Source of the DNA: Halosimplex rubrum
Lineage (GTDB): Archaea > Halobacteriota > Halobacteria > Halobacteriales > Haloarculaceae
Assembly (NCBI RefSeq): GCF_013415885.1
Contig: NZ_CP058910.1
Coordinates: forward strand, 372,001-436,000
DNA: 64,000 nucleotides
Reading direction: 5' to 3'
Below the pieces are notes generated by a model. That model made no database searches. It worked only from the letters and a program-made list of their open reading frames with translations, and had not been told where the DNA came from. The number at the start of each line of letters is the position of its first letter. Positions within the stretch are counted from its first letter, which is position 1. Position numbers and translations under genes: made by a program. Below are positions 1 to 64,000 of this stretch, in pieces.

Positions 1-1
1 G

Positions 2-448
2 CGCGCGAAGACCAGCGAGTGCGCCCGCCGACTGGCCGAGCGGCTGTCGGCGGCGACCGACCGCTACGACGCCGTCTTCGTGGACGTGCCGCCCGTGGGG
101 GCCAACCAGGCGGTCGCGGCCGTGACCGCCGCCGACGCCGTGGCGCTGGTCGTCCCCGACGCCGAGCGCGGCAGCGACGCCGTCCCCCGAACCCGCGACC
201 GACTGGCGGACGTGGACGCCGCGGTCGACACCGTCGTCGCGAACCTCGCGGGCGAGGACCGGACCGTCGAGGCGGCCGACGCGGTCGTCCCGGCGGGCGA
301 GACGAAGGCGCTCTCCGCGGCACCGGCCGCCGTCGAACCGATCGAGTTCGCCGTCGCCGTCGCGTCGGCGGTCGAGACGCTCACCGGCGCCGACCTCGAC
401 CTGCCCGAACCGGAGCCCTCGTCGATGACCGATTATCTGCCCGGGTAG
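2..448 (+). CDS. ParA/MinD-like ATPase, C-terminal part (5' truncated)
   Basis: The reading frame is open from the left edge of the window to TAG at 446-448, so only the C-terminal ~148 residues are seen. The stretch YDAVFVDVPPVGANQ followed by a hydrophobic segment ending VALVVPDAERG has the look of the Walker B / switch region of a MinD/ParA P-loop ATPase (hydrophobic strand, Asp, proline pair, then a second strand). The P-loop itself would lie outside the window. Later residues (DLPEPEPSSMTDYLPG) are a short acidic/proline tail. Such proteins bind ATP and usually act in positioning or partitioning; the cargo cannot be inferred here. Family assignment rests on fold pattern only. Confidence 0.6.
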   Translation, partial: RAKTSECARRLAERLSAATDRYDAVFVDVPPVGANQAVAAVTAADAVALVVPDAERGSDAVPRTRDRLADVDAAVDTVVANLAGEDRTVEAADAVVPAGETKALSAAPAAVEPIEFAVAVASAVETLTGADLDLPEPEPSSMTDYLPG

Positions 449-632
449 CCCCCGCTCGATTCCCGCCGCGCTCGAATCGTCCACGCGTCGGCCCGAACCG
501 CACACCGGCAGCGACGGGGTCGAAGCGACGGAACTGACCGTCCGTTTCGATCGTGTCGGTATGTGTTTTAATCATTCAAGGGATAGTGTTTAGTGTAGGA
601 CGTATAGACTAGTAGACGACAGAATGGTTTGT

Positions 633-640
633 GTTCGTCT
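633..640 (+). promoter_or_regulatory. GTTCGTC-type motif upstream of nitrate reductase gene
   Basis: The 252-nt gap between the ParA-like gene and nasA becomes AT-rich from about 541 and contains TTTTAATC near 567, a plausible TATA element. The octamer GTTCGTCT lies about 60 nt before the chosen start. The same core occurs before the transporter and nitrite reductase genes of this cluster. A role as a nitrogen-control site is inferred, not shown. Confidence 0.3.
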
Positions 641-700
641 ACATTGTCGTGGAAAATCGGGACAAACCGAAACGCCGGCGCGGTCGGGGGCGGTCGAGTC

Positions 701-2860
701 GTGAGCGACTGGGTGCCGACGACGTGTATGCGCTGTGCGGTCGGCTGCGGGCACCTCCAGCGAGGGGCCGACATCGGGAACGGGATCGACGTGGTGCGCG
801 GCGACGCGGCCCACCCGGTCAACCAGGGGCTGGCCTGCCAGCGCGGCGTGCGCGAGACCTCCGACCCCGAGGGGGAGTGGCTGACCCGACCGATGGTGCG
901 CCGCGACGGCGAGCTGGTCTCGACGACCTGGGACGTGGCGCTGTCGGAGGCGCTGAGCGCCTTCCAGGGGATCGAGGAGTACCCCGACGGCGAGGTCGCC
1001 GTCCTGGGCAGCGGCCAGCAGACCAACGAGGCCGCCTACGCGCTGGGCAAGCTCGCCCGCGGCGGCTTCGGGACCCGCTACTACGACGCCAACACGACGC
1101 TGTGTATGGCCAGCGCCGTCACCGCCTACTACCAGGCGTTCGGGAGCGACGCGCCCCCCTGCAGTTACGACGACATCCCGGAGGCCGAGGCCCACGTCGT
1201 CTGGGGGGCCAACCCGGCGGCGGCCCACCCCGTCATGTTCCGGTGGATCCGCCAGGCGGCCAGCGAAGACGGCGTCGAGCTGATCGCGGTCGACCCCGTG
1301 GCGACCGAGACGGCCGACCACGCCGACGCCCACGTCGCGCCCGAGCCCGGACAGGACCTCGCGCTCGCGCGGGCGGTGCTCGCCCGGGTCGTCGAGACCG
1401 ACCGCGTCGACGAGTCGTTCGTCGCCGAGGCGACCGAGGGGTTCGACGAGCTGCGGGCGGCGCTCCCCGACAGCGAGACCGCCGCCGAGCGGGCGGGCGT
1501 CTCGATGGACGACGTGGACCGTCTGGCGGACGCCTTCGCTCGCGACGCGCTGTGTTACTGGGGGATGGGCGTCAACCAGCACGTCCAGGGGACCGACATC
1601 TCGCGGGCGCTGATCGACGTCTGTCTCGCGACGGGCAACCTCCGGCCGGGCAGCGGCCCGTTCTCGCTGACTGGACAGGCCAACTCGATGGGGACCCGTG
1701 TCTGCTCGTGCAAGGGGAGCTGGCCGGGTCAGCGCCCGTTTCAGGACCCCGACGAGCGCGCGTTCGTCGCCGACGAGTGGGGCGTGCCCGTCGACCGGCT
1801 CCCCGACGACGCCGGCCCCGGTCCGGTCGGGACGTTCGACGCGTTCGACGACGAGGTCGCGGTCGCCTACACCGTCGCGACCAACCCGGTCGCCGGGATG
1901 CCCGACGCGAGCGCGGCGAAGGCGGCGCTCGAGGACACGTTCCTCGTCGCCCAGGACGCCTTCCGGACCGAGACCACCGAACTCGCCGACGTGGTGTTGC
2001 CGGCGGCGACGTGGGGCGAGTCCGAGGGGACCGCGATGAACATGGAGCGGGCGGTCTCGCGCGTGCGGGCCGCGACCGAAGCGCCCAGCGGCGTCTGGAC
2101 CGACCTGCGGATCGTCTCGACCATCGGCGCGCGGCTGTTCCCCGAGCTGTTCGACGACCCGAACCCCGACCCGGAGACGCTGTTCGACGAGTTCGCCGGA
2201 CTGACCGCCGGCAGTATCGCCGACATGTCCGGGATCACCTACGACCGACTCGAGGACCTCAAGGCGCTGCGCTGGCCCGCGCCCGACGCCGAGACGGACG
2301 CCGGCTATCGCTACTACGACGGCGACGACGGCAACCGCGGGTACGTTCCCCGCGAGGGCGACAACGGGGTCGAGCCGGAGCCGGACACCGGCGAGGAGTC
2401 GTGGTCGTTCCCGACGCCCAGCGGGAAGGCGGGCTTCTCGACGGCCCGTCAGGAGGGACTGCCCGAACCGGTCGACGACGACTACCCGCTGACGCTGACG
2501 ACCGCCCGCGAGTCCGAGCAGTACAACACGGGCGTCCGATCGCGGGACGTCGACGACCTCGACCCGGTCGTCGCGCGGATCAATCCCGAGACCGTCGCCG
2601 CGAGCGACGCCGTCGACGAGGGCGCGGTCGTCGTCGAGACCCGACGCGACGCCGTCCCGGCGACGGTCGACCCCGACCCGGCGGTGCCCGAGGGCCTCGT
2701 GTGGCTCCCCATCCACCACCCGGCGACCAACCGCCTCACCGTCGACGCCTTAGACCCCCAGTCGAAGGAACCGAACTTCAAACAGTGCGCCGTCCGGCTC
2801 GTCGCGCCCGCCGACCGGGTGACCGCCGCGGCCACCTCGCCCGCGCGCGCCGACGACTGA
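701..2860 (+). CDS. nasA: Assimilatory nitrate reductase (molybdopterin oxidoreductase)
   Basis: Catalyses nitrate to nitrite reduction in the cytoplasm, presumably with ferredoxin as donor as in other haloarchaea. The 719-aa protein opens with a 4Fe-4S motif made of Cys9, Cys12, Cys16 and Cys46 (CMRCAVGC and GLACQRG). TLCMASA carries Cys135, the likely molybdenum ligand of the Nap/Nas class. The C-terminal part (from about residue 600) has the beta-barrel molybdopterin dinucleotide-binding pattern (LTLTTARESEQYNTG, FKQCAVRL). The start is placed at GTG 701, because the residues upstream (to 629) are not family-like and the iron-sulfur motif then sits at the expected N-terminal position. There is no Tat signal, in agreement with assimilatory function. 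Transporter, MobA-like and nitrite reductase genes follow in the order known for Haloferax mediterranei nasABC and nasD. Confidence 0.93.
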   Translation: MSDWVPTTCMRCAVGCGHLQRGADIGNGIDVVRGDAAHPVNQGLACQRGVRETSDPEGEWLTRPMVRRDGELVSTTWDVALSEALSAFQGIEEYPDGEVAVLGSGQQTNEAAYALGKLARGGFGTRYYDANTTLCMASAVTAYYQAFGSDAPPCSYDDIPEAEAHVVWGANPAAAHPVMFRWIRQAASEDGVELIAVDPVATETADHADAHVAPEPGQDLALARAVLARVVETDRVDESFVAEATEGFDELRAALPDSETAAERAGVSMDDVDRLADAFARDALCYWGMGVNQHVQGTDISRALIDVCLATGNLRPGSGPFSLTGQANSMGTRVCSCKGSWPGQRPFQDPDERAFVADEWGVPVDRLPDDAGPGPVGTFDAFDDEVAVAYTVATNPVAGMPDASAAKAALEDTFLVAQDAFRTETTELADVVLPAATWGESEGTAMNMERAVSRVRAATEAPSGVWTDLRIVSTIGARLFPELFDDPNPDPETLFDEFAGLTAGSIADMSGITYDRLEDLKALRWPAPDAETDAGYRYYDGDDGNRGYVPREGDNGVEPEPDTGEESWSFPTPSGKAGFSTARQEGLPEPVDDDYPLTLTTARESEQYNTGVRSRDVDDLDPVVARINPETVAASDAVDEGAVVVETRRDAVPATVDPDPAVPEGLVWLPIHHPATNRLTVDALDPQSKEPNFKQCAVRLVAPADRVTAAATSPARADD

Positions 2861-3094
2861 CCGGGCGAGGGTCCCGTTCTCCGCGTTCGTCTCACGCCAC
2901 AGCGACGGCCACAGCGGGGCAGTACGGCCGATCGTCCGGACCCGCGCGGCGCGCGCCCGACACGCACCCCGCTCGACGCCGCCGCCGCGACCCGAGAGCG
3001 ACCGCCGGCCGAAACTCGACGCCCGTCCGGTTTTCGAGCCGCGGAGTCGACGTATTACATCCTTATATCTTCAGTATTCATCCTAATATCTCCC

Positions 3095-3221
3095 GTTCGT
3101 CCACTCGCCGGCAAAGTGAGTTTATTTTCTAAACGACTAGGGTTATATGACACGAGTGTCCAACTCATATCCGTGCAAAGGTGGACGTTCGAAATGGGAT
3201 TCGATAAAATACTGGACGAAC
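3095..3221 (+). promoter_or_regulatory. Regulatory region of the nitrate transporter gene
   Basis: The 431-nt gap between nasA and the transporter gene is strikingly AT-rich from 3050 on. GTTCGTCC (3095-3102) and its exact inverse GGACGAAC (3214-3221) flank a TATA-like GGTTATATGA at about 3142. The arrangement suggests an independent, regulated promoter for the transporter instead of simple read-through from nasA. No coding sequence was recognised in the gap. Motif function is inferred. Confidence 0.4.
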
Positions 3222-3291
3222 AAACGGAAATGATAGTTAATTATGGTTCGGCGGTCGTCGGTGCGGCCGCCGGTGAGGGGGAGGTGCCGGC

Positions 3292-4614
3292 ATGGGGCTG
3301 ATCAAGATGACCAAGTGGCGGACGCTGGTGCTCGCCACGGTCGGGTTCAACTTCTCGTTCCTGATCTGGTTCTCCTTCGCGCCCTTCACGGGGCCGATGG
3401 CCGAGGAGTTCGGCCTCTCGCTGGCGGAGATCGGGATCCTGGCGAGCGCGGCCATCTGGCTGGCGCCGTTCGGCCGGATCCTGACGGGCTGGCTCTCGGA
3501 CAAGTTCGGCGCGCCGGCGGTGTTCGCCATCGTGCTCACGTACGTCGGCGTGTTCTCCATCGCGAGCGCGTTCGCACAGAGCTACGCCGTGTTCTTCGTC
3601 GAGCGGCTCATCGTCGCGACGGCGGGGATCACGTTCGTCATCGGCATCCAGCACGTCTCCGAGTGGTTCGAGGAGGAACAGCTCGGGACGGCCGAGGGCA
3701 TCTACGCCGGCATCGGCAACGCCGGCGCGGCGGGCGGCGCGCTCATCCTCCCGCGCGTGTTCGGCTCGAACTGGAGCGGGCCGCTGTTCGAGACCAACTG
3801 GCGCGCCGCGTTCTTCTACACGGGCTGCGTGTCGATCCTCCTGGCGGTCGTCTACTACGCGCTCGGCGAGGCCGCCAAGAGCGACGAGAAGCGCCAGGCC
3901 ACCGCCGACAACGCGAGCTTCAAGGGCTGGTTCTACACCGCCACGCGCTACGGGACGGTCGTCCTCGCGCTGGCGTACGTGATGACCTTCGGTCTCGAAC
4001 TGTCGATGAACGGCTGGCTCGCGACCTACTACCGCGAGGGCTTCAGCACGGACAACCTCGTGCTCGCCTCGACGTTCGCGGCGACGTTCTCGGTGGCAGC
4101 CGGGCTGCTCCGCCCGATCGGCGGCTACGTCAGCGACGTGCTCGCCCGCAAGGAAAAAGACATCATCCCGCTGTTCGAGGGCCGCTACCGCGAGCAGTGG
4201 ACGTTCGTGACGCTGTGTTTCGTCGTCCTCTCGATGTTCGGCATGACGCTGGCCGGCCTCTCCGGCGAGGTGCTGATCGCGGTCGGCGCCGGCTTCCTGG
4301 TCGGGATGGGCTGTGCGTTCTCCGAAGGCGCCATCTTCGCGCAGGTGCCGGCGATGTTCCCCAACAGCTCCGGCGCGGTCGCGGGCGTCGTCGGCGGCGT
4401 CGGCACGGTCGGCGGGATCGTCTACCCCCTCGTCTACTCGGCGCCGTTCCTGGCGAGCCTGCACATCGGCTACTCGATCGTCGCCGTCTCGATGGTGCCC
4501 ATCGTCCTGCTGGCGGCGTGGGTGTTCCAGCCCCACATCGCCGAGATCGCGACCGAGAGCGGCTTCGTCGGCGCCGGCGGCACCTCGGGGTCGGCCGCGC
4601 CGGGGGACGACTGA
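3292..4614 (+). CDS. nasB: Nitrate/nitrite MFS transporter, NarK/NasB type
   Basis: A 440-residue membrane protein of the major facilitator superfamily with about 12 hydrophobic segments. [15 protein letters not shown] in the first segment is characteristic of NarK-like nitrate porters. The two nitrate-signature glycine motifs are visible: [10 protein letters not shown] at 140-149, and [15 protein letters not shown] at about 361-375. The loop GWLSDKFG at 66-73 is the MFS motif A region. Expected role: uptake of nitrate (possibly nitrite exchange) for the reductases encoded on either side. ATG 3292 is preceded by a G-rich Shine-Dalgarno-like GAGGGGGAGG. The next gene starts one base after the stop, so the two are certainly co-transcribed. 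Confidence 0.93.
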
Positions 4615-4615
4615 G

Positions 4616-5185
4616 ATGCGCTCGGCACTGCTGCTTGCCGGCGTCGGCGACGCGCTCGACCCGTCCCCCGCCGACGCGCCGCTCGGCCGGGTCGCCGACG
4701 CGGTCGCGCCTGCGGTCGACGAGGTCGTGGTCGCCTGTTCGGCCGACGACCGGACCGCGGCCTCCGAGGCGGTCGGCGACCGCCCCCACCGGCTCGCGGT
4801 CGACCCGATCGCCGACGAGGGGGCCGTCGCGGCCATCCGGACCGGCGTCCGCGTGGCGAGCGGCGACGCGGTCGCCGTCGTCGCCGGCGACGTGCCCACC
4901 GTCGACACGTCGCTGCTCGACGACTGCTTCGCGGCCTGCGCCGACGCGGCCGCGGTACCCCGCAGCGACGACCGGCTCCACCCGCTCCACGCCGCCTACG
5001 ACGCCGACGCGGCCCGCGTCGCCTGCGACCACACGCTCGCGGCCGGTTCCGGCCGCCTGTACGACGTGCTCTCGCGGCTCGACCCCGTCGTCGTCGACGC
5101 CGAGGCGCCCGACATCGACGCCCACCCGCTGACCGTCGGCTCGCACGCGGACCTCGCCCCGGCCACGGACGGCCTCGGCACCTGA
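4616..5185 (+). CDS. nasC: MobA-like molybdenum cofactor nucleotidyltransferase (NasC)
   Basis: A 189-residue protein beginning MRSALLLAGVGDALDPSPAD. This resembles the N-terminal nucleotide-binding strand and loop of MobA/NTP-transferase folds, although the usual AGGxSxRxGxDK loop is strongly degenerate. VVAGDVPTVDTSLLDD at about 85-100 matches the D-x-P-x-x metal-binding region of molybdenum cofactor guanylyltransferases, and HPLHAAYD matches the following acceptor segment. The likely role is attaching GMP to molybdopterin for the nitrate reductase of the same cluster. It starts one nucleotide after the transporter stop. The degenerate P-loop means catalytic competence should be treated as unproven. 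Confidence 0.75.
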   Translation: MRSALLLAGVGDALDPSPADAPLGRVADAVAPAVDEVVVACSADDRTAASEAVGDRPHRLAVDPIADEGAVAAIRTGVRVASGDAVAVVAGDVPTVDTSLLDDCFAACADAAAVPRSDDRLHPLHAAYDADAARVACDHTLAAGSGRLYDVLSRLDPVVVDAEAPDIDAHPLTVGSHADLAPATDGLGT

Positions 5186-5259
5186 CCGCCGGCCGGACCC
5201 ACCACCGGACCCGCTCGCCGACCCCACCCAAATGCGTTTAAGGTCATTGTATTTCGAGC

Positions 5260-5355
5260 GTTCGTCCGGATATACCACTCGTAACGCGAATTGTTAAACG
5301 ATTATGCTTATGTGTATCGCAGTCAGCTAGCTAAAACGTAAATCAGAAGACGAAC
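5260..5355 (+). promoter_or_regulatory. Promoter region of nitrite reductase gene
   Basis: The 219-nt gap before nasD is AT-rich and carries GTTCGTCC at 5260-5267 and an inverse copy AGACGAAC at 5348-5355. Between them are TATA-like stretches (GGATATACC near 5268, GCTTATGTG near 5306). The paired motif mirrors the arrangement before the transporter gene. This indicates a separate promoter for nasD under the same control; this is inference from motif sharing. Confidence 0.4.
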
Positions 5356-5393
5356 GTTTGAGTATTTGCCGAAATTGCGGACAAAACCAAAAC

Positions 5394-5400
5394 GGAGGAG
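5394..5400 (+). promoter_or_regulatory. Strong Shine-Dalgarno site of nasD
   Basis: GGAGGAG ends four bases before ATG 5405. It is unusually strong for this genome, where many genes look leaderless, and fixes the nasD start at 5405 instead of the in-frame upstream codons. Confidence 0.6.
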
Positions 5401-5404
5401 ATCA

Positions 5405-7171
5405 ATGCCACACAAGAAGGAAGCCTGGAAAGAGGAGATGTACGGCGACGAAGTGCGCGAGAAAATCGAGGAGTTCGCGGAGAAGGGGTGGGACGCCATC
5501 CCCGAGGACGAACGCGACGAGTGGTTCGCCCGGTTCAAGTTCTGGGGGGTGTTCCACCACCGGGGCGGCCAGGAGTCGTACTTCATGATGCGGCTGACCA
5601 ACTGCGGGGGCGTCCTCGAACCCGACCAGCTGCGGGCCATCGGCGAGGTCGCCCGCGACTACGCCAGGGGGCCCGTCGAGAACCCCGAGTTCGGCAACGG
5701 CTGGGTCGACTTCACGACCCGTCAGTCGATTCAACTGCACTGGCTCAAGCTCGAAGACATCCCCGAGATCTGGGAGAAACTCGAAGCCGTGGGCGTCTCC
5801 TCGCGGTCGGCCGGCGGGGACACGATGCGCAACATCTCCGGCTGCCCGGTCGCCGGCAAGGCCGAGGAGTACGTCGAATCCCGGGAGCTGCTCGACGAGA
5901 TCCAGGCGGAGATCCGCGGCGACGACGACCTCTGTAACATGCCCCGGAAGTTCAACATCTCGGTGTCGGGCTGTCGCCAGGGCTGCGCCCAGGACTCGAT
6001 CAACGACATCGGGCTCGAACCGGCCCACAAGTTCATCGAGGGTGAGGAAGTGAAGGGCTTCAACGTCCGCGTCGGCGGCGGCCTCGGCGGTCGCGAACCA
6101 CGGCCGGCCCGCCCGCTCGACGTGTTCGTCACGCGCGATCAGGCCAAGGAGACCGTGCGGGCGTTCGTCGAGTACTACCACGAGGCGGGCAACCGCGAGA
6201 ACCGCTCGAAGAACCGCGCCCGCTTCTTCGTCGACGAGCACGGGACCGACGAGATCCGCGAGGCCATGGGCGAGCGCCTGGAGTTCGAACTGGAGCGGGC
6301 GGGGACGGACTTCCGCGGCGAGTACACCTACAACGCGGGCAAGTCCGCCGAGCGGGGCGCCCACGACCACGTCGGCGTCTACGACCAGGCCGACGACCGG
6401 AACTACGTCGGCCTCTCGGTCCCGGTCGGCCGGATGCCCGCCGAGGACGCGATCGAGCTGGCGGACCTGGCCGACGCCTACGGCTCCGGCGAGATCCGGC
6501 TCTCGCGGCGCCAGAACCCGCTGATCATGGACGTGCCGGACGGCCAGCTCGCGAACCTGCTCAACGAGGACCTGCTGGAGACCTACCAGCCCGAGCCCAA
6601 CCCGTTCGTCCAGGGGGCGATGGCCTGCACGGGCACGGAGTTCTGCTCGATCGCGCTGACCGAGACGAAGGCGCGGATGGCTCGCCTGCTGCAGTGGCTC
6701 GGCGAGGAGGTCGACGTGCCCGACGACGTCGACCGCATCAAGATGCACTACTCCGGTTGCACGGCCGACTGCGGGCAGGCGATGACCGCCGACATCGGGA
6801 TGCAGGGCATGCGCGCCCGGAAGGACGGCGAGATGGTCGAGGCGATGGACGTCGGCGTCGGCGGCGGGATCGGCGAGGACCCCACCTTCATCGACTGGGT
6901 GCGCCAGCGCGTCCCCGCCGACGAGGTGCCCGGCATGATCGCCAACCTCGTCGAGGCCTACGCCGCCCTGCGCGAGGAGGGCCAGACCTTCCGCGAGTGG
7001 GTCGACGCCACCGGCCACGAGACCATCGTCGAACTGGCGGAACCGGCGGAGGTCGAGGGGTACGAGGACCCGTGTCTCACCGATGCCAAGCAGTCGTGGT
7101 ACCCCTTCGCCGACAGCGAGAGTCCCGCCCCCACCGACGCCGAGGGCCAGCCGCTCTCGGCGGACGACTGA
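5405..7171 (+). CDS. nasD: Ferredoxin-nitrite reductase (siroheme, 4Fe-4S)
   Basis: Reduces nitrite to ammonium with six electrons from ferredoxin. The 588-aa protein has the duplicated nitrite/sulfite reductase architecture: ferredoxin-like half-domains (RQSIQLHWL at about 110, RQNPLIMDV at about 370) and two siroheme-binding cores. The catalytic [4Fe-4S]-siroheme Cys residues are Cys408 and Cys414 (CTGTEFC), and Cys452 and Cys456 (CTADC). The first core keeps SGCRQGCAQDS. Length is close to that of haloarchaeal NirA/NasD. It completes the assimilatory pathway begun by nasA. It has its own AT-rich promoter region and a strong ribosome-binding site. A 52-codon gene follows two bases later. 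Confidence 0.94.
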   Translation: MPHKKEAWKEEMYGDEVREKIEEFAEKGWDAIPEDERDEWFARFKFWGVFHHRGGQESYFMMRLTNCGGVLEPDQLRAIGEVARDYARGPVENPEFGNGWVDFTTRQSIQLHWLKLEDIPEIWEKLEAVGVSSRSAGGDTMRNISGCPVAGKAEEYVESRELLDEIQAEIRGDDDLCNMPRKFNISVSGCRQGCAQDSINDIGLEPAHKFIEGEEVKGFNVRVGGGLGGREPRPARPLDVFVTRDQAKETVRAFVEYYHEAGNRENRSKNRARFFVDEHGTDEIREAMGERLEFELERAGTDFRGEYTYNAGKSAERGAHDHVGVYDQADDRNYVGLSVPVGRMPAEDAIELADLADAYGSGEIRLSRRQNPLIMDVPDGQLANLLNEDLLETYQPEPNPFVQGAMACTGTEFCSIALTETKARMARLLQWLGEEVDVPDDVDRIKMHYSGCTADCGQAMTADIGMQGMRARKDGEMVEAMDVGVGGGIGEDPTFIDWVRQRVPADEVPGMIANLVEAYAALREEGQTFREWVDATGHETIVELAEPAEVEGYEDPCLTDAKQSWYPFADSESPAPTDAEGQPLSADD

Positions 7172-7172
7172 G

Positions 7173-7331
7173 ATGGTCGACGACACCGACCGCGACGCCG
7201 CGGGCCGCCCCGTCGGCTCCGCGACCGACCGCGACGCCGAGCCGGCCGACGCGGCCTTCGACGTGGCGCCGGAGCTGTTCGGCGCCGACGACGCCGAAGC
7301 GGTTCGACGCTCCGACGACACCGCCCTGTAG
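7173..7331 (+). CDS. Small acidic protein downstream of nasD
   Basis: A 52-residue acidic protein that starts one base after the nasD stop (TGA G ATG), so it is expected to be co-translated with nitrite reductase. It contains AAFDVAPELFGADDAEAV followed by RRSDDTAL, and has no cysteines, no membrane segment and no recognisable domain. Codon use matches the neighbours. The tight spacing and in-frame codon bias argue for a real gene. A role linked to nitrite reduction (chaperone, anchor, regulator) is only suggested by position. Confidence 0.6.
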   Translation: MVDDTDRDAAGRPVGSATDRDAEPADAAFDVAPELFGADDAEAVRRSDDTAL

Positions 7332-7479
7332 CGCGCCCGAGTCCGCTGGTTTTCGACGCCGATCAGGTGACCGCCCGCACGGCGACCGCTTCGAACAGCA
7401 ACACCACGTCGGAGGTCGCCGTCGCGAGCGCGCCCGCGAACCGGGTCGCCCTTACGGCGACCGCGCCAACGAGTGAGCC

Positions 7480-8286
7480 ATGACAGTCGTCACGAACGGG
7501 GGCGTCGATCTGTACTACGAGGCCAGGGGCGACCCGCGCCTGCCGGAAGACGCCGACCGCGCGGCGGACACGGTGGTGTTCGTCGAGCCGGCGGGCTACG
7601 GCGCGTGGGTGTGGGGCTGGCAACACGCCGCCCTGGCCGAGGGCTTCGAGACGGTCACCTGGGACCTGCGCGGGACCGGCCGCTCGGACGCCCCGGAGGG
7701 CCCCTACGAGGTCCGGACGCTCGCGGGCGATCTCGAAGCCGTGCTCGCCGACCACGGTGTGGCCGACGCCCACGTCGTCGGCGCTGGCCTCGGCGGGATG
7801 ATCGCCCTGGAGTACGCGGACCGGTACACCCGCGCCGCCTCGCTGACACTCTTTGGCACCGCCGCCAGCGGCGACCGCGTCGACGCCGACGCGCTGGAGT
7901 CGCTGTTCGCCCCTCGCGACGACCCCGGGGCGCTCCGCGCGTCGCTGCGCAACGCCTTCGCGGCGGACGTCGACGCCCACGCGGACGTGGTCGACGAGAT
8001 CGTCGGCTGGCGCCGCGAGGAGGACGCCGACCGCACCGGCTTCGACGCCCAGACCGCCGCCATGCGGTCGTTCGACCGTTCGGACTCGCTCTACGAGATC
8101 ACGACGCCCGCTCGGGTGTACCACGGCGTCGACGACGCCGTCGTCCCGACCGACGCGGGCCGGGATCTGGCCGAGGGGCTGCCCCGCGGCGAATTCACCG
8201 CCGTCGAAGGCGGACATCTCTGCTTCATCGAGGAGAGCGCCGCGGTCAACGACGCGCTGCTCGGCGACTTCGAGGACGCCGCGTGA
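7480..8286 (+). CDS. Alpha/beta hydrolase-fold protein lacking the nucleophile serine
   Basis: A 268-aa alpha/beta hydrolase-fold protein. It shows the oxyanion region (FVEPAGYGAWVWGW), the conserved DLRGTGRSD strand, and C-terminal HGVDDAVVP and EGGHLCFIEE carrying the usual acid and histidine. The nucleophile elbow, normally GxSxG, reads GAGLG, so residue 103 is glycine. The protein is therefore either a non-hydrolytic family member (lyase-, oxygenase- or receptor-like use of the fold) or inactive. The gene stands alone between the nitrate cluster and the TM2 protein gene. The substrate cannot be named. Confidence 0.85.
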   Translation: MTVVTNGGVDLYYEARGDPRLPEDADRAADTVVFVEPAGYGAWVWGWQHAALAEGFETVTWDLRGTGRSDAPEGPYEVRTLAGDLEAVLADHGVADAHVVGAGLGGMIALEYADRYTRAASLTLFGTAASGDRVDADALESLFAPRDDPGALRASLRNAFAADVDAHADVVDEIVGWRREEDADRTGFDAQTAAMRSFDRSDSLYEITTPARVYHGVDDAVVPTDAGRDLAEGLPRGEFTAVEGGHLCFIEESAAVNDALLGDFEDAA

Positions 8287-8378
8287 AGCGGAGTCGAAAC
8301 CTCGGGTGACGGCCGCTCGCCGGCGGGAATTCACAAGCCAGCGGTAGTTTTACACGTACGACACGCGTCGTCGGGGAT

Positions 8379-8954
8379 ATGTCGAACGACGAGCGCGACG
8401 ATCCGGACGACCCGAACGGATCCGACCCCGAAGAGACAGAGTCCGGTGAGGCCGGCGACGGACAGCCGCCGGCGGACGACGCCGGGAGCGACGACAGCTG
8501 GGTGAGCGACAGCGTCAACGAGGGCGACGAGTCGACTGTCGGCGACACCGGTCCGACCGACCCGAGCGGTACGGGGACGGACGGGACCGACGACGCCCCT
8601 GCCACTCGCGGCCAGTCCGCCGATGGATCCGGGGGCGGACGGAAGGGACCGAACGAGAAGTTCTGTTCGGAGTGTGGCGCGGTCATCAACGAGAAGGCCG
8701 AGATCTGTCCGGAGTGCGGCGTCCGCCAGCCCGGGATGGACTCGGGCAACGACGAGCGCATCGTCGCGGCGCTGCTCGCGATCCTGCTCGGGAGCTTCGG
8801 CGCCCACAAGTTCTACCTCGGAAACAACAAGCTCGGGATCATCTACCTCTGTTTCTGCTGGACCGGGATCCCCGGCATCATCGGGATCATCGAGGGCGTC
8901 ATCTACCTCACCAAGGACGACGACGAGTTTCGCCGCCAGTACATGGACGAGTGA
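8379..8954 (+). CDS. Zinc-ribbon TM2-domain membrane protein
   Basis: A 191-aa protein in three parts: a long acidic, low-complexity N-terminus (residues 1-90), a double-CxxC zinc ribbon (FCSECGAVINEKAEICPECG), and a TM2 domain of two membrane helices (IVAALLAILLGSFGAHKFYLG, then a second helix with GIPGIIGIIEGVIYL). TM2 proteins are small membrane proteins of poorly known function. The stop overlaps a GTG codon (GTGA, 8951-8954) that would be the natural start of the next gene. Confidence 0.85.
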   Translation: MSNDERDDPDDPNGSDPEETESGEAGDGQPPADDAGSDDSWVSDSVNEGDESTVGDTGPTDPSGTGTDGTDDAPATRGQSADGSGGGRKGPNEKFCSECGAVINEKAEICPECGVRQPGMDSGNDERIVAALLAILLGSFGAHKFYLGNNKLGIIYLCFCWTGIPGIIGIIEGVIYLTKDDDEFRRQYMDE

Positions 8955-9504
8955 ACCGGCCGATACCGGCCGAACACCCCGCCCTCGGGGCGCCCGCGCC
9001 CGCCGCATCGCCCGCGAACTCCGCACCGGACTCGCGCGCACCGGTCGGTATCTCCTCAGCCACCACGAACCCCACGAGTACGACCGCTGTCACCGCCTCG
9101 CCGTCGGCGGCCGGACGGTCCGCCTCTGCGCCCGCTGCAGCGGTGTCTACCCCGGCATCCTGGCGGGCGTCGCGCTCGTCCTGACCGACACCGCACCGGC
9201 CGCGTGGCCGTGGCTCGTCGCCTGCGGCCCGGCGCCGGCGCTGGTCGACTGGGCGGCCACGACGTTCACGCTCCGGCGGGGGTCGAACGCCATCCGGACG
9301 GCCTCGGGGGCGCTCCTGGGACTGGGGTACGGGGTCGCGGTCCCGTGGTTCCTGACGGCGCGGCCACTCTGGCTGCTGGCGGTCGCGGCGGGCTACGGCG
9401 GGGTCGCCGCGGCGCTGCTGGTCCGGTCGCGGGCCGAGAGCGTCGACGAAGAGACCGACCGCGACGGCGAGAACGCGGGCGAGAATCGGTCACAGGGCGC
9501 GTAG
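8951..9504 (+). CDS. DUF2085 membrane protein with apparent frameshift near its start
   Basis: The frame ending at 9504 encodes a recognisable DUF2085 protein: CHRLAVGGRTVRLCARCSGVY is the family Cys/His signature, followed by three or four hydrophobic helices. That frame has no ATG, GTG or TTG between the upstream TM2 gene body and the conserved region (first family-like residues near 9003). The expected start is GTG 8951, overlapping the TM2 stop as GTGA, but it lies in another frame. One base appears to be missing (a -1 shift) between about 8955 and 9000, in a C/G-rich run. This could be a sequence error, a real inactivating mutation, or programmed frameshifting. The body of the gene has normal codon use. 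Confidence 0.6.
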
Positions 9505-9554
9505 TCCTGCCACGGTGGACAGGCTTTTACTCGCCGAGCCGTTGGAACGGAACG

Positions 9555-10283
9555 ATGACACGGCCGCGCATCGCTCTGTTGAACGCAGCCCACGAGGCCG
9601 AGGGCAACCGCCGGAACTTCCGCCGGGAACTCGACGCCGACCTGACGGAGTTTCACCTCCCGACGGGACAGCACCCGGAGACCTTCGAGTTCGACGGCGC
9701 GGTGGTCACCGGCTCGCGCGCCTCGGTCTACTGGGACGAGGAGTGGATCCAGCCGACCAAAGACTGGGTCGGCGAAGCGATCGACCGCGGGCTGCCGTTC
9801 CTGGGCGTGTGTTACGGCCACCAACTGCTCGCGGACGTGCTGGGCGGGACGGTCGAGCCGATGGGCGAGTACGAGATCGGCTACCGGACCGTCGAGCACT
9901 CGGGCGACTCGGTGCTGTTCGACGGGATCGACGACGACTTCACCGTCTTCACCACCCACTCGGACTACGTCGCCGAGATCCCGCCCGGCGCCGAGCGGCT
10001 GGCCGCCAACGACTACGGCGTCCACGGCTTCCGCAAAGAGCGGGTGTTCGGCGTCCAGTTCCACCCCGAGTACGACATGGACACCGCCGCCGAGGTGACC
10101 GTCGGCAAGGAGGGCCAGCTCTCCGAGGAGCGCATCCAGTCGGTCCTCGACGGGATCACCCCCGAGAACTTCGACGCCGCCTGCGAGGCCAAGCAGGTGT
10201 TCGACAACTTCCTCGCGTTCGTCGACGCGGTCGACGCGAGCGGCGCCGTGCCCGCCGACGACGCGGTGGCCTCCGGCGACTGA
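9555..10283 (+). CDS. Class I glutamine amidotransferase-like protein
   Basis: A 242-aa class I glutamine amidotransferase domain. The nucleophile elbow GVCYGHQ carries Cys86, and the C-terminal VQFHPEYD supplies the His of the triad. The protein is close to the stand-alone GMP synthase-like amidotransferase group, which hydrolyses glutamine or a gamma-glutamyl substrate. No synthetase partner gene is adjacent, so the ammonia acceptor is unknown. The start at ATG 9555 gives the standard opening strand PRIALLNAA. Confidence 0.88.
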   Translation: MTRPRIALLNAAHEAEGNRRNFRRELDADLTEFHLPTGQHPETFEFDGAVVTGSRASVYWDEEWIQPTKDWVGEAIDRGLPFLGVCYGHQLLADVLGGTVEPMGEYEIGYRTVEHSGDSVLFDGIDDDFTVFTTHSDYVAEIPPGAERLAANDYGVHGFRKERVFGVQFHPEYDMDTAAEVTVGKEGQLSEERIQSVLDGITPENFDAACEAKQVFDNFLAFVDAVDASGAVPADDAVASGD

Positions 10284-10338
10284 CCGGCGCCGGACCGAGC
10301 CAGCGAGCGTTTTTCACGGCTCACGCCCAAGAGCCGTC

Positions 10339-11508
10339 ATGCTCGACTACGTGGATCTGGAGGCCGACCTCTCGGCGGAAGAGCGGCTCGTCCGCGACAC
10401 GGCCCGGGAGTTCGTCGAGGAGGAAGTCCGCCCCGACATCGGCGACCACTTCGAGGCCGGCACCTTCCCCGAGGACCTGATCGCCGAGATGGGCGAGCTG
10501 GGCTTCTACGCCCCGAATCTCGACCACGAGGCGACGGCGGGCCTCGGCGAACGGGCCTACGGGCTCGTGATGCAGGAACTCGAAGCGGGCGATTCGGGCG
10601 TGCGCTCGACGGCGTCGGTCCAGGGGGCGCTGGTGATGTACCCGATCCACGCGTTCGGCTCGGCGGCCCAGCGCGAGCGGTGGCTCCCCGACCTCGCAGA
10701 GGGGTCCGCAGTCGGCTGTTTCGGCCTCACCGAACCCGACCACGGGTCGAACCCCAGCGCGATGGAGACCCGCGCCGAGCGCAGCGACGACGGCGAGGGC
10801 TACGTCCTGAACGGGTCGAAGACGTGGATCACGAACGCCCCCATCGCCGACGTGGCGCTCGTGTGGGCGAGGGACCGCTCCGCGGAGGGAGACCCGGTTC
10901 GGGGCTTTCTCGTCGAGACGGACCGGGAGGGGATCACGACGAACCACATCGACGGGAAGCTCTCGATGCGCGCCTCCGTCACGGGGGAGATCGGCCTGAA
11001 CGACTGTTACGTCCCCGAATCGGCGGTGCTCCCCGACGTGTCGGGGATGAAGGGACCGCTCGCCTGTCTCACGCAGGCCCGCTACGGCATCGCGTGGGGC
11101 GCGGTCGGCGCGGCGCGGGACTGCTTCGAGGTCGCCCGCGAGTACGCGACCGACCGCGAGCAGTTCGGCGGGCCGATCGCCCGCTTCCAGCTCCAGCAGG
11201 AGAAACTCGCCGAGATGGCGACCTCGATTACGACCGCGCAGCTGCTGGCCTATCGGCTGGCCGACCTCAAGGAACGGGGCGACCTGCGCCCCCAGCAGGT
11301 GTCGATGGCCAAGCGCAACAACGTCGCGGCGTGGCGCGACGTGGCCCGGACCGCCCGGGAGATGCTCGGCGGCAACGGCATCACGACCGACCACTCGCCG
11401 ATGCGCCACCTCGCGAACGTCGAGACGGTCTACACCTACGAGGGCACTCACGACATCCACACGCTGATCCTCGGGGAAGACCTGACCGGGATTTCGGCCT
11501 TCGAGTGA
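10339..11508 (+). CDS. Acyl-CoA dehydrogenase, glutaryl-CoA dehydrogenase-like
   Basis: A 389-aa FAD-dependent acyl-CoA dehydrogenase. GDSGVRSTASVQGALVMYPI and CFGLTEPDHGSNPS are typical of the glutaryl-CoA dehydrogenase branch (signature 1). Glu368 in YEGTHDIHTLILG is the catalytic base position. The helix bundle containing YATDREQFGGPIARFQ and LGGNGI follows the family. It would oxidise an acyl-CoA with transfer to an electron-transfer flavoprotein. No beta-oxidation genes are adjacent, so substrate choice (glutaryl-CoA or another short acyl-CoA) is open. Confidence 0.9.
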   Translation: MLDYVDLEADLSAEERLVRDTAREFVEEEVRPDIGDHFEAGTFPEDLIAEMGELGFYAPNLDHEATAGLGERAYGLVMQELEAGDSGVRSTASVQGALVMYPIHAFGSAAQRERWLPDLAEGSAVGCFGLTEPDHGSNPSAMETRAERSDDGEGYVLNGSKTWITNAPIADVALVWARDRSAEGDPVRGFLVETDREGITTNHIDGKLSMRASVTGEIGLNDCYVPESAVLPDVSGMKGPLACLTQARYGIAWGAVGAARDCFEVAREYATDREQFGGPIARFQLQQEKLAEMATSITTAQLLAYRLADLKERGDLRPQQVSMAKRNNVAAWRDVARTAREMLGGNGITTDHSPMRHLANVETVYTYEGTHDIHTLILGEDLTGISAFE

Positions 11509-11573
11509 CGGGCCCTCGAAGCCGCGCGGGATAGACCCTCGAACTTATCACGGGCCGCGCCGACCACTCGGCG

Positions 11574-12098
11574 ATGGAAACCGGGTTCGTCGGGGCGGTC
11601 GCGCTGGTGGTCTCCTTCGGGCTGGTCGTCGCGTCGCCGGTCGTCGCGCTCGCGGCGTGGGCGCTCTCGGCGCGTCGCGACCGCTTCGGAGACGCGCTGG
11701 GGACGGTCGTCGCGGGGTCGGTCGGCCTGCTCGCCGCCGGCGCGGTCGCGCTGGCCGTCCTCGTCGACCCCGGCGCGGGGCTGACCTTCGGAGCCGTCGC
11801 CGTCGCGGCGGCGCTGGTCCTCGCGGTCTTCCCCGTGTTGTTCGGCCGGCAACTGCTCGGCCGCTGGACGCTGCTGGACGCCGACGAGGCCCTGGAGTAC
11901 GCCACGCTCGGCTGGCCGGTCGCGATGGTTCTCAGCGCCGCGCTGTTCGTCGCCCCCGGCGGGTTCGCCCGCTACAACGTCCTCTTCCTGGAGGGGCTGG
12001 CCGCCACCGTCGCCTGGCTGACGCTCGTGCTCGTCGTCACGCTCGGGCCGGCGCTGGCCGGGCTGGGGCTGTACAACCTGATCGAACGGGTCGCCTGA
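11574..12098 (+). CDS. Hypothetical membrane protein, five or six helices
   Basis: A 174-aa, strongly hydrophobic protein with five or six predicted membrane segments (for example VGAVALVVSFGLVVASPVVA and GLLAAGAVALAVLVDPGAG). A basic cytoplasmic loop (SARRDRFGD) fits the positive-inside rule. I do not recognise a family. It is convergent with the cupin gene downstream and separated from the dehydrogenase by 65 nt. Codon bias is typical, so it is likely a real gene. Confidence 0.75.
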   Translation: METGFVGAVALVVSFGLVVASPVVALAAWALSARRDRFGDALGTVVAGSVGLLAAGAVALAVLVDPGAGLTFGAVAVAAALVLAVFPVLFGRQLLGRWTLLDADEALEYATLGWPVAMVLSAALFVAPGGFARYNVLFLEGLAATVAWLTLVLVVTLGPALAGLGLYNLIERVA

Positions 12099-12134
12099 CG
12101 CCGCCGGTCGGCTCGCGCTCGGAGCGCCAGCCGG

Positions 12135-12602
12135 TCAGTCGAACCGGCCGGTCTCGGCGCCGCAGTCCGTGCAGCGAGTCACGAGCGTCGCGCGGTCGTC
12201 GGCCATCTCGACTGTGTTCTCGGTGCGGCCCTCGCAGTCTGGACACGCCCGGAGCATCTCGGTCCGCCGGGCGTCTTTCGGGGCGCCCATCGCGATGGCG
12301 ACGCACGGCTCGTCGCCGGCGTTGCGGCCCAGTTGCCACTCGCCGGGGGAAAAGCGGACGGCCTCGCCCGCGGAGACGGCCACATCGCCGTCCTCGGTCT
12401 CGAAGGTGGCCGTCCCCTCGACCAAGTAGAACACCTCCTCCTGGTCGGGGTGGCGGTGGTAGCCGAAGCCGAAGCTGTCGCCCGGATCGAGTTCGTAGTA
12501 GTTCAGCGCCAGTTCCTCGGCGCCGAGGGCGTCGGCGAGCGCGCGCTTGTCCGCGGCCGGTCCCATCCGCCGCTCGACATCCTCGCGGGCGACGCGGTCC
12601 AT
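12135..12602 (-). CDS. Cupin protein with C-terminal zinc ribbon
   Basis: A 155-aa protein. Residues ~35-110 form a cupin barrel with motif 1 (GYHRHPDQEEVFYLVEG, two His and Glu as metal ligands) and motif 2 (VRFSPGEWQLGRN). Residues ~120-155 hold a CxxC...CxxC ribbon (ACPDCEGRT ... RCTDCGAETGRFD). Likely a metal-binding sugar-isomerase-type or sensor cupin; the substrate is unknown. ATG 12602 is preferred to the GTG two codons upstream. Confidence 0.85.
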   Translation of the reverse strand: MDRVAREDVERRMGPAADKRALADALGAEELALNYYELDPGDSFGFGYHRHPDQEEVFYLVEGTATFETEDGDVAVSAGEAVRFSPGEWQLGRNAGDEPCVAIAMGAPKDARRTEMLRACPDCEGRTENTVEMADDRATLVTRCTDCGAETGRFD

Positions 12603-12758
12603 ACCCACGGCTACGACGGCGAGTCAGTAAAGCCTCGTGGGGGCGACGCGAACCGCGCGGGGGGAGCGACCGGGGCGAGAGTGGAAGCGGCGAGAGCGGA
12701 GACGGACGCGAGCGGGGCGGACGGCGGGCGACCTACGGGGAGAGCGCGGCGCGGGCGG

Positions 12759-12923
12759 TCACTCGGCGCGGTCGATGTCGAGGTCTTCCTCGATCCCGTC
12801 GAGCCAGTCGGAGTCGGCGATCTCCTCCATCTGCTCGCGGAAGTGCGTCTTACAGACCCCGACCTTGACGCCGTCTTTCTCGACCGCGATCTCGGCCTCG
12901 CGGTCGCAGTAGTGGCACTGCAT
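12759..12923 (-). CDS. Small zinc-finger protein (DUF6757-like)
   Basis: A 54-aa protein beginning MQCHYCDREAEIAVEKDGV, with a CxxC pair and a later VCKTHF that together make a four-ligand (C2-CH type) zinc site, then an acidic helix. It matches the small haloarchaeal family I know as DUF6757. The start at 12923 places the zinc motif at the very N-terminus, as in the family; upstream in-frame residues are not conserved-looking. Function is unknown. Confidence 0.8.
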   Translation of the reverse strand: MQCHYCDREAEIAVEKDGVKVGVCKTHFREQMEEIADSDWLDGIEEDLDIDRAE

Positions 12924-13032
12924 ACCCGTTCTTGGGTCCGAGGGGCATTGAACCCTGCGGCCGCGGAGACCGACGTGGCGGCGTTCGACGGTCACACGCG
13001 TCCGAGCCGGGGCGGCCTCGACGCCCGGCCGG

Positions 13033-13845
13033 TCACGGGGCGACGCCGAGCGCATCGCGGAACCGCTCGTACTCGTCGGTCGACAGGCCGGTCTCGCCGA
13101 GCGAGCGCCCGTGAGCGTCGCTCCCGCCGGTGACGACCAGGTCGTGGCGCTCGGCGACCGCGCGCACGTTCTCGACGGCCAGCTCGCCGTTCGCGCCGGT
13201 GTGCCCGCGGGCGCCGTACGGGTAGGCGACCTCGACGGCGTCGAGCCGGGGAGCCAGCTCCAGCGCCGCCGCGGGCTCCGGGTACCGGAGCGGGTGGGCG
13301 AGGGAGACGAGCGCGCACGCGTCGGTCAGGAGGTCACGGCCGCGCTCGAACGACGGGATGTCGCGGGCGACGTAACAGGGCCCGCCCTCGCCGATGAGGC
13401 CGTCGAAGACGTCGGGGATCGAGTCGTAGCCGTCGTCGCTCTCGATCACCGCCCGGGCGATGTCCGGACGGCCCAGCCCCGGCTCGGGTTCGGCGGGGAT
13501 CGCGTGACCGAGGCGTTGCTCGACGCGTGCGATGATCTCGCGACCGCGCTCGACGCGGTCGCGCTGGAGCCGGTCGATCTCGGCGACGAGCGCGTCGGTC
13601 GGGGCGACGCCGTACCCCAGCACGTCGACCCGCTGGTCGTCCGCCTCGACGCGGAGTTCGATGCCGTGGACCACGGTGACACCGTCGCGCTCGACGACCG
13701 GCGCGTCCAGATCGGGGTGGACGCGGTCGTGGTCGGTGACCGCGACGGCGTCGAGCCCGGCCGCTCGCGCGGCGGGCGGGACCTCCGAGAGACGGAAGGT
13801 TCCGTCGGAGTTGTCGGTGTGGACGTGTAGATCCGCGGCGACCAT
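13033..13845 (-). CDS. PHP-domain phosphoesterase
   Basis: A 270-aa protein of the PHP (polymerase and histidinol phosphatase) superfamily. N-terminal DLHVHTDNSDG gives the first metal motif and AVTDHDRVHPDL the second. Later metal ligands are visible in ALVSLAHPLR and VTGGSDAHGRSLGE. This arrangement matches the TrpH/RNase AM-like phosphoesterases that hydrolyse nucleoside bisphosphates or short RNAs 5'-3'. The precise substrate is not determined by sequence. Confidence 0.88.
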   Translation of the reverse strand: MVAADLHVHTDNSDGTFRLSEVPPAARAAGLDAVAVTDHDRVHPDLDAPVVERDGVTVVHGIELRVEADDQRVDVLGYGVAPTDALVAEIDRLQRDRVERGREIIARVEQRLGHAIPAEPEPGLGRPDIARAVIESDDGYDSIPDVFDGLIGEGGPCYVARDIPSFERGRDLLTDACALVSLAHPLRYPEPAAALELAPRLDAVEVAYPYGARGHTGANGELAVENVRAVAERHDLVVTGGSDAHGRSLGETGLSTDEYERFRDALGVAP

Positions 13846-14009
13846 ACCTGTCAGTCACACCGGGTGCTCAAGCCGGTTGCGGTCGACGCGAGTTCGACGG
13901 CCGGCCCCGGTGCGACGAGGAGCGCGAGTCCGACGACCGGTTCCGACGCGGCGAGGAGCGCGAGTCGGCGATCGACTCGCGGTCGTCGCCGACCGCCGGC
14001 GACGGTCGT

Positions 14010-14420
14010 CTACTTGTCGAGGAAGTCGGGGCGGTCGGTCGCGTCGATCTCGTCGGGGTCGGGCCGCTCCAGGCCCTCGAACTTGTCGACGGCCTCGGGG
14101 AGCCCGTCGCGACCGCCGGTCGGCAGCTCGTCTTCGTCGACGGTGACGACATCCCCCTCGACGAGCTCGTCCCACACCTGTGCCTCGTCGGCGTCGCCCG
14201 CAGGGGCGGCCTCGCGGCCCTCGTTTTTCCCCTCGCGGAAGGCGAGCTCGACGATGCTCTTGGTGTAGGCGGTGTCCATCTCGTCATGGACGGCCTCGAA
14301 CTCCTCGCGGTCGTACTCGCCGAGCGACTCGGCGACCCCCAGCGCGTAGGCGCGTTCGGTCGCCTCGTCCCTATCGAGGCTCGTCCACGACGTGCCGTAC
14401 TTCTCCTCGTACAGACCCAT
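14010..14420 (-). CDS. Haloarchaeal conserved protein paired with KaiC-like ATPase
   Basis: A 136-aa acidic, soluble protein (opening MGLYEEKYGTSWTSLDRDEA, ending DRPDFLDK). No enzymatic motif is seen. It starts three bases after the stop of the KaiC-like gene and so is translated with it. Similar proteins occur beside RecA/KaiC-like ATPases in haloarchaea and have been labelled HTR-like. A partner or effector role for the ATPase is inferred from the coupling. Confidence 0.75.
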   Translation of the reverse strand: MGLYEEKYGTSWTSLDRDEATERAYALGVAESLGEYDREEFEAVHDEMDTAYTKSIVELAFREGKNEGREAAPAGDADEAQVWDELVEGDVVTVDEDELPTGGRDGLPEAVDKFEGLERPDPDEIDATDRPDFLDK

Positions 14421-14423
14421 GGG

Positions 14424-15110
14424 TCAGGCCTCGACTTTCTGCTCCGGCCGCACCCGCAACCCCCTGTCGGAGAAGTCGATCGCGCGGATGTCGCAGTCGA
14501 TCGCGGTCCCGCGCATCTTGATCACCTGGACGCCGCGGGTCATGCCGCCCTGCTCCAGGTAGTTGTGGAAGAAGATCACGCCGTGAGCGAGGTAGTGCTC
14601 GTCGGCGTACGACGAGGGGTCGGTCATCTCCGAGATGAGGACGGTGGTCGTGTCGGTCTGTTTCAGCGCGGAGAGAAAGCCCGTGATCTCGTCGGACACG
14701 TCGTTGAAGAAGTGCTGGAGCAGCATCGTCGAGTCGATGACCGCGCGGTCGATGTCCTGCTGTTCGAGGAAGGCGACGATGCGGTTCGTGAGTCCGCCCT
14801 CGGTGCCGAACTGGGTGATCGTCCGTTTTCCCCCGTCGGTCATGAGGTTGAGGAACTGGACCTTCCCGGAGGCCATCACCTGGTCGAAGCCGAACTCGTA
14901 GCCCGACATGTCCTGCATCAGTTCCTCTTTGGTCTCGTGCATCGTCACGTAGAGGCAGTTCTCCCCCGCCTTGGCGCCCTGCGTGATGAACTGCGTGGAG
15001 AAGGTCGTCTTCCCGCTCCCCGGGGGACCGCTCACCACGTAGAGCCTGTCTTTCAGGAGGCCGCCCTGGACCAGCTCGTCGAACCCAGGGACGCCGCTTG
15101 AAACGCGCAT
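14424..15110 (-). CDS. KaiC/RAD55-like ATPase
   Basis: A 228-aa single KaiC/RecA domain. The opening GVPGFDELVQGGL is the KaiC signature, Walker A is GPPGSGKTT at residues 28-36, and Walker B is near RAVIDSTMLL. Start ATG 15110 gives the standard short N-terminus; TATA-like TCTATATC on the minus strand around 15131-15140 supports a near-leaderless start. Haloarchaeal single-domain members are thought to act in signalling or motility regulation, as with ArlH/FlaH relatives. It forms a two-gene operon with the 136-aa protein gene. Confidence 0.88.
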   Translation of the reverse strand: MRVSSGVPGFDELVQGGLLKDRLYVVSGPPGSGKTTFSTQFITQGAKAGENCLYVTMHETKEELMQDMSGYEFGFDQVMASGKVQFLNLMTDGGKRTITQFGTEGGLTNRIVAFLEQQDIDRAVIDSTMLLQHFFNDVSDEITGFLSALKQTDTTTVLISEMTDPSSYADEHYLAHGVIFFHNYLEQGGMTRGVQVIKMRGTAIDCDIRAIDFSDRGLRVRPEQKVEA

Positions 15111-15320
15111 ACAGTCGGATCGAGGCTTCCGATATAGACCTTTGCCCCTCATTTTTCACCGCTGATAACAGCACGTGCCGCGTCGCCGCCCCGTCGGGAC
15201 CACCTCGGTCGGGTTCGGTCGGCGACGGCGTCCGCTCAACCCAGGCGGCCGAGGCACGAGCGACAGAACGTGACTTGAGGGGGGCGACAGTATCGACGGC
15301 GATAGCGGCTCGCCGGCGGC

Positions 15321-15614
15321 TCACCGGATCTGTGCCAGGCACTCGCGACAGTAGGTGTAGCTCTGTTCGTCGGCGTTGGCCGTCCCGCACTGGTGACAGC
15401 GGACGCTGCCGTCGCCCTCGTCGGCCTCCTCGGGCGAGCGCGGGTCCCGTTCCCCGACCGACCGTCCTCGGTCCCCCGACTGCGGCGGCGAGGCCTCGTT
15501 GGACTCCAGCGAGACGCCCCCCAGCGACCGGTCCTCCGAGAAGTACCGGACCAGCAACAGCTGCAGGAGGGTGAACCCGGCGAGGTAGACGAGGATCCAG
15601 CCCCACGGTTCCAT
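15321..15614 (-). CDS. Membrane-anchored zinc-ribbon protein
   Basis: A 97-aa protein. One N-terminal membrane helix (WILVYLAGFTLLQLLLV) is followed by a polar linker and a C-terminal double-cysteine ribbon (RCHQCGTANADEQSYTYCRECLAQIR). The topology suggests a membrane-tethered zinc ribbon facing the cytoplasm. It resembles the haloarchaeal DUF7577 group, though the family number is from memory and unsure. Divergent from the DUF4097-like lipoprotein gene. Confidence 0.75.
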   Translation of the reverse strand: MEPWGWILVYLAGFTLLQLLLVRYFSEDRSLGGVSLESNEASPPQSGDRGRSVGERDPRSPEEADEGDGSVRCHQCGTANADEQSYTYCRECLAQIR

Positions 15615-15746
15615 GTCGTGCTATACGTTGTCACGGCACTTGGGTGTTTGGCCGGGAGGCGAAACCGGCCCCGACCGGCAAGAACCGGAAGCTGGCCCTG
15701 TGACCGCCACGTTTTTGCCGGACAGACGTATCGGTTCGAACGAACG

Positions 15747-16601
15747 ATGTCCCCATCCGCCCCCTCCTCCGAGCGGCCGGTCGATCCGTCTTCCCACCCG
15801 TCGCGCCGTCGCGTGCTCCGGGCCGGCGCCGGCCTCGCCGGCGTCGTCGGCCTCGCGGGCTGCGTGCTCTCGACCGAACCGTACACCGAGAGCGTCGAGC
15901 GGTCGTTCGACCCCGGTGACGCCGAGGAACTCGCCGTCCGGACCGACTCCGGCGACGTGACCCTCTCGGCCGAGGACGGTGACGCCGTCACCGGCACCGT
16001 CCGCAAGGTCTCGCGCGCCGGCGAGGACGCCCTCGACGAGGTGACCGTCGAGGGGAGCGTCGACGACGGCCGGCTCACCGTCGCACCGCAGCGGCCGGAC
16101 TCGAACACGAACGTCACCGTCGACCTCGACCTGGCGGTCCCCGAGGGCCTCGCGGTCGTCGAGGCCTCGTCGGGCAACGGCGATATCGAGGCCGACGGCG
16201 TCGCCGGCGACGGCACCTACAGCTCGACCAACGGCGACGTCGACGTGACCGGCGTCGACGGCTTCGTCACCGTCGCGTCGACCAACGGAGACCTCGCCGC
16301 GACCGACGTGGGCGGTCTCGACGGCGCCGAGACGACCAACGGCGACGTGACCGTCGACGTGGCCGCGATGCGCGGGGACGCGACCTGCCGGTCGCGCAAC
16401 GGCGACGTGACCGCCGCGGTCGCCGACGACCTCTCGGCGACGGTCACGCTGGCGACGGACAACGGCGACGCCACGGTCGAGGGCGTGCAGCTGACCGTCG
16501 AATCGTCGGGCGAATACCGCGTCGAGGGGACGATGGGCGCGGGCGACCACGCGCTCGAACTCCGCTCGACCAACGGCGACGTGACGCTTCTGGGGCTGTA
16601 G
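15747..16601 (+). CDS. Tat-exported lipoprotein with DUF4097-like beta-strand repeats
   Basis: A 284-aa exported protein. The Tat twin-arginine signal (SRRRVLRAGAGLAGVVGLAG) ends in the lipobox LAGC, which predicts a lipid anchor. The rest is a repeating parallel-beta pattern in which the unit S/TxNGD(V/L/I) recurs about every 18-20 residues (SGNGDIEADG, STNGDVDVTG, STNGDLAATD, RNGDVTAAV, STNGDVTLLG). This is the DUF4097 / adhesin-like solenoid. Role on the cell surface is unknown. It is convergent with the acyltransferase gene, 13 nt away. Confidence 0.88.
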   Translation: MSPSAPSSERPVDPSSHPSRRRVLRAGAGLAGVVGLAGCVLSTEPYTESVERSFDPGDAEELAVRTDSGDVTLSAEDGDAVTGTVRKVSRAGEDALDEVTVEGSVDDGRLTVAPQRPDSNTNVTVDLDLAVPEGLAVVEASSGNGDIEADGVAGDGTYSSTNGDVDVTGVDGFVTVASTNGDLAATDVGGLDGAETTNGDVTVDVAAMRGDATCRSRNGDVTAAVADDLSATVTLATDNGDATVEGVQLTVESSGEYRVEGTMGAGDHALELRSTNGDVTLLGL

Positions 16602-16614
16602 AATCGCTCGCTCG

Positions 16615-17529
16615 CTACGAGCCGCCCGGCGGCTGGCGCTCGCGCTGGAACTCGTCGAACACGTCCAGGTTCTCCGGTAGCTCGTACGCCAGTTTTCGCT
16701 CCGCCCGGCGGTCGACGTTGGCGTCTTCGAGGTCGTCGGCGACCGGCTCCCAGCCGTCCTTGACGGCGATCGATTCTGCGGGCGTGCCCGCCGCGATGTG
16801 GTGGGCGGGCACGTCCTTGCCGGCGATGGACTTCGCGGCGAGGACGGAGTTCTCGCCCATGCGGACGCCCGCGCGGACCATCGAGTCGTAGGTGACGCGG
16901 GCGTCGTCCTCGATGACCGTGTGGTAGTTGTCGACGGCGGTCTGGTCGTTGACATCGTGGTCGTGGCTGTAGACGTGAGCGTCGTCGGAGATGGAGACGC
17001 GGTCGCCGATGGTGAGCATGCCGCGGTCGTCGAGGTGGACGTCGTCGTGGACGACGACGTTGTCGCCGACGGCGATGTTGTGGCCGTAGGTGAAGGTGAT
17101 CCCCTTGAAGAAGCGGCAGTCCTCGCCCACCTCGGCGAAGAGGTGGTCGGCGAGCATCCGCCGGAACCGCAGCGCGAACTCGACGTTGTCGGCCATCGGC
17201 GTGGCGTCGAACTGCCGCCAGAGCCACTGGAGGTACTTCGTGCGCTCGAACTCCCCCTCGTCCATGTTCTCGACCTCGGCGTAGTACTCGCTCTCGAGGG
17301 TGACGTTGCAGGGGTCGTACCCCTGGAGCCGCACCCGTTCGGCGGGGGTGACGTCGCCGCCCGACTGCCAGCGCTCGTAGGCCTCCCGGTCGCCGAACAG
17401 GTCGACGAGCACGTCCTCGACCACGTCGCAGGTGTCCTCCTCGCCCGACAACCGGTCGTCGACCTCCGCGATGAACGCGTGGATGCCCTCCTCGCCGCCC
17501 GGCGGCAGCGAGACGTGGCGCTTTGTCAT
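16615..17529 (-). CDS. Left-handed beta-helix (hexapeptide) acyltransferase
   Basis: A 304-aa protein. The central region (~130-235) has the hexapeptide-repeat pattern of trimeric acyltransferases (ITFTYGHNIAVGDNVVVHDD, DRGMLTIGDRVSISDD, ending AGKDVPAHHIAAGTPA), with the His-rich YSHDHDVND loop near the likely active site. Members transfer acetyl or similar groups from CoA or ACP to sugars. The ~120-residue helical N-terminus is an extension with no family I can name. It is divergent from the CPBP gene, with a palindrome in between. Confidence 0.85.
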   Translation of the reverse strand: MTKRHVSLPPGGEEGIHAFIAEVDDRLSGEEDTCDVVEDVLVDLFGDREAYERWQSGGDVTPAERVRLQGYDPCNVTLESEYYAEVENMDEGEFERTKYLQWLWRQFDATPMADNVEFALRFRRMLADHLFAEVGEDCRFFKGITFTYGHNIAVGDNVVVHDDVHLDDRGMLTIGDRVSISDDAHVYSHDHDVNDQTAVDNYHTVIEDDARVTYDSMVRAGVRMGENSVLAAKSIAGKDVPAHHIAAGTPAESIAVKDGWEPVADDLEDANVDRRAERKLAYELPENLDVFDEFQRERQPPGGS

Positions 17530-17583
17530 ACCCCGTCGAACGGCCGCGGCGACAATAGGGGTTTCTGTACCGGTCCGAAACCC

Positions 17584-17601
17584 GGTGACACCGGTGTCAC
17601 C
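17584..17601. promoter_or_regulatory. Perfect 18-bp palindrome between divergent genes
   Basis: GGTGACACCGGTGTCACC is a perfect palindrome located 20 nt before the TATA-like CTTTAAGT (17621-17628) of the CPBP gene and 55 nt before the acyltransferase start on the other strand. Its position in a divergent promoter suggests a dimeric regulator site. The binding protein is unknown. Confidence 0.45.
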
Positions 17602-17651
17602 ACCCCGTCGCCCGACGTGGCTTTAAGTCGCCGACGGCCGACCCTCCGCCA

Positions 17652-18728
17652 ATGTCACCGTCCGAGGGGCGGGGCCTCCGCGGGGTCTTCTGGAACGACC
17701 GCGAGCGGCGGCCCCGGGCACCCTGGCGGCTCGCGCTCGCGCTCGTCGCCCTCCTCGGCGGCGGCGTCGGGGGCGTCCTCGGCGCGTCGGCCCTGGTCGC
17801 GCTCGCACCCGGTACCGCCGGAGCCACGCTGACCGCGCTCGTCACCGTCGCCGCCCGCACCCTCCAGATCGCCGGCTTCGTCGCCGGGGTCCTCGCCGCG
17901 GCGTGGCTGGTCGACCGCCGCCGGCTCTCGGACATGGGCCTCGACCGCTCGCCGGCGTGGTGGGCCGACCTCGCGTTCGGACTCGCGCTGGGCGTCGCGC
18001 TCCCGGGGCTCGTGTTCGCGGTCGAACTCGCCGTCGGCTTCCTGCGCGTGACCGGCACCGTCGTCGCCAGGGCCGACCCCACGCTCGCCGTCGGCCCGGG
18101 CGTCGCACCCGCGCTCGCGCTCGCGCTCACCCTCGCGTACTTCGTCGGCGTCGGCGTCTTCGAGGAGTTGCTCTTCCGCGGGTACCTGCTCACCAACGTC
18201 GCCGAGGGGCTCGCCGGCTGGCGCGGGATCGGCCTCGGCGGCGCGTTCGCCGGCGCGACCGTCGTCTCCAGCCTCGCCTTCGGCGTCGGCCACGGCCTGA
18301 ACCCGAACGTCACCGTCCTGGCGCTCGTCAACATCGCGCTGTTCGGCGGCCTGTTCGCCGCCAGCTACCTCCTGACCGGCCGGATCGCCGCCGCCGTCGG
18401 CCTCCACGTCACCTGGAATTTCTCGATCGCCTCCCTCTTTGGCTTCCCCGTCAGCGGCTTCACGACCCCCGTCACGGTCGTCGCCGTCGAGCAGTCCGGC
18501 CCCGCGGTCCTCACGGGCGGCTCGTTCGGCCCCGAGGGCGGCCTGATCGCGCTCGGCGCGCTCGTCGTCGGGTTCGGCGCGCTGGCCGGCTGGGTCCGCT
18601 GGCGCGAGGGGGAGCTGCGGTGGCGCGAGTCGGTCGCGCGGCCGGCGCTCAGGGGAGCGCCGGGCGACGGTGCTGGGACCCCGACGCGGGACGACCTCGA
18701 ACGCGCCGACGAACCGTCGACCGAGTAG
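17652..18728 (+). CDS. CPBP-family intramembrane metalloprotease
   Basis: A 358-aa polytopic membrane protein of the CPBP (Rce1-like, Abi) family. Motif 1, EELLFRGYLL, has Glu171 and Glu172; motif 2 is FGVGHG; motif 3 is LHVTWNFS. These give the Glu/His/Asn metal-site residues within membrane helices. Substrates in archaea are unknown; family members cleave CaaX proteins or give bacteriocin immunity. Start ATG 17652 lies about 27 nt downstream of CTTTAAGT, which fits a leaderless transcript. Confidence 0.9.
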   Translation: MSPSEGRGLRGVFWNDRERRPRAPWRLALALVALLGGGVGGVLGASALVALAPGTAGATLTALVTVAARTLQIAGFVAGVLAAAWLVDRRRLSDMGLDRSPAWWADLAFGLALGVALPGLVFAVELAVGFLRVTGTVVARADPTLAVGPGVAPALALALTLAYFVGVGVFEELLFRGYLLTNVAEGLAGWRGIGLGGAFAGATVVSSLAFGVGHGLNPNVTVLALVNIALFGGLFAASYLLTGRIAAAVGLHVTWNFSIASLFGFPVSGFTTPVTVVAVEQSGPAVLTGGSFGPEGGLIALGALVVGFGALAGWVRWREGELRWRESVARPALRGAPGDGAGTPTRDDLERADEPSTE

Positions 18729-18836
18729 CCGGTCGTCGGCCGCGCCCCCGCCCGCGGAGCGGCCGCGCTATCGGTAACCGAAAGACGCGTTTCACCCATC
18801 GAAACCACGTTACGGGACCCCTCGCTACCGCGAGGT

Positions 18837-21056
18837 ATGACGGACCAGTCGAACGACGGCGACGGCGAGAGCGCCACCGGGTCGGCGCCGGTGTCCAGGC
18901 GCCGACTGCTGGCCTCGGTGACGGCTGCGGCCGGCACGAGCGCGGTCACCGGGCGTGCGTACGCGACGGCGGTCGGCGACACGGACGGCACCGCCGACGC
19001 CGGCGGCGCGATCCGGGAGGAGGCCTGGGTCGAGACTGGCGTCGACACGGACGACGACGGGACCGCCGACCGCATCCACGTCAGGGTGTCGTACCCCGAG
19101 GGGGCGACCGACGGCGAGCGACCGCCCGTGATCGCGATCGCGAGCCCGTATCACGGCGAGCAGACCCACGGCGACGCGACCGCGGCGATGTACTACGACC
19201 GGTCGATCGCGCCCGCCGCGGACGACGCCAGCGGCGCAGCGACGAGCGCGAGCGAACCCGCGACGCTCGGCGATCCGTCGACCGGCGGGGGGCCGGGACC
19301 CGGGCACTCGCCGATCGGCGACCCCGCGACAGCCCGGCGGGCCGAACGTCGGTACGTCCCCCAGGGATACGCCCTCGCTCGGGTCTCCTCGCTGGGGACG
19401 GCCCGCTCGACGGGCTGTTACACCGCCGCCGGGCCGCCGACGGTGTCCGCGCTCGAATCGGTCGTCGACTGGTTCAACGGCCGCGCGACGGCCTACGACG
19501 CGCCTGAGGGCGGCGCGGAAGTCGCGGCCGACTGGACCAACGGCCGGACGGGGATGATCGGCGCGTCGGCGCTGGGCGAACTCGCCAACGGCACGGCGAC
19601 GACCGGCGTCGACGGCCTGGAGACGATCGTCCCCCAGTCGGCGAACGTCGGCCAGTACGGCCTCTTCCGCTCGAACGGCACCCCGATATCGGTCGTTCCC
19701 GACGGGAGCGAGGGGATGACCGACATCGGGACGTGGATCCAGGCGAGCAACGCCAGGCGCGACGACTGCGCTCGCTGGACCGAGCGCGCCGAGGACGGGC
19801 AGGACCTGGCGACGGGCGACTACAACGACTTCTGGCACGAGCGCACGTTCCTCGCCGACGCCGACGCGGTCGACTGTTCGGTCCTGATCGCCCACGCGGT
19901 CGACGACCCGATCGTCAAGCCGAACAACGCCGCCGACTGGTACGAGACGCTGGCCGCCCGCGACGTGCCGCTGAAGCTCTGGCTCTACGAGGGCGGCCAC
20001 AGGGGCCCCGCCGGCGAGGCGTGGGAGCGGACCCTCGACCGCTGGTGGGCCCACTGGCTGAAAGACGAAGACACCGACGTGATGGACGAGGACCCGGTCA
20101 CCGTCGTCCACGGCCGGTCGGCGGCCGAGGGGTCGATGGAGACCTACGCCGAGTGGCCGGCCCCGGCCGCCGAGCCCGCGACCGTCCGGTTCGGGTCCGG
20201 CGGCGCGACGAGCGGCGCCGTGACGACGGGCGAACCGGGCTCCGGGACGGAGTCGCTCGTCGACGACCCGTCGACGCCGGCGACGGACCTGGTCGCCGCC
20301 GAGGAGTCGTCCCACCGCCTGCGTTACGAGACGCCGCCGCTCGCGGAGCCGGTCCACGTCAGCGGGCGGGTCGTCCCGTCGCTGTCGCTGTCGCTCGACG
20401 AGCCGACCGTCGTCAGCGTCGCCCTGGTCGAGTACGGCCGCTACTCGGCCGATATCGTCACCCGCGGCTGGGCGGACCCGCTGAACCGACCGTCCTACCG
20501 CGACCACGACGCGCCGCTGGCCTACCGCCAGTCGCTCCGGGACTCGGCCCCGCTGCCCGAGGACGGGTCTGTCCGAGTCGAGTTCCCGCTGCAGGCGACC
20601 GACCACGTCTTCGAAGCCGGTTCGCGGGTCGGGCTCGTCGTCTACGCCAGCGACAACCAGTTCACGCTCCACCCGCCCGGAAACCGGACCGTCGAGCTGT
20701 CCCTGGCCGACAGCGCCGTCGACCTGCCCGTCGCCGGCGGCGAGTCGGCGCTCTCCGGCGCGTTCGCGGACGAGTCGACCGACACCGCGCGGCCGACCGG
20801 CACCGCGACGGCCACCGACTCGTCGGCCGGGACGACGGCGGGCGCCGAGCCCACGACCGATTCGCCGACCGCGACCGCGGGCCGGCCGACCGGGACGACC
20901 GACGGACCGGTCGAGTCCACCGTGGTCCCGGAGGGTGACGCGACGGTCGGCGGGACCACGAGCGGCGACGGGCCGGGCTTCGGCGTCGGCGGCGCCCTGG
21001 CGTCGATCTTCGGCCTCGGTGGCCTCATTCGACGATATTCCGACGGGGAAGACTGA
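18837..21056 (+). CDS. Exported S15/CocE-type peptidase-hydrolase with PGF-CTERM tail
   Basis: A 739-aa exported serine hydrolase. A Tat signal (SRRRLLASVTAAAG) precedes a CocE/NonD / X-Pro dipeptidyl-peptidase S15 core. The likely nucleophile is Ser244 in GMIGASALGE; HAVDDPIVKPNN holds the acid and YEGGHRGP the histidine. The region after ~residue 480 is the jelly-roll C-terminal domain (LSLSLDEPTVVSVALVEYG). A Thr-rich linker (~650-700) leads to GPGFGVGGALASIFGLGG plus a basic end. This is a PGF-CTERM signal for archaeosortase A processing and lipid anchoring. It is probably a cell-surface peptidase or esterase. Confidence 0.88.
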   Translation: MTDQSNDGDGESATGSAPVSRRRLLASVTAAAGTSAVTGRAYATAVGDTDGTADAGGAIREEAWVETGVDTDDDGTADRIHVRVSYPEGATDGERPPVIAIASPYHGEQTHGDATAAMYYDRSIAPAADDASGAATSASEPATLGDPSTGGGPGPGHSPIGDPATARRAERRYVPQGYALARVSSLGTARSTGCYTAAGPPTVSALESVVDWFNGRATAYDAPEGGAEVAADWTNGRTGMIGASALGELANGTATTGVDGLETIVPQSANVGQYGLFRSNGTPISVVPDGSEGMTDIGTWIQASNARRDDCARWTERAEDGQDLATGDYNDFWHERTFLADADAVDCSVLIAHAVDDPIVKPNNAADWYETLAARDVPLKLWLYEGGHRGPAGEAWERTLDRWWAHWLKDEDTDVMDEDPVTVVHGRSAAEGSMETYAEWPAPAAEPATVRFGSGGATSGAVTTGEPGSGTESLVDDPSTPATDLVAAEESSHRLRYETPPLAEPVHVSGRVVPSLSLSLDEPTVVSVALVEYGRYSADIVTRGWADPLNRPSYRDHDAPLAYRQSLRDSAPLPEDGSVRVEFPLQATDHVFEAGSRVGLVVYASDNQFTLHPPGNRTVELSLADSAVDLPVAGGESALSGAFADESTDTARPTGTATATDSSAGTTAGAEPTTDSPTATAGRPTGTTDGPVESTVVPEGDATVGGTTSGDGPGFGVGGALASIFGLGGLIRRYSDGED

Positions 21057-21127
21057 ACGGCGATCCGCGAGTCCGCGGGCACACAGCGGCGAGTCCAATT
21101 CTTTACTCGAACCCGACTCAGAGGGGG

Positions 21128-21135
21128 CTTATATG
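21128..21135 (+). promoter_or_regulatory. TATA box of winged-helix gene
   Basis: CTTATATG lies about 27 nt before ATG 21159, the spacing expected for a leaderless haloarchaeal transcript. Confidence 0.5.
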
Positions 21136-21158
21136 TCCGACCGCCCACGTCACTGGTA

Positions 21159-21413
21159 ATGACGCACCTGTACGCGATCCAGCGCGAAATCCTCGAGTTC
21201 CTGGACGACCGAGCCAGCGCGGACACGACCGCGATCCGCCGACAGCTCGCGTACACCGCCGACGTGACCGTCACCTACGACGCGCTCGAACCGCATCTCG
21301 ATCGGCTCGAAGACAGCGGCCACATCGAGTCGGTCGGCGCGGACGAGCCCGGCGCGACCTACTACCAGCAGGCCGACTCGGCGGCCGTCCAGCCCCAGAC
21401 GGCGAGCGACTGA
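21159..21413 (+). CDS. Small winged-helix DNA-binding protein
   Basis: An 84-aa protein with a winged-helix pattern: IQREILEFLDD, then a helix-turn-helix (DTTAIRRQLAYTADVTVTYDALEPHLDRLEDSG), then a wing (HIESVGADEPGATYYQ). It resembles small haloarchaeal PadR/MarR-like regulators that bind as dimers. Target genes are unknown; the aldo/keto reductase gene downstream is a candidate. Confidence 0.8.
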   Translation: MTHLYAIQREILEFLDDRASADTTAIRRQLAYTADVTVTYDALEPHLDRLEDSGHIESVGADEPGATYYQQADSAAVQPQTASD

Positions 21414-21491
21414 GCACCGGAGTACCCGCGCGACCGACCGGTGCGGCGCGCAACCGCGGCGGCTAAGTGCGACGACGCCCAATCGCCGGCC

Positions 21492-22556
21492 ATGAACCAG
21501 CGCGAACTCGGCGATTCGGGCGTCGAAGTCAGCGAGGTCGGTTTCGGCGCGTGGGTCGTCGGCACCGATTGGTGGGGCGACCGCACGCGCGAGCAGGCCG
21601 TCGACATGCTCCACCACGCCGTCGACCAGGGGATCACCTACTTCGACACCGGCGACGTGTACGGCCACGGCGACAGCGAGGAACTCGTCGGCGACGCCCT
21701 CGGCGAGTACCGCGACGAAGTGACGGTCTCGACGAAGGTCGGCTACGACTTCTACAACAACCCCCAGGCCGGCCACGGCGAACTCCCCAAGCGCGTCGAC
21801 CCCGAGTGGGTCGAGACGGCGCTCGACCGCTCGCTCGACAGGCTCGACATGGAGTACGTCGACCACCTGATGCTGCACAACGCCAACGTCGACGAGGTCG
21901 ACGAGAGCGTGCTGGAGACGCTCGATTCGCTCGAAGAGTCGGGCCGCGTCGACTCCGTGGGCTGGGCCCTGGGCCCCTCGATCGGCTGGCTCGCCGAAGC
22001 GGAGGCGGCCGTCGAGGAGGGCTTCGACGCCGTCCAGCTCGTCTTCAACGTCTTCGAGCAGACGCCCGGTCGCCACACTATCGAGGCGATCCGCGACCTC
22101 GACGCCGAGACGAGCGTCGTCCCGCGGGTCCCCCACTCCTCCGGACTGCTGAACGAGCAGGTCACGCCCGAGACGGAGCTCGGCGAGGGCGACCACCGCG
22201 CCCACCGGCCCGACGAGTGGTACGAGACGGGCTGGGAGAAGGTCGAGGCGCTGCGGTTCCTCGAAGATCCGGCGGGCGTCGAGGGCACGCGGACGATGGC
22301 CCAGGCGTCGATCCGCTGGCTGCTCGGCCACGACGAGGTCGCGTCGGTCACGCCCACCTTCCGCACCACCGACGACATCGACGAGTGGGCCGGCGCCGCC
22401 GAGGTCCCGCCGCTGTCGGACGCCGAAATGGAGCGCGTCGAGGAACTGTATCGGGACAACTTCGGCGTCGACCGCGACGACGGCATGGACGCGCTGCGCT
22501 CGTCGGTCGGCGGCGCCGACCTCGAAGGCTTCGACGAGCAGGCCGCCGGCGACTGA
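21492..22556 (+). CDS. Aldo/keto reductase
   Basis: A 354-aa NAD(P)H-dependent aldo/keto reductase with a TIM barrel. The opening LGDSGVEVSEVGFGAW is typical. The catalytic Asp-Tyr region is YFDTGDVYGHGDSEELVG, with Asp and Tyr four residues apart, Lys in VSTKVGYDF, and His in DHLMLHN. The C-terminal cofactor segment SIRWLLGHDEVASVTPTFR matches the family. Start ATG 21492 was chosen over an upstream in-frame codon because it gives the canonical MNQRELG start. The physiological substrate is unknown. Confidence 0.92.
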   Translation: MNQRELGDSGVEVSEVGFGAWVVGTDWWGDRTREQAVDMLHHAVDQGITYFDTGDVYGHGDSEELVGDALGEYRDEVTVSTKVGYDFYNNPQAGHGELPKRVDPEWVETALDRSLDRLDMEYVDHLMLHNANVDEVDESVLETLDSLEESGRVDSVGWALGPSIGWLAEAEAAVEEGFDAVQLVFNVFEQTPGRHTIEAIRDLDAETSVVPRVPHSSGLLNEQVTPETELGEGDHRAHRPDEWYETGWEKVEALRFLEDPAGVEGTRTMAQASIRWLLGHDEVASVTPTFRTTDDIDEWAGAAEVPPLSDAEMERVEELYRDNFGVDRDDGMDALRSSVGGADLEGFDEQAAGD

Positions 22557-22584
22557 CCGCCGTCGGCGCTCCCAGCGGACGGCG

Positions 22585-22675
22585 AACCCCCCTTTCGACA
22601 CCAGATCGGCAACCCCCTCGTTTCACCTCAAGCCGGCGCTATCCCGCGATTCTCTCCGAACCCCCTCGTTTCGAC
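22585..22675. repeat. Three ORB-like G-rich boxes between genes
   Basis: In the 286-nt intergenic gap 22557-22842 three similar boxes lie in the same orientation: 22585-22600 (AACCCCCCTTTCGACA), 22611-22627 (AACCCCCTCGTTTCACC) and 22659-22675 (AACCCCCTCGTTTCGAC). Read on the other strand they give GAAACGAGGGGGTT, which resembles the core of haloarchaeal origin recognition boxes bound by Orc1/Cdc6. A weaker fourth copy starts near 22679. No orc1/cdc6 gene is nearby, so an active origin is not implied. Nothing else was seen in the gap. Confidence 0.45.
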
Positions 22676-22842
22676 TCGAACCCCACTCACGTCTTGCGAT
22701 TCGATGGCACGGACTTCACTTTCACCCCGCCCCGTCAGACGCTCGTCACACGACCGCAGTCGTGCGGTTTCCGATCGTGGGGGCTCCGGGGTGCGGTCCA
22801 CGCGAAACGGGGGTGTTCGCGGCGGGGTCGGCGGCGGAGCCG

Positions 22843-23628
22843 TCAGTCCAGTCGGTCGAAGGTCTTCTCGGCCCACTGGACGGCGTAGTCGGCGCCGTAC
22901 TCGCGGTAGGCTTCGGTGTCGAGCGCGCCGAAGGGAGTCGGCGGCTCTCGCCCGTGTTTGACGGCTGCACAGGCCAGCTCGGCGGCGTCGCCGAATCCCG
23001 TCTCGCCGCGGGCCAGTTCCGTCGCGAGGTCGGCGAGTCGGGGTTCGAGGCGTTCGCCCGCGTCGGCCCACGCGTCGAAGAGGTCGGGATGGTCGTCGGT
23101 CCAGTCGGCGAACGTCTCGCGGGTGGACAGACCCAGGTAGGCGTCGTAGAGCGCGACGGCCAGTTGATAGGTGCTCGTCGGGTCGAGGCGCCCCTCGCCG
23201 GCGGCGGCGAGGTCGCGGTAGCGCTCACCGAAGAAGCCGAGGAAGTGTTCCGGCAGGTCCAGCCCGACCTGGACGAGCGCCTCCGCCACGAGGAAGTCGA
23301 CGAACGCGTCGGGCGACCCCTCCAGGCGAGGCTTGACGAGGACGACCGGCGGGTCGGTCTGGCGCGTCCAGGCGACGCCGCCGTCGCCGGGCGCGCCGAC
23401 GGTCAGCTCGTCGCCCGCGTACCGCCGGAGCAGTTCGGGGGCGTCGGCGGGGAGCCACTCGTCGGGGTACGACCGGGGGTCGAGAGCGTCGGTGACGAGC
23501 GCCAGGTCCTCGGCCTGGGCGGCGGGGAGCGTCTCGAAGTCCCGCGCGCAGTCGAGCACGAGCGCGTCGGGCGCGTGTTCGTCACGGACCGCAGCGAGCT
23601 CCGCCGAGAGGTCCCGTTCGCTGAACAT
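22843..23628 (-). CDS. Conserved haloarchaeal protein, soluble
   Basis: A 261-aa acidic soluble protein starting MFSERDLSAELAAVRDEH. It looks like a haloarchaeal-specific family (possibly DUF7089; that number is from memory and unsure). Features are VVLVKPRLEGSPDAFVDF, LPEHFLGFFGERYRDLA and a largely helical C-terminal half. No catalytic motif is recognised. Its codon use and length support a real gene; function is unknown. Confidence 0.75.
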   Translation of the reverse strand: MFSERDLSAELAAVRDEHAPDALVLDCARDFETLPAAQAEDLALVTDALDPRSYPDEWLPADAPELLRRYAGDELTVGAPGDGGVAWTRQTDPPVVLVKPRLEGSPDAFVDFLVAEALVQVGLDLPEHFLGFFGERYRDLAAAGEGRLDPTSTYQLAVALYDAYLGLSTRETFADWTDDHPDLFDAWADAGERLEPRLADLATELARGETGFGDAAELACAAVKHGREPPTPFGALDTEAYREYGADYAVQWAEKTFDRLD

Positions 23629-23811
23629 CAGCGGTCACCCCCCACGGACCGGTCTCCGGGAGCGCGACGGCGGTCGCGGACCGGCGCGGCGCTCGGCGCG
23701 GTGGTCATGTCCGCCGGGAGGGGCTGTCGGGGGTAAACCCCATCGGTTCCCGCCCGGACCGGGCGAGTCGACCACCACGGCCGCGGTATCGCGGTGGCAC
23801 CGGCGCGAACC

Positions 23812-23818
23812 TTTAAAT
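23812..23818 (+). promoter_or_regulatory. TATA box of PGF-CTERM protein gene
   Basis: TTTAAAT is centred about 30 nt before ATG 23845, consistent with a leaderless or very short-leader transcript. Confidence 0.5.
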
Positions 23819-23844
23819 CGGATGGCGGGGCCAAGCGGTGATGT

Positions 23845-25374
23845 ATGGTCGACGACGTTTCGCGGCGGGGCGTCCTGCTGGCAGGGGGCGCCGCGCTGTC
23901 GGGGGGTATCGCGACGAAACTGGGTTCCCGTTCGGCGGTCGCCCGGGGAGATCGGGACGGGGCGCCGGCGATTCGCTGGCAGGCGCTCGTCGAGAACGAC
24001 GACGACGTGACCAGGCCGGTGTCGGTACGGGCGGACGACGGGCGCGTCCACGTCGGCGGGTTCTCGGGGGACGAGTCCGATGACACGGACCCCTGGCAGT
24101 TCGGGGCCGACGCGGTCCGCGGAACGGACCGCACCGGGACGACCGCCTACGTCGAGGGGCAGTTCCTGACCGAGGGGGCGGTGCCGGCGGCCGACGGCGG
24201 TCGCTTCTTTCTCGGGCGGTACACGGCGGACCCGGGTACCGACGACGCCACGACCGAGCCGACGGTCGTCAGGACGACCGCCGACGGCGAGGTCGACTGG
24301 CGCCGAGCCTACGAGCCGCCGTTCGACGACTTCCGCGTGACCGACGTGACACCGGGTACCGACAGCGGCGCGGTGTTTGTCGGCTACTCCGAGGCGTGGC
24401 GCGACCCGAACACGTGGCTGGTGGCCGTCGGCGGCGACGGCTCGGTCCGCTGGCAGCGGCGCCTCGACGAGTTCTACGCGACGTACGCGTGGGGAGTCCA
24501 GCGGACGGCTTCCGGGTCGTACCTCGTGTACGGCGGCGCCCGGAGGGGGTCGGAGCGCGATTCCGGTAGACAGAGCGGGTGGGTGGCGAAGGTCGGTGCC
24601 GACGGCGAACCGACGTGGTCGAAGCTCTATCGGCAGCGCTCGGCCGGCGAAGCGAGCGACTTCCACTACGTCGAGGACGCCGCCGAGACCGACGACGGAT
24701 ACCTGTTTGCGGGGTACGTCTCGCCCGCTGCGGAGGACGCGGAGGGGCGCGCGTGGGCCATCTCGACCGACGCCGCGGGCGACCGACTGTACAGCGCGCT
24801 TCGCCGACCCGGTGGCGACGGTGCCGGCGAGTTCGTCGCGGTCGTCCCGCACGGCGACGGGTACGTCCTCGCGGGTTCGACGTTTCCGACCGGTGACGCG
24901 GAGGTCGGCTACGCCTGGCTCCGCGGCGTCGACGCGTCGCTCTCCTCGAACTGGGAGCTGATAGACCCACTCGACCAGCCGTCCGTGCTCACCGACGCCG
25001 TGGCGACCGGCGACGGCGGGTTCGCAGTCGTCGGCAACCACCTCAACGCCGGCGGATGGTCGTCTCCGCTCGCCGCCAAACTCGGCGGCGACCCCGCCGA
25101 GACCCCGACCCCGACACCCACGGCGACACCGACCCCCTGGCCGACGCCGACCCCGACACCCACGGCGACGCCCACGGAGCCCCCGACCGAGACGCCGACC
25201 CCGCAACCGACGACCGCCCCGGCGCCGACCGGGACGGTGGAATCGGCGCCGGAGAGCCAGTCGACCGCGGCGTCCGAGGACGGTCCCGGATTCGGCCTCA
25301 CCGGGACGCTGGCGGCGCTGGGCGGGAGCGCGCTGCTGGCCCGGTTTCGGGGCGAGTCGACGGACGGGAACTGA
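23845..25374 (+). CDS. Tat-exported beta-propeller-like surface protein with PGF-CTERM
   Basis: A 509-aa surface protein. An N-terminal Tat signal (SRRGVLLAGGAALSGGIA) is followed by repeated units around DGxxxWxxxY and DDGYLFAGYVSP, DGYVLAGSTFP, DGGFAVVGNH. This fits a WD40/PQQ-like beta-propeller of the haloarchaeal type. A Thr/Pro linker (residues ~415-465, TPTPTPTATP type) leads to GPGFGLTGTLAALGGSALLA plus Arg, a PGF-CTERM anchor for archaeosortase. It is a paralogue of the protein encoded at 25674. Function is unknown; it is likely displayed on the cell envelope. Confidence 0.85.
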   Translation: MVDDVSRRGVLLAGGAALSGGIATKLGSRSAVARGDRDGAPAIRWQALVENDDDVTRPVSVRADDGRVHVGGFSGDESDDTDPWQFGADAVRGTDRTGTTAYVEGQFLTEGAVPAADGGRFFLGRYTADPGTDDATTEPTVVRTTADGEVDWRRAYEPPFDDFRVTDVTPGTDSGAVFVGYSEAWRDPNTWLVAVGGDGSVRWQRRLDEFYATYAWGVQRTASGSYLVYGGARRGSERDSGRQSGWVAKVGADGEPTWSKLYRQRSAGEASDFHYVEDAAETDDGYLFAGYVSPAAEDAEGRAWAISTDAAGDRLYSALRRPGGDGAGEFVAVVPHGDGYVLAGSTFPTGDAEVGYAWLRGVDASLSSNWELIDPLDQPSVLTDAVATGDGGFAVVGNHLNAGGWSSPLAAKLGGDPAETPTPTPTATPTPWPTPTPTPTATPTEPPTETPTPQPTTAPAPTGTVESAPESQSTAASEDGPGFGLTGTLAALGGSALLARFRGESTDGN

Positions 25375-25403
25375 CCCGCCGCGGCGGACCCGCCGGGCTC
25401 GGC

Positions 25404-25490
25404 CTACGCCAGGAAGACGACGACGAGCGCGAGCGCGAGCAGTGCAGCGATGCCGATCGTACCGAGCGTGAACTTCGTCGCGTAGCTCAT
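25404..25490 (-). CDS. 28-residue single-helix membrane peptide
   Basis: ATG 25490 to TAG 25404 encodes MSYATKFTLG followed by TIGIAALLALALVVVFLA, a short polar N-terminus with Lys and one clean transmembrane helix. It lies on the minus strand in the 299-nt gap between two paralogous surface-protein genes. Small single-helix proteins of this kind are common and overlooked in haloarchaea. It is below usual gene-calling limits, so it is supported only by the plausible start, codon bias and membrane pattern. Confidence 0.5.
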   Translation of the reverse strand: MSYATKFTLGTIGIAALLALALVVVFLA

Positions 25491-25673
25491 GATCGGCGGT
25501 TCCGCGGCCAGCGACCTAAAGGCCCCGTTCCCGCGCGGCGGAACCGACCGCCGTGACTCACGACCCCGTCGCAACCCGCCGACCCGGCACGGCTCCTCGG
25601 CCCGGCGCGGCCTCGCGACTTCCGCGGTCGAATGTGGGCGATTTATCAGGACGACGGGGTTACTGACGGCCGT

Positions 25674-27215
25674 ATGACGAGTGGTCTCTCGAGACGGCGG
25701 CTGTTGAGCGGTGCCGGGGTCCTGGCGTCCGGCGCTGTCCTCGGTGGAATCGCGGGAGCGTCCCGCGGAGACGGTGTGAACGACGCCGGCGCGGCCGAGG
25801 AGTTACCCCTCCGCTGGAATCGGACGTACTCGGACGCCACGTACAACGGGGCCGCCTCGGTCGTCGAGGACGGCGACGCGTACGTCGTCCTGGGTCAGTC
25901 GGGATCGGAGGCGTCGGGGATCCCGGGCTGGCTGTTCGGTACGGACGCGACGGGCGGGGAGGGGGAGTGGACGGCGACGGTGGCGAGCGACGGCCGCCAG
26001 CCGCCGACGTTCCAGACGCATCTCCCGGCCGTCGACGGCGACGGCTACGCACTGCTCGGCGTCCGCGCCCAGGCCGGGTCGATGTCGCTCGTCCGGACCG
26101 ACGCCGACGGGGCTATCCAGTGGTGGGAGACCTACGAGGGGGACGCCGACGGGGGCGCGAACGCGAGCGTCCTCGCTCGCGACGCGATCGCCGCCGGGGA
26201 CGGGTACCTGATTGCCGGCGCGCGCGCCGGTGGGCAGGGTACCGACTCGCACGGGCTCGTCGTCAGGGTCGGACCGGACGGGAGCGAGCGGTCCCGGACG
26301 CGGCTGTTCACCGACCAGCAGTCCGAGATCCGGAGCGTCGTGCCCGACGGCGACGGCTACGCGGGGGTGGCCGTCGTCCAGTCGTCGTCCGGCGACGGCG
26401 CGTCGGTCCGGTCGGTCCTGTTTCGCGCGGACGCCGACGACGAGATACAGTGGCGCGAGGAGTTCACCGCATCGACCGACGGCGGCCCGCTGGCGCAGAA
26501 TCAGCTGGTCGACCTCGCGGTCGACGGCGACGGCTACGTCGCGGCCGGGTACGCCGCGAGTAGCTCCTTCGACACGGTCGACGGCTGGGTGCTCTCGGTC
26601 GACGGATCCGGCGAGGGGCGGGCGACCCGTCGGCTGTCGCCCCGACCGGTGACGCTGTTCACGGGCGTCGCGACCACCGACGACGGTGTCGTCGTCGCCG
26701 GCCAGGGCAGCGAGTCCCCGTCGAGTCAGGCGGCGGTCGGGCTGGTCGGCGAACTCGGCGACGGCCTCGAAGCCAACTGGAGCAAGAGGGTGTCGGTCGG
26801 GGCGGTCAACAACGTCCGCGACGTGATCGCGACCGGCGACGGCGGGGTCGCCCTCGCGGGGATCACGCAGTACCGGTCCCGGACCGCGGACCCGCGGAGC
26901 GAGGCGTGGCTCGTCAAACTCGGCGGCGAAGACGCGCCTCGGGTCACCGCGACGGCGCCCGACACGGACGCCCCGTCGTCGACCGCGACGGCGTCGCCGA
27001 CCCCCGAACCGACGGCGACGCCGTCCCCGACCCCATCGCCGACGCCCGAACCGACCGACGACCCGACGGCGACCGCGACGGCGACCGTCCCCGCGACCGC
27101 GGCCCCCGACCCTACCGAGACCACCGACGGTGACGGCTCCGGCTTCGGCGCCGGCGCGGCGCTGGCCGCGCTGGGCGGGACGGCGCTGTACGAACGGGTT
27201 CGCGACGAGGACTGA
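25674..27215 (+). CDS. Tat-exported beta-propeller-like surface protein, paralogue, PGF-CTERM-type tail
   Basis: A 513-aa paralogue of the protein at 23845. It has a Tat signal (SRRRLLSGAGVLASGAVLG) and repeated blocks (DGYALLGVRAQ, DGYLIAGARAG, DGYVAAGYAA, DDGVVVAGQGS, DGGVALAGITQ), each followed by Trp or acidic turns. These predict about six to seven propeller blades. A Pro/Thr linker (TPEPTATPSPTPSPTPEPT) precedes GSGFGAGAALAALGGTALY plus Arg, a variant PGF-CTERM where Pro is replaced by Ser. The tandem arrangement suggests duplication. Confidence 0.85.
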   Translation: MTSGLSRRRLLSGAGVLASGAVLGGIAGASRGDGVNDAGAAEELPLRWNRTYSDATYNGAASVVEDGDAYVVLGQSGSEASGIPGWLFGTDATGGEGEWTATVASDGRQPPTFQTHLPAVDGDGYALLGVRAQAGSMSLVRTDADGAIQWWETYEGDADGGANASVLARDAIAAGDGYLIAGARAGGQGTDSHGLVVRVGPDGSERSRTRLFTDQQSEIRSVVPDGDGYAGVAVVQSSSGDGASVRSVLFRADADDEIQWREEFTASTDGGPLAQNQLVDLAVDGDGYVAAGYAASSSFDTVDGWVLSVDGSGEGRATRRLSPRPVTLFTGVATTDDGVVVAGQGSESPSSQAAVGLVGELGDGLEANWSKRVSVGAVNNVRDVIATGDGGVALAGITQYRSRTADPRSEAWLVKLGGEDAPRVTATAPDTDAPSSTATASPTPEPTATPSPTPSPTPEPTDDPTATATATVPATAAPDPTETTDGDGSGFGAGAALAALGGTALYERVRDED

Positions 27216-27248
27216 TTCGCGACGAGGGCCGGTCCGGGACAGAACCGT

Positions 27249-27392
27249 TCAGTCGTCGGCGCCGGCGCCCACGCCCGAAGCGCGGGCCACCTCGCGCCAC
27301 TTGCCCGACCGGAACCGGCCGGTGTTGACCGCCGCCTTGACGTCGAACGTCCCCTCACCGCGGGCCGTCTCGGTCGAAGACGACTTCGCCAC
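27249..27392 (-). CDS. 47-residue basic protein overlapping amidohydrolase 3' end
   Basis: GTG 27392 to TGA 27249 encodes 47 residues: a Ser/Thr-rich start (MAKSSSTETARGEG) then TFDVKAAVNTGRFRSGKW and REVARASGVGAGADD. The start lies inside the last 38 bases of the amidohydrolase gene, in another frame. The codon pattern after 27355 (outside the overlap) keeps the G/C third-position bias, and the peptide is not low-complexity. It may be a small RNA- or DNA-binding protein, but no family is recognised. Confidence 0.45.
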   Translation of the reverse strand: MAKSSSTETARGEGTFDVKAAVNTGRFRSGKWREVARASGVGAGADD

Positions 27393-28929
27393 CGACCAGC
27401 GTCGTCCGCACGTCGATGGCACCGATCTCGTCGGGGTCGACGGCCCACGGCGACCGGTCGAGGACCACCAGGTCGGCGAGCGTGCCCGCCTCGACGGTGC
27501 CCAGTCGGTCCTCGTCGAACCCCGCGTAGGCCGCGCCGCTCGTGTACGCTCGCAGGGCCTCGGTCACCGAGAGCCGCTGGCGGTCGTCGGGGGCGGTCGC
27601 CGCCTGCCCGACGCCGAACAGCGGGTCGAGCGGCATGCAGTCGCTCCCGAAGGCCAGGTCCGCGCCCGCCTCCTGCAGGTCGGCGAACCGGTTCGAGGCG
27701 CGTCGGCGCTCGTCACCGAGTCGGGCGGCGTACAGCCCGTCCGCCCGCGCCCACTTCAGGAAGTTCGGCTGCATCGACGCCACGACGTCGCTCTCGCCGA
27801 TTCGCTCGACCAACTCGTCGGTGAGCACCTCGGCGTGTTCGATCCGGTGGCGGGCGCCGTCGGCGGCGGCGAGCGCGTCCAGCGTCTCCCGGATCGCCTC
27901 GTCGCCGATGGCGTGAACGGTGACCTGCAGGTCGGCCGCGTCGGCGCGGGCGACCAGGTCGCGGAGCTCCTCGGGGTCGACGACCCACTGGCCGGTGGCC
28001 GCTTCCGATTCGTTATCGTCGGGATCGGCGTCGGCGTACGGTTCGGAGAGCTTCGCGGTGCGGCCACCGATGGAGCCGTCGGTGTAGGTCTTGATCGCGC
28101 CGGCGCGGACGCGGTCGCTCCCGTGGTTCGTCCGGAGGCCCAGCTCCTCGACCGCGTCGAGGTGGTCGCTCCAGTAGTTGAGCCGCACCCGGATCGGGAG
28201 TTCGTCAACCCGGTCGAGTTCGCGGTAGACGGCGGGCGCCACCGAACGGCGGACCATGTCGTGGACGCCGACGACACCGAGTTCCGTCGCCCGCTCGGTC
28301 GCGGCGCGGATCGCCCGACCCATCGCGGACCGGTCGGGTTCGATGGCGTCCCAGACCGCGTCGAGGGCGCGCTCGACGACCACGCCCGTCGGCTCGCCGG
28401 CGCGGGTGCGCACGTCCGCGCCGGGCATCGACCCGCGCAGGCGGTTCAGGGCCACCGAGTCGAGCGACGCGAGGTGCATGTCCTCCCGGACGGCCGCGAC
28501 CGGGCGGTCCGTGTCCACGCGGTCCAGGTCGTCGGCGGTGAGGTAGCGGTCGTCGGCCCACGCGCTCTCGTCGTAGCCGAAGCCCAGCACCCACCGGTCC
28601 GGTCCCTCCTCGGCGTCGAGTTCGGCCGCGCGGGCCGCGAGCAGGTCGACGGCCGCCCCGGGCGAGTCCGCCGCCGAGAGGTCGGCGTTGACCAGCCGGC
28701 GGCCGACCATCGGCAAGTGGGTGTGGGCGTCGACGAAGCCGGGGAGGACGACCCGGCCCTCGCAGTCGCGGACCGTCGTCTCGACGCCGGCGAGGTGTTC
28801 GACGTCGAAGGCCGAGCCGACCGCGACGATCCGCCCGTCTCGAACGGCGAGGGCCTCGGCCGTCTCGTCGGGGTCGGTCAGCGCGTGGATCTCTGCGTTC
28901 GTGAGCACCAGATCCGCGGCCGCTGTCAT
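27355..28929 (-). CDS. YtcJ-type amidohydrolase
   Basis: A 524-aa metal-dependent amidohydrolase. The N-terminal beta-sandwich (LVLTNAEIHALTD, AVRDGRIVAVGS) leads to VVLPGFVDAHTHLPM, carrying the HxH metal pair. Further ligands appear in VHAIGDEAI (His) and RIEHAEVL, and the C-terminal return to the sandwich is LGTVEAGTLADLVVLDRSPW. This is the YtcJ-like exoenzyme group (amide or cyclic urea substrates). The start ATG 28929 was chosen over 29019 because upstream residues are not family-like. It is divergent from hmgA. Confidence 0.9.
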   Translation of the reverse strand: MTAAADLVLTNAEIHALTDPDETAEALAVRDGRIVAVGSAFDVEHLAGVETTVRDCEGRVVLPGFVDAHTHLPMVGRRLVNADLSAADSPGAAVDLLAARAAELDAEEGPDRWVLGFGYDESAWADDRYLTADDLDRVDTDRPVAAVREDMHLASLDSVALNRLRGSMPGADVRTRAGEPTGVVVERALDAVWDAIEPDRSAMGRAIRAATERATELGVVGVHDMVRRSVAPAVYRELDRVDELPIRVRLNYWSDHLDAVEELGLRTNHGSDRVRAGAIKTYTDGSIGGRTAKLSEPYADADPDDNESEAATGQWVVDPEELRDLVARADAADLQVTVHAIGDEAIRETLDALAAADGARHRIEHAEVLTDELVERIGESDVVASMQPNFLKWARADGLYAARLGDERRRASNRFADLQEAGADLAFGSDCMPLDPLFGVGQAATAPDDRQRLSVTEALRAYTSGAAYAGFDEDRLGTVEAGTLADLVVLDRSPWAVDPDEIGAIDVRTTLVGGEVVFDRDGPR

Positions 28930-29017
28930 AGTGGGAACTGGCGACCGGAGCGTCCCTAAGCGTTCGGGCGCGAACCGGACAGCAACTGTTAGGGGCGTCG
29001 ACCGCGAGGCTCCGGGC

Positions 29018-30322
29018 ATGACCGACGACTCCGACGCCGACGGTGCGGACGCGGACGGAGGGAGCGACCCCGAGGCCCTCGCCGACCGCGTCGCCGACGG
29101 CGACCTGCGACTCTACGAACTCGAGGACCACGCCGACGCCGAGACCGCGGCGACCGCCCGCCGGCTCGTCGTCGAGCGCGACACCGGCGTCGACCTCTCG
29201 GCGACCGGCGACTACGCCTTCGCGGCCGACTCGGCCGACTCGAACATCGAGAACCTCGTCGGCGCCGCGCAGCTCCCAGTCGGCGTCGCCGGCCCCGTCA
29301 CGGTCCGCGGCGAGGCCGCGGACGGCGACTTCTACCTCCCCATCGCCACTACCGAGGGGGCCCTGGTCGCCAGCGTCAACCGCGGCTGTGCGGCCATCTC
29401 CGCCGCCGGCGGCGCGACCGCTCGGGTGACCAAGCGCGGGATGACCCGCGCGCCCGTCTTCCGCGTCGACGGCGTGGCCGAGGGCGCCGAGGTCGCCGAG
29501 TGGGTCGAGGAAAACGAGGACCGACTCGCCGAGGCGGCCGAGTCGACGACCGGCCACGGCCGCCTGCAGTCGGTGACGCCCTACCTCGTCGGCGACTCCG
29601 TCTTCCTGCGGTTCTCCTACGACACGGGCGACGCCAACGGGATGAACATGGCGACCATCGCGACGCGGGCGGCCGCCGAGGTGGTCGAGGACGAAACCCC
29701 GGCCTCCCTCGTGGCGCTGTCGGGCAACCTCTGCACGGACAAGAAGCCCGCGGCCATCAACGCCGTCGAGGGCCGCGGCCACACCGTCACGGCCGACGTG
29801 ACCATCCCCCGCGAGACCGTCGAGGAGCGCTTGGGCACCACGCCCGAGGCCGTCGAGGAGGCCAACACCCGCAAGAACCTGATCGGCAGCGCCAAGGCGG
29901 GGAGCCTGGGGTTCAACGCCCAGGCGGCCAACGTCGTCGCCGGCGTGTTCATCGCCACCGGCCAGGACGAGGCCCACGTCGTCGAGGGGTCCAACTGCAT
30001 CACGACCGTCGAGGCCCGCGACGGGGTCTCCGCGAGCGAAGCGAGCGGAGGCTCGGGAGAGCGGAGCTCTGCCGGTGAACTGTACGCCAGCGTCAACCTC
30101 GCCAGCCTGCAGGTCGGCACCGTCGGCGGCGGCACGGATCTCGCGACCCAGTCGGAGATGCTCGACGTGGTCGGCGTCGCCGGCGGCGGCGACCCGGTCG
30201 GGTCGAACGCCGACGCGCTCGCGGAGGTCATCGCCGCCGGCGCGCTCGCGGGCGAACTCTCCCTGGTCTCGGCGCTGGCCTCCCGGCACCTCTCCAGCGC
30301 CCACGAGGAACTCGGGCGGTAG
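29018..30322 (+). CDS. hmgA: 3-hydroxy-3-methylglutaryl-CoA reductase, class I
   Basis: Reduces HMG-CoA to mevalonate with NADPH, the committed step of archaeal isoprenoid lipid synthesis and the target of statins in haloarchaea. The 434-aa protein shows ENLVGAAQLPVGVAGP, LPIATTEGALVASVNRG (catalytic Glu), DANGMNMAT, GNLCTDKKPAAINAVEGRG (catalytic Lys) and GTVGGGTDL, plus the C-terminal His (LSSAHEELGR). It is longer than typical archaeal enzymes because of an acidic ~25-residue N-terminus and a ~17-residue insertion at 337-353 (nt 30026-30076) within EARDG..ELYASVNL. The insertion is made of GCGAGCGAAGCGAGCGG-type DNA. Confidence 0.95.
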   Translation: MTDDSDADGADADGGSDPEALADRVADGDLRLYELEDHADAETAATARRLVVERDTGVDLSATGDYAFAADSADSNIENLVGAAQLPVGVAGPVTVRGEAADGDFYLPIATTEGALVASVNRGCAAISAAGGATARVTKRGMTRAPVFRVDGVAEGAEVAEWVEENEDRLAEAAESTTGHGRLQSVTPYLVGDSVFLRFSYDTGDANGMNMATIATRAAAEVVEDETPASLVALSGNLCTDKKPAAINAVEGRGHTVTADVTIPRETVEERLGTTPEAVEEANTRKNLIGSAKAGSLGFNAQAANVVAGVFIATGQDEAHVVEGSNCITTVEARDGVSASEASGGSGERSSAGELYASVNLASLQVGTVGGGTDLATQSEMLDVVGVAGGGDPVGSNADALAEVIAAGALAGELSLVSALASRHLSSAHEELGR

Positions 30323-30467
30323 GCAGTACCTGACTCCCGGAAATCTTTTCAGCGGTCACACCCCGTTTCACGTTCACTTCCGCTCCGGTGACGGCTGGCG
30401 TTTACGTATCGTCCCCCGGTAGTTCGACTGCGTCCGACCGGGAGCCCCGGCGGACGCGCCCACACCC

Positions 30468-30659
30468 ATGCCTTCGAACAGCACCGCGGACCGCAGGGTC
30501 CGCACGACCGACAGCGGCGCCCCTCCGGCCGAGGGGGACGGCGACGGTGACGACGACCTGCCGGTGCGCCGCGCGACCCGGGTCATGCGCCTCCTGAAGC
30601 TCGCGGCGACGACGCTGGCCGCCCTCGCCACCGCCGCGAAGGCGCTCGGCCTGGTCTGA
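30468..30659 (+). CDS. Hypothetical 63-residue protein with C-terminal hydrophobic helix
   Basis: A 63-aa reading frame: polar, acidic first half (DGDGDDDLPVRRATR), then an amphipathic/hydrophobic end (LLKLAATTLAALATAAKALGLV). No family is recognised and the hydrophobic part is short for a membrane anchor. Third-position GC bias fits coding use. The downstream stretch 30660-30797 holds tandem repeats instead of a gene. Confidence 0.45.
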   Translation: MPSNSTADRRVRTTDSGAPPAEGDGDGDDDLPVRRATRVMRLLKLAATTLAALATAAKALGLV

Positions 30660-30684
30660 GCCGCCGGTCCGGGCGGCGCGCCGG

Positions 30685-30741
30685 CCGCCCGGGACCGCGT
30701 CGACCGCCCGGGACCGCGCCGACCGCCCGGGACCGGGTCGG
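30685..30741. repeat. Three tandem copies of a 19-bp repeat
   Basis: Units 30685-30703, 30704-30722 and 30723-30741 each begin CCGCCCGGGACCG. They run directly into a hairpin with 8-bp arms, CGGCACCG and CGGTGCCG (30739-30758), about 40 nt before the next gene. It may act as a terminator or a regulatory element; function is not established. Confidence 0.6.
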
Positions 30742-30797
30742 CACCGTCACCGGTGCCGGAGAAACGCCTATTGCGGTCGCTTCCCTCGTGTCCGACG

Positions 30798-31181
30798 ATG
30801 GACGACCGGGCTCCGATCTACGCGGCCGCCGCTGGGGTCATCGCGCCGGTGGCGACCGTCCGTCTCGTCGGCGGCGCGGTCGACGCTGGCGTCCTCAACC
30901 CGCTCGTCGGCCTCGTCGTCCTCTTTCTCGGCCCCGTCCTCGGGATCGTCTGGGTCGTCTCGGCGGCCTGGAAGCTCGGCCTGACCGACTGGGACCCCCT
31001 CGACCGCTTCCGCACGCGGGCCACCGTCCGCGAGGACATCCCCGCGCAGTTCCACGACGCCATCGACCACGAGACGCTGGACGCCGAGAAAGAGGAGGGG
31101 AAGATCCCGACGAACCTGTTCGTCTACGGCCTCGTCTACCTCGTCGGCGTCCCGATATTCGCGGTCGTGTTCATCCTCTAG
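30798..31181 (+). CDS. Hypothetical membrane protein, three or four helices
   Basis: A 127-aa membrane protein. Hydrophobic segments run at residues ~5-27, 33-58 (LVGLVVLFLGPVLGIVWVVSAAW) and 108-127 (FVYGLVYLVGVPIFAVVFIL). A ~45-residue acidic loop (REDIPAQFHDAIDHETLDAEKEEG) lies between. No family name is recognised. Its stop overlaps the stop of the convergent DUF5817-like gene by three bases, a compact tail-to-tail arrangement. Confidence 0.75.
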   Translation: MDDRAPIYAAAAGVIAPVATVRLVGGAVDAGVLNPLVGLVVLFLGPVLGIVWVVSAAWKLGLTDWDPLDRFRTRATVREDIPAQFHDAIDHETLDAEKEEGKIPTNLFVYGLVYLVGVPIFAVVFIL

Positions 31182-31699
31182 AGTAGTCGGTAGGTCCCGC
31201 GGTTCTCCGTCGCCTCGCCCGCCCGGACGAGCTTTTCGAGCGTCTTTCGGGTGTACTCGGCGTCGACGCCCCGCTCGGCGGCGTCCTCGACGACCGCGTC
31301 CTCGGTCGCCTCGTCGACCTCGCGAACGGCGTCGCGGACGCGCTCTTTGCGGCTCTTCGACCCGCTCGACTCCATCGCCCGCTCGCCCGCCTCGGCGACC
31401 GCGTCGGCGTCGAGTCCCGACCCCTCCAGATACTCGGTGTCGGAGGGCCCCACGTCGTCGAGCTGGCGCTCCATCTCCGAGAAGGAGTCGAGTTCGGCGA
31501 AGGCGTCGCCGTGGCCCTGGCGGTTGGCGAGCATCGACGCGCGCACCTCCCGGGCGTGGTCCTCCTCGTCGGTGGAGACGAACTTCTTGCGCTTTGCGTA
31601 CTGGCGGGTCGTCCCGCAGCGGGGACACTGGCTGGTCTCCGGGCGCCCCTCGACGACCCAGAGCATCGAACAGTCGCTACAGCCCACGACGGCGTACAT
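31178..31699 (-). CDS. DUF5817-like zinc-ribbon protein
   Basis: A 173-aa soluble protein. The N-terminal ribbon YAVVGCSDCSMLWVVEG with SQCPRCGTTRQY has two CxxC pairs. A charged helical middle follows, and a C-terminal winged-helix-like segment (VEDAAERGVDAEYTRKTLEK, AGEATENRGTYRLL). The order matches the haloarchaeal DUF5817 family, possibly an RNA/DNA-binding protein. ATG 31699 is chosen over GTG 31702. It lies immediately downstream of the uracil-DNA glycosylase remnant. Confidence 0.8.
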   Translation of the reverse strand: MYAVVGCSDCSMLWVVEGRPETSQCPRCGTTRQYAKRKKFVSTDEEDHAREVRASMLANRQGHGDAFAELDSFSEMERQLDDVGPSDTEYLEGSGLDADAVAEAGERAMESSGSKSRKERVRDAVREVDEATEDAVVEDAAERGVDAEYTRKTLEKLVRAGEATENRGTYRLL

Positions 31700-31791
31700 C
31701 ACTGATGGCTATCGCGCCCGCCGGTATCAACGTTCGGCAAGCGCGGCGGACGTGGTTCCGGCGTATCGCGGCGGCACATCGGGCCGCGACG

Positions 31792-31983
31792 CTACTCCCC
31801 GACCGCCGCGACCGTCTCCCGGATCGCCGCGACGTACTCCTCACGAGAGTATCCGAGTCGACCGATCCACACCTCCTGGTAGGAGGGATGCACGAGCGGG
31901 ACGAGCCCACTCGCTCCAGCGACGACTTCATTCACGGCGTGCTCGAGCGGCTCTCGTGGGCCACCGAGCACAGTCCTCGTCGT
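31792..31983 (-). pseudogene. Uracil-DNA glycosylase, C-terminal remnant
   Basis: The minus-strand frame ending TAG 31792 encodes about 60 residues with TRTVLGGPREPLEHAV and SGLVPLVHPSYQEVWIGRLG. The HPSYQ segment is the C-terminal motif of family 4/5-type uracil-DNA glycosylases of haloarchaea. Upstream of about 31983 the frame loses similarity and no start is plausible. The matching N-terminal remnant lies at 32914-33042, with an unrelated insert between. The domain centre (about 100 residues, including the catalytic and Fe-S parts) is missing, so the gene is dead. Confidence 0.75.
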
Positions 31984-32061
31984 CCGACTCAAGTTCAGCC
32001 ACGTCGAGGTAGTAACCAATACGAAGAGATTAGTGCCAAGGGACAGGATGACCATAATACA

Positions 32062-32604
32062 GTGAATCTGTCGTCACGGGCCGTTTCACCAGTCATAGCG
32101 AACATTCTAATGGTCGCTACTGTGGTGATACTCGCTGCGACAGTTTCGGTGTTTGCGCTCGGTTTCGTCGACGAGGCTAACCAGCCCGGCCCCGTTGTTG
32201 GTCAATCGAGTGGTGAACTCCTGACACAAGACGGGTTCGATGGCGGAATCGTTAACATCACACACGTTGCAGGTGACACCTTATCCGCATCTGCCCTCGA
32301 AATCGCTGTCGATGCACAGGGCGCCTGCGGGAAGTCCGGTCGGTTAGTGAACCTGCCAGCGAGTGGTGGCGACCCGGTACCGACGAGCGAGTATGTTCGA
32401 GGCGACGATATTTTCGACAACTCATATAACTCAGTGGGCGGGCCAATTGGCGAAGCAGGCGGTCAGTGGCAGGCAGGCGAGACGGCAACGTTCCGAATCG
32501 CCGGGACGCCATGTCAACTTGATAGTGGTGATACGATTACCGTTCGCGTCGTCCACACGCCGACGAACTCGGTGGTAATCAAAGAGACACTGACCGTGAC
32601 GTAG
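32062..32604 (+). CDS. Type IV pilin (archaeal class III signal)
   Basis: A 180-aa archaeal pilin. It begins MNLSSRAVSPVIANILMVAT, the class III prepilin signal in which the peptidase PibD cuts near SSRA/VSPVI. A hydrophobic assembly helix follows to about residue 37, then a beta-rich secreted domain with two Cys (ACGKSG, TPCQLD). The GTG start is fixed by the signal motif. The gene is visibly more AT-rich than the surroundings and sits inside the broken glycosylase gene. No pilus ATPase or membrane platform gene is near, so it would rely on machinery elsewhere. Confidence 0.88.
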   Translation: MNLSSRAVSPVIANILMVATVVILAATVSVFALGFVDEANQPGPVVGQSSGELLTQDGFDGGIVNITHVAGDTLSASALEIAVDAQGACGKSGRLVNLPASGGDPVPTSEYVRGDDIFDNSYNSVGGPIGEAGGQWQAGETATFRIAGTPCQLDSGDTITVRVVHTPTNSVVIKETLTVT

Positions 32605-32691
32605 GTCAGTCCGATTCAGTCTTCGTCGTTCGGTTCTCGTCCTGCCACCCGTGAGAGATGAGACAAGCACGACGCGACCCACTGCATAGAC

Positions 32692-32793
32692 ATGCCTGAA
32701 CAGAACGTCGGTGGCTGTGACCGACTTGCCTGCGCACTACTCGCCGCCCTGCTGACTGTCGTGGCCATCAGTAGTACCGCATTCGTAGAGTAG
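32692..32793 (+). CDS. 33-residue hydrophobic peptide after the pilin gene
   Basis: ATG 32692 to TAG 32793 encodes MPEQNVGGCDRLACALLAAL followed by LTVVAISSTAFVE: a short polar start with two Cys and one membrane helix. It lies 87 nt downstream of the pilin within the same AT-richer insert. It is too short for domain recognition. It could be a pilin-associated membrane peptide or chance. Confidence 0.35.
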   Translation: MPEQNVGGCDRLACALLAALLTVVAISSTAFVE

Positions 32794-32913
32794 GCGTCGC
32801 TGGCGTAGCCCGCGTCGGGCGCTTCGCCGCCAAGGAGCACCGTAGAATATGATAGACATCGCTCGGACGACCGTATGACAGCCTGCGATCGACCGTGCAA
32901 ACGCTTTCACATT

Positions 32914-33042
32914 CTACGATAGCCCGGTATCCCCGGGGCCGTTGCCCCAGGCGATGCGCTCGCGACACTCCGTGAGCGCGGGGCAGCGCCGGCAGTCCTC
33001 GGCGAGCGCGTTTCGGGTGTCGGGGTCGGGGAACTCGGGCAT
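32914..33042 (-). pseudogene. Uracil-DNA glycosylase, N-terminal remnant
   Basis: From ATG 33042 the minus strand encodes MPEFPDPDTRNALAEDCRRC, then PALTECRERIAWGNGP and a stop seven codons later. CRRCPAL and WGNGP are the N-terminal iron-sulfur-cysteine and active-site loop motifs of family 4-type uracil-DNA glycosylase. Similarity stops at about 32930, the right edge of the insert. With the C-terminal remnant at 31792-31983 it shows one gene disrupted by replacement of its middle with a pilin-bearing segment of about 0.9 kb. Confidence 0.78.
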
Positions 33043-33054
33043 CGATCGGCTGGG

Positions 33055-33624
33055 TCACTCGGCCCCGGTGACGCCGCGCCAGGCGCGACCGGGCAGCGCG
33101 AGGACGGTCGCGAGGCCGGGGTAGCCGTCGGCCCGCCAGACGACGGCGGCGACCCCGACGAGCAGGAACTCGAAGGACAGCTCCGGCGAGAGGTCGACCA
33201 GCGCGAAGTGCGCCGCGAAGCTCTGCTCGACCTCGGACTCCAGCGGCGGGACCGCGGGCCACAGCATGAACCCGGCCTCGCGGAACTCCAGGGCGACCAG
33301 CGAGTACAGCGCGTCGCCGAACGTGTGGACGAGCGCGCCGATCCCGAACGCGACGACGAGCGGCTCCTCGCCCTCCTCGCGGGCGGCGGCGACGGTGTAC
33401 AGCAGCGCGACGACCGGCCCGACGACCAGCAGCGAGTGGGCGAGCGACCGGCCGGTCGGCAGGATCGACAGCGTCCACGCGAGCGGCTTGTCGACCAGAT
33501 CCGGAAACTGCGACCCGAACGCGACGACCAGCGTGGCCGCCGCGGTCGGGCGGTGACCGCGGCCGAATCGGGCGTAGAGACTGTAGACGAGATACGCCAT
33601 CGCGAGGTGTCCCCAGGGCCACAT
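33055..33624 (-). CDS. DUF457/YdjM-type membrane-bound metal-dependent hydrolase-like protein
   Basis: A 189-aa polytopic membrane protein: WPWGHLAMAYLVYSLYARFG at the start, then GSQFPDLVDKPLAWTL, GRSLAHSLLVVGP and ALVHTFGDALYS. The repeated H/D residues at membrane edges are those of the YdjM/LexA-regulated DUF457 hydrolase family. Start ATG 33624 is preferred to the GTG before it. It was the gene directly upstream of the now broken glycosylase gene (12 nt apart). Confidence 0.85.
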   Translation of the reverse strand: MWPWGHLAMAYLVYSLYARFGRGHRPTAAATLVVAFGSQFPDLVDKPLAWTLSILPTGRSLAHSLLVVGPVVALLYTVAAAREEGEEPLVVAFGIGALVHTFGDALYSLVALEFREAGFMLWPAVPPLESEVEQSFAAHFALVDLSPELSFEFLLVGVAAVVWRADGYPGLATVLALPGRAWRGVTGAE

Positions 33625-33775
33625 CACCGGAGGGGAGGGCCGTCCGGTTCTTACGTGTGTCGGCTCTTCGACCGCGCTCCGGGGTGGGACGCCGTCGCGG
33701 TCGGTCGCCGCCCGTCGCCCGCCACCCTCGACCGGTTCTGAAAGGCATATGCGCCTCGCGGCCGTCGGGGCGGGT

Positions 33776-34297
33776 ATGGGCTACGCGTGTCCCGTCTGTG
33801 GCGACCCCCAGACCGACGCCGAGCACCTCGCCAACCACCTCGCGTTCACGGCCATGCTCCGCGGGGGCGACCACGAGGCGTGGCTCGACGACCGCGTCGA
33901 CGACTGGGCGGAGATGGACCCGCCGGATCTCGCCGAGCGCGTCGTCGACCACGCCGACGAGGCGGAGTTCCCGCAGGTCTTCGAGGACACCACCGGCGGC
34001 GACCACGACAGCGGTCACGGCCACGACCACGGACACCAACACGGGGGCGGGAACCGCGGTGACGGTCGAGGCCCGGGCGCCGCCGACGCCGTCGAGAACG
34101 CGGCGCCGGGCGGCGTCGCCGACCTCGACGAGTTCGAAGGCGAGACCGACGACGTACTCGCCGAAGCGAAGGAGCTGACCCGCCGGCGCCGGGAGAACGC
34201 CGGCGACGACGGCTCTGGGGACGGTGCCACCGACGACGGCGACGCCGCGGACGCGGCCGACGCCGACGCCGACGGCGACGAAACCGGGGACTCCTAA
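33776..34297 (+). CDS. DUF5810-like zinc-binding protein
   Basis: A 173-aa protein. An N-terminal zinc site (YACPVCGDPQTDAEHLANHL, CxxC plus two His) precedes a helical segment and a very acidic, His-rich middle (HDSGHGHDHGHQHG), then an acidic tail. The N-terminus matches haloarchaeal DUF5810. Start ATG 33776 lies about 27 nt after a TATA-like GGCATATGC (33745-33753), which favours it over the in-frame ATG inside that element. It pairs with the DUF5809-like gene 24 nt downstream, as in other haloarchaea. Confidence 0.82.
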   Translation: MGYACPVCGDPQTDAEHLANHLAFTAMLRGGDHEAWLDDRVDDWAEMDPPDLAERVVDHADEAEFPQVFEDTTGGDHDSGHGHDHGHQHGGGNRGDGRGPGAADAVENAAPGGVADLDEFEGETDDVLAEAKELTRRRRENAGDDGSGDGATDDGDAADAADADADGDETGDS

Positions 34298-34321
34298 GTC
34301 GCGGCGGCCGAACTGGGGCGT

Positions 34322-34801
34322 ATGGACACCGAGGGGACGATCGCGCCGGCGACCGCCGCCGCGGCCCGCGAGCGCTACGAGGCGCTCGGGCCGACGGCGC
34401 AGGTCGTCGTCAAGGAGACCGCGAAGGCCATGGAAATGGACGCCGAGGAGTACCGCGACCGCGTGACGAGCGAGGTCGTCGAGACCGCCCGCGACGCGCT
34501 GTTCGCCTCCATGCTGGAGGTCCGCGTCGGCTCGCGCGAGGCGTTCGACGAGTGGGTCGCCGACAACGACGGCTACGAGGTCCACGAGGTCGGCAACGAG
34601 AACGTCGACCGCGTCGTCTGGCACGCCGCGCCGGCGGCCGACACCGTCGTCGCCGCGACCTTCCACGAGGAGCGCGAGGCCGCCGTCGGCACGCTCCGCC
34701 GGCAGGCGTTCGGCCGGATCTACCGCGAGATGGTGACCGACGGTGACGCCACTGGAACCGACGAGCGCGGCGAGGGGGCGGACGGAGCGAGCGACGAGTA
34801 G
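34322..34801 (+). CDS. DUF5809-like protein
   Basis: A 159-aa soluble, mostly helical protein (MDTEGTIAPATAAAARERYE, VVKETAKAMEMDAEEY, YEVHEVGNENVDRVVWHAAP), with an acidic tail. It matches the haloarchaeal DUF5809 family that is encoded beside DUF5810. Function is unknown; the conserved pairing suggests a shared complex or pathway. Confidence 0.82.
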   Translation: MDTEGTIAPATAAAARERYEALGPTAQVVVKETAKAMEMDAEEYRDRVTSEVVETARDALFASMLEVRVGSREAFDEWVADNDGYEVHEVGNENVDRVVWHAAPAADTVVAATFHEEREAAVGTLRRQAFGRIYREMVTDGDATGTDERGEGADGASDE

Positions 34802-34864
34802 CGCGCTCGCCCGTCGCCGTCGCGTATCCGTGTCGTTTTCACGCGCACGGCCGTAGCGAGGGGT

Positions 34865-35284
34865 ATGCGTCGGGTCACTCGCAACGCCGTCCTGTTGATC
34901 CTCGGAGTGGTGGTCGCGCTGCTCGCGCTCGGTGCCCTCCCGTCGCTGCTCGCGAGCGGCGACCCCTACTACGTCACCGCCGAGCCCGTCGACGGCAACG
35001 GGTCCGCCGACGGGTCCGGCGCGGCGGCCGTCGACGCCAGCGCCGCCGTCAACGGCTCCGCGCTCTCGGAGCGACAGTACCCCTACACCACGCAGGCACT
35101 CCGCAACGGCACCTCCGACGGCTACCGGGAGGGACCGTGGGGGTTCAAGGAGGCGTTCACCCACTCGCCGTTCGACGAGCGGTCGGCGCTCTCGGCGCGC
35201 AACGCGACCGCCGTCTCCGAGTCGGGCGTGCTCGTCTCGTACAACGGCACGCTTTACCGGGTCGCGGTCGGACAGCGACCATGA
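34865..35284 (+). CDS. Exported or membrane-anchored hypothetical protein
   Basis: A 139-aa protein. One N-terminal hydrophobic helix (AVLLILGVVVALLALGALPS) is preceded by Arg residues (uncleaved anchor or signal), and an extracellular domain follows with several N-glycosylation sequons (NGSA, NGTS, NGTL). No family is recognised. Its stop overlaps the start of the first NUDIX gene (ATGA at 35281-35284), so it heads a four-gene translationally coupled operon. Confidence 0.75.
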   Translation: MRRVTRNAVLLILGVVVALLALGALPSLLASGDPYYVTAEPVDGNGSADGSGAAAVDASAAVNGSALSERQYPYTTQALRNGTSDGYREGPWGFKEAFTHSPFDERSALSARNATAVSESGVLVSYNGTLYRVAVGQRP

Positions 35285-35922
35285 GCGACCCCGACGACGG
35301 CGACGGCGTCGACGGTACCGACGCCGACCGAGAACGGACCGACGACGGTGCGCCGACTGTCGACCCCGCGGCGGACGGACCGGTTCGCGAACCCGACCAC
35401 GAGTGGCGGGTCACCGACCGCGAGGCGGAGTACGAGACCGGCTGGTACACCGGCGGCTACGACCGCGTCGAGCAACCGGACGGCACCGAGAAAGAGTACT
35501 ACTGGGCCGAGCTCCCCGACGCCGTCGTCGTCGTCGCGCGGTCCGGCGACGACCTCGTCCTCGTCGACCAGTACCGGCCGGTCATCGGCGAGCAGTGCCT
35601 CGAACTCCCCGCCGGCATCGTCGAGGACGGCGAGTCGTTCACGGCCGCCGGCGCGCGCGAACTCCGCGAGGAGACCGGCTTCGACCCCGCCGGCATCTCG
35701 CTGATCGAGGACTTCTGGTGTTCGACCGGCGTCCTGCGCCACCGCCGGGGCATCGTCTTCGCCGAAGGCCTCGAACCGGTCGAGCGCAAGCTCGACGGCA
35801 ACGAGTTCCTCTCGGTGACGACGGTCCCCATCGACGAGGCGCTCGAGGTGGCGCGGCGCCAGCCCGCCAACGACGCCACCATCGAAGGGGTGTTGCTCGC
35901 GAAGGAGGACGGGCTGCTGTGA
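35281..35922 (+). CDS. NUDIX hydrolase, first of three tandem copies
   Basis: A 213-aa NUDIX hydrolase. The Nudix box at 112-134 keeps G, E118 and the R-E-L-R-E-E-T-G core (GIVEDGESFTAAGARELREE). The preceding DDLVLVDQYRP and following FDPAGISLIEDFW are typical of ADP-ribose pyrophosphatase-like members. It has a ~40-residue acidic N-terminal extension. Stop and next start overlap (GTGA, 35919-35922). The substrate is not fixed by sequence; nucleoside diphosphate sugars or ADP-ribose are likely. Confidence 0.9.
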   Translation: MSDPDDGDGVDGTDADRERTDDGAPTVDPAADGPVREPDHEWRVTDREAEYETGWYTGGYDRVEQPDGTEKEYYWAELPDAVVVVARSGDDLVLVDQYRPVIGEQCLELPAGIVEDGESFTAAGARELREETGFDPAGISLIEDFWCSTGVLRHRRGIVFAEGLEPVERKLDGNEFLSVTTVPIDEALEVARRQPANDATIEGVLLAKEDGLL

Positions 35923-36521
35923 GCGGGGACGACGACCCGGGAGCCGACTCGGCGGACGAAACCGGGACCCACCCCTGGGAACGCGAGGACCCGGCGTGGC
36001 CCGTCCACGGTCGCGAGGTCGTCTGGGAGACGGATTTCTTCGAGGCCGGTCAGGACGTGGTCGAGCGGCCCACCGGCGAACGGGCGGAGTACTACTGGCT
36101 CGAACCGGGCGACGCGGCCGTGGTCGTGGCCTTCACCGACGACGAGGAAGTCGTCGTCGTCGAGCAGTACCGCCCGCGCCTGCGTCGCTACTCGCTCGGG
36201 CTCCCCGGCGGCGGCGTCGAAGCGGGGGAGGACCCTGCGGTCGCCGCGGCCCGAGAGTTACGCGAGGAGACCGGTTTCGTCGCCGGCGACCTGCGGAAGC
36301 TCGACGCGTACGTCCCGACGCCGTGGACGCGCTACACCCGCCACGTCTTCGTCGCCACCGACCTCGACCGCGGCGAGCGCGACCTCGACGACGCGGAGTT
36401 CGTCGAGTGGGAGACGGTCCCCGCCGACGAAGCGGTCGGCCGGCTGCGCGAGCGCGAGGGACCGGCGAACGGCATCTCGCTGCTGCCGCTGTTACTCGCC
36501 CGCGAGGAGGGACACCTGTGA
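35919..36521 (+). CDS. NUDIX hydrolase, second of three tandem copies
   Basis: A 200-aa paralogue of its neighbours. The Nudix box at 98-120 begins GGGVEAGEDP and ends ARELREETGF with all catalytic Glu residues. FFEAGQDVVERPTGERAEYY aligns with the first copy. The start is GTG 35919, overlapping the previous stop. ADP-ribose or related pyrophosphatase activity is expected; divergence of the substrate-side loop (YVPTPWTRYTRHVF) from copy one suggests a different substrate. Confidence 0.9.
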   Translation: MSGDDDPGADSADETGTHPWEREDPAWPVHGREVVWETDFFEAGQDVVERPTGERAEYYWLEPGDAAVVVAFTDDEEVVVVEQYRPRLRRYSLGLPGGGVEAGEDPAVAAARELREETGFVAGDLRKLDAYVPTPWTRYTRHVFVATDLDRGERDLDDAEFVEWETVPADEAVGRLREREGPANGISLLPLLLAREEGHL

Positions 36522-37123
36522 CCGACGGCGGGAGGCCGGCCGAGCCGACTCCCGCGAGCGCCGCCGACCTCGACGACCCGCCGGCCGACGCCGGCGCCGG
36601 CTGGACCCGCCTGGACACCGAAGTCGTCTGGGAGAACCCTTACTTCGCGGCCGGCTACGACGAGTACCGCCAGCCCGACGGCGCGGTGAGCCGCTACTAC
36701 TGGATCGACCCCGGCGACTTCGTGGCCGTCGTCGCCGAGACGCCCGACGGCGAGGTCCTCTTGCTCGAACAGTACGACGCCCGGCTGGATCGGTCGCTGC
36801 TCACCGTCCCCGGCGGTGCCGTCGACGACGGCGAGTCGTTCGTCGACGCGGGCGTCCGCGAGTTGCGCGAGGAGACGGGGTTCCGCGCCGGCGAGGCGGA
36901 GCTACTGGAGGTGTTCGAACCGACGGCGTGGACCCGGATGACCCAGGCCGTCGTCTACGCGACCGGCCTGGAACCCGGACGCGCCGAGCGCGAGGGCGGC
37001 GAGGACATCGAGGCGTTCGCCGTCCCCGCCGACGAAGCCGTGGCCGCGGTCCGCTCGCGCGAGGTCCCGTTCGCCGCCTCGCTCGTCTCGCTGCTGGTCG
37101 CCCGCGACGAGGGGCTGCTGTAG
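36518..37123 (+). CDS. NUDIX hydrolase, third of three tandem copies
   Basis: A 201-aa paralogue with an intact Nudix box at 100-122 (GAVDDGESFVDAGVRELREE). GTG 36518 overlaps the stop of copy two (GTGA). EPTAWTRMTQAVVYATG is closer to copy two than to copy one, so copies two and three probably arose by the later duplication. It is co-translated with the other two. The functional reason for three coupled NUDIX enzymes is unknown. Confidence 0.9.
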   Translation: MTDGGRPAEPTPASAADLDDPPADAGAGWTRLDTEVVWENPYFAAGYDEYRQPDGAVSRYYWIDPGDFVAVVAETPDGEVLLLEQYDARLDRSLLTVPGGAVDDGESFVDAGVRELREETGFRAGEAELLEVFEPTAWTRMTQAVVYATGLEPGRAEREGGEDIEAFAVPADEAVAAVRSREVPFAASLVSLLVARDEGLL

Positions 37124-37194
37124 TCGGGGACCGCCGGGTGCTCCCGGCGAACTCCGACGAACATATGCCGTCCGACCACCGATCGCGACCAACG

Positions 37195-37563
37195 ATGGAC
37201 GGCGAGATCTCCGGCGATGAACTGCAGGAGCTACTGGACGAGAACGGGGAGCAACCGCCCGAGGACCTCCGGATCGTCGACATCCGGAACCCCGGCTCGT
37301 TCGAGCGCGGGCACATCCCCGGCAGCGAGAACATCCCGGCAAACCAGCTCACGGACCGCGTCGAGGAACTCGACGGCGCCGACCGCGTCGTGACGGTCTG
37401 CCCGATGGGCAAATCCAGCGTCCAGGCCGCGCGGCTCGTCGGCTCCTACGAGGGCGTCGACGGCCCCGTCGAGAGCCTCCACGGCGGGCTGAACGACTGG
37501 GACGGGCCACTCGACGCGGCCGACGCGAGCGAGTCCGACGAGGGGCCGGCGTCGCCGTTCTGA
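37195..37563 (+). CDS. Rhodanese-like sulfurtransferase domain protein
   Basis: A 122-aa single rhodanese domain: LRIVDIRNPGSFERGHIPGS is the first signature and VVTVCPMGKSSVQAARLV holds the active-site Cys69 and its loop. HGGLNDWDGPL is the C-terminal motif. ATG 37195 is preferred, but ATG 37165 in the same frame is possible. Expected role: persulfide transfer or thiosulfate handling. A repeat-bounded accessory island starts 87 nt downstream. Confidence 0.88.
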   Translation: MDGEISGDELQELLDENGEQPPEDLRIVDIRNPGSFERGHIPGSENIPANQLTDRVEELDGADRVVTVCPMGKSSVQAARLVGSYEGVDGPVESLHGGLNDWDGPLDAADASESDEGPASPF

Positions 37564-37650
37564 CCGGTCGTCCGACTCAGAGCCAGCGTTCCAGCGCCGC
37601 CGCTCGCGGGCGTGAGACGGTGGCTCGGTGAAAGTCCTCGTCACAAGGGG

Positions 37651-37686
37651 CTCAGTGGGGGTAACTGCTCGTCATCGCCACCGTGA
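37651..37686. repeat. Island direct repeat, copy 1
   Basis: The 36-bp element runs from CTCAGTGGGGGTAACTGC to CATCGCCACCGTGA. It shares 35 bases with copy 2 (one G missing there) and its first 32 with copy 3. A second conserved block, AAAAnCnCGTTTATC, lies about 22 nt further on (37709-37722 here). On the minus strand the repeat and flank read GFWGPLGYLFTVAMTSSYPH then stop, as if copied from the 3' end of a membrane-protein gene. The rest of the gap 37564-37889 has no recognised gene. Confidence 0.75.
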
Positions 37687-37889
37687 ACAGGTAGCCGAGC
37701 GGGCCCCAAAAACCCGTTTATCGGAGACAGGTCCGACACCGAGGGAGTGATTCTCCGGTGAGCGTATTGCGAGCTATCCCGACCTTCGACGACAGGTAGT
37801 GGTAATACTGCAAATTGCCAGTCCGCTATTTGGATTTCGGATAAGAAATAACAATAACGGACCGTGTATCTGTGCGCGTACGACTACTG

Positions 37890-39062
37890 ATGGATCGAGA
37901 CGACTTCGGCGAAGCGGCGCCCGGCGAAATCGTTCCAAGTACGACTCCGAAAGGGACATACTCGGCATTCCGGCCGGCCTCACTGCCGCCTTCGATCAGC
38001 ACTGACGACCTCGTTACCCCGCTGGCAGAAGCGACGCAAGCGCTCGGTCGACTTCACGGAATCGGGCCGCGTGTCGGTTCGAGAGAGATCCTCATCGAAC
38101 CGTTCATTCGGAAAGAAGCACTGGAATCTTCGCAGATTGAGGGGACACACGCTACGCTGTCAGACATCTACGCATACGAAGCCGGACAGGAAGCGCTCAT
38201 CGACGAGGACAGGCGACAGGGCACCCAGGAAGTCGTGAACTATCTCCGGGCGCTCACACACGGATTAGACGCGATAACCGCCGGTGATCCCATCACTACC
38301 GAGCTGTTGTGCGAGATGCACTATCGCCTGCTCTCTGGAGTCCGTGGAGACAGAGCCGATCCCGGCGAACTCCGGACGACGCAGAACTTCATCGGTAGCA
38401 CTCCGTATATCCAGGACGCGCGATACGTCCCCCCGCCACCGAGCGAGATTCCGGAGTTACTAGAGGACCTGCTCGAATACGCCAACGAGGACACCGACCT
38501 CCATCCGTTACTTCGCATCGGACTGATCCACTACCAGTTCGAGACGATTCACCCGTTCCTCGACGGGAACGGACGGCTGGGACGGCTCCTGATCAGTCTG
38601 CTCCTGCAGCGCGATGGACTGCTACCGGAACCATATCTCTATCTGAGTTCGTATTTCAACGCACGACGCTCGGAATACGTCGACCACCTGCTGGCGGTCA
38701 GTCAGCGTGGAGAGTGGGTGGAGTGGCTGCTGTTCTTCCTGCGTGGTGTCCAATCGCAGGCCGACGAGGCACACCGGCGGGCGGACTTACTGGTCGATCT
38801 TCGCGAGGACTACCAGCGACGCTATCAGAGCGAACGGTCGGGGAACATTCTCGAACTGGTTATGCGTCTCTTCGAGGATCCGTACCTCGACGTCAATACG
38901 GCAGCCGAGTGGCTGGAGGTCGAGTACAGCACGGCTAACCGACTCGTCGGGCGGCTCGAAGACGACGGGGTACTTGAGGAACTCACCGGGAAGGATCGCA
39001 ATCGGTTCTACCGCGCCAACGAGGTTTTCGACATCATCAACAAGCCGATCGATCGACTCTGA
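37890..39062 (+). CDS. Fic-domain protein with C-terminal winged helix
   Basis: A 390-aa Fic protein, expected to transfer AMP (or another nucleotide part) to target proteins. The active-site motif HPFLDGNGRLGR at 221-232 is complete. The inhibitory helix motif SSQIEG (80-85) lies N-terminal, making this a self-inhibited class II Fic. The N-terminal Fic_N-like segment (1-75) and a C-terminal winged helix (~320-385, LDVNTAAEWLEVEYSTANRL) complete the architecture, which suggests DNA binding and autoregulation. The gene is AT-richer than its surroundings and bounded by the direct repeats at 37651 and 39101. ATG 37890 is chosen over GTG 37872. Confidence 0.92.
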   Translation: MDRDDFGEAAPGEIVPSTTPKGTYSAFRPASLPPSISTDDLVTPLAEATQALGRLHGIGPRVGSREILIEPFIRKEALESSQIEGTHATLSDIYAYEAGQEALIDEDRRQGTQEVVNYLRALTHGLDAITAGDPITTELLCEMHYRLLSGVRGDRADPGELRTTQNFIGSTPYIQDARYVPPPPSEIPELLEDLLEYANEDTDLHPLLRIGLIHYQFETIHPFLDGNGRLGRLLISLLLQRDGLLPEPYLYLSSYFNARRSEYVDHLLAVSQRGEWVEWLLFFLRGVQSQADEAHRRADLLVDLREDYQRRYQSERSGNILELVMRLFEDPYLDVNTAAEWLEVEYSTANRLVGRLEDDGVLEELTGKDRNRFYRANEVFDIINKPIDRL

Positions 39063-39100
39063 CAGCCTACCCAGAGAAAATCTATTACTAGAAATCGGGC

Positions 39101-39135
39101 CTCAGTGGGGTAACTGCTCGTCATCGCCACCGTGA
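39101..39135. repeat. Island direct repeat, copy 2
   Basis: The 35-bp copy lies 38 nt after the Fic stop. It lacks one G of the G5 run. It is followed by the second conserved block (AAAAGCTCGTTTATC, 39158-39172), which could serve as the TATA element of the next gene, whose GTG start is about 29 nt further on. The repeat therefore carries a promoter-like part with it. Confidence 0.75.
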
Positions 39136-39196
39136 GATATTACTCCGGCACAGGTCAAAAGCTCGTTTATCCGGGACGGGCACAGCGGGCCACAGC

Positions 39197-39796
39197 GTGA
39201 GCGCCGCAATTACCACGGACGGGCTCTTGGCCCACAGTATGGACCGCACTCCGGAGTCGTTTGCCGAGGCACTCGCTTCCGGCGACACCGGCCGCGTGAA
39301 CGAGGCAATCGACACGATCGAAGCAGTCGATTCGGCTGTGCGCGCCGAACAGTATGCGGCGCTGTTCGACGCCTGCTATCCGGTCTACGAGAGCGACGAC
39401 GGCTACGTCCGCCAGTCGGTCGTTCGGTTCTTGCGCGATGCCTATCCGATGCTCGAACTTACGATCGCCGCCAGCGAAACAGAGCGCATCGACGGCTACA
39501 CGATCGACGACCTGCGCGAGAACAGGACTCGTCTCGTCGAGTTCCTGCTCGAAGCACTCGAAGACGACGACGGACGAGTCCGGACAGCCGCCGTCGACGG
39601 CTTCGACACGCTCGGCGTCGCGATCGACCTGGCGGAGATCGACGCCGAGAAACAGGTGCTACTCGAAGAACTCGACGACCGTACCAGCGACCTCCCCGAG
39701 GAGAAAGCCAAACACGTCGAGGAAGCGAAGCGGTCGGTGGCGCGAATGGATTTGGTCGGCAGTCTCGTCGCAGACCTCGATCTCGATGTCCCGTGA
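39197..39796 (+). CDS. HEAT-like helical protein in accessory island
   Basis: A 199-aa helical protein with paired-helix units (DGYVRQSVVRFLRDAYP, DDGRVRTAAVDGFDTLG) that look like HEAT repeats. A charged coiled segment (ELDDRTSDLPEEKAKHVEEA) follows. No enzyme motif is present. Similar proteins occur next to haloarchaeal toxin-antitoxin genes, but I do not know a function. GTG 39197 fits the TATA-like CGTTTATC 29 nt upstream; ATG 39239 (MDRTPESFAEAL) is an alternative start. It shares its cassette with the CopG-PIN pair. Confidence 0.7.
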   Translation: MSAAITTDGLLAHSMDRTPESFAEALASGDTGRVNEAIDTIEAVDSAVRAEQYAALFDACYPVYESDDGYVRQSVVRFLRDAYPMLELTIAASETERIDGYTIDDLRENRTRLVEFLLEALEDDDGRVRTAAVDGFDTLGVAIDLAEIDAEKQVLLEELDDRTSDLPEEKAKHVEEAKRSVARMDLVGSLVADLDLDVP

Positions 39797-39833
39797 GTGT
39801 GACCGATCTACTGTCGCAGGAGTGGCGCCTCCG

Positions 39834-39892
39834 TGTGCAAGATTTGTGCATTCTGACGCAATCCTTATCAATCTGTGTGCAGAATATGCACA
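39834..39892. promoter_or_regulatory. Operator-promoter of the CopG-PIN pair
   Basis: Upstream of ATG 39897 are TGTGCA repeats: a direct pair TGTGCA-N5-TGTGCA (39834-39850) and a perfect inverted pair TGTGCA-GAATA-TGCACA (39876-39892). Between them lies TATA-like CTTATCA (39864-39870), about 30 nt before the start. The layout is that of an autoregulated toxin-antitoxin promoter with two ribbon-helix-helix dimer sites, one overlapping the transcription start. Confidence 0.65.
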
Positions 39893-39896
39893 TCGA

Positions 39897-40277
39897 ATGA
39901 GCGCGAGTGACGATCCCCGACGAGTCCACTTCCAGTCGCCCGAGTCCCTCGTCGATCAGCTTGACGCCATCGCGGACCTCCTGGGTACGGATCGGACCGA
40001 CCTGCTCGTCGAAGCGATCCGCGAGTACATCGAAGAGACCGCGCACAGCGACCAGTTCCAGGAACTCGTCGCCCAGCGGTACTACGACGACGAACTGGAC
40101 TTCGAGACGGTCAAGCGACTCGTCGACCCCGAGACAGCCCAGCGGTTTCGGCTCCTCAAGGCCGACCTCGACGGAGAGCCCCACGATCTCGCCGCGCCGG
40201 AGGAAACTGACATCTACAACGGTGATCGACGGTCCGTGTCGCCCGAGGCGTCTGACGAGTCGGCAGACCAGCGATGA
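39897..40277 (+). CDS. CopG/ribbon-helix-helix antitoxin-like protein
   Basis: A 126-aa protein. An N-terminal ribbon-helix-helix (RRVHFQSPESLVDQLDAIAD, then LLGTDRTDLLVEAIREYI) would bind DNA as a dimer. The C-terminal part (YDDELDFETVKRLVDPETAQ) is the likely toxin-binding arm. The stop overlaps the PIN gene start (ATGA 40274-40277), the usual antitoxin-toxin coupling. Operator-like TGTGCA repeats precede it. Confidence 0.85.
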   Translation: MSASDDPRRVHFQSPESLVDQLDAIADLLGTDRTDLLVEAIREYIEETAHSDQFQELVAQRYYDDELDFETVKRLVDPETAQRFRLLKADLDGEPHDLAAPEETDIYNGDRRSVSPEASDESADQR

Positions 40278-40846
40278 GCGGCCGGCCACGCCTGCGGACG
40301 GTCGTCGCGGACACGAGCGCACTCGTCAGCCTCGCCGTTCCCAGCGCCGACGAGACGTACGACATAGAGACGGGGCCGGACCCGCTCCAGTACGTGCTGA
40401 CATCGTGTGCGGTGTCGGTCCCGCCGTCGGTCGTCACCGAACTCCGGGAGATTGCACAGTACAGTGACATCCACGCGGCGGCGGCCCAGAACGTCCTCGC
40501 GGCGCGAGCCCACTACGACATCGACGACCCGTATCAGCGTTCGGCGACACCGGAGTCACGGCCGACGTTCGGACTCGACGACGGCGAGACGGACGGGATC
40601 GCCCTCGCGAACGCGATCGAAGCCGACGGCTTTCTCACGGACGAGTTCGGTGGGAACAACTTTGCTCTCGTCCACGCCGCGCTGGCCGGACCGCGGATCG
40701 TCCCAACGCCCCGGTTGCTCTGTGACTACGCGCGCGACGGGCACATGACCGCCGAGGAGGTACGCGAGCTGATTCGGACGATCAGTCCGAACCGAAGCTG
40801 GGACGATAGCCCCTACGTCGCACAGTTACTCGATCAGCTCGAGTGA
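40274..40846 (+). CDS. PIN-domain toxin-like ribonuclease
   Basis: A 190-aa PIN-like protein. VVADTSALVSLAV supplies the first acidic residue of the nuclease site, VVTELREIA the second region (Glu), and DDGETDGIALANAIEADGFLTDE the remaining acids. Together these make the four-acid PIN centre. It is expected to be an endoribonuclease neutralised by the CopG-like protein encoded upstream. VapC toxins are typically ~130 aa, so this member is longer, with an extra C-terminal helix-rich part (MTAEEVRELIRTISPN). Confidence 0.82.
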   Translation: MSGRPRLRTVVADTSALVSLAVPSADETYDIETGPDPLQYVLTSCAVSVPPSVVTELREIAQYSDIHAAAAQNVLAARAHYDIDDPYQRSATPESRPTFGLDDGETDGIALANAIEADGFLTDEFGGNNFALVHAALAGPRIVPTPRLLCDYARDGHMTAEEVRELIRTISPNRSWDDSPYVAQLLDQLE

Positions 40847-40891
40847 TCGTTTTGGGTGTCCCCGGTGTCCATCTATCAACAGAAGACGGGT

Positions 40892-40923
40892 CTCAGTGGG
40901 GGTAACTGCTCGTCATCGCCACC
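40892..40923. repeat. Island direct repeat, copy 3
   Basis: The 32-bp copy with the full G5 run lies 46 nt after the PIN gene stop. The downstream flank differs from copies 1 and 2 and only weakly recalls their second block (GAAAAGTCCACGTATTC, about 40948). On the minus strand it reads ANPRVVAMTSSYPH then stop, so the shared peptide end is VAMTSSYPH. This marks the right edge of the AT-richer island. Confidence 0.72.
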
Positions 40924-41052
40924 ACCCGCGGGTTCGCCGTCGCTCCTGAAAAGTCCACGTATTCGCACCGTATCCGAGGTAAGACAGCGCAAACGCGCAC
41001 GTTCGGTCGACAAGCACCCGACTTATGTGCGCCGAGACGCGTAGGGAGACCA

Positions 41053-41799
41053 ATGACCGTGCGCCACGACGGGATCACCGTCGAGTGGCTGGGCTACGCC
41101 ACGCTGCGGTTCGCCGGCGAGGAGACCGTCGTCTACACCGACCCCGGCCGGTACGGCGTGCTCACCGGCGAGTGGGAGCCGGACACGGAAGGGATCGGCC
41201 ACCCGCCCGCGCGGGACTACCGCCCGGAGGACGCCGACGTGGTGTGTCTCACCCACGTCCACCACTACGACCCCGACGGCGTCGAGCGCGTCTCGGGCCC
41301 CGACACGACGATCGTCGCGTTCGAGGCCATCGAGGACGGCGTCGAAAACCGCGAACTGCCGCCGCTCTCCTCGCTGCCCTACGAGGTCGTGACGGTCGGC
41401 GACACGGAGTCGCTGACCGTCGGCGACGTGCCGATCTGGACGGTCCCGGCGTACAACGAGGAGGACGGTCCCCACACCAGACCGGACGGCACGCCGTTCC
41501 ACCCCGAGGGGTTCGGCTGCGGGTTCGTCGTCGACGTTGAGGGCAAGCGGGTGCTCTACCCCGGCGACACGGACGCGCTCGGTCCCCACCAGAACGTCGA
41601 GGTGTCGGTGTTCTGCCCGCCGATCGGGCCGCGGTTCACGATGGACCGTCACGAGGCCGCCGCCCTCGCCGCCGCGATGGAGCCCGAACTCGTCGTCCCG
41701 GTCCACTACAACACCTTCTCCACGCTGGAGACGGACTCCCGGGAGTTCGCCGCCGGCGTGGCCGAGGCCGGCGTCCCCGTCGCCCTCGACGAGCAGTGA
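41053..41799 (+). CDS. MBL-fold metal-dependent hydrolase (UlaG-like)
   Basis: A 248-aa metallo-beta-lactamase fold protein. VVCLTHVHHYDPDG gives the HxHxxD-type metal motif, preceded by the strand VVYTDPGRYG. KRVLYPGDTDALGPHQ and VVPVHYNTFSTLE provide the later Asp and His. It resembles the UlaG/YtnP-like haloarchaeal group; the substrate is unknown. It lies just outside the repeat-bounded island and has core-genome codon use. A TATA-like CTTATGTG occurs about 30 nt upstream. Confidence 0.88.
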   Translation: MTVRHDGITVEWLGYATLRFAGEETVVYTDPGRYGVLTGEWEPDTEGIGHPPARDYRPEDADVVCLTHVHHYDPDGVERVSGPDTTIVAFEAIEDGVENRELPPLSSLPYEVVTVGDTESLTVGDVPIWTVPAYNEEDGPHTRPDGTPFHPEGFGCGFVVDVEGKRVLYPGDTDALGPHQNVEVSVFCPPIGPRFTMDRHEAAALAAAMEPELVVPVHYNTFSTLETDSREFAAGVAEAGVPVALDEQ

Positions 41800-41811
41800 G
41801 CGCCGGGTCGG

Positions 41812-42114
41812 TCAGTCGTCCCCGATCGCGGACTCGCCGCCGTCGCGGGGGAGGAAGTCGAACTCGGTCGTCTCGCCGACGCGGTCGCCGCCCTCGACGG
41901 CTTCGACGGTGAGCGTCACGTCCGCGGTGGCGCCGCAGCCGCGGCTGACGAACCCCTCCCACTCGTCGCCGACGGCGACCGGTCCCGACTCCGTCCGTCG
42001 GAGGTAGGCGCTGTATCGCGAGGTCACCAGTTCCTCGGAGATGCGGTCGGTCACCGGTGCGTACCGGACGACGACGCGCTCGGCGACCGGACCCGCGGCG
42101 GCATCGGTCGTCAT
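41812..42114 (-). CDS. Conserved haloarchaeal small protein
   Basis: A 100-aa acidic protein (VRYAPVTDRISEELVTSRYS, GDEWEGFVSRGCGATADVTL, VGETTEFDFLPRDGGES) with a beta-rich pattern. No enzyme motif is seen. It looks like a haloarchaeal-only family (perhaps DUF7968; number unsure). It is convergent with the MBL gene, 12 nt apart, and divergent from the next gene. Confidence 0.7.
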   Translation of the reverse strand: MTTDAAAGPVAERVVVRYAPVTDRISEELVTSRYSAYLRRTESGPVAVGDEWEGFVSRGCGATADVTLTVEAVEGGDRVGETTEFDFLPRDGGESAIGDD

Positions 42115-42231
42115 CGGTCGATCCGAGGACGGTCTCGGTCAAAACGGTTTCGCGGGACGACGCCTGAACCGACGCGACTGCGCTGCGACAGCGTGTTGTA
42201 CCCGGGCATCGAAGCGACGGCACGCTCGGAT

Positions 42232-42603
42232 ATGTCGCTAGCGATCACGCACTTCGCGGTCGGGGCTGCATGCACCGCGGTCGTTCTGACGGTGATCCCG
42301 CGCGTCCCCTTCCAGCGGACGCTGGTCGTCTGCGGCGGGATCTGGGCGATGCTCCCCGACGCGTGGCGATTCTTGCCGACCGCCGGCGCTCGATACGCCC
42401 ACGAGTTCCACGCGACGGCGCTGGCGAACCTCTTCTGGTTCCACAGCGCCCTCGACCGCGCCGACGTGGGCGACTCGCAGGCGACCGGCGTCGCGCTCCT
42501 CGCGGCGTTTCTCCTCGTGACCGCGGTCGTCGAGTACCGCGACTACCGCGCGCCCGAGCCGCTCCGGGAGGCGCTGTCAGACGGGAGCCGCGAGGACGAC
42601 TGA
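42232..42603 (+). CDS. Small membrane protein related to DUF457 type
   Basis: A 123-aa protein with three hydrophobic segments. Segment one begins ITHFAVGAACTAVVL; LVVCGGIWAMLPDAWRFLP carries a membrane-edge Pro-Asp, and FHSALDRADVGDSQATG a His/Asp pair. This recalls a shortened DUF457/YdjM protein. Start ATG 42232 is preferred over 42193. Function is unknown. Confidence 0.7.
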   Translation: MSLAITHFAVGAACTAVVLTVIPRVPFQRTLVVCGGIWAMLPDAWRFLPTAGARYAHEFHATALANLFWFHSALDRADVGDSQATGVALLAAFLLVTAVVEYRDYRAPEPLREALSDGSREDD

Positions 42604-42618
42604 GCGCCTCGGCGGCGG

Positions 42619-44076
42619 TCACCGCCAGCCGGCGAGACCGGCGTGTTCGACCGCGACCTCGCGGACCCCGTCGGCGTCCAGCGCGCCGCGTTCGGTGACG
42701 ACCGCGTCGACCAGCTCCGGGGGCGTCACGTCGAAGATCGGGTTCGCGACCGCGACGGCGGCGTCGCCGCCGTACACTTCCCGGGCGTCGCGCTCCTGGC
42801 GGTCGGCGCCGTCGGTCTCCGCGCGGTCGGCGCCGTCCACGCCGTCGCCGCCGTTCGCTTCAGCCGCCGCGATCTTGTCGCTCGCGGCGACGACGTAGCA
42901 GTCTGCGCCGGCGGTCGCGGCCGCAGCAGCGGCCGCTCGCGTGCCGACCTTGTTGAGGACCCGACCGTCCGGAAACACCGTGTCGGCGCCGACGACGACC
43001 GCTTCGACGCCCGTCGCCGCCAGCCGGTCGGCCAGCGCGGCATCGGTCGTCAGCGTCACCGCCGCGTCGGTCGTCTCGGCGACGCGCTCGGCCGTCCCGA
43101 CCCCTTCCCGACCGGGACGGGACTCGGCGACCAGCACCGCCTCCGGGTCGGCCCGCTCGACCGCCGCCGCGACCGTCCCCGACCGCGAGACCGTGGCGAT
43201 CCGGTCGGGCAGTCGGTCGGCCGCGAGGGCGGCGGCATCGGCGTCTGCAGCCGTCGCTCGCTCGATACCTTCGAGGGCAGCGGCTTCGATCGCCGCCGGT
43301 GTGGTCGCTCCGACCGCGGCGTCCATCGCTCGATTGACCCGGTTCGCGACGACGGCCATCGACGGGCGGGCGTCGAGCAGGTCGCGGGCGACGGCGGTGA
43401 GGGCGTCCCAGCTCGCGGGACCGTCCCCGATACCGGCGCCGCGGCCGTCGTTCGCCCGTTCGATCGCCAGCGCGGCTTCGTCGCGGAGGACCTCCAGCGC
43501 GCGCAGCGAGAGCCAGGCCGCCCCGTGGGCGGTATCACCGGCGACCGTCTCGACGGTCGGTCGCACCCGGTCGTAGGAACGCCAGAGGTCTGGGACCGTC
43601 TCCCGGCGGCGGAGCGCCGTGGGCGGGACCCACTCGAACTCCGCGGTCTCCTCGTTCGGGTCGACGGCCCGGGCGTCGCAATCGAAGAGATAGGGGTGGA
43701 CGACCCAGCGCCGGCCGAGGCCGTCGTCGACGACTTCGAAGGGGTCGCCCCGCCGGACCAGGGCAGTCTCGGCGTCGGGGTCGATCCCGGTCTCCTCGCG
43801 GATCTCCTCGCGCGCGGCGGCGTCGGGGGCGCCCTCGATCGCGGGTCGCTCCGAGCCGCTCGCTCCCCGCTCGCGTGGGCGAGACGCCTCCTGCGGTCGC
43901 GTCTCGCCATCGGCGTGGCCCGCCACGGCGCCCCACCGCCCGCTGTAGGAGCCGACCGCGTCGCTCCGGCGGAGGAGGAGCACGTCCCCGCCGTTGCGGA
44001 GGAAGACCGTCACGACGTGGGTCTCCGCGGGTTCGTCGTCCCCTCGCTCGGCGGCCGCTTCGTCGTAATCGGTCAT
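42619..44076 (-). CDS. NUDIX / eIF-2B-like (aldose-phosphate isomerase type) fusion protein
   Basis: A 485-aa two-domain protein. Residues ~1-170 are a NUDIX domain (LLRRSDAVGSYSGRWGAVAG, then AAAREEIREETGID). Residues ~190-485 are an eIF-2B alpha/ribose-1,5-bisphosphate isomerase-like domain (ARPSMAVVANRVNRAM, AVVVGADTVFPDGRVLNKVG, VAVANPIFDVTPPELVDAVV). Isomerases of this fold act in archaeal NMP degradation. The Nudix box is split by an insertion of about 23 residues (61-83, nt 43828-43896) rich in GAGCG-type DNA, which may weaken hydrolysis. Confidence 0.85.
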   Translation of the reverse strand: MTDYDEAAAERGDDEPAETHVVTVFLRNGGDVLLLRRSDAVGSYSGRWGAVAGHADGETRPQEASRPRERGASGSERPAIEGAPDAAAREEIREETGIDPDAETALVRRGDPFEVVDDGLGRRWVVHPYLFDCDARAVDPNEETAEFEWVPPTALRRRETVPDLWRSYDRVRPTVETVAGDTAHGAAWLSLRALEVLRDEAALAIERANDGRGAGIGDGPASWDALTAVARDLLDARPSMAVVANRVNRAMDAAVGATTPAAIEAAALEGIERATAADADAAALAADRLPDRIATVSRSGTVAAAVERADPEAVLVAESRPGREGVGTAERVAETTDAAVTLTTDAALADRLAATGVEAVVVGADTVFPDGRVLNKVGTRAAAAAAATAGADCYVVAASDKIAAAEANGGDGVDGADRAETDGADRQERDAREVYGGDAAVAVANPIFDVTPPELVDAVVTERGALDADGVREVAVEHAGLAGWR

Positions 44077-44200
44077 CGGTCCGACGTTGGACCGCGGGTC
44101 GTATCAGCGGCGGGGTCGCCGCGAGCGCGGACGCCGGGCGGTGCGACCGGCGCGGTCCGCGAGGGGAACCGACTTGCGTGCCCCGGCCGAACTCGCCCCC

Positions 44201-44689
44201 ATGGAACTCGCCGTCATCAGCGACACGCACATCCCCTCGCGGGCCCGCGGGATCCCCGACGCGTTCCGCGAGCGGATCCGCGCGGCCGACCACGTCGTCC
44301 ACGCCGGCGACTTCGACTCGGAGGGGACGCTCGCCGACGTTCGGGACCTGGCGCCGGAGCTGACCGCCGTCGCCGGCAACACCGACCCCCGGGTCGGCCT
44401 GCCCGAGCGGGTAACCGTCGAGTTCGGCGGCGTCACCTTCGTCGTCCTCCACGGCACCGGCCCCAAGCGCGACTGGGATGACCGCGTCGCGGCCGCCGTC
44501 CGCGAGGAGGCCGACGAACCGCGCGTGGGCGTCGCCGGCCACACGCACCGGGTTTTCGACCGGGAGGTCGGTGGCGTTCGCGTCCTGAACCCCGGGAGCG
44601 CGACGGGTGCCGCGCCGGCCGACCGGGCGACGATGCTGACCGTCGAGGCGGCCGACGGCGACCTCGACGTGACCGTCCGCGAGGCCTGA
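44201..44689 (+). CDS. YfcE/MJ0936-type metallophosphoesterase
   Basis: A 162-aa phosphodiesterase of the calcineurin-like superfamily. Metal motifs are DTHIPSR (9-15 region), HAGDFDSEG, AVAGNTDPR and GHTHRVFDREVGG. The set matches YfcE/MJ0936 enzymes that hydrolyse phosphodiesters such as cyclic nucleotides or model substrates. Start ATG 44201 puts the first strand (MELAVISDTH) at the N-terminus, as in the family. It is divergent from the NUDIX fusion gene. Confidence 0.9.
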   Translation: MELAVISDTHIPSRARGIPDAFRERIRAADHVVHAGDFDSEGTLADVRDLAPELTAVAGNTDPRVGLPERVTVEFGGVTFVVLHGTGPKRDWDDRVAAAVREEADEPRVGVAGHTHRVFDREVGGVRVLNPGSATGAAPADRATMLTVEAADGDLDVTVREA

Positions 44690-44713
44690 TCGGGGTAGAT
44701 ACGATGGGGAGAA

Positions 44714-45529
44714 TCAGAGCGCGTCGGTGGCGGCGTCGAACAGCGCGTCGCGGATCTCGCGGTCGGCCCCGAACACCGTGAGCGGCCCCTCGGCGCGAGC
44801 GACCGCGCCGGCCTCCAGGGCGAGCAGCGACCCGGCGACCTGCTCGCGCTCGGCGGGGTAGTAACAGACGAACCCCTCCAGTTTCCCGCGGGCGAGCAGC
44901 CCCCAGTAGACCACCGGCGCCCACGTCTGGACGGTCCGTTTGGGCACCTCGGCGACCGCGTCGGCGACGGCGTCCCACTCGCGGCGCTCGGCGCCGCCCG
45001 AGACGACTTCCGGTCCGATTATCATCGCGACCGTCGCCTTCTCCGGCGGGAGCGTCGTCCCGTCGGTCACCTCGGCAGTGGCGCCGTTGTACCGGACGCC
45101 GTTGCCGCGCTCGGCGACGTAGGTGTCGTCGAGGACCGGCACGTGGACCGCGGTGGCGACGGGCTCGTTCTCCGGGCCGCCCCGGCCGGTCCGCTCGCAG
45201 GCCGTCGCGGCGACGCCGAAGGTGGGGATGCCGGCGGCGAAGTTGTTCGTCCCGTCGAGGGCGTCGACCACCCAGCGGTACTCGCCGTCGCCGTCGTAGT
45301 CGCCCGACTCCTCGGCGGAGATCCGGTGATCGGGGTGTTCGTCGGCGATGGCGTCGAGGACGCGCCGCTCGGCCTCGCGGTCGGCCTCGGCTTTCACGTC
45401 CTTCGCGGTGTAGTCGGCCGGCGTGCCGCCGTTCTCGAAGGCCTCGCGGAGGTAGGCGCCGCCGGCCTCGACCGCCCGGACGGCCGTGTCGGCCAGCGTC
45501 GCGGCGTCGGCTGCGGGGTCGTCGGGCAT
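44714..45529 (-). CDS. Inositol monophosphatase-family phosphatase
   Basis: A 271-aa member of the inositol monophosphatase / archaeal FBPase superfamily. It shows EESGDYDGDGEYRWVVDALD, with the first metal Glu and WxxDxxDGTxN-type motif (VVDALDGTNNFAAGIP). The late WAPVVYWGLLARGKLEGF region replaces the usual GSAAL...D metal motif and is somewhat degenerate. Candidate substrates are inositol-1-phosphate, fructose-1,6-bisphosphate or PAP. Start ATG 45529 excludes a long non-conserved upstream extension. It is divergent from cofE. Confidence 0.85.
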   Translation of the reverse strand: MPDDPAADAATLADTAVRAVEAGGAYLREAFENGGTPADYTAKDVKAEADREAERRVLDAIADEHPDHRISAEESGDYDGDGEYRWVVDALDGTNNFAAGIPTFGVAATACERTGRGGPENEPVATAVHVPVLDDTYVAERGNGVRYNGATAEVTDGTTLPPEKATVAMIIGPEVVSGGAERREWDAVADAVAEVPKRTVQTWAPVVYWGLLARGKLEGFVCYYPAEREQVAGSLLALEAGAVARAEGPLTVFGADREIRDALFDAATDAL

Positions 45530-45643
45530 AGGCTGGCCTGTGCAGCGGTGGCCTACCAGGGTTTCGGATCGGCGTCCGTCACCGACCCGGGCGAGCCCTG
45601 CTCGTAGCGGGGCGCTTTTGGCCGGCCACCACCCAGAGCGGGT

Positions 45644-46420
45644 ATGGAACTGTTCGCGGTCGACGGGCTCCCCGAGGTGCGCCCCGGCGACGACGTGGGC
45701 GAACTCGTCGCCGAGCGCGTCGACCTCCGAGAGGGCGACGTGGTCTGTGTCTCCCACTCGATCGTCTCGAAGGCCGAAGGCCGCGGCGCCGACCTCGACG
45801 AGTTCGACCCCGACCCGCGGGCGCGAGCCATCGCCGAGCGCATCGGCGAACTCGCCGGCGAGGAGAAAGACCCCCGCTTCGCCCAGGCGGTCCTCGAAGA
45901 GAGCGCGGAACTGCTGACCGAGGAGCCGCTCATGCTCGCCGTGACCCGGTTCGGCCACATCTCCGTCAACGCCGGCATCGACCGCTCGAACGTCCCCGGC
46001 TCCGATCTACTCCTGCTCCCCGAGGACCCCTCCGCCAGCGCCGAACGGATCTCGGCGACCCTGGACGCGCCGGTCGTCGTCACCGACACGTCGGGGCGAC
46101 CGTTCCGCCAGGGCCAGCGCGGCGTCGCCCTCGGCTGGGCGGGGCTGCCCGCGGCCCGCGACTGGCGCGGCGAATCGGACCGGGACGGCCGCGAACTCGG
46201 CGTCACCGTCGAGGCCGTCGTCGACGAACTCGCCGCCGCCGCGAACCTCCTGACCGGCGAGGGCGACGACGGCCTCCCCGTCGTCGTGATTCGAGACTTC
46301 GAGTTCGGCGACCACGAGCCCCACGACGGCCTCTTCCGGTCGCCCGAGGGCGACTACGTCCGCGACGCGCTGCGGGAGTGGGAGTACGACAAACAGCGAC
46401 TGCGAGAGAACTCCGAATGA
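45644..46420 (+). CDS. cofE: Coenzyme F420-0:L-glutamate ligase
   Basis: Adds glutamate to F420-0 (and a second one) with GTP, finishing the F420 side chain. The 258-aa length fits CofE. Recognisable are DVVCVSHSIVSKAEGR near the N-terminus, HISVNAGIDRSNVPG and VVVTDTSGRPFRQGQRGVAL with the central nucleotide/metal site, and AANLLTGEGDDGLPVVV. The stop overlaps the start of the F420-dependent reductase-like gene (ATGA), so cofactor synthesis and use are coupled here. Confidence 0.93.
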   Translation: MELFAVDGLPEVRPGDDVGELVAERVDLREGDVVCVSHSIVSKAEGRGADLDEFDPDPRARAIAERIGELAGEEKDPRFAQAVLEESAELLTEEPLMLAVTRFGHISVNAGIDRSNVPGSDLLLLPEDPSASAERISATLDAPVVVTDTSGRPFRQGQRGVALGWAGLPAARDWRGESDRDGRELGVTVEAVVDELAAAANLLTGEGDDGLPVVVIRDFEFGDHEPHDGLFRSPEGDYVRDALREWEYDKQRLRENSE

Positions 46421-47379
46421 GAGCGATAGAACTCACGCCGGAGCGGCCGGTTTCGACGATGGCACAGCTGGGCGCGACCGCGGAGTCGGTCGGTTTCGAC
46501 GCCGCGTTCGTCAGCCACCACTACAACAACCGCGACCAGTTTTCGGCGCTCACGGCGATCGCCGGCGAGACCGACGGGATCGACGTGGGCCCGGGCGTCG
46601 CCAACCCCTACGAGACCCACCCCGTGACGCTCGCCTCGCGGATGGCCACGCTCGACGAGTACAGCGGCGGCCGCGGCGTCTTCGGCGTCGGCCCCGGCGA
46701 CGCCTCGACGCTCGCCAACCTCGGCATCGACCCCGACAGCCCGCTCCGGCGAGTGCTGGAGACGTTCAAAGTCGCCCAGCGCCTCTGGGACGGCGAGCGC
46801 GTCGACCACGACGGCACCTTCGAGGCCGACGACGCCGGCCTCAACTACGACGCCGGCTCGATCCCCGTCTACGTCGGCGCACAGGGCCCGCACATGACCC
46901 GCATGGCCGCCAAACACGCCGACGGCGTCCTCTACAACGGGGCCCACCCCCGCGACTACGCGTGGGCCAGCGAGCGCGTCGCCGAGGGGCTGGGCGAGCG
47001 GCCCGACGGTCGCGGCGACTTCGACTTCGCCGCCTACGCCTCGGTCAGTGTGGCCGAAGACGGCGACGCCGCCCGCGAGGAGGCGCGCTTCCCCGTCGCG
47101 TTCGTCGCCGGCGGCGCGCCCCCGCCGGTGCTCGAACGCCACGACATCGACCGCGAAGCCGCGAGCGAAGTGGGTGATGCCGTCTCTGCCGGCGAGTTCC
47201 GCGAGGCCGCCGGCAAAGTGACCGACGCGATGCTCGACGCCTTCTGCATCGCCGGCTCGCCGGAGGAAGTCGCGGACGACATCGACGCCGTGCTGGAGTA
47301 CGCCGACAGCTTCGTCGCCGCGTCGCCGCTCGGTCCCGACGCGGAGCGAGCGATCGAGTTGCTCGGCGGGATGGACTGA
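46417..47379 (+). CDS. mer: F420-dependent LLM-class oxidoreductase, Mer-like
   Basis: A 320-aa luciferase-like TIM-barrel protein of the F420-dependent family. It resembles 5,10-methylenetetrahydromethanopterin reductase (Mer): early FDAAFVSHHYNNRDQFSALT, then GVANPYETHPVTLASRMATL, VGPGDASTLANLG, and PVYVGAQGPHMTRMAAKHAD as the C-terminal cofactor-side motif. Halophiles use such enzymes in folate-like C1 metabolism; exact reaction is inferred. ATG 46417 overlaps the cofE stop. Confidence 0.88.
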   Translation: MRAIELTPERPVSTMAQLGATAESVGFDAAFVSHHYNNRDQFSALTAIAGETDGIDVGPGVANPYETHPVTLASRMATLDEYSGGRGVFGVGPGDASTLANLGIDPDSPLRRVLETFKVAQRLWDGERVDHDGTFEADDAGLNYDAGSIPVYVGAQGPHMTRMAAKHADGVLYNGAHPRDYAWASERVAEGLGERPDGRGDFDFAAYASVSVAEDGDAAREEARFPVAFVAGGAPPPVLERHDIDREAASEVGDAVSAGEFREAAGKVTDAMLDAFCIAGSPEEVADDIDAVLEYADSFVAASPLGPDAERAIELLGGMD

Positions 47380-47409
47380 ACCGCGAGAATAGCGGGCGGC
47401 CGCGACGGG

Positions 47410-47631
47410 TTATCGCGCTTCCGGCGGCGGCGAACTCGCGCCGGTGAACAGCGAGAAGAACGCGCCCAGCGAGAGGTAGCCGAACACCGCCGACGCGGCG
47501 GCGACGAACAGGGCGCCGAAGGCGATCAGGACGTAGTTGACCGGGTCGTGGGCCGCCACTTCCGCGAACTCGCCCGGCATCTGGACGATACTGTCGACGA
47601 GTTCCGTCGCCGACTCTGCGAGAGTTACCAT
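47410..47631 (-). CDS. Small membrane protein, one or two helices
   Basis: A 73-aa protein. An amphipathic start (LAESATELVDSIVQMPGE) is followed by a hydrophobic stretch long enough for one or two helices (YVLIAFGALFVAAASAVFGY, then LSLGAFFSLFTG), and a short tail. No family is recognised. It is convergent with mer, 30 nt away. Downstream on the plus strand (47632-48022) lies a gap holding a hairpin repeat and no recognised gene. Confidence 0.7.
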   Translation of the reverse strand: MVTLAESATELVDSIVQMPGEFAEVAAHDPVNYVLIAFGALFVAAASAVFGYLSLGAFFSLFTGASSPPPEAR

Positions 47632-47775
47632 GCGCGAGTCTTTGCACCCTCCCTACTTCGAGGTTTCGTGTGCGAGTCGCCCCCGGCGTGGACGGTTTGG
47701 GAGTTCCGCCGTCGACACCGCCGACCTCGGGACCGTCACGACCGCAGAAAGCGCAACGGCCGCAGAAGACGCAAA

Positions 47776-47934
47776 CAGCGTGAAAGCCCCAGCCTGCCGG
47801 CTCGACCGTCGATTCGGGAGGGAATGAAAGGGGCGCCGCGTTCGAGCCGTCCCGGACGACGTAAGCACCGCAGCCCGAAGGGCGAGGAACGCAGCGAGGC
47901 CCGGCCGGTCGAACGCGGCGGGGCTTTCACGCTG
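47776..47934. repeat. Nested inverted-repeat element (hairpin-forming)
   Basis: The outer arms CAGCGTGAAAGCCCC (47776-47790) and GGGGCTTTCACGCTG (47920-47934) are a perfect 15-bp inverted repeat. Inside, GAAAGGGGCGCCGCGTTCGA (47826-47845) pairs apart from four bases with TCGAACGCGGCGGGGCTTTC (near 47910-47929). The loop carries AAGCACCGCAGCCCGAAGGG. The layout of arms around GAAAGGGGC / GGGGCTTTC resembles dispersed haloarchaeal repeat elements; it may be a MITE-like element or a structured RNA. It fills the 391-nt gap 47632-48022, which shows no gene. Confidence 0.65.
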
Positions 47935-48022
47935 TCGGCGGTCACGATCGCGTCCGCGGTCGCGGTGGCTGTCGCGGCGGTAGCTGGAACGGTCGGCGCA
48001 CTCCGGTCTCCAACACCCACCG

Positions 48023-48592
48023 TCAACTCACGGCGAGCGCGAGCCGCGTCGCCAGAAACAGGGCGGCCATGCCGAACACGTCGCCGGCGGTCGTGACGGC
48101 CGGGCCGACGAGGTCGTCGGGGTTGGCACCGCGGCGGTAACCGACGAAGACGACGACCAGGATGGTCCCGACCAGCGCGACGCCGGCCATCGCCGCCCCG
48201 GCGAGAGCGACCAGCGCGAGCGTCGGCCACGGCGCGACCGGCCGTCCGAGCGCGCGCAGGAGGCCGACGGTCAGCGTCGCCGCGACGAGGCTAGCCCCCA
48301 GCCCGTTGAGCAGGGCGGCGGCGACCGCCCTCGCGAGTCGGTCGTCGTAGGCCAGTCGCGGCTCGAGTAGCCCCTGGTGGAGCGCGCTCGACAGCCGCGA
48401 CCCCAGCGAGCCGTAGACGCTCCCGCGGATCGCCAGGAACGCCGGAACGACGACCAGCAGGCCCGGGACCGCGGCGAGTTCCCCCTCCATCCCGCCGAGG
48501 ATGGCGCCCGCGAGCAGGCCGCCGAGGGCGCTCACCAGCAGCGGCGGGAGCGCGCTCCGGTAGGTCTCGACGGCGACCGAGCGCAGGGTCAC
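48023..48592 (-). CDS. MgtE-type divalent cation transporter membrane domain (second half)
   Basis: A 189-aa integral membrane protein with five helices. VVPAFLAIRGSVYGSLGSRLS matches the conserved pore-helix region of MgtE/SLC41 magnesium transporters, and GYRRGANPDDLVGPAVTTAGDVFGM carries the N/D-P-D-D and TTxGD signature. It has no cytosolic CBS part. With the gene just upstream (48648-49208) it makes a split MgtE, expected to form a heteromeric channel. The start is GTG 48592. Confidence 0.88.
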   Translation of the reverse strand: MTLRSVAVETYRSALPPLLVSALGGLLAGAILGGMEGELAAVPGLLVVVPAFLAIRGSVYGSLGSRLSSALHQGLLEPRLAYDDRLARAVAAALLNGLGASLVAATLTVGLLRALGRPVAPWPTLALVALAGAAMAGVALVGTILVVVFVGYRRGANPDDLVGPAVTTAGDVFGMAALFLATRLALAVS

Positions 48593-48647
48593 CGGTCGTC
48601 ACCTCCCGGCGGACCCCGGGAGGGGCGGGCGTCGCGGCGACGACCGC

Positions 48648-49208
48648 TCACCCGACCACCACCCGGACGGAGCCGAACAGGACGAGCACGCCGAGCACGT
48701 CGCAGACGTTCGTGACGACGGGGATGACCACGTCGTCGGGGTCGGCCTCGAAGCGGTAGGCGCCGTAGGCGGTGACGACGGTCACGAGGACGGCCAGGAC
48801 CGAGAGCACCACGCCGCTCAGGAGCGCGACCGCGACGACGGTCAGGGCCGGTAGCGCCGCTGTTCCGGTGGCCCAGGTGACGGCCCAGGCGCCGGCGCCG
48901 ACCAGCGGGAACACCGTCACCGCGAGCGCGAGGGTCGCGAGGGCGTTGCCGCCGAGGCGCTCGTCGGTCGGCTCGAAGGTGAGCAGGCCGAGGTGGAAGG
49001 CCGTCGAGAGCCGCGCCGAGAGGACGCTCCCGAGGTTGCCGGCCGTCCCGATGGTGGCCGGGACGAGCACGAGCAGCGAGGGGTAGCGGGTCAGCGTCGC
49101 CTCGAAGGACCCGAGCGTGAGGCCCCCGAGTAGTTCGAGACAGGTGAGCGCGACCAGCAGCGGGAACAGCCGGCGGGTGATCCCGCGGACCGTCCAGTCG
49201 CCGGCCAT
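48648..49208 (-). CDS. MgtE-type divalent cation transporter membrane domain (first half)
   Basis: A 186-aa membrane protein homologous to the following gene. VLVPATIGTAGNLGSVLSARLS is the MgtE signature and FEADPDDVVIPVVTNVCDVLG its NPDD-type C-terminal motif. The start ATG 49208 lies two bases after the stop of the PhoU/TrkA-C gene (TGA CG ATG), so they are co-translated. The soluble N and CBS domains of full MgtE are absent; regulation probably comes from the PhoU/TrkA-C protein. Confidence 0.88.
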   Translation of the reverse strand: MAGDWTVRGITRRLFPLLVALTCLELLGGLTLGSFEATLTRYPSLLVLVPATIGTAGNLGSVLSARLSTAFHLGLLTFEPTDERLGGNALATLALAVTVFPLVGAGAWAVTWATGTAALPALTVVAVALLSGVVLSVLAVLVTVVTAYGAYRFEADPDDVVIPVVTNVCDVLGVLVLFGSVRVVVG

Positions 49209-49210
49209 CG

Positions 49211-50548
49211 TCACCGTGACCCGGGTCCGGCTCCGGTCCCCTCCCCGACGCCGGCCAGCGCCCGCAGGCGTTCGGCGCCGGCTCGGGTCCCCTTCGCGAT
49301 GAGGGTGTCGCCGGCGCGCAGTCGCGTCTCGGGCGACGGCGTCAGGACCCACTCCGTGTCGCCGTCCGCCCGACCGGTGCCCGCGTCGCCGTCACCGTTC
49401 GCTCCGTCCGTCCCGCCCGCCGCCTCGCCCTCGCGGCGGACCGCGATGACGAGGGTCCCCGTGGTCGCCCGGAGCGCCTGTTCGCCGATGGTCGTGCCGT
49501 CGAGGTCGCTGCCGGCCGCGACGGGGACGCTGACGAGGATCTCGTCGGACTCCTCGACGGCCGCCCGGACGACCGGGTGACTCCCCAGCCCGCGGAGGAC
49601 GCCCTCGCTGATCTCCAGGGCGGCGTCGCTGATCACCTCCGTGCTCGTCGCGATGTGGACCAACCCGCGGATCGCCACCGGCTCCGCGAGTTCGGCCGCC
49701 GCCCGGAGCGCCCACGCCTCGAAGCGCTCCTTCAGCGCGTCGACCTCCACCTCCAGTTCGCTCACCTCGCGGGCGAGTTCGGGGTCGTCGAACAGCACCG
49801 ACCCGTAGGCCAGGTCGACCGCGAGTTCGCTGACGTTGCGCATCAACACGACCGTCTCGACCGCTCGGTCGAGGTCCGCGATGTCCGACTCGGGGACCGC
49901 CGACCGTTCGTAGGGGTCGCCGGTCATCGTCTCGAAGACGCCCTGGATACCGTCGTCGGGGCCGCGACAGAACGACACGTCGCCGGGTCGCAGCGTCGTC
50001 TCTCGGCCGGGGTCGAGCAGCCACTCGTCGCCGCGACGGACGGCGAGCACGCGTACGCCCGTCTCCGTCTCCAGGTTGATGTCGCCGAGCGTCCGCCCCG
50101 CGTAGGGCGATTCCCCGGCGAGTTCCGCCCGGGCGAGCGTCTCGACGGGGTCGGGGAGGCCCGCCCGCAGCGACGCCGGCAACCCCACGTCGTCGAGGAC
50201 GACCTTCGCGATGTCGCCGGCGGCGTCGCTGATCGTCTCGGCGGCGCCGACGATGCCGAAGATGGGCGCCAGCTCCTCTGCCTCCTCGGGCGAGCGCCCG
50301 GCCATCACGAGGCTCATCCGCGCGCGCAACTGGAGCACGTCCATCTCCGACTCCAGTTCGAGCACCTCCGCGGCCAGCGCCGGGTCGTCGAAGAGGACGG
50401 AAGAGTAGGACAGATCGACGAGCAGCTCGGCGATGTCTTTCATCTCGCCGAGCAGTTCCTTGACGCTGACCGGCTCGTACTCGACGCGGTCGGCGGGGTG
50501 GGGGTCGACGGTGTCACCGTCGCCGCCGCGTCCGCGGTCCGGCGTCAT
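49211..50548 (-). CDS. PhoU / TrkA-C domain regulator of ion transport
   Basis: A 445-aa cytosolic protein with a duplicated order: PhoU-like helices (~25-115, [21 protein letters not shown]), TrkA-C/RCK_C (~120-215, [20 protein letters not shown]), PhoU-like (~225-320, [20 protein letters not shown]), and a second TrkA-C (~325-445, [20 protein letters not shown]). RCK_C domains bind small ligands. The tight operon with two MgtE halves suggests it gates or regulates them. ATG 50548 is preferred over GTG 50557. Confidence 0.88.
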
Positions 50549-50718
50549 CGGTGCCACCGCACGCGTCGACTGCTGGTCATGTTCGAGAGTCCGTGCGGCG
50601 AGCCCTTAGTCCATCGGGCGTCGCGGGGTCGGTCCGTCCCCCGTCGGTCTCCGGCGGGGGCGACCCGTCGCCGCCGAGGGCGAAGCCTTTACCGGGCCGG
50701 CCGCGTACTCCGCGGCAA

Positions 50719-52128
50719 ATGGTACTCGACGATCTGGGAACGTCGCTCCGGAGCACCCTCGACGACCTCCGGGGCCAGTCCCGCATCTCCGAGGAGGACG
50801 TCGAGGAGGTCGTCAAGGACATCCAGCGGTCGCTGCTGCAGGCCGACGTGGACGTGGACCTGGTGATGGAGCTGTCGGACTCCATCAAGACCCGCGCCCT
50901 AGAGGAGGAGCCGCCCGCCGGCACCTCCGCCCACGACTGGGTGCTTCGGGTCGTCTACGACGAACTCGTCGGCCTCGTCGGCGACTCCACCGACCTCCCG
51001 CTCAAATCGCAGACGATCATGCTCGCCGGTCTCTACGGCTCGGGGAAGACCACCACGGCGGCCAAGATGGCGTGGTGGTTCTCGAAGAAGGGCCTGCGCC
51101 CGGCCATCATCCAGACCGACACCGACCGCCCCGGCGCCTACGACCAGTCCAAGGAGATGGCCGAGCGCGCCGAGGTCGACTTCTACGGCGACCCCGACGC
51201 CGACGACCCCGTCCAGATCGCCCGCGACGGGCTCGAAGAAGTCGAAGACGCCGACATCAAGATCGTCGACACCGCCGGTCGCGACGGCCTCAACGAGGAG
51301 CTCATCGACCAGATCGAGGACATCGAGGCCGAGGTCCAGCCGGATCGGGACCTCCTGGTGCTGGACGCGGCGATGGGTCAGTCCGCCAAGGACCAGGCCC
51401 AGGAGTTCGAGGACTCGATCGGCATCGACGGCGTCGTCATCACGAAGCTCGACGGGACGGCGAAAGGTGGGGGCGCGCTGGCCGCCGTCAACGAGACCGG
51501 CTCGTCGATCGCCTTCCTCGGGACCGGCGAGACCGTCAGCGACATCGAGCGCTTCGAACCCTCCGGGTTCATCTCGCGGCTGCTCGGGATGGGCGACCTG
51601 AAACAGCTCACCGAGCGCGTCGAGCGGGCGATGGAGGAGACGGGCGAGGAGGAAGACGACTGGGACCCCGAGGACATGATGGAGGGGAAGTTCACCCTCC
51701 AGGACATGCGCAAGCAGATGGAGACGATGAACAAGATGGGTCCCCTGGACCAGGTGATGGACATGATCCCCGGGATGGGCGGCGGGCTCATGGACCAGCT
51801 CCCCGACGACGCGATGGACGTGACCCAGGAGCGCCTGCAGGACTTCGAGGTCGTCATGGACTCGATGACCGACGAGGAGCTGGAGAACCCCCGGACAGTG
51901 GGCAAGAGCCGCATCGAGCGCATCGCCCGCGGCTCGGGCAAACCCGAGGAGCGGATCCGCGAACTGCTCGAACAGTACAACGCGATGCGCCAGATGTTAG
52001 ACCAGTTCCAGGGCATGGGCGACGCCGACATGGAGCGGATGATGAAGCAGATGCAGGGCGGCGGCGGTGGCGGCGGCATGGGCGGGATGGGTGGCATGGG
52101 CGGCGGTGGCGGCCCGTTCGGCGACTGA
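50719..52128 (+). CDS. srp54: Signal recognition particle GTPase SRP54
   Basis: A 469-aa SRP54/Ffh. The N domain (1-95) is followed by the G domain: G1 [13 protein letters not shown] at 104-116, then [26 protein letters not shown] and FLGTGE. The methionine-rich M domain (~300-450, [43 protein letters not shown]) binds SRP RNA and signal peptides. Residues 450-469 are a Gly/Met tail ending GGGPFGD. The 3' flank contains a degraded copy of the tail-coding sequence in another frame. Confidence 0.96.
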
Positions 52129-52230
52129 GTCGCCCGTTCGGCGGTGGCGGCCTGTTCGGCAGCGGTGGCCCGAACGGGTTGAATATCTGATACACGAAAC
52201 GGGTAACGGTGGGTCGGCCCAAACGGAGGC

Positions 52231-53013
52231 ATGCGCGTCACCCTCATGGGGACCGGCGACGCGGTCGGCGTGCCCGCGCCGCTGTGTGACTGCGAGTACT
52301 GCGCCGCCAGCGAGCGTCGCCGCCGCCCGGCGGTGCTGGTCGAGGCCGCCGGGCGGCGGCTCGTCCTCGACATCGGTCCCGACATCGCCGACCAGCTCCA
52401 CGAGGTGGAGGTCTACGACGTGGACGCCTTCTTCGCGACCCACGCCCACTTCGACAACTACTGGGGGATCAACGAGTTGAACCAGGCGGCGATGGACACC
52501 CACGTGCGGAACGAGTCGGAGTTCGACCACCCGACCTTCGGCAAGGATATCACCGTCTACGGGAGCCGCCCGGTCCGGACGTTCACCGAAGACACCTTCC
52601 CGCACATCCTCGACAACGTCGAGTACGTCCCGCTCGACGCCGACGAGGCGGTCCGCACCGACGAGTTCGACGTGCGGGCGTTCGACGTCGACCACGGCAC
52701 GCACGCCTTCCCCACGCAGGGGTACGCCGTCTCCGCCGAGGGGTCGACCGTCGTCTACGCGCCCGACGTGGACGGCGTCGACGCCGTCCCCGACTTCTGC
52801 ACCGGCGCGGACCTGCTCTTCTTCGACGGCTCCGTCCTGGGCGCGGAGTTCCACGGCGACGCCGAGGAACTGCGCGCCGACGCCCGCCGGTTCGACGCCG
52901 ACCGCGTCGTCACCACGAACGTCTCCGAGCACATGCTCGAACGCCACACCGACGACCTCGACGGCCGCTCGGAGTTCGAGGTCTGGAGCGACTTCGACCG
53001 CGTGGCGCTGTAG
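52231..53013 (+). CDS. PhnP-like MBL-fold hydrolase
   Basis: A 260-aa metallo-beta-lactamase fold protein. The N-terminus (GTGDAVGVPAPLCDCEYC) is the PhnP-type cysteine loop. The metal motif THAHFDNYWG reads HxHxDN, with Asn76 where most members have His. VDHGTHAFPTQGY, VVYAPDVDG and NVSEHMLERH supply further ligands. It probably acts on cyclic or small phosphodiesters. The Asn may be a subgroup feature or alter the second metal site. Confidence 0.87.
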   Translation: MRVTLMGTGDAVGVPAPLCDCEYCAASERRRRPAVLVEAAGRRLVLDIGPDIADQLHEVEVYDVDAFFATHAHFDNYWGINELNQAAMDTHVRNESEFDHPTFGKDITVYGSRPVRTFTEDTFPHILDNVEYVPLDADEAVRTDEFDVRAFDVDHGTHAFPTQGYAVSAEGSTVVYAPDVDGVDAVPDFCTGADLLFFDGSVLGAEFHGDAEELRADARRFDADRVVTTNVSEHMLERHTDDLDGRSEFEVWSDFDRVAL

Positions 53014-53096
53014 CCCTCCGTTCGCCCGGCCGCCGGCACTGCCGGCACCCGCACTTCGCCGACAGCTTTTCCGCCGACCGCGACGCCTAGGGAGCC

Positions 53097-54125
53097 ATGA
53101 GCAGTCAGTCATCCGACGGCGGCCCGGTCGGGACCGTCGAGGGGACCGTCGTCCCGCTGGTCGTGACCGCCCTCGTCGGCCTGGTCGGCGTCGTCGCCGC
53201 CTGGTACGTGTTCGTCCGCAGCACCGACTCGCTGGTCGACCTGTTTGGCCTCCTCGTCGTCGCCGGGGTCGCCCTCCTCGCGCTGTGGGTCGGGAGCCGG
53301 ATCGCCGGGTCGCTCGTCTCGCCGTACAACGTCGCCGAGGTCGCGGTCGAAGGGCCGATCGCGCGCGAACGCGCGGGCGGCGTCCCCGGCTCGCCGACCG
53401 GCGCCGGCGCCGACGACGTGGTCGAACAGATCGAACTCGCCGACGCCGACCCCGCCGCGGAGGCGCTGCTGGTGAAGCTCAACACCCCTGGTGGGGAGAT
53501 CGTCCCGAGCGAGGACATCCGCATCGCCGCCGAGCGCTTCGACGGGCCGACCGTCGCCTACGCCACCGACGTCTGCGCCAGCGGCGGCTACGACATCGCC
53601 AGCGGCTGCGACGAGATCTGGGCCCGCGAGGGGTCGCTGGTCGGCTCCATCGGCGTCATCGGCTCGCGGGTCAACGCCAACGACCTGGCCGAGCGGCTGG
53701 GGCTGTCCTACGAGGGGTTCACCGCCGGCGAGTACAAGGACGCCGGGACGCCCCTGAAGGAGCTGCGCCCCGACGAGCGGGCGTACCTCCAGGGCCTCGT
53801 CGACGACTACTACGAGCAGTTCGTCGAGACCGTCGCTGAGGGTCGGGACATGGAGCCCGCGACCGTCGAGGAGACCGAAGCCCGCGTGTTCCTCGGGAGC
53901 GAGGCCCGCGAGCGCGGCCTCGTCGACGAACTCGGCACCCGCCGGGCGGTGACCGACGCCCTCGAAGACCGACTCGGCGAGCCCGTCGCGGTCCGCGAGT
54001 TCGAGCCCGCCCACTCGCTGCGCGAGCGGGTCAGCCTGGGCGCCCAGCGAGCCACCTACGCCTTCGGCGCCGGGCTCGCGAGCGCCGTCGACGGCGACGC
54101 CGACGGGCTGCGCTTCCGTCGATAG
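53097..54125 (+). CDS. SppA-type signal peptide peptidase (S49)
   Basis: A 342-aa membrane serine protease of family S49. Two N-terminal membrane helices (VVPLVVTALVGLVGVVAAWY, LFGLLVVAGVALLALWVG) precede the protease core. Ser162 in VCASGGYDIASG and Lys214 in GEYKDAGTPLKEL fit the Ser-Lys dyad. Family role: degrading leftover signal peptides within the membrane. It stands alone, with core-like codon use. Confidence 0.88.
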   Translation: MSSQSSDGGPVGTVEGTVVPLVVTALVGLVGVVAAWYVFVRSTDSLVDLFGLLVVAGVALLALWVGSRIAGSLVSPYNVAEVAVEGPIARERAGGVPGSPTGAGADDVVEQIELADADPAAEALLVKLNTPGGEIVPSEDIRIAAERFDGPTVAYATDVCASGGYDIASGCDEIWAREGSLVGSIGVIGSRVNANDLAERLGLSYEGFTAGEYKDAGTPLKELRPDERAYLQGLVDDYYEQFVETVAEGRDMEPATVEETEARVFLGSEARERGLVDELGTRRAVTDALEDRLGEPVAVREFEPAHSLRERVSLGAQRATYAFGAGLASAVDGDADGLRFRR

Positions 54126-54276
54126 GGCTCGCGCGGGCGTCGAGTCCGTACCGCCCGAGCCCACGCCGTCCCCGCGCCGGACGGTCCCTTCGGAGCTCCG
54201 CGTTCGGGCGATTCGGCGCTCGCGCGGGCGGAAACGGTCGCGAGGATTTTTATCCCGTGACCGCCTCCGTCGATCC

Positions 54277-55425
54277 GTGACAACGCTGGTCGTCTGTATC
54301 GACCGCGCGGGCGACCTCGTGGCCGGGACGGACCCGCCGATGGTGGGGCGGGAGGCCGTCGAGTCGCTCGTCGTCGACGTCGGCGTCGAAGACCCCGAGG
54401 ACAGCCAGGTCAACTGCCTGCTCGAAGCCCTCCGCGTCTCCCGTGACCTCTCGGAGGCCGGCGACGAGACCGTCGTCGCGGTGCTCGCGGGGACCGACGA
54501 CACCATCGGCGCCGACCGCGCCATCGCCCGCCAGGTCGAGGAGCTCATCGACGGCCACGACCCCGACTCGGCCGTGGTCGTCGTCGACAGCGCCGAGGAC
54601 GAGCGGCTCGTCCCCATCGTCGAGTCGCGCCTCACCGTCGACGCCGTCGACCGCGTCGTCGTCCGCCAGGCCCGCGACATCGAGTCGACCTACTACCTGC
54701 TCAAGCAGTTCCTCGCCGACGAGGAACTGCGCAAGACCGTCCTCGTCCCCATCGGCGTCGCGCTGATCGCCTACCCCGTCCTCTGGTGGGCCGTCAGCCC
54801 CGGCGTCGCCACCGGCGCCATCGTCGCCGTCGTCGGTCTCTTCTTCCTCTACAAGGGCCTCGGCATCGACACCTACCTCGCCTCCCTCCCGGGTCAGGTC
54901 CAGGAGGCGCTCTACTCGGGCCAGGTCGCGCTGGTCACCTACGTCGTCGCCGCCGGTCTCTCGCTGGTCGGCGTGTTCGCCGGCGCCATCGGCGTCTCGG
55001 AACTCGGCTCGGAGAGCCCGCTCATCCTCGCCAGCCGCTTCGCCTTCGACGCCATCCCCTGGCTGACCGGCGCCGCGCTGGCCGCCAGTACCGGTCGCCT
55101 GCTCGACGAACTCATCCGCCGCGAGGGCGTCCGCAGCGCCTACCTCAACCTCCCGTTCGGCGCCGTCGCCGTCGGCCTCGTCGTCCGCGGGTTCTCCGCG
55201 TACTTCCTCGAACTCGCCGACGTGTTCAGGCCCTACCGGATCCGACCCATCGACGTCGGCCCCGTCGCCTTCGAGGGTGCCACCCTCGAACCCCCCGGCA
55301 CCCGCCTCGCCCTGTTCATCCTCGCCGGCGTCTTCGTGAGCCTCGCAGGCGTCCGGTTCGCCGCCTACTTCAGCGGCACGACCGTCGAACAGGAGTTCGC
55401 CCACGGCCGCGAGGGCGGCGACTAG
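54277..55425 (+). CDS. DUF373-family membrane protein
   Basis: A 382-aa archaeal DUF373 protein. Residues 1-150 form a cytosolic alpha/beta domain (LVVCIDRAGDLVAGTDPP, VVAVLAGTDDTIGADRAI) that may bind a nucleotide-like ligand. The remainder has about seven membrane helices. The family is near-universal in Euryarchaeota and its function is unknown. The start is GTG 54277. Immediately after the stop lie two nested perfect hairpins shared with the convergent rnz gene. Confidence 0.9.
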   Translation: MTTLVVCIDRAGDLVAGTDPPMVGREAVESLVVDVGVEDPEDSQVNCLLEALRVSRDLSEAGDETVVAVLAGTDDTIGADRAIARQVEELIDGHDPDSAVVVVDSAEDERLVPIVESRLTVDAVDRVVVRQARDIESTYYLLKQFLADEELRKTVLVPIGVALIAYPVLWWAVSPGVATGAIVAVVGLFFLYKGLGIDTYLASLPGQVQEALYSGQVALVTYVVAAGLSLVGVFAGAIGVSELGSESPLILASRFAFDAIPWLTGAALAASTGRLLDELIRREGVRSAYLNLPFGAVAVGLVVRGFSAYFLELADVFRPYRIRPIDVGPVAFEGATLEPPGTRLALFILAGVFVSLAGVRFAAYFSGTTVEQEFAHGREGGD

Positions 55426-55432
55426 GGGTCGG

Positions 55433-55529
55433 TTCCGTTCGAGACAGCTCGAACGGAAGTGACGAGCCGGCGACTGCACTCGACGGCACGCGATGGAATC
55501 GCTCGCCGCGCTCGCGCTGTCGCCGGCTC
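55433..55529. terminator. Two hairpins between convergent genes
   Basis: Hairpin one: TTCCGTTCGAG and CTCGAACGGAA (55433-55443, 55448-55458), a perfect 11-bp stem with a 4-nt loop, seven bases after the DUF373 stop. Hairpin two: GAGCCGGCGAC (55464-55474) and GTCGCCGGCTC (55519-55529), perfect 11-bp arms 44 nt apart, next to the rnz stop. Either or both may end transcription from both sides. The paired-stem layout recalls small repeat elements. Confidence 0.55.
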
Positions 55530-55535
55530 GGCGCG

Positions 55536-56477
55536 TCAGTCCGCGGAGTCGTCGTCGGAGTCGTCGGGGAACGGCACGTCGAACCGGTCGCCGTCGTCGG
55601 GGATCCAGGCGTCGCCGTCGAAGTGCTCGCGGGCCTCGCGTTCGATGGGCGAGTCGTCGCCGGCGTAGCGCGTGGAGATGTGGGTGAGCGCGAGCCGTTT
55701 CGCGCCGGCGCGGTCGGCGATGGCGGCGGCCTCGCGGGCGGTGGAGTGGGCGGTCTCCGTCGCGCGGTCGGCCCAGTCGCTCGCGAAGGTGGCGTCGTGG
55801 ACGAGGAGATCGGCGTCTTCGGCGGCGGCGGCGACGGCGTCGGTCGGTCGGGTGTCGCCGGTGTAGACCATCCGGCGGCCGGGTCGCGGCGGGCCGACGA
55901 CCTCCTCGGGTTCGACGGTCCGGCCGTCGTGTTCGACGGCCTCGCCGCGGTGGAGCTTCGAGTACTTCGGCCCGGGGGAGATGCCGAGCTCCCCCTCGGC
56001 CTTCTCGCGGTCGAAGCGGCCCTTGCGGTCGTCCTCGACGAGAGCGTAGCCGACAGCGTTGGTGCGGTGGTCCGTGCGGACGGCCCGCACCTCGTACTCG
56101 TCGCGGTCGAGGACGACCTCGTCGGGGCCGACCTGGTTGATCCGGACGGGGAACGACGGGTCGTTGCCGGCGGCGTGGACCAGGTCCTCGATCTGGCCGC
56201 GGGTGCCGTGAGGGGCGTGGATTGCGAGCGGGCGCTCGCGGTCGTTGAAGTCGAAGGTCTGGACGAGCCCGGGGATGCCGAGGACGTGGTCGCCGTGGCA
56301 GTGCGTGACGAAGACGTGGTCGACGGCGAAGCCGGTGGAGAAGCGCATCATCTGGCGCTGGGTCCCCTCGCCGCAGTCGAACAGCAAGCGGTCGCCGTCG
56401 CGGTTGACCAGCAGCGCGCTCGTGTTGCGTCGAGTGGTCGGGACCGCGCCGCTCGTGCCGAGAAACGTCACGCGCAT
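55536..56477 (-). CDS. rnz: Ribonuclease Z (tRNA 3' endonuclease)
   Basis: Matures the 3' ends of tRNA precursors lacking encoded CCA. The 313-aa protein opens MRVTFLGTSGAVPTTRRNTS and carries the metal-binding THCHGDHVLGIPGL (HxHxDH) motif. GISPGPKYSKLHRGE is the substrate-arm region, GRRMVYTGDTRPT brings the Asp and LALTHISTRY the late His. Length matches archaeal tRNase Z. An acidic tail is typical for halophiles. It is convergent with the DUF373 gene. Confidence 0.95.
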   Translation of the reverse strand: MRVTFLGTSGAVPTTRRNTSALLVNRDGDRLLFDCGEGTQRQMMRFSTGFAVDHVFVTHCHGDHVLGIPGLVQTFDFNDRERPLAIHAPHGTRGQIEDLVHAAGNDPSFPVRINQVGPDEVVLDRDEYEVRAVRTDHRTNAVGYALVEDDRKGRFDREKAEGELGISPGPKYSKLHRGEAVEHDGRTVEPEEVVGPPRPGRRMVYTGDTRPTDAVAAAAEDADLLVHDATFASDWADRATETAHSTAREAAAIADRAGAKRLALTHISTRYAGDDSPIEREAREHFDGDAWIPDDGDRFDVPFPDDSDDDSAD

Positions 56478-56676
56478 GTCCGCCCCTCGGCGGGCGCCCG
56501 GTAAACGCGTGTCGGATCCCGTCCTCCGCGCTCCAGCGACCGTCGGCGCCGCGCCGTGTCCCCCTATTTAACCGTTTCGTCCGTTCAAGCGCGTCGGTCG
56601 GGATCGGCCGCGAGCGAGTCTCCGGCCGCCTCGAAACTCGACTTGATCCGTCGAAATTCGGCTTCGGCGACTCCCT

Positions 56677-56684
56677 TTTATATG
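56677..56684 (+). promoter_or_regulatory. TATA box of leader ORF / DUF4382 gene
   Basis: TTTTATAT lies about 31 nt before ATG 56712 and over 100 nt before the lipoprotein start. Transcription is thus predicted to begin near 56707, so the transcript would begin with a 26-codon frame, not the lipoprotein frame. The gap 56478-56711 holds nothing else recognisable. Confidence 0.5.
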
Positions 56685-56711
56685 GGCGTCCCGCCGAAAG
56701 ACGGGGACACG

Positions 56712-56792
56712 ATGTCACGGATGCACCGACCGACTGCGACCGCGACGCGACCGAGCCGACGAACGAGTCCGCGAGCGGAGGTGTCGGTATGA
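56712..56792 (+). CDS. 26-codon leader ORF overlapping the DUF4382 start
   Basis: ATG 56712 to TGA 56792 encodes MSRMHRPTATATRPSRRTSP then RAEVSV, a strongly basic peptide unlike the acidic proteome. Its stop overlaps the next start (ATGA 56789-56792), and its own start sits just after the predicted transcript start. It could be a coupling or regulatory leader peptide. The basic composition also fits an untranslated leader read in a chance frame. Confidence 0.4.
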   Translation: MSRMHRPTATATRPSRRTSPRAEVSV

Positions 56793-57877
56793 GGCGAGCG
56801 GTCGTCGCGGTGGCGACGGCGCTGCTGGTCGTCACCGCCGGCTGTGCCGGAATGACCGGCACGGCGACCCCCGGCGCCGGGAGCGGAACCGGCGGCGACG
56901 GCGGGAGCGCGACCGACGGCGCCGACGCCGGGACGGTCAACTTCTACGTGAGCGACCAGCCCAACGACATGGACGACTTCGCGCACCTGAACGTCACGAT
57001 CACGCAGGTGCAGTTCCACCTCGTCGACGCCGCCAACGAGTCGGCCGACGAGACGGACAACGAGTCCACGGCCACGTCCGTGAACGAGACGGGCGAGAAC
57101 GAGACGACCGCCAACGGGACCGCGATCCCGATCGAAACTGACGACGAGGAGACCGAAGAACCCGAAACCGAGTCCGACGACGAGGCGGACGAGATGGACG
57201 ACGACGAGGACGGTCGCTGGGTCACTCGCGACGTGAACGCGACCTCGGTCGACCTCTCGCAGTTGCGCGGCGCGAACGCGACGCTGCTGGAGCAGTTCGA
57301 CCTTCCCTCGGGCGAGTACGACACGGTCCACATGGCGGTCAGCGAGGTCGAAGGGACGCTGAAAAACGGCGACGACCAGCGGGTCAAACTCCCGAGCAAC
57401 AAGCTCCAGCTCGACACGGAGTTCACCGTCGAGAACGGGTCGGAAGTCGACTTCGTCTACGACGTGACCGTCCACGAGGCGGGCAACAGCGGGAAGTACA
57501 TCCTGAAGCCGGTCGTGAGCGAGTCCGGGACCGACGTCGAGATCGAACGAGTCGACGACGATGACGACGAGCGCTCGATCAGCGCGTCGTTCGTCGGCAA
57601 CGTCTCCGCCGGCGAGAACGTCACCGTCCGGGTGACCGAGAACGGCTCGGCGGTCGCGAACGCGACGGTGAGCGTCGACGACGGCGCGGACGGGACGACC
57701 GACGCCGACGGCGAGTACGTCGTCAGCGTCCCCGCCGGCGCCGAGGAACTCGAGATCGAGGTCGGTTCGAACGACGCCGAGGCCGAACTCGAAGCCGAGT
57801 TCGGATCGGACGGGGACGACGACCGTCCCGGTGACGGCGGTCCCGGCGAGGGCGCCGGGAACGGCCAGGGCAACTGA
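56789..57877 (+). CDS. DUF4382-like lipoprotein
   Basis: A 362-aa exported lipoprotein. The signal (AVVAVATALLVVTAGC) ends in a lipobox with Cys as the predicted lipid anchor. DAGTVNFYVSDQPNDMDDFA and FHLVDAANES start the DUF4382 domain, interrupted by a long acidic insertion (~90-145). A carboxypeptidase-regulatory-like beta unit (ENVTVRVTENGSAVANATVS, DADGEYVVSVPAG) follows, then a Gly-rich tail. Many NxT/S sequons suggest glycosylation. Function on the surface is unknown. Confidence 0.85.
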   Translation: MRRAVVAVATALLVVTAGCAGMTGTATPGAGSGTGGDGGSATDGADAGTVNFYVSDQPNDMDDFAHLNVTITQVQFHLVDAANESADETDNESTATSVNETGENETTANGTAIPIETDDEETEEPETESDDEADEMDDDEDGRWVTRDVNATSVDLSQLRGANATLLEQFDLPSGEYDTVHMAVSEVEGTLKNGDDQRVKLPSNKLQLDTEFTVENGSEVDFVYDVTVHEAGNSGKYILKPVVSESGTDVEIERVDDDDDERSISASFVGNVSAGENVTVRVTENGSAVANATVSVDDGADGTTDADGEYVVSVPAGAEELEIEVGSNDAEAELEAEFGSDGDDDRPGDGGPGEGAGNGQGN

Positions 57878-57910
57878 CGCGAGCGACGGGCGCAGCGACA
57901 GCGATCGCGG

Positions 57911-58438
57911 TCAGTTCCCGCGTTCGTCCGCGCACGGGCGGTCGCGCTCGGCGACGTCGACCGTGCGCGAGGCCGAGGCGACGGTGGTGTTCTCCGTCGT
58001 GACGGTCGCGCGGACGGGGACGGTGTCGCCGCCGTCCAGCGACGGCGGACGGTCGGCGGTCCCGAACAGCGTCAACCGCTCGGAGCCGCCCGTCGAGAGC
58101 GCGAGGGTGTGGGTCTCGACGAGCGCGCCGTCGTCGACGGACACGGTCACGCGGAACGACGGTTCGGGCGGCCCGCCGTCTCGGAGGGGACGTTCGACGA
58201 CGAGCGACCCGCTCAGTCCGGCGTTGCCCGGCATCGGTCCCCGGTCGTTGCAGGTGACGACTCCGTCGGAGTCGGGGTAGGGGTCCGCGGACTGGTTGCC
58301 GACGGCCACCCGCGGCTCGAAGGCCGAGACGGTGGCGTTCGCGGGACGGTCCTCCGACGTGAGCGCCGAGAGGCCGGCCGCGGCACCGACGACGACGGCG
58401 AACAACAGGACGAATCCGGCGATGGCGAAGCGACGCAT
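57911..58438 (-). CDS. Exported or membrane-anchored beta-rich protein
   Basis: A 175-aa protein. An N-terminal membrane helix (FAIAGFVLLFAVVVGAAAGL) anchors an extracellular beta-sandwich-like domain (SGSLVVERPLRDGGPPEPSF, DTVPVRATVTTENTTVASAS) with two Cys that could pair. No family is recognised. Start ATG 58438 is chosen because the upstream extension to 58483 is not signal-like. Convergent with the DUF4382 gene. Confidence 0.75.
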   Translation of the reverse strand: MRRFAIAGFVLLFAVVVGAAAGLSALTSEDRPANATVSAFEPRVAVGNQSADPYPDSDGVVTCNDRGPMPGNAGLSGSLVVERPLRDGGPPEPSFRVTVSVDDGALVETHTLALSTGGSERLTLFGTADRPPSLDGGDTVPVRATVTTENTTVASASRTVDVAERDRPCADERGN

Positions 58439-58608
58439 GCGTCGTCGGTGACCCGGAACCGGTATGTGTCTTGTCACCGGCACGCCGGAACCAGTCGGTC
58501 GTCGTGCGAGCGGGCGCGGCGACCGCGATCGGACGCGAGTGTCCGTGAGAGCGGGGGTCGTACCTTCGGAACTGTTTTAGGCGCCGCTGGGCCAAGACCT
58601 AGCAACGA

Positions 58609-61383
58609 ATGAGCGACCTCGAACAGGAGTATCGACTCGACTACTTCGAGGAGCACGGCTTCCACCGGAAGGAGTGCTCCGAGTGTGGGGCCCACTTCTG
58701 GACGCTCGACGGGGACCGGGCGACCTGCGGCGAGCCGCCATGCGAAGAGTACGGCTTCATCGACGACCCCGGCTTCGACGAACAGCTGTCGCTCGAAGAG
58801 ACCCGCGAGGCGTTCCTCTCCTTCTTCGAGGAGCGGGGTCACGAGCGCATCGACCCCTACCCGGTCGCGGCCAATCGCTGGCGCGACGACGTGCTTCTCA
58901 CGCAGGCTTCTATTTACGACTTCCAACCGCACGTCACCAGCGGCGAGTCCCCGCCGCCGGCCAACCCGCTGGTCGTCTCCCAGCCCTGCATCCGGATGCA
59001 GGACATCGACAACGTCGGCAAGACCGGCCGGCACACCATGGCCTTCGAGATGGGCGGCCACCACGCGTTCAACGCCGACGAAGGCACCGACTACGCCTAC
59101 GAGGGCGAGGTCTACTGGAAGGACCAGTGCGTCGAGCACTGCGTCGACCTGCTCGATTCGGTCGGCGCCGACGTGGAGGATCTGACCCTCATCGAGGACC
59201 CGTGGGTCGGCGGCGGCAACGCCGGCCCCGCCTTCGAGGTCATCTACCGCGGGCTCGAACTCGCGACGCTCGTCTTCATGCAGTTCGAGCAGGATCCGGA
59301 GGGGGAGTTCGAGATGAAAGACGGCAACACGTACAGCCGGATGGACCGCCGGGTCATCGACACCGGCTACGGCATCGAGCGCTGGACGTGGATGTCCCAG
59401 GGCACCCCCACCGTCTACGAGGCCGTCTACCCCGAGACGATCGACTTCCTGAAAGAGAACGCCGGCCTCGACTACTCCGAGCGGGAGGCGGAGATCGTCC
59501 ACCGCGCCGCGAAGCTCGCGGGCCACATGGACATCGACGAGGCCGAGGACATGGAGTCGGCCCGCGACAACATCGCCGACCAGCTCGACGTGAGTACCGG
59601 CGAACTCACCGACCTGCTCGAACCGCTGGAGGACATCTACGCCATCGCCGACCACTGCCGGACGCTCGCGTACATGCTCGGCGACAACATCGTCCCGTCG
59701 AACGTCGGCACGGGCTATCTCGCCCGGATGGTCCTCCGCCGGACCAAGCGCCTGGTGGACAACGTCGGCGTCGACGCGCCGCTGGACGAACTCGTCGACA
59801 TGCAGGCCGAGCGGCTGGGCTACGAGAACCGCGACACCGTCCGCGACATCGTCCGGACCGAGGTCGAGAAGTATCGCGAGACCCTCGACCGCGGGGGACG
59901 GCGCGTCCGCCAGCTCGCCGACGACTACGCTCAGCAGGGCGAGCCGATCCCGGTCGGCGAGCTCATCGAGCTGTACGACTCCCACGGCATCCAGCCGGAC
60001 ATGGTGGAGGAGATCGCCGCCGAGAAGGGCGTCGAGGTGGAGGCGCCCGACGACTTCTACGCGCTCGTGGCCGAACGCCACGGCGGCGGCCAGGCCTTCG
60101 AGGAGGAGGAGGGCCGACCCTACGCCGATCGACTGGCGGAGCTCCCGGACACCGACCGGCTGTACTACGAGGACCAGCAGCGCACGGAGTTCGAAGCGGT
60201 GGTACTGGAGGTGTTCGAGCGCGACGACGACCGCTACGACGTGGTGCTCGACCAGACGATGTTCTACCCCGAGGGCGGGGGCCAGCCGCCGGACCACGGG
60301 ACGCTGTCGACCGACGACGTGACCGCCGAGGTCACCGACGCCCAGATCGTCGACGGCGTCATCCTCCACACGGCCGACGAGGACCCCGGGAAAGGCGAGT
60401 TCGTCCGCGGCCAGATCGACGCGACCCGGCGCCGTCGGCTGATGGCCCACCACACCGCGACCCACATCGTCATCCACGCCGCCCGGCAGGTGCTGGGCGA
60501 GCACGTCCGCCAGGCCGGCGCCCAGAAGGGCGTCGAGTCCTCGCGCATCGACGTGTCCCACTACGAATCGATCTCCCGCGAGCAGGTCGAAGAGATCGAA
60601 CACCGCGCCAACGACATCGTCCGCTCGAACGGGCCGGTCACACAGGAGTGGCCCGACCGCCACGAGGCCGAGGACGAGCACGGCTTCGACCTCTACCAGG
60701 GCGGCATCCCCGCCGGCGAGAACATCCGGCTCGTCCACGTCGCCGAGGACGTGCAGGCCTGCGGCGGCACCCACGTCGCCCGCACCGGCGACATCGGCAC
60801 GATCAAGATCCTCGGCACCGAGCGCGTCCAGGACGGCGTCATCCGCATCGAGTTCGCCGCGGGCGACGCCGCCGTCCAGGCCACCCAGGACACCGAGGAC
60901 GCCCTCTACGCGGCCGCCGACACCCTCGACGTGGCCCCCGAGGAGGTGCCCGAGACGGCCGAGCGCTTCTTCACCGAGTGGAAGGAGCGCGGCAAGACCA
61001 TCGAGGACCTGAAGGAGGAACTCGCCGAGGTCCGCGCCGCGGGCTCGGGCGGCGGCGAGGAAGTCGAAGTCGGCGCGGAGACCGCGGTCGTCCAGCGTCT
61101 CGACGGCGACATGGACGAACTCCGCGCCACGGCCAACGCCCTCGTCGAAGAGGACAAGATCGCGGTGCTCGGATCGGGTCGCGACGGCGCGACCTTCGTC
61201 GTCGCCGTCCCCGACGGCTCCGCGGTCAACGCCGGCGAGGTCGTGAGCCAACTCGCCGCGAAGGTCGGCGGCGGCGGCGGCGGCCCGCCCGACTTCGCGC
61301 AGGGCGGCGGCCCCGACGCCGACGCGCTCGACGACGCGCTCGACGAGGCCCCCGACGTGCTCCAGCAGGTCGCGAACGCGTAG
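58609..61383 (+). CDS. alaS: Alanyl-tRNA synthetase
   Basis: Charges tRNA-Ala and edits mischarged Ser or Gly. The 924-aa archaeal-type enzyme has an N-terminal Cys cluster ([20 protein letters not shown]), the class II catalytic core ([32 protein letters not shown]), an editing domain with [17 protein letters not shown] (HxxxH) and [13 protein letters not shown], and a C-terminal oligomerisation part (~700-924) with a Gly-rich segment. Length fits archaeal AlaRS. It is a solid core gene. Confidence 0.97.
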
Positions 61384-61445
61384 GGACCGCCGGGGTCACG
61401 CATCCATTCGATGGACTGAAACGATCTCTCCACTAACAATTCTCC

Positions 61446-61718
61446 GTGAGAGCAGTGCGACTCTTCGGGCGCGTACCGCACTGGCGGCGCTGGTGGGATC
61501 TGGCGCAGGTGTCGTTCGCCGGGTGGCTGCTCCTCGTCTTGCTCGGCGGTCCCGACGCCGTCGTGGGACTGACCGGACTGGGCGCGGTAGCGCGGCCGCT
61601 CGAACTCGTGGCGAGTTGGGGACTGCAGACGGCGCTCGCGTCGGGGCTGGTCGGGTTCGTCCTGCTACACGCCGCCGACGAGCGAAAGCCAGCTGTCGGA
61701 GGTTCGAGCGGGAAGTAA
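61446..61718 (+). CDS. Hypothetical membrane protein, two helices
   Basis: A 90-aa protein with two hydrophobic segments (VSFAGWLLLVLLGGPDAVVG and LQTALASGLVGFVLLHA), a basic N-terminus (RRWWDL context) and a polar tail. No family is recognised. The start is GTG 61446, 62 nt after alaS. Convergent with the MoaD-like gene. Confidence 0.65.
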   Translation: MRAVRLFGRVPHWRRWWDLAQVSFAGWLLLVLLGGPDAVVGLTGLGAVARPLELVASWGLQTALASGLVGFVLLHAADERKPAVGGSSGK

Positions 61719-61724
61719 CGCCGT

Positions 61725-62000
61725 TTATCCGCCGCTGACCGGCGGAAAAAGCGCGAGTTCGTCGCCGTCGTCGACGCTCGTCTCGAAGCCATCGGCCTCG
61801 GCGAACGGATCACGGCCCTCGTGGAGCAGACGGACGTGGCCGTACAACTCGCCGTCGTCGTCGAGGACCTCCGATTCGAGGCCGGGGTGAGCGTCCAGCA
61901 GCGCGTCGAAGGCGTCGCCGACGGTTTCGGCGCCGGTGTCGACCTCGATCTCGGTGTCGCCGGCCGTCTCGGCGAGCGTGGCGAACAGTCGCCAGTGCAT
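61725..62000 (-). CDS. MoaD/SAMP-like ubiquitin-fold protein
   Basis: A 91-aa beta-grasp protein (MHWRLFATLAETAGDTEIEV) ending in Gly-Gly (FPPVSGG), the mark of MoaD/ThiS and archaeal SAMP proteins. These are activated by an E1-like enzyme, either to carry sulfur for molybdopterin or to be conjugated to proteins. ELALFPPVSGG is typical MoaD. It may serve the molybdenum cofactor needed by nasA as well as SAMPylation. Confidence 0.9.
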   Translation of the reverse strand: MHWRLFATLAETAGDTEIEVDTGAETVGDAFDALLDAHPGLESEVLDDDGELYGHVRLLHEGRDPFAEADGFETSVDDGDELALFPPVSGG

Positions 62001-62069
62001 ACCCGAGAGAGGGCACCGATACCCAAAGAGCGTTCCGCACTCGGGCGACCACTGACCCGACCGCGTTCG

Positions 62070-63962
62070 CTACTCGTCGTCCTCGCGGCGCTGGTCGACC
62101 GCGACCGTCCAGTCGCTCCCGTTCGACGCCTCGTCGGCGGCTTCCCCATCGTCGTCGTCACCCGACTCCGCTTCGTCCGCGCCGTCGTCTGACTCGACAT
62201 CGTCCGCCACCTCCCCGGGAGCGCCCGACTCGGCGATGGTCTCCGAGTCGTCGCCGACGGTCTCGTCGGCGGACGCGTCAGGGCCGGTCAGCTCGTCCAC
62301 GTCGGTACCGGGGAGGTCGGCGAGCTCCTCGCGCGCCGGCTCTCCGGACCGGTCGTCCGATGCGCCCTCGGCCCCGGGCGTCGCGTTATCGGCCTCCGAA
62401 TCTTCGGCCGGGTCCGCGGCGCTCTCGCCGAAGTCCGCGGCGCCGTCGTCCGGGTCGGTCGCCTCGTCGTCGGCCGACTCGCCGTCCGCCGGCGCGTCCG
62501 ACCGCTCGGCTTCGAGCGCCTCGATGCCGGGGGCGTCCGCGTCGACGAGGGGGTCGGCGGCCGACTCCGCCGACTTCGTCCCGTTTCCGACCGACCCCGA
62601 CGCGTCCGGCGGCGTCTCGCCGTCGACCGACTCCTCGCCGACCGTTCGCCCGGGGTCGATCTGTTCGTCGGGGGTGAGCGCGGCGCCGGCGACGCCGGAG
62701 GGCTCCGGCGTCGCACCGTCGCGGGGCGTCGCGGCCGCTTCGACCTTGCGGATGGCCTCCGGGGCGGCGACGACGTAGACGGCGTCGCCGGGGGCGAGCG
62801 TCCGGTCGCGGGCCGGGAGCGGTTCGACGGGCCCCGAGTCGGGCCGGATCGCGACGACGGTCACGTCGAGGGCGCCGACGGGCTGGCCCGCGAGGTCGCT
62901 CCCCGCGCCGACGGTGACGGCGGCCATCGTCTCCTCGGCGACCCGGAGGATCGACGCGAACTCCCGGTCGGGGCGCGTCTCGACGGGCAGGGTCACCAGT
63001 TTGTACTCGCCCTCGCCGTCGAGTTTCCGCGTGTCGGCGGCGTCGATGGCGAGCGTCGCCACGTCGTCGACGACCCCGCGCAGCTCCGCGGTGACGACGC
63101 GCTCGAAGGGGTCCGTGCGCCACACCTGGACGAGGTCGCCGGCGCTGGCGGCGAAGGCGGGGTCGGCTCTCACCGCGACCGCCGAGGTCTCGGGGGGCAA
63201 GGTCGGACCGATACCGGCGGCGCGGGAGCCGACGGCGAGGTACTCGACGCTCCCGTCGTCGGCCAGTTCGAGGTCGACGTGGCCGACGCCGTAGTCGGCC
63301 TTCAGCCGCGTCACGAGGCGCTCGCGCAGCTCCTCGACGGTCAGCCGCCGCGGGAAGACGAACGTCTTGCCGGCGAGTTTCTCCGTAGTCTCGGCGGGGA
63401 CGGGGTCGTAGCCGACGATGTCCTCGACCTCGTCGGGGAGCTCGACGGTGATGACGCGGCCGACGGCCTGGACGACGCGGCTGACCTCCGTCTCGACGGC
63501 CCGTTCGCCGGTGGCGACGGCCACGTCGCTGCCGAGGCGGTCGCCCACGTCGGCGCCGGCGCGGGTCGCGGCCAGTGCGACGAGGAACGTGACGACGTGG
63601 AACAGGATCCCCGCCTGGTCCAGGGGGTCGCCGCTCCCGTCGGGCGCGATGACCTCCCCGAGCGCCTGGTCGGTGTTGAGGACGACCGCGACGGCACTGA
63701 GACCGAACAGGGCGGGGAGTTCACCGGGGACGCGCTCGCGGACGTACCAGCGATAGAGGAGCGCGACGGCCGCCGCCACGCCGGCGGCGAGGACGGCGAA
63801 GGCGAGCACGCGCACCGCGTTCGTCAGCGCCCGCTCGGTGAGCGAGCCGGACTGGCCGACGACCGCGCCCGCGAGGTCGCCAGTAGCTGCGGCGTCGGCG
63901 ACGAGCGCGATGTCGCCGACCGCCGCGAACGCGGGCCAGACGCCCGCCGCGAGGCCGTTCAC
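62070..63962 (-). CDS. Membrane protein with tandem TrkA-C domains and acidic tail
   Basis: A 630-aa protein. Three or four membrane helices lie within residues ~1-130 (VRVLAFAVLAAGVAAAVALL, ELPALFGLSAVAVVL, ILFHVVTFLVALAA). Two or more TrkA-C/RCK_C-like units follow (~190-420; VHLVTLP-type strands around YKLVTLPVETRPDREFASIL and GQPVGALDVTVVAIR). A ~200-residue acidic disordered tail ends the protein. It is likely a potassium- or ion-related sensor or channel component. The start GTG 63962 overlaps the stop of the upstream gene (GTGA). Confidence 0.82.
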   Translation of the reverse strand: MNGLAAGVWPAFAAVGDIALVADAAATGDLAGAVVGQSGSLTERALTNAVRVLAFAVLAAGVAAAVALLYRWYVRERVPGELPALFGLSAVAVVLNTDQALGEVIAPDGSGDPLDQAGILFHVVTFLVALAATRAGADVGDRLGSDVAVATGERAVETEVSRVVQAVGRVITVELPDEVEDIVGYDPVPAETTEKLAGKTFVFPRRLTVEELRERLVTRLKADYGVGHVDLELADDGSVEYLAVGSRAAGIGPTLPPETSAVAVRADPAFAASAGDLVQVWRTDPFERVVTAELRGVVDDVATLAIDAADTRKLDGEGEYKLVTLPVETRPDREFASILRVAEETMAAVTVGAGSDLAGQPVGALDVTVVAIRPDSGPVEPLPARDRTLAPGDAVYVVAAPEAIRKVEAAATPRDGATPEPSGVAGAALTPDEQIDPGRTVGEESVDGETPPDASGSVGNGTKSAESAADPLVDADAPGIEALEAERSDAPADGESADDEATDPDDGAADFGESAADPAEDSEADNATPGAEGASDDRSGEPAREELADLPGTDVDELTGPDASADETVGDDSETIAESGAPGEVADDVESDDGADEAESGDDDDGEAADEASNGSDWTVAVDQRREDDE

Positions 63963-64000
63963 GCCACCGCCTCCCGGAACGCGTCGAGTTCCCCGCGCGT
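63959..64000 (-). CDS. 3' end of an upstream gene (partial)
   Basis: Only the last 13 codons are inside the window (TRGELDAFREAVA, then TGA). The stop overlaps the start of the TrkA-C membrane gene. Too short to identify; the overlap implies a shared operon, plausibly another TrkA-type protein. Confidence 0.5.
   Translation of the reverse strand, partial: TRGELDAFREAVA

Follow-up and report, generated by a model that had tools for sequence, protein, structure and literature searches.

Three lesions in a uracil-DNA glycosylase superfamily gene of Halosimplex rubrum, one of which brought in a pilin gene with foreign affinity

Introduction

How does a pilin gene come to lie between the two ends of a DNA glycosylase gene in a haloarchaeon? 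The question is raised by positions 31792 to 33042 of the window, by which we mean the whole 64,000-nucleotide stretch of the Halosimplex rubrum chromosome that was analyzed (NZ_CP058910.1, positions 372,001 to 436,000). The chromosome is represented by one contig of 4.48 Mb with 100% completeness. An earlier note, made from the letters alone, had described the locus as a uracil-DNA glycosylase (UDG) gene replaced in its middle by a pilin-bearing segment, and had proposed the recent gain of a surface pilin at the cost of a repair gene. By comparing the locus with its relatives, we arrived at a different reading, to which we assign a probability of about 0.85: a dead UDG-superfamily gene that was hit three separate times, i.e., by a small inverted-repeat element, by a 102-nt deletion, and by foreign pilin-bearing DNA that replaced 234 nt.

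Materials and Methods

The genus comparison comprised eight genomes, including that of H. rubrum (G000) and seven others (G001 to G007). The genus was searched with the DNA of the locus and the fetched stretches were read; the protein-family search gave the same six intact orthologues. Lesion anatomy was determined by small-word alignment of the minus strand of the window with intact genes, together with a codon-level comparison. The Ka/Ks ratio of the pilin gene was calculated on three relatives (G019, G142, and G133), with G086, G078, G085, and G077 left out. Copies of the 80-bp element were sampled at 33 loci, namely, the window copy, 14 others in the same genome, and 18 from G004 and G007. 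A filled and an empty site of the element were compared at the glycosylase locus only.

Results

In six of the seven other genus genomes (G001, G002, G003, G005, G006, and G007), an intact UDG-superfamily gene of 211 to 222 amino acids adjoins the YdjM-like gene at the same place as the remnants in the window, a pattern far from chance. The gene of G002 scored 82.6 bits against PF03167 (cut-off, 24.3), which places it in the UDG superfamily. The scores of the intact orthologue against the two family 4 models, TIGR00758 and NF040953, were below the cut-offs (75.2 versus 250 bits for one and 66.8 versus 125.3 bits for the other), so that we call it family 4-like only and regard uracil excision as its putative activity. 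The genes flanking the site in the window are both intact. The YdjM-like membrane protein gene (33055 to 33627, minus strand; PF04307) lies beside the site in all seven relatives, and the DUF5817 gene (31178 to 31702, minus strand; PF19134) lies near the glycosylase site in several of them; where aligned, the flanking genes showed 80 to 94% DNA identity to those of the relatives.

Judged from its alignment with the intact genes, the UDG-superfamily gene of the window is a pseudogene with three lesions, and its remnants match no Pfam or NCBIfam family. Three remnants were recognized, all on the minus strand. DNA alignment and codon comparison assigned codons 1 to 40 and the first base of codon 41 to the N-terminal remnant (32922 to 33042), which along about 112 nt is 91 to 92% identical in DNA to the genes of G002 and G005. 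The middle remnant (32776 to 32837) consists of codons 42 to 48 fused to codons 83 to 96, seen as two matches offset by 102 nt. The C-terminal remnant (31792 to 31906), delimited by DNA alignment, begins at about codon 175 in G002 numbering and showed 91 to 93% DNA identity to G002 and G005. Compared with G005, the remnants carry 5 nonsynonymous and 10 synonymous differences (Ka, 0.036; Ks, 0.22).

The first lesion is an 80-bp inverted-repeat element inserted at a TA target in codon 41; the stop codon that it carries by itself ends the glycosylase reading frame after residue 42. The second is an in-frame loss of 102 nt, corresponding to codons 49 to 82 and bounded by short imperfect repeats, whose sequences in G005 are CCCGCCGCGGGC and GCCGACGCGGGC. 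The third is a block of 869 nt (32775 down to 31907) in place of 234 nt in the relatives. Altogether, the intact gene has lost 336 nt, or 112 codons (102 plus 234 nt). Apart from the in-frame deletion, each of these lesions alone would surely be fatal to the gene.

This anatomy alters the two-part picture of the earlier note, which overlooked both the element and the middle remnant. The N-terminal remnant had been drawn from 32914 to 33042; this holds down to 32922, but the last in-frame codons and the stop belong to the element, since the glycosylase frame runs into it and immediately meets TAG, which accounts for the end of that open reading frame at 32914. Similarly, the C-terminal remnant had been drawn from 31792 to 31983, which agrees with the DNA alignment over 31792 to 31906 but not over 31907 to 31978, where no match to the glycosylase DNA of the relatives examined was seen. 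The note had put the loss at about 100 central residues; 112 codons are counted here, and positions 32776 to 32837 still encode part of the supposedly absent region. The general outline stood: minus-strand glycosylase ends surround an AT-richer block with a plus-strand pilin gene, and the exchange of 234 nt for 869 nt is a replacement and not a simple insertion.

The replacement block (31907 to 32775) has a GC content of 57.3%, compared with 70.9% for the window and 70 to 73% for the genes on either side. When the insert was sought in other genomes, as the earlier note had advised, its plus-strand part from 31979 to 32773 proved to be homologous end to end, with 75% identity, to one stretch (L157:3984-4778) of G142, which belongs to another genus. 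In G142, the pilin gene is followed by an intact YgaP-like gene (PF11127, E = 3.8e-11 for the L157 copy), and a phage-type integrase gene lies about 1.2 kb from the pair. In the window, the YgaP-like transmembrane gene (32692 to 32793, plus strand; weak PF11127 match, E = 0.0091, below the cut-off) is truncated, with 33 amino acids left: about 27 of its codons remain before the foreign sequence gives way, at about 32773 to 32775, to the glycosylase remnant, into which the frame continues. The left-junction stretch of 72 nt (31907 to 31978) gave no convincing DNA match among the relatives examined. A 163-base query (31900 to 32062) gave short matches in 10 of 392 order-level genomes, including its own; these were near chance level and were not used. 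At the protein level, 31907 to 31978 showed weak similarity to some orthologues of other genera, starting from residues 24 to 26 of an 87-aa open reading frame. We considered whether the C-terminal remnant came from a different allele, given that residues 24 to 48 of this minus-strand frame are slightly glycosylase-like, and rejected the idea, as no DNA match was seen there in an alignment that took 20 loci and located the gene in 18 of them (G031 and G070 were left out). Elsewhere in the window, a further lower-GC stretch (about 60%, versus 71% for the window) lies at 38001 to 40000, and three adjacent plus-strand frames at 35254 to 37123 resemble Nudix hydrolases with a REETGF motif, which we take to be possibly a tandem family.

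The gene in the block (32062 to 32604, plus strand) encodes an archaeal type IV pilin of 180 amino acids with a GTG start at 32062 and a RAVSPVI signal sequence. A fragment starting downstream of the GTG matched PF07790 (E = 1.7e-10; 42 bits; cut-off, 25.2), and the pilin matched TIGR02537 (E = 1e-8; 34.5 bits; cut-off, 20). A longer joined frame (31594 to 32604, 336 aa) was rejected as the gene, as a GTG start giving 180 aa agrees with the pilin signal and with the related proteins. Among 146 family genomes, the best matches outside its own genome were 75 to 88% identical and were found in G019, G086, G142, G078, and G085, all of other genera than Halosimplex, whereas the identity to pilins of its own genus was 35 to 40% in six genomes among the matches listed, G007 being outside that listing. 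Horizontal acquisition is the natural reading of these identities, and the foreign character that the earlier note had attributed to the pilin was thus borne out.

In other genera, the close relatives of the pilin are solitary genes of lower GC content that adjoin various core genes (L155, L156, L158, and L159); their neighbors include genes for NAD synthase in G019, a LeuA-type protein in G086, chorismate synthase in G078, and a ZIP transporter in G085. Plasmid relatives were at most 58% identical (six records), and no viral relative was found in one scan of viral contigs whose reach was limited to close relatives. The Ka/Ks values were 0.079/0.712 (0.11) against G019 and 0.112/0.751 (0.15) against G142, which implies purifying selection on the lineage, mostly before the insertion. 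The pilin gene came with its upstream region, and its prepilin signal is intact; it is therefore probable that the pilin is expressed and that it is processed in the manner of other stand-alone pilins, a prediction made from the signal sequence.

The element of the first lesion (32840 to 32919) is 80 bp long, carries terminal inverted repeats, reads TAG on the minus strand, and was delimited by its multiple copies, their boundaries, and a hairpin fold. On one side it adjoins the target dinucleotide TA (32920 to 32921; codon 41 is GTA in G002); on the other, the second target dinucleotide (32838 to 32839) has decayed to CA on the plus strand, or TG on the minus strand. Short, multicopy, without coding capacity, and with terminal inverted repeats and a target-site duplication, the element has the features of a miniature inverted-repeat transposable element (MITE). 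Thus, the earlier remark that no transposase is present holds for the gene itself, but a transposon-type event did take place. Seventeen matches were obtained in its own genome, 6 in G004, and 33 in G007, and none in the other five genus genomes; the element being nearly palindromic, a few of the matches in its own genome are reverse-strand self-matches of one copy. The sampled copies are 80 bp long (one is 79 and one 82 bp), their inverted ends span about 16 bp, and 26 of the 33 have TA on both sides, the window copy having decayed on one. The TA target recalls IS630/Tc1-mariner elements, and an autonomous transposon of that type is suspected. Folded as a single-strand hairpin, two well-kept copies had z-scores of −7.6 and −11.7, and the window copy had one of −2.1.

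The window copy differed on average at 15.6 of 80 positions from 12 copies of its own genome and at 11.3 from those of G004 and G007, whereas the copies of its own genome differ among themselves at 6.9, which implies that it is an old or separate copy. An attempt to find the empty site of another copy (L199) failed, as its flanks lay at separate places in other genomes. A search of 142 family genomes with the repeat end gave matches in 6 of them: those listed for G000, G004, and G007 are mostly 80-bp pairs, among which no transposase gene bearing the element's inverted repeats was found, and G023, G047, and G067 have single matches. Besides, an 81-bp match with 84% identity was found on two Halocatena marina plasmids (NZ_CP109982.1 and NZ_CP110252.1), in a noncoding gap that, according to the annotation of NZ_CP109982.1, has a BNR-repeat gene on one side and a glycoside hydrolase gene on the other, indicating that the element family extends to another genus. 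We also observed another palindromic repeat, about 86 bp long (L264:684-769 and copies), with the ends TGATACGGAT...ATCCGTATCA. It has matches in seven of the eight genus genomes, some of which involve nothing but the shared core. In this core the repeat is similar to the 80-bp element, whereas the outer arms differ; some copies begin at the apparent stop codon of a gene, and an Rfam search with the L264 locus gave no match.

The locus is variable in the genus. The glycosylase gene is also absent from G004, in which 873 bp with a heliorhodopsin gene lie between the same flanks (L117:2186-2974 on G004:C1; PF18761, E = 8.4e-101; NF038020, 358 bits, cut-off 100) and all that is left of the glycosylase gene is about 58 nt at its end. 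In G001, G003, G005, and G006, a GAF histidine kinase gene adjoins the glycosylase gene, lying between it and the DUF5817 gene (L115:2315-3907, L118:2496-4073, L119:2387-4156, and L116:2417-4009; domains read from L115). No histidine kinase gene separates the DUF5817 gene from the glycosylase site in the window or in G002, where the two are neighbors, and none was seen in the G004 stretch.

As the earlier note had suggested, we searched the H. rubrum genome for other glycosylase genes and found that three UDG-superfamily genes remain. Two are 41% and 27% identical to the lost gene, and the third has no real match to it. The first two have partners in all eight genus genomes, according to the family search and translated comparison. 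The lost gene was therefore one of several, and its loss, as far as these homologies tell, need not have meant a loss of uracil repair; the supposed cost of the pilin to DNA repair is weak.

Discussion

The three lesions may have arisen as follows. A nonautonomous inverted-repeat element would have inserted at the TA of codon 41, presumably in trans by a TA-targeting transposase, and would have put a stop codon into the glycosylase frame. The 102-nt stretch would have been lost between the short imperfect direct repeats. Foreign haloarchaeal DNA, carrying the pilin gene and the start of the YgaP-like gene, would have been exchanged for 234 nt by illegitimate recombination in a deletion-coupled insertion. 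Any of the three could have been the first. That the remnants are not strongly decayed leaves little time for three successive events, and it is possible that the second and third lesions come from one compound event.

If the pilin DNA arrived first, it killed a working glycosylase, and the element and the deletion followed. We hold this order, which is what the earlier note proposed, only as a tentative one: the low decay of the remnants relative to G005 suggests that the gene died late and the pilin frame is intact, but the element copy has diverged further than the adjoining remnants, and it would by itself have stopped the frame. The opposite order, in which the gene had already been killed by the element when the pilin arrived, we consider to have nearly an even chance. 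It accords with the in-frame stop that the element brought and with the age that the divergence of the window copy suggests; on the other hand, an already diverged copy may have moved, so that the divergence may predate the insertion, and no intermediate strain is at hand. Thus, a recent gain at the expense of the repair gene is partly supported, being one of two possible orders, and it overstates the cost: the remnants do show little decay, whereas the element copy lies on average 11 to 16 positions in 80 from its relatives, and with the element and the deletion as further lesions, the arrival of the pilin need not have been what cost the gene.

That the pilin block is a mobile cassette with defined ends, inserting itself into genes, is suggested by the lone lower-GC relatives near unrelated core genes in several genera. 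We nevertheless regard it as very unlikely: most of the pilin loci share little beyond the pilin, with homology stopping at or near the gene, so that they show no common unit with fixed ends; the copy of the YgaP-like partner in the window is truncated; and the block edges have no convincing terminal repeats or target duplications. To a misassembly of unrelated pieces we give hardly any credence, as the genome is a complete single contig with both flanking genes in place, and as the remnants are collinear, with three independent interruptions within 1.25 kb and a sequence drift of their own. Moreover, the remnants were not found to match two different genes, nor was a relative found with the same order and an intact gene. 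Three stacked lesions in one dead gene remain our reading, and the locus illustrates that several such lesions can make a pseudogene look like a one-step replacement.

The replacement by a heliorhodopsin gene in G004 raises the idea that the glycosylase site is a favored exchange point, where one coupled insertion-and-deletion process brought in two different membrane-protein genes at the expense of the same gene, the pilin here and the heliorhodopsin there. We think this improbable. If it were true, the site would be a bounded natural test case for the deletion-coupled insertion mechanism, which has been called undescribed; in any case, since a second species has lost the same gene to an unrelated one, the site lends itself to studies of how insertion and deletion are coupled.

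Among known systems, the intact orthologues resemble family 4 UDGs in matching the superfamily above its cut-off and differ from them in scoring under the family 4 cut-offs. The pilin shares with archaeal type IV pilins the N-terminal signal and hydrophobic domain, and its RAVS processing site is the same as one listed for Haloferax pilins (PMC4371748); it does not deviate from them in its family match, but it stands alone inside a broken gene. For the lesions themselves, the closest counterparts lie in two strains of Haloquadratum walsbyi. In the comparison of these strains (PMC3119063), 64 deletion-coupled insertions are described, in which unrelated sequences occupy the same position and insertion is tied to loss, by a mechanism that the authors term "undescribed," together with deletions between short direct repeats, MITEs, and small mobile repeats. 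Our first lesion fits the MITE type and the second fits the repeat-mediated deletion type. The element is like the haloarchaeal MITEs and small mobile repeats in its short inverted repeats, multiple copies, patchy distribution, and lack of a transposase; the small mobile repeats of Haloquadratum are given there as having no target duplication, whereas most copies of our family are flanked by TA (PMC3119063). No parent transposon of the element was found among the listed matches of its repeat end.

The third lesion is a deletion-coupled insertion in the sense of that study, with 869 nt for 234 nt at one position and conserved flanks. It shares with the H. walsbyi cases the unrelated DNA at exactly the same position, the loss of host sequence, the haloarchaeal host, and the medium size class (0.15 to 1.5 kb), and one of those cases likewise exchanges a region encoding a surface protein; it differs in that species, and not strains, are compared here and in that the target is a UDG-superfamily gene (PMC3119063). 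Thus, the locus is a gene swap of a known haloarchaeal sort and an ordinary example of genome turnover, and with its ends placed to within a few bases and intact relatives for comparison, it offers a well-bounded case of how haloarchaea gain foreign genes while losing their own.
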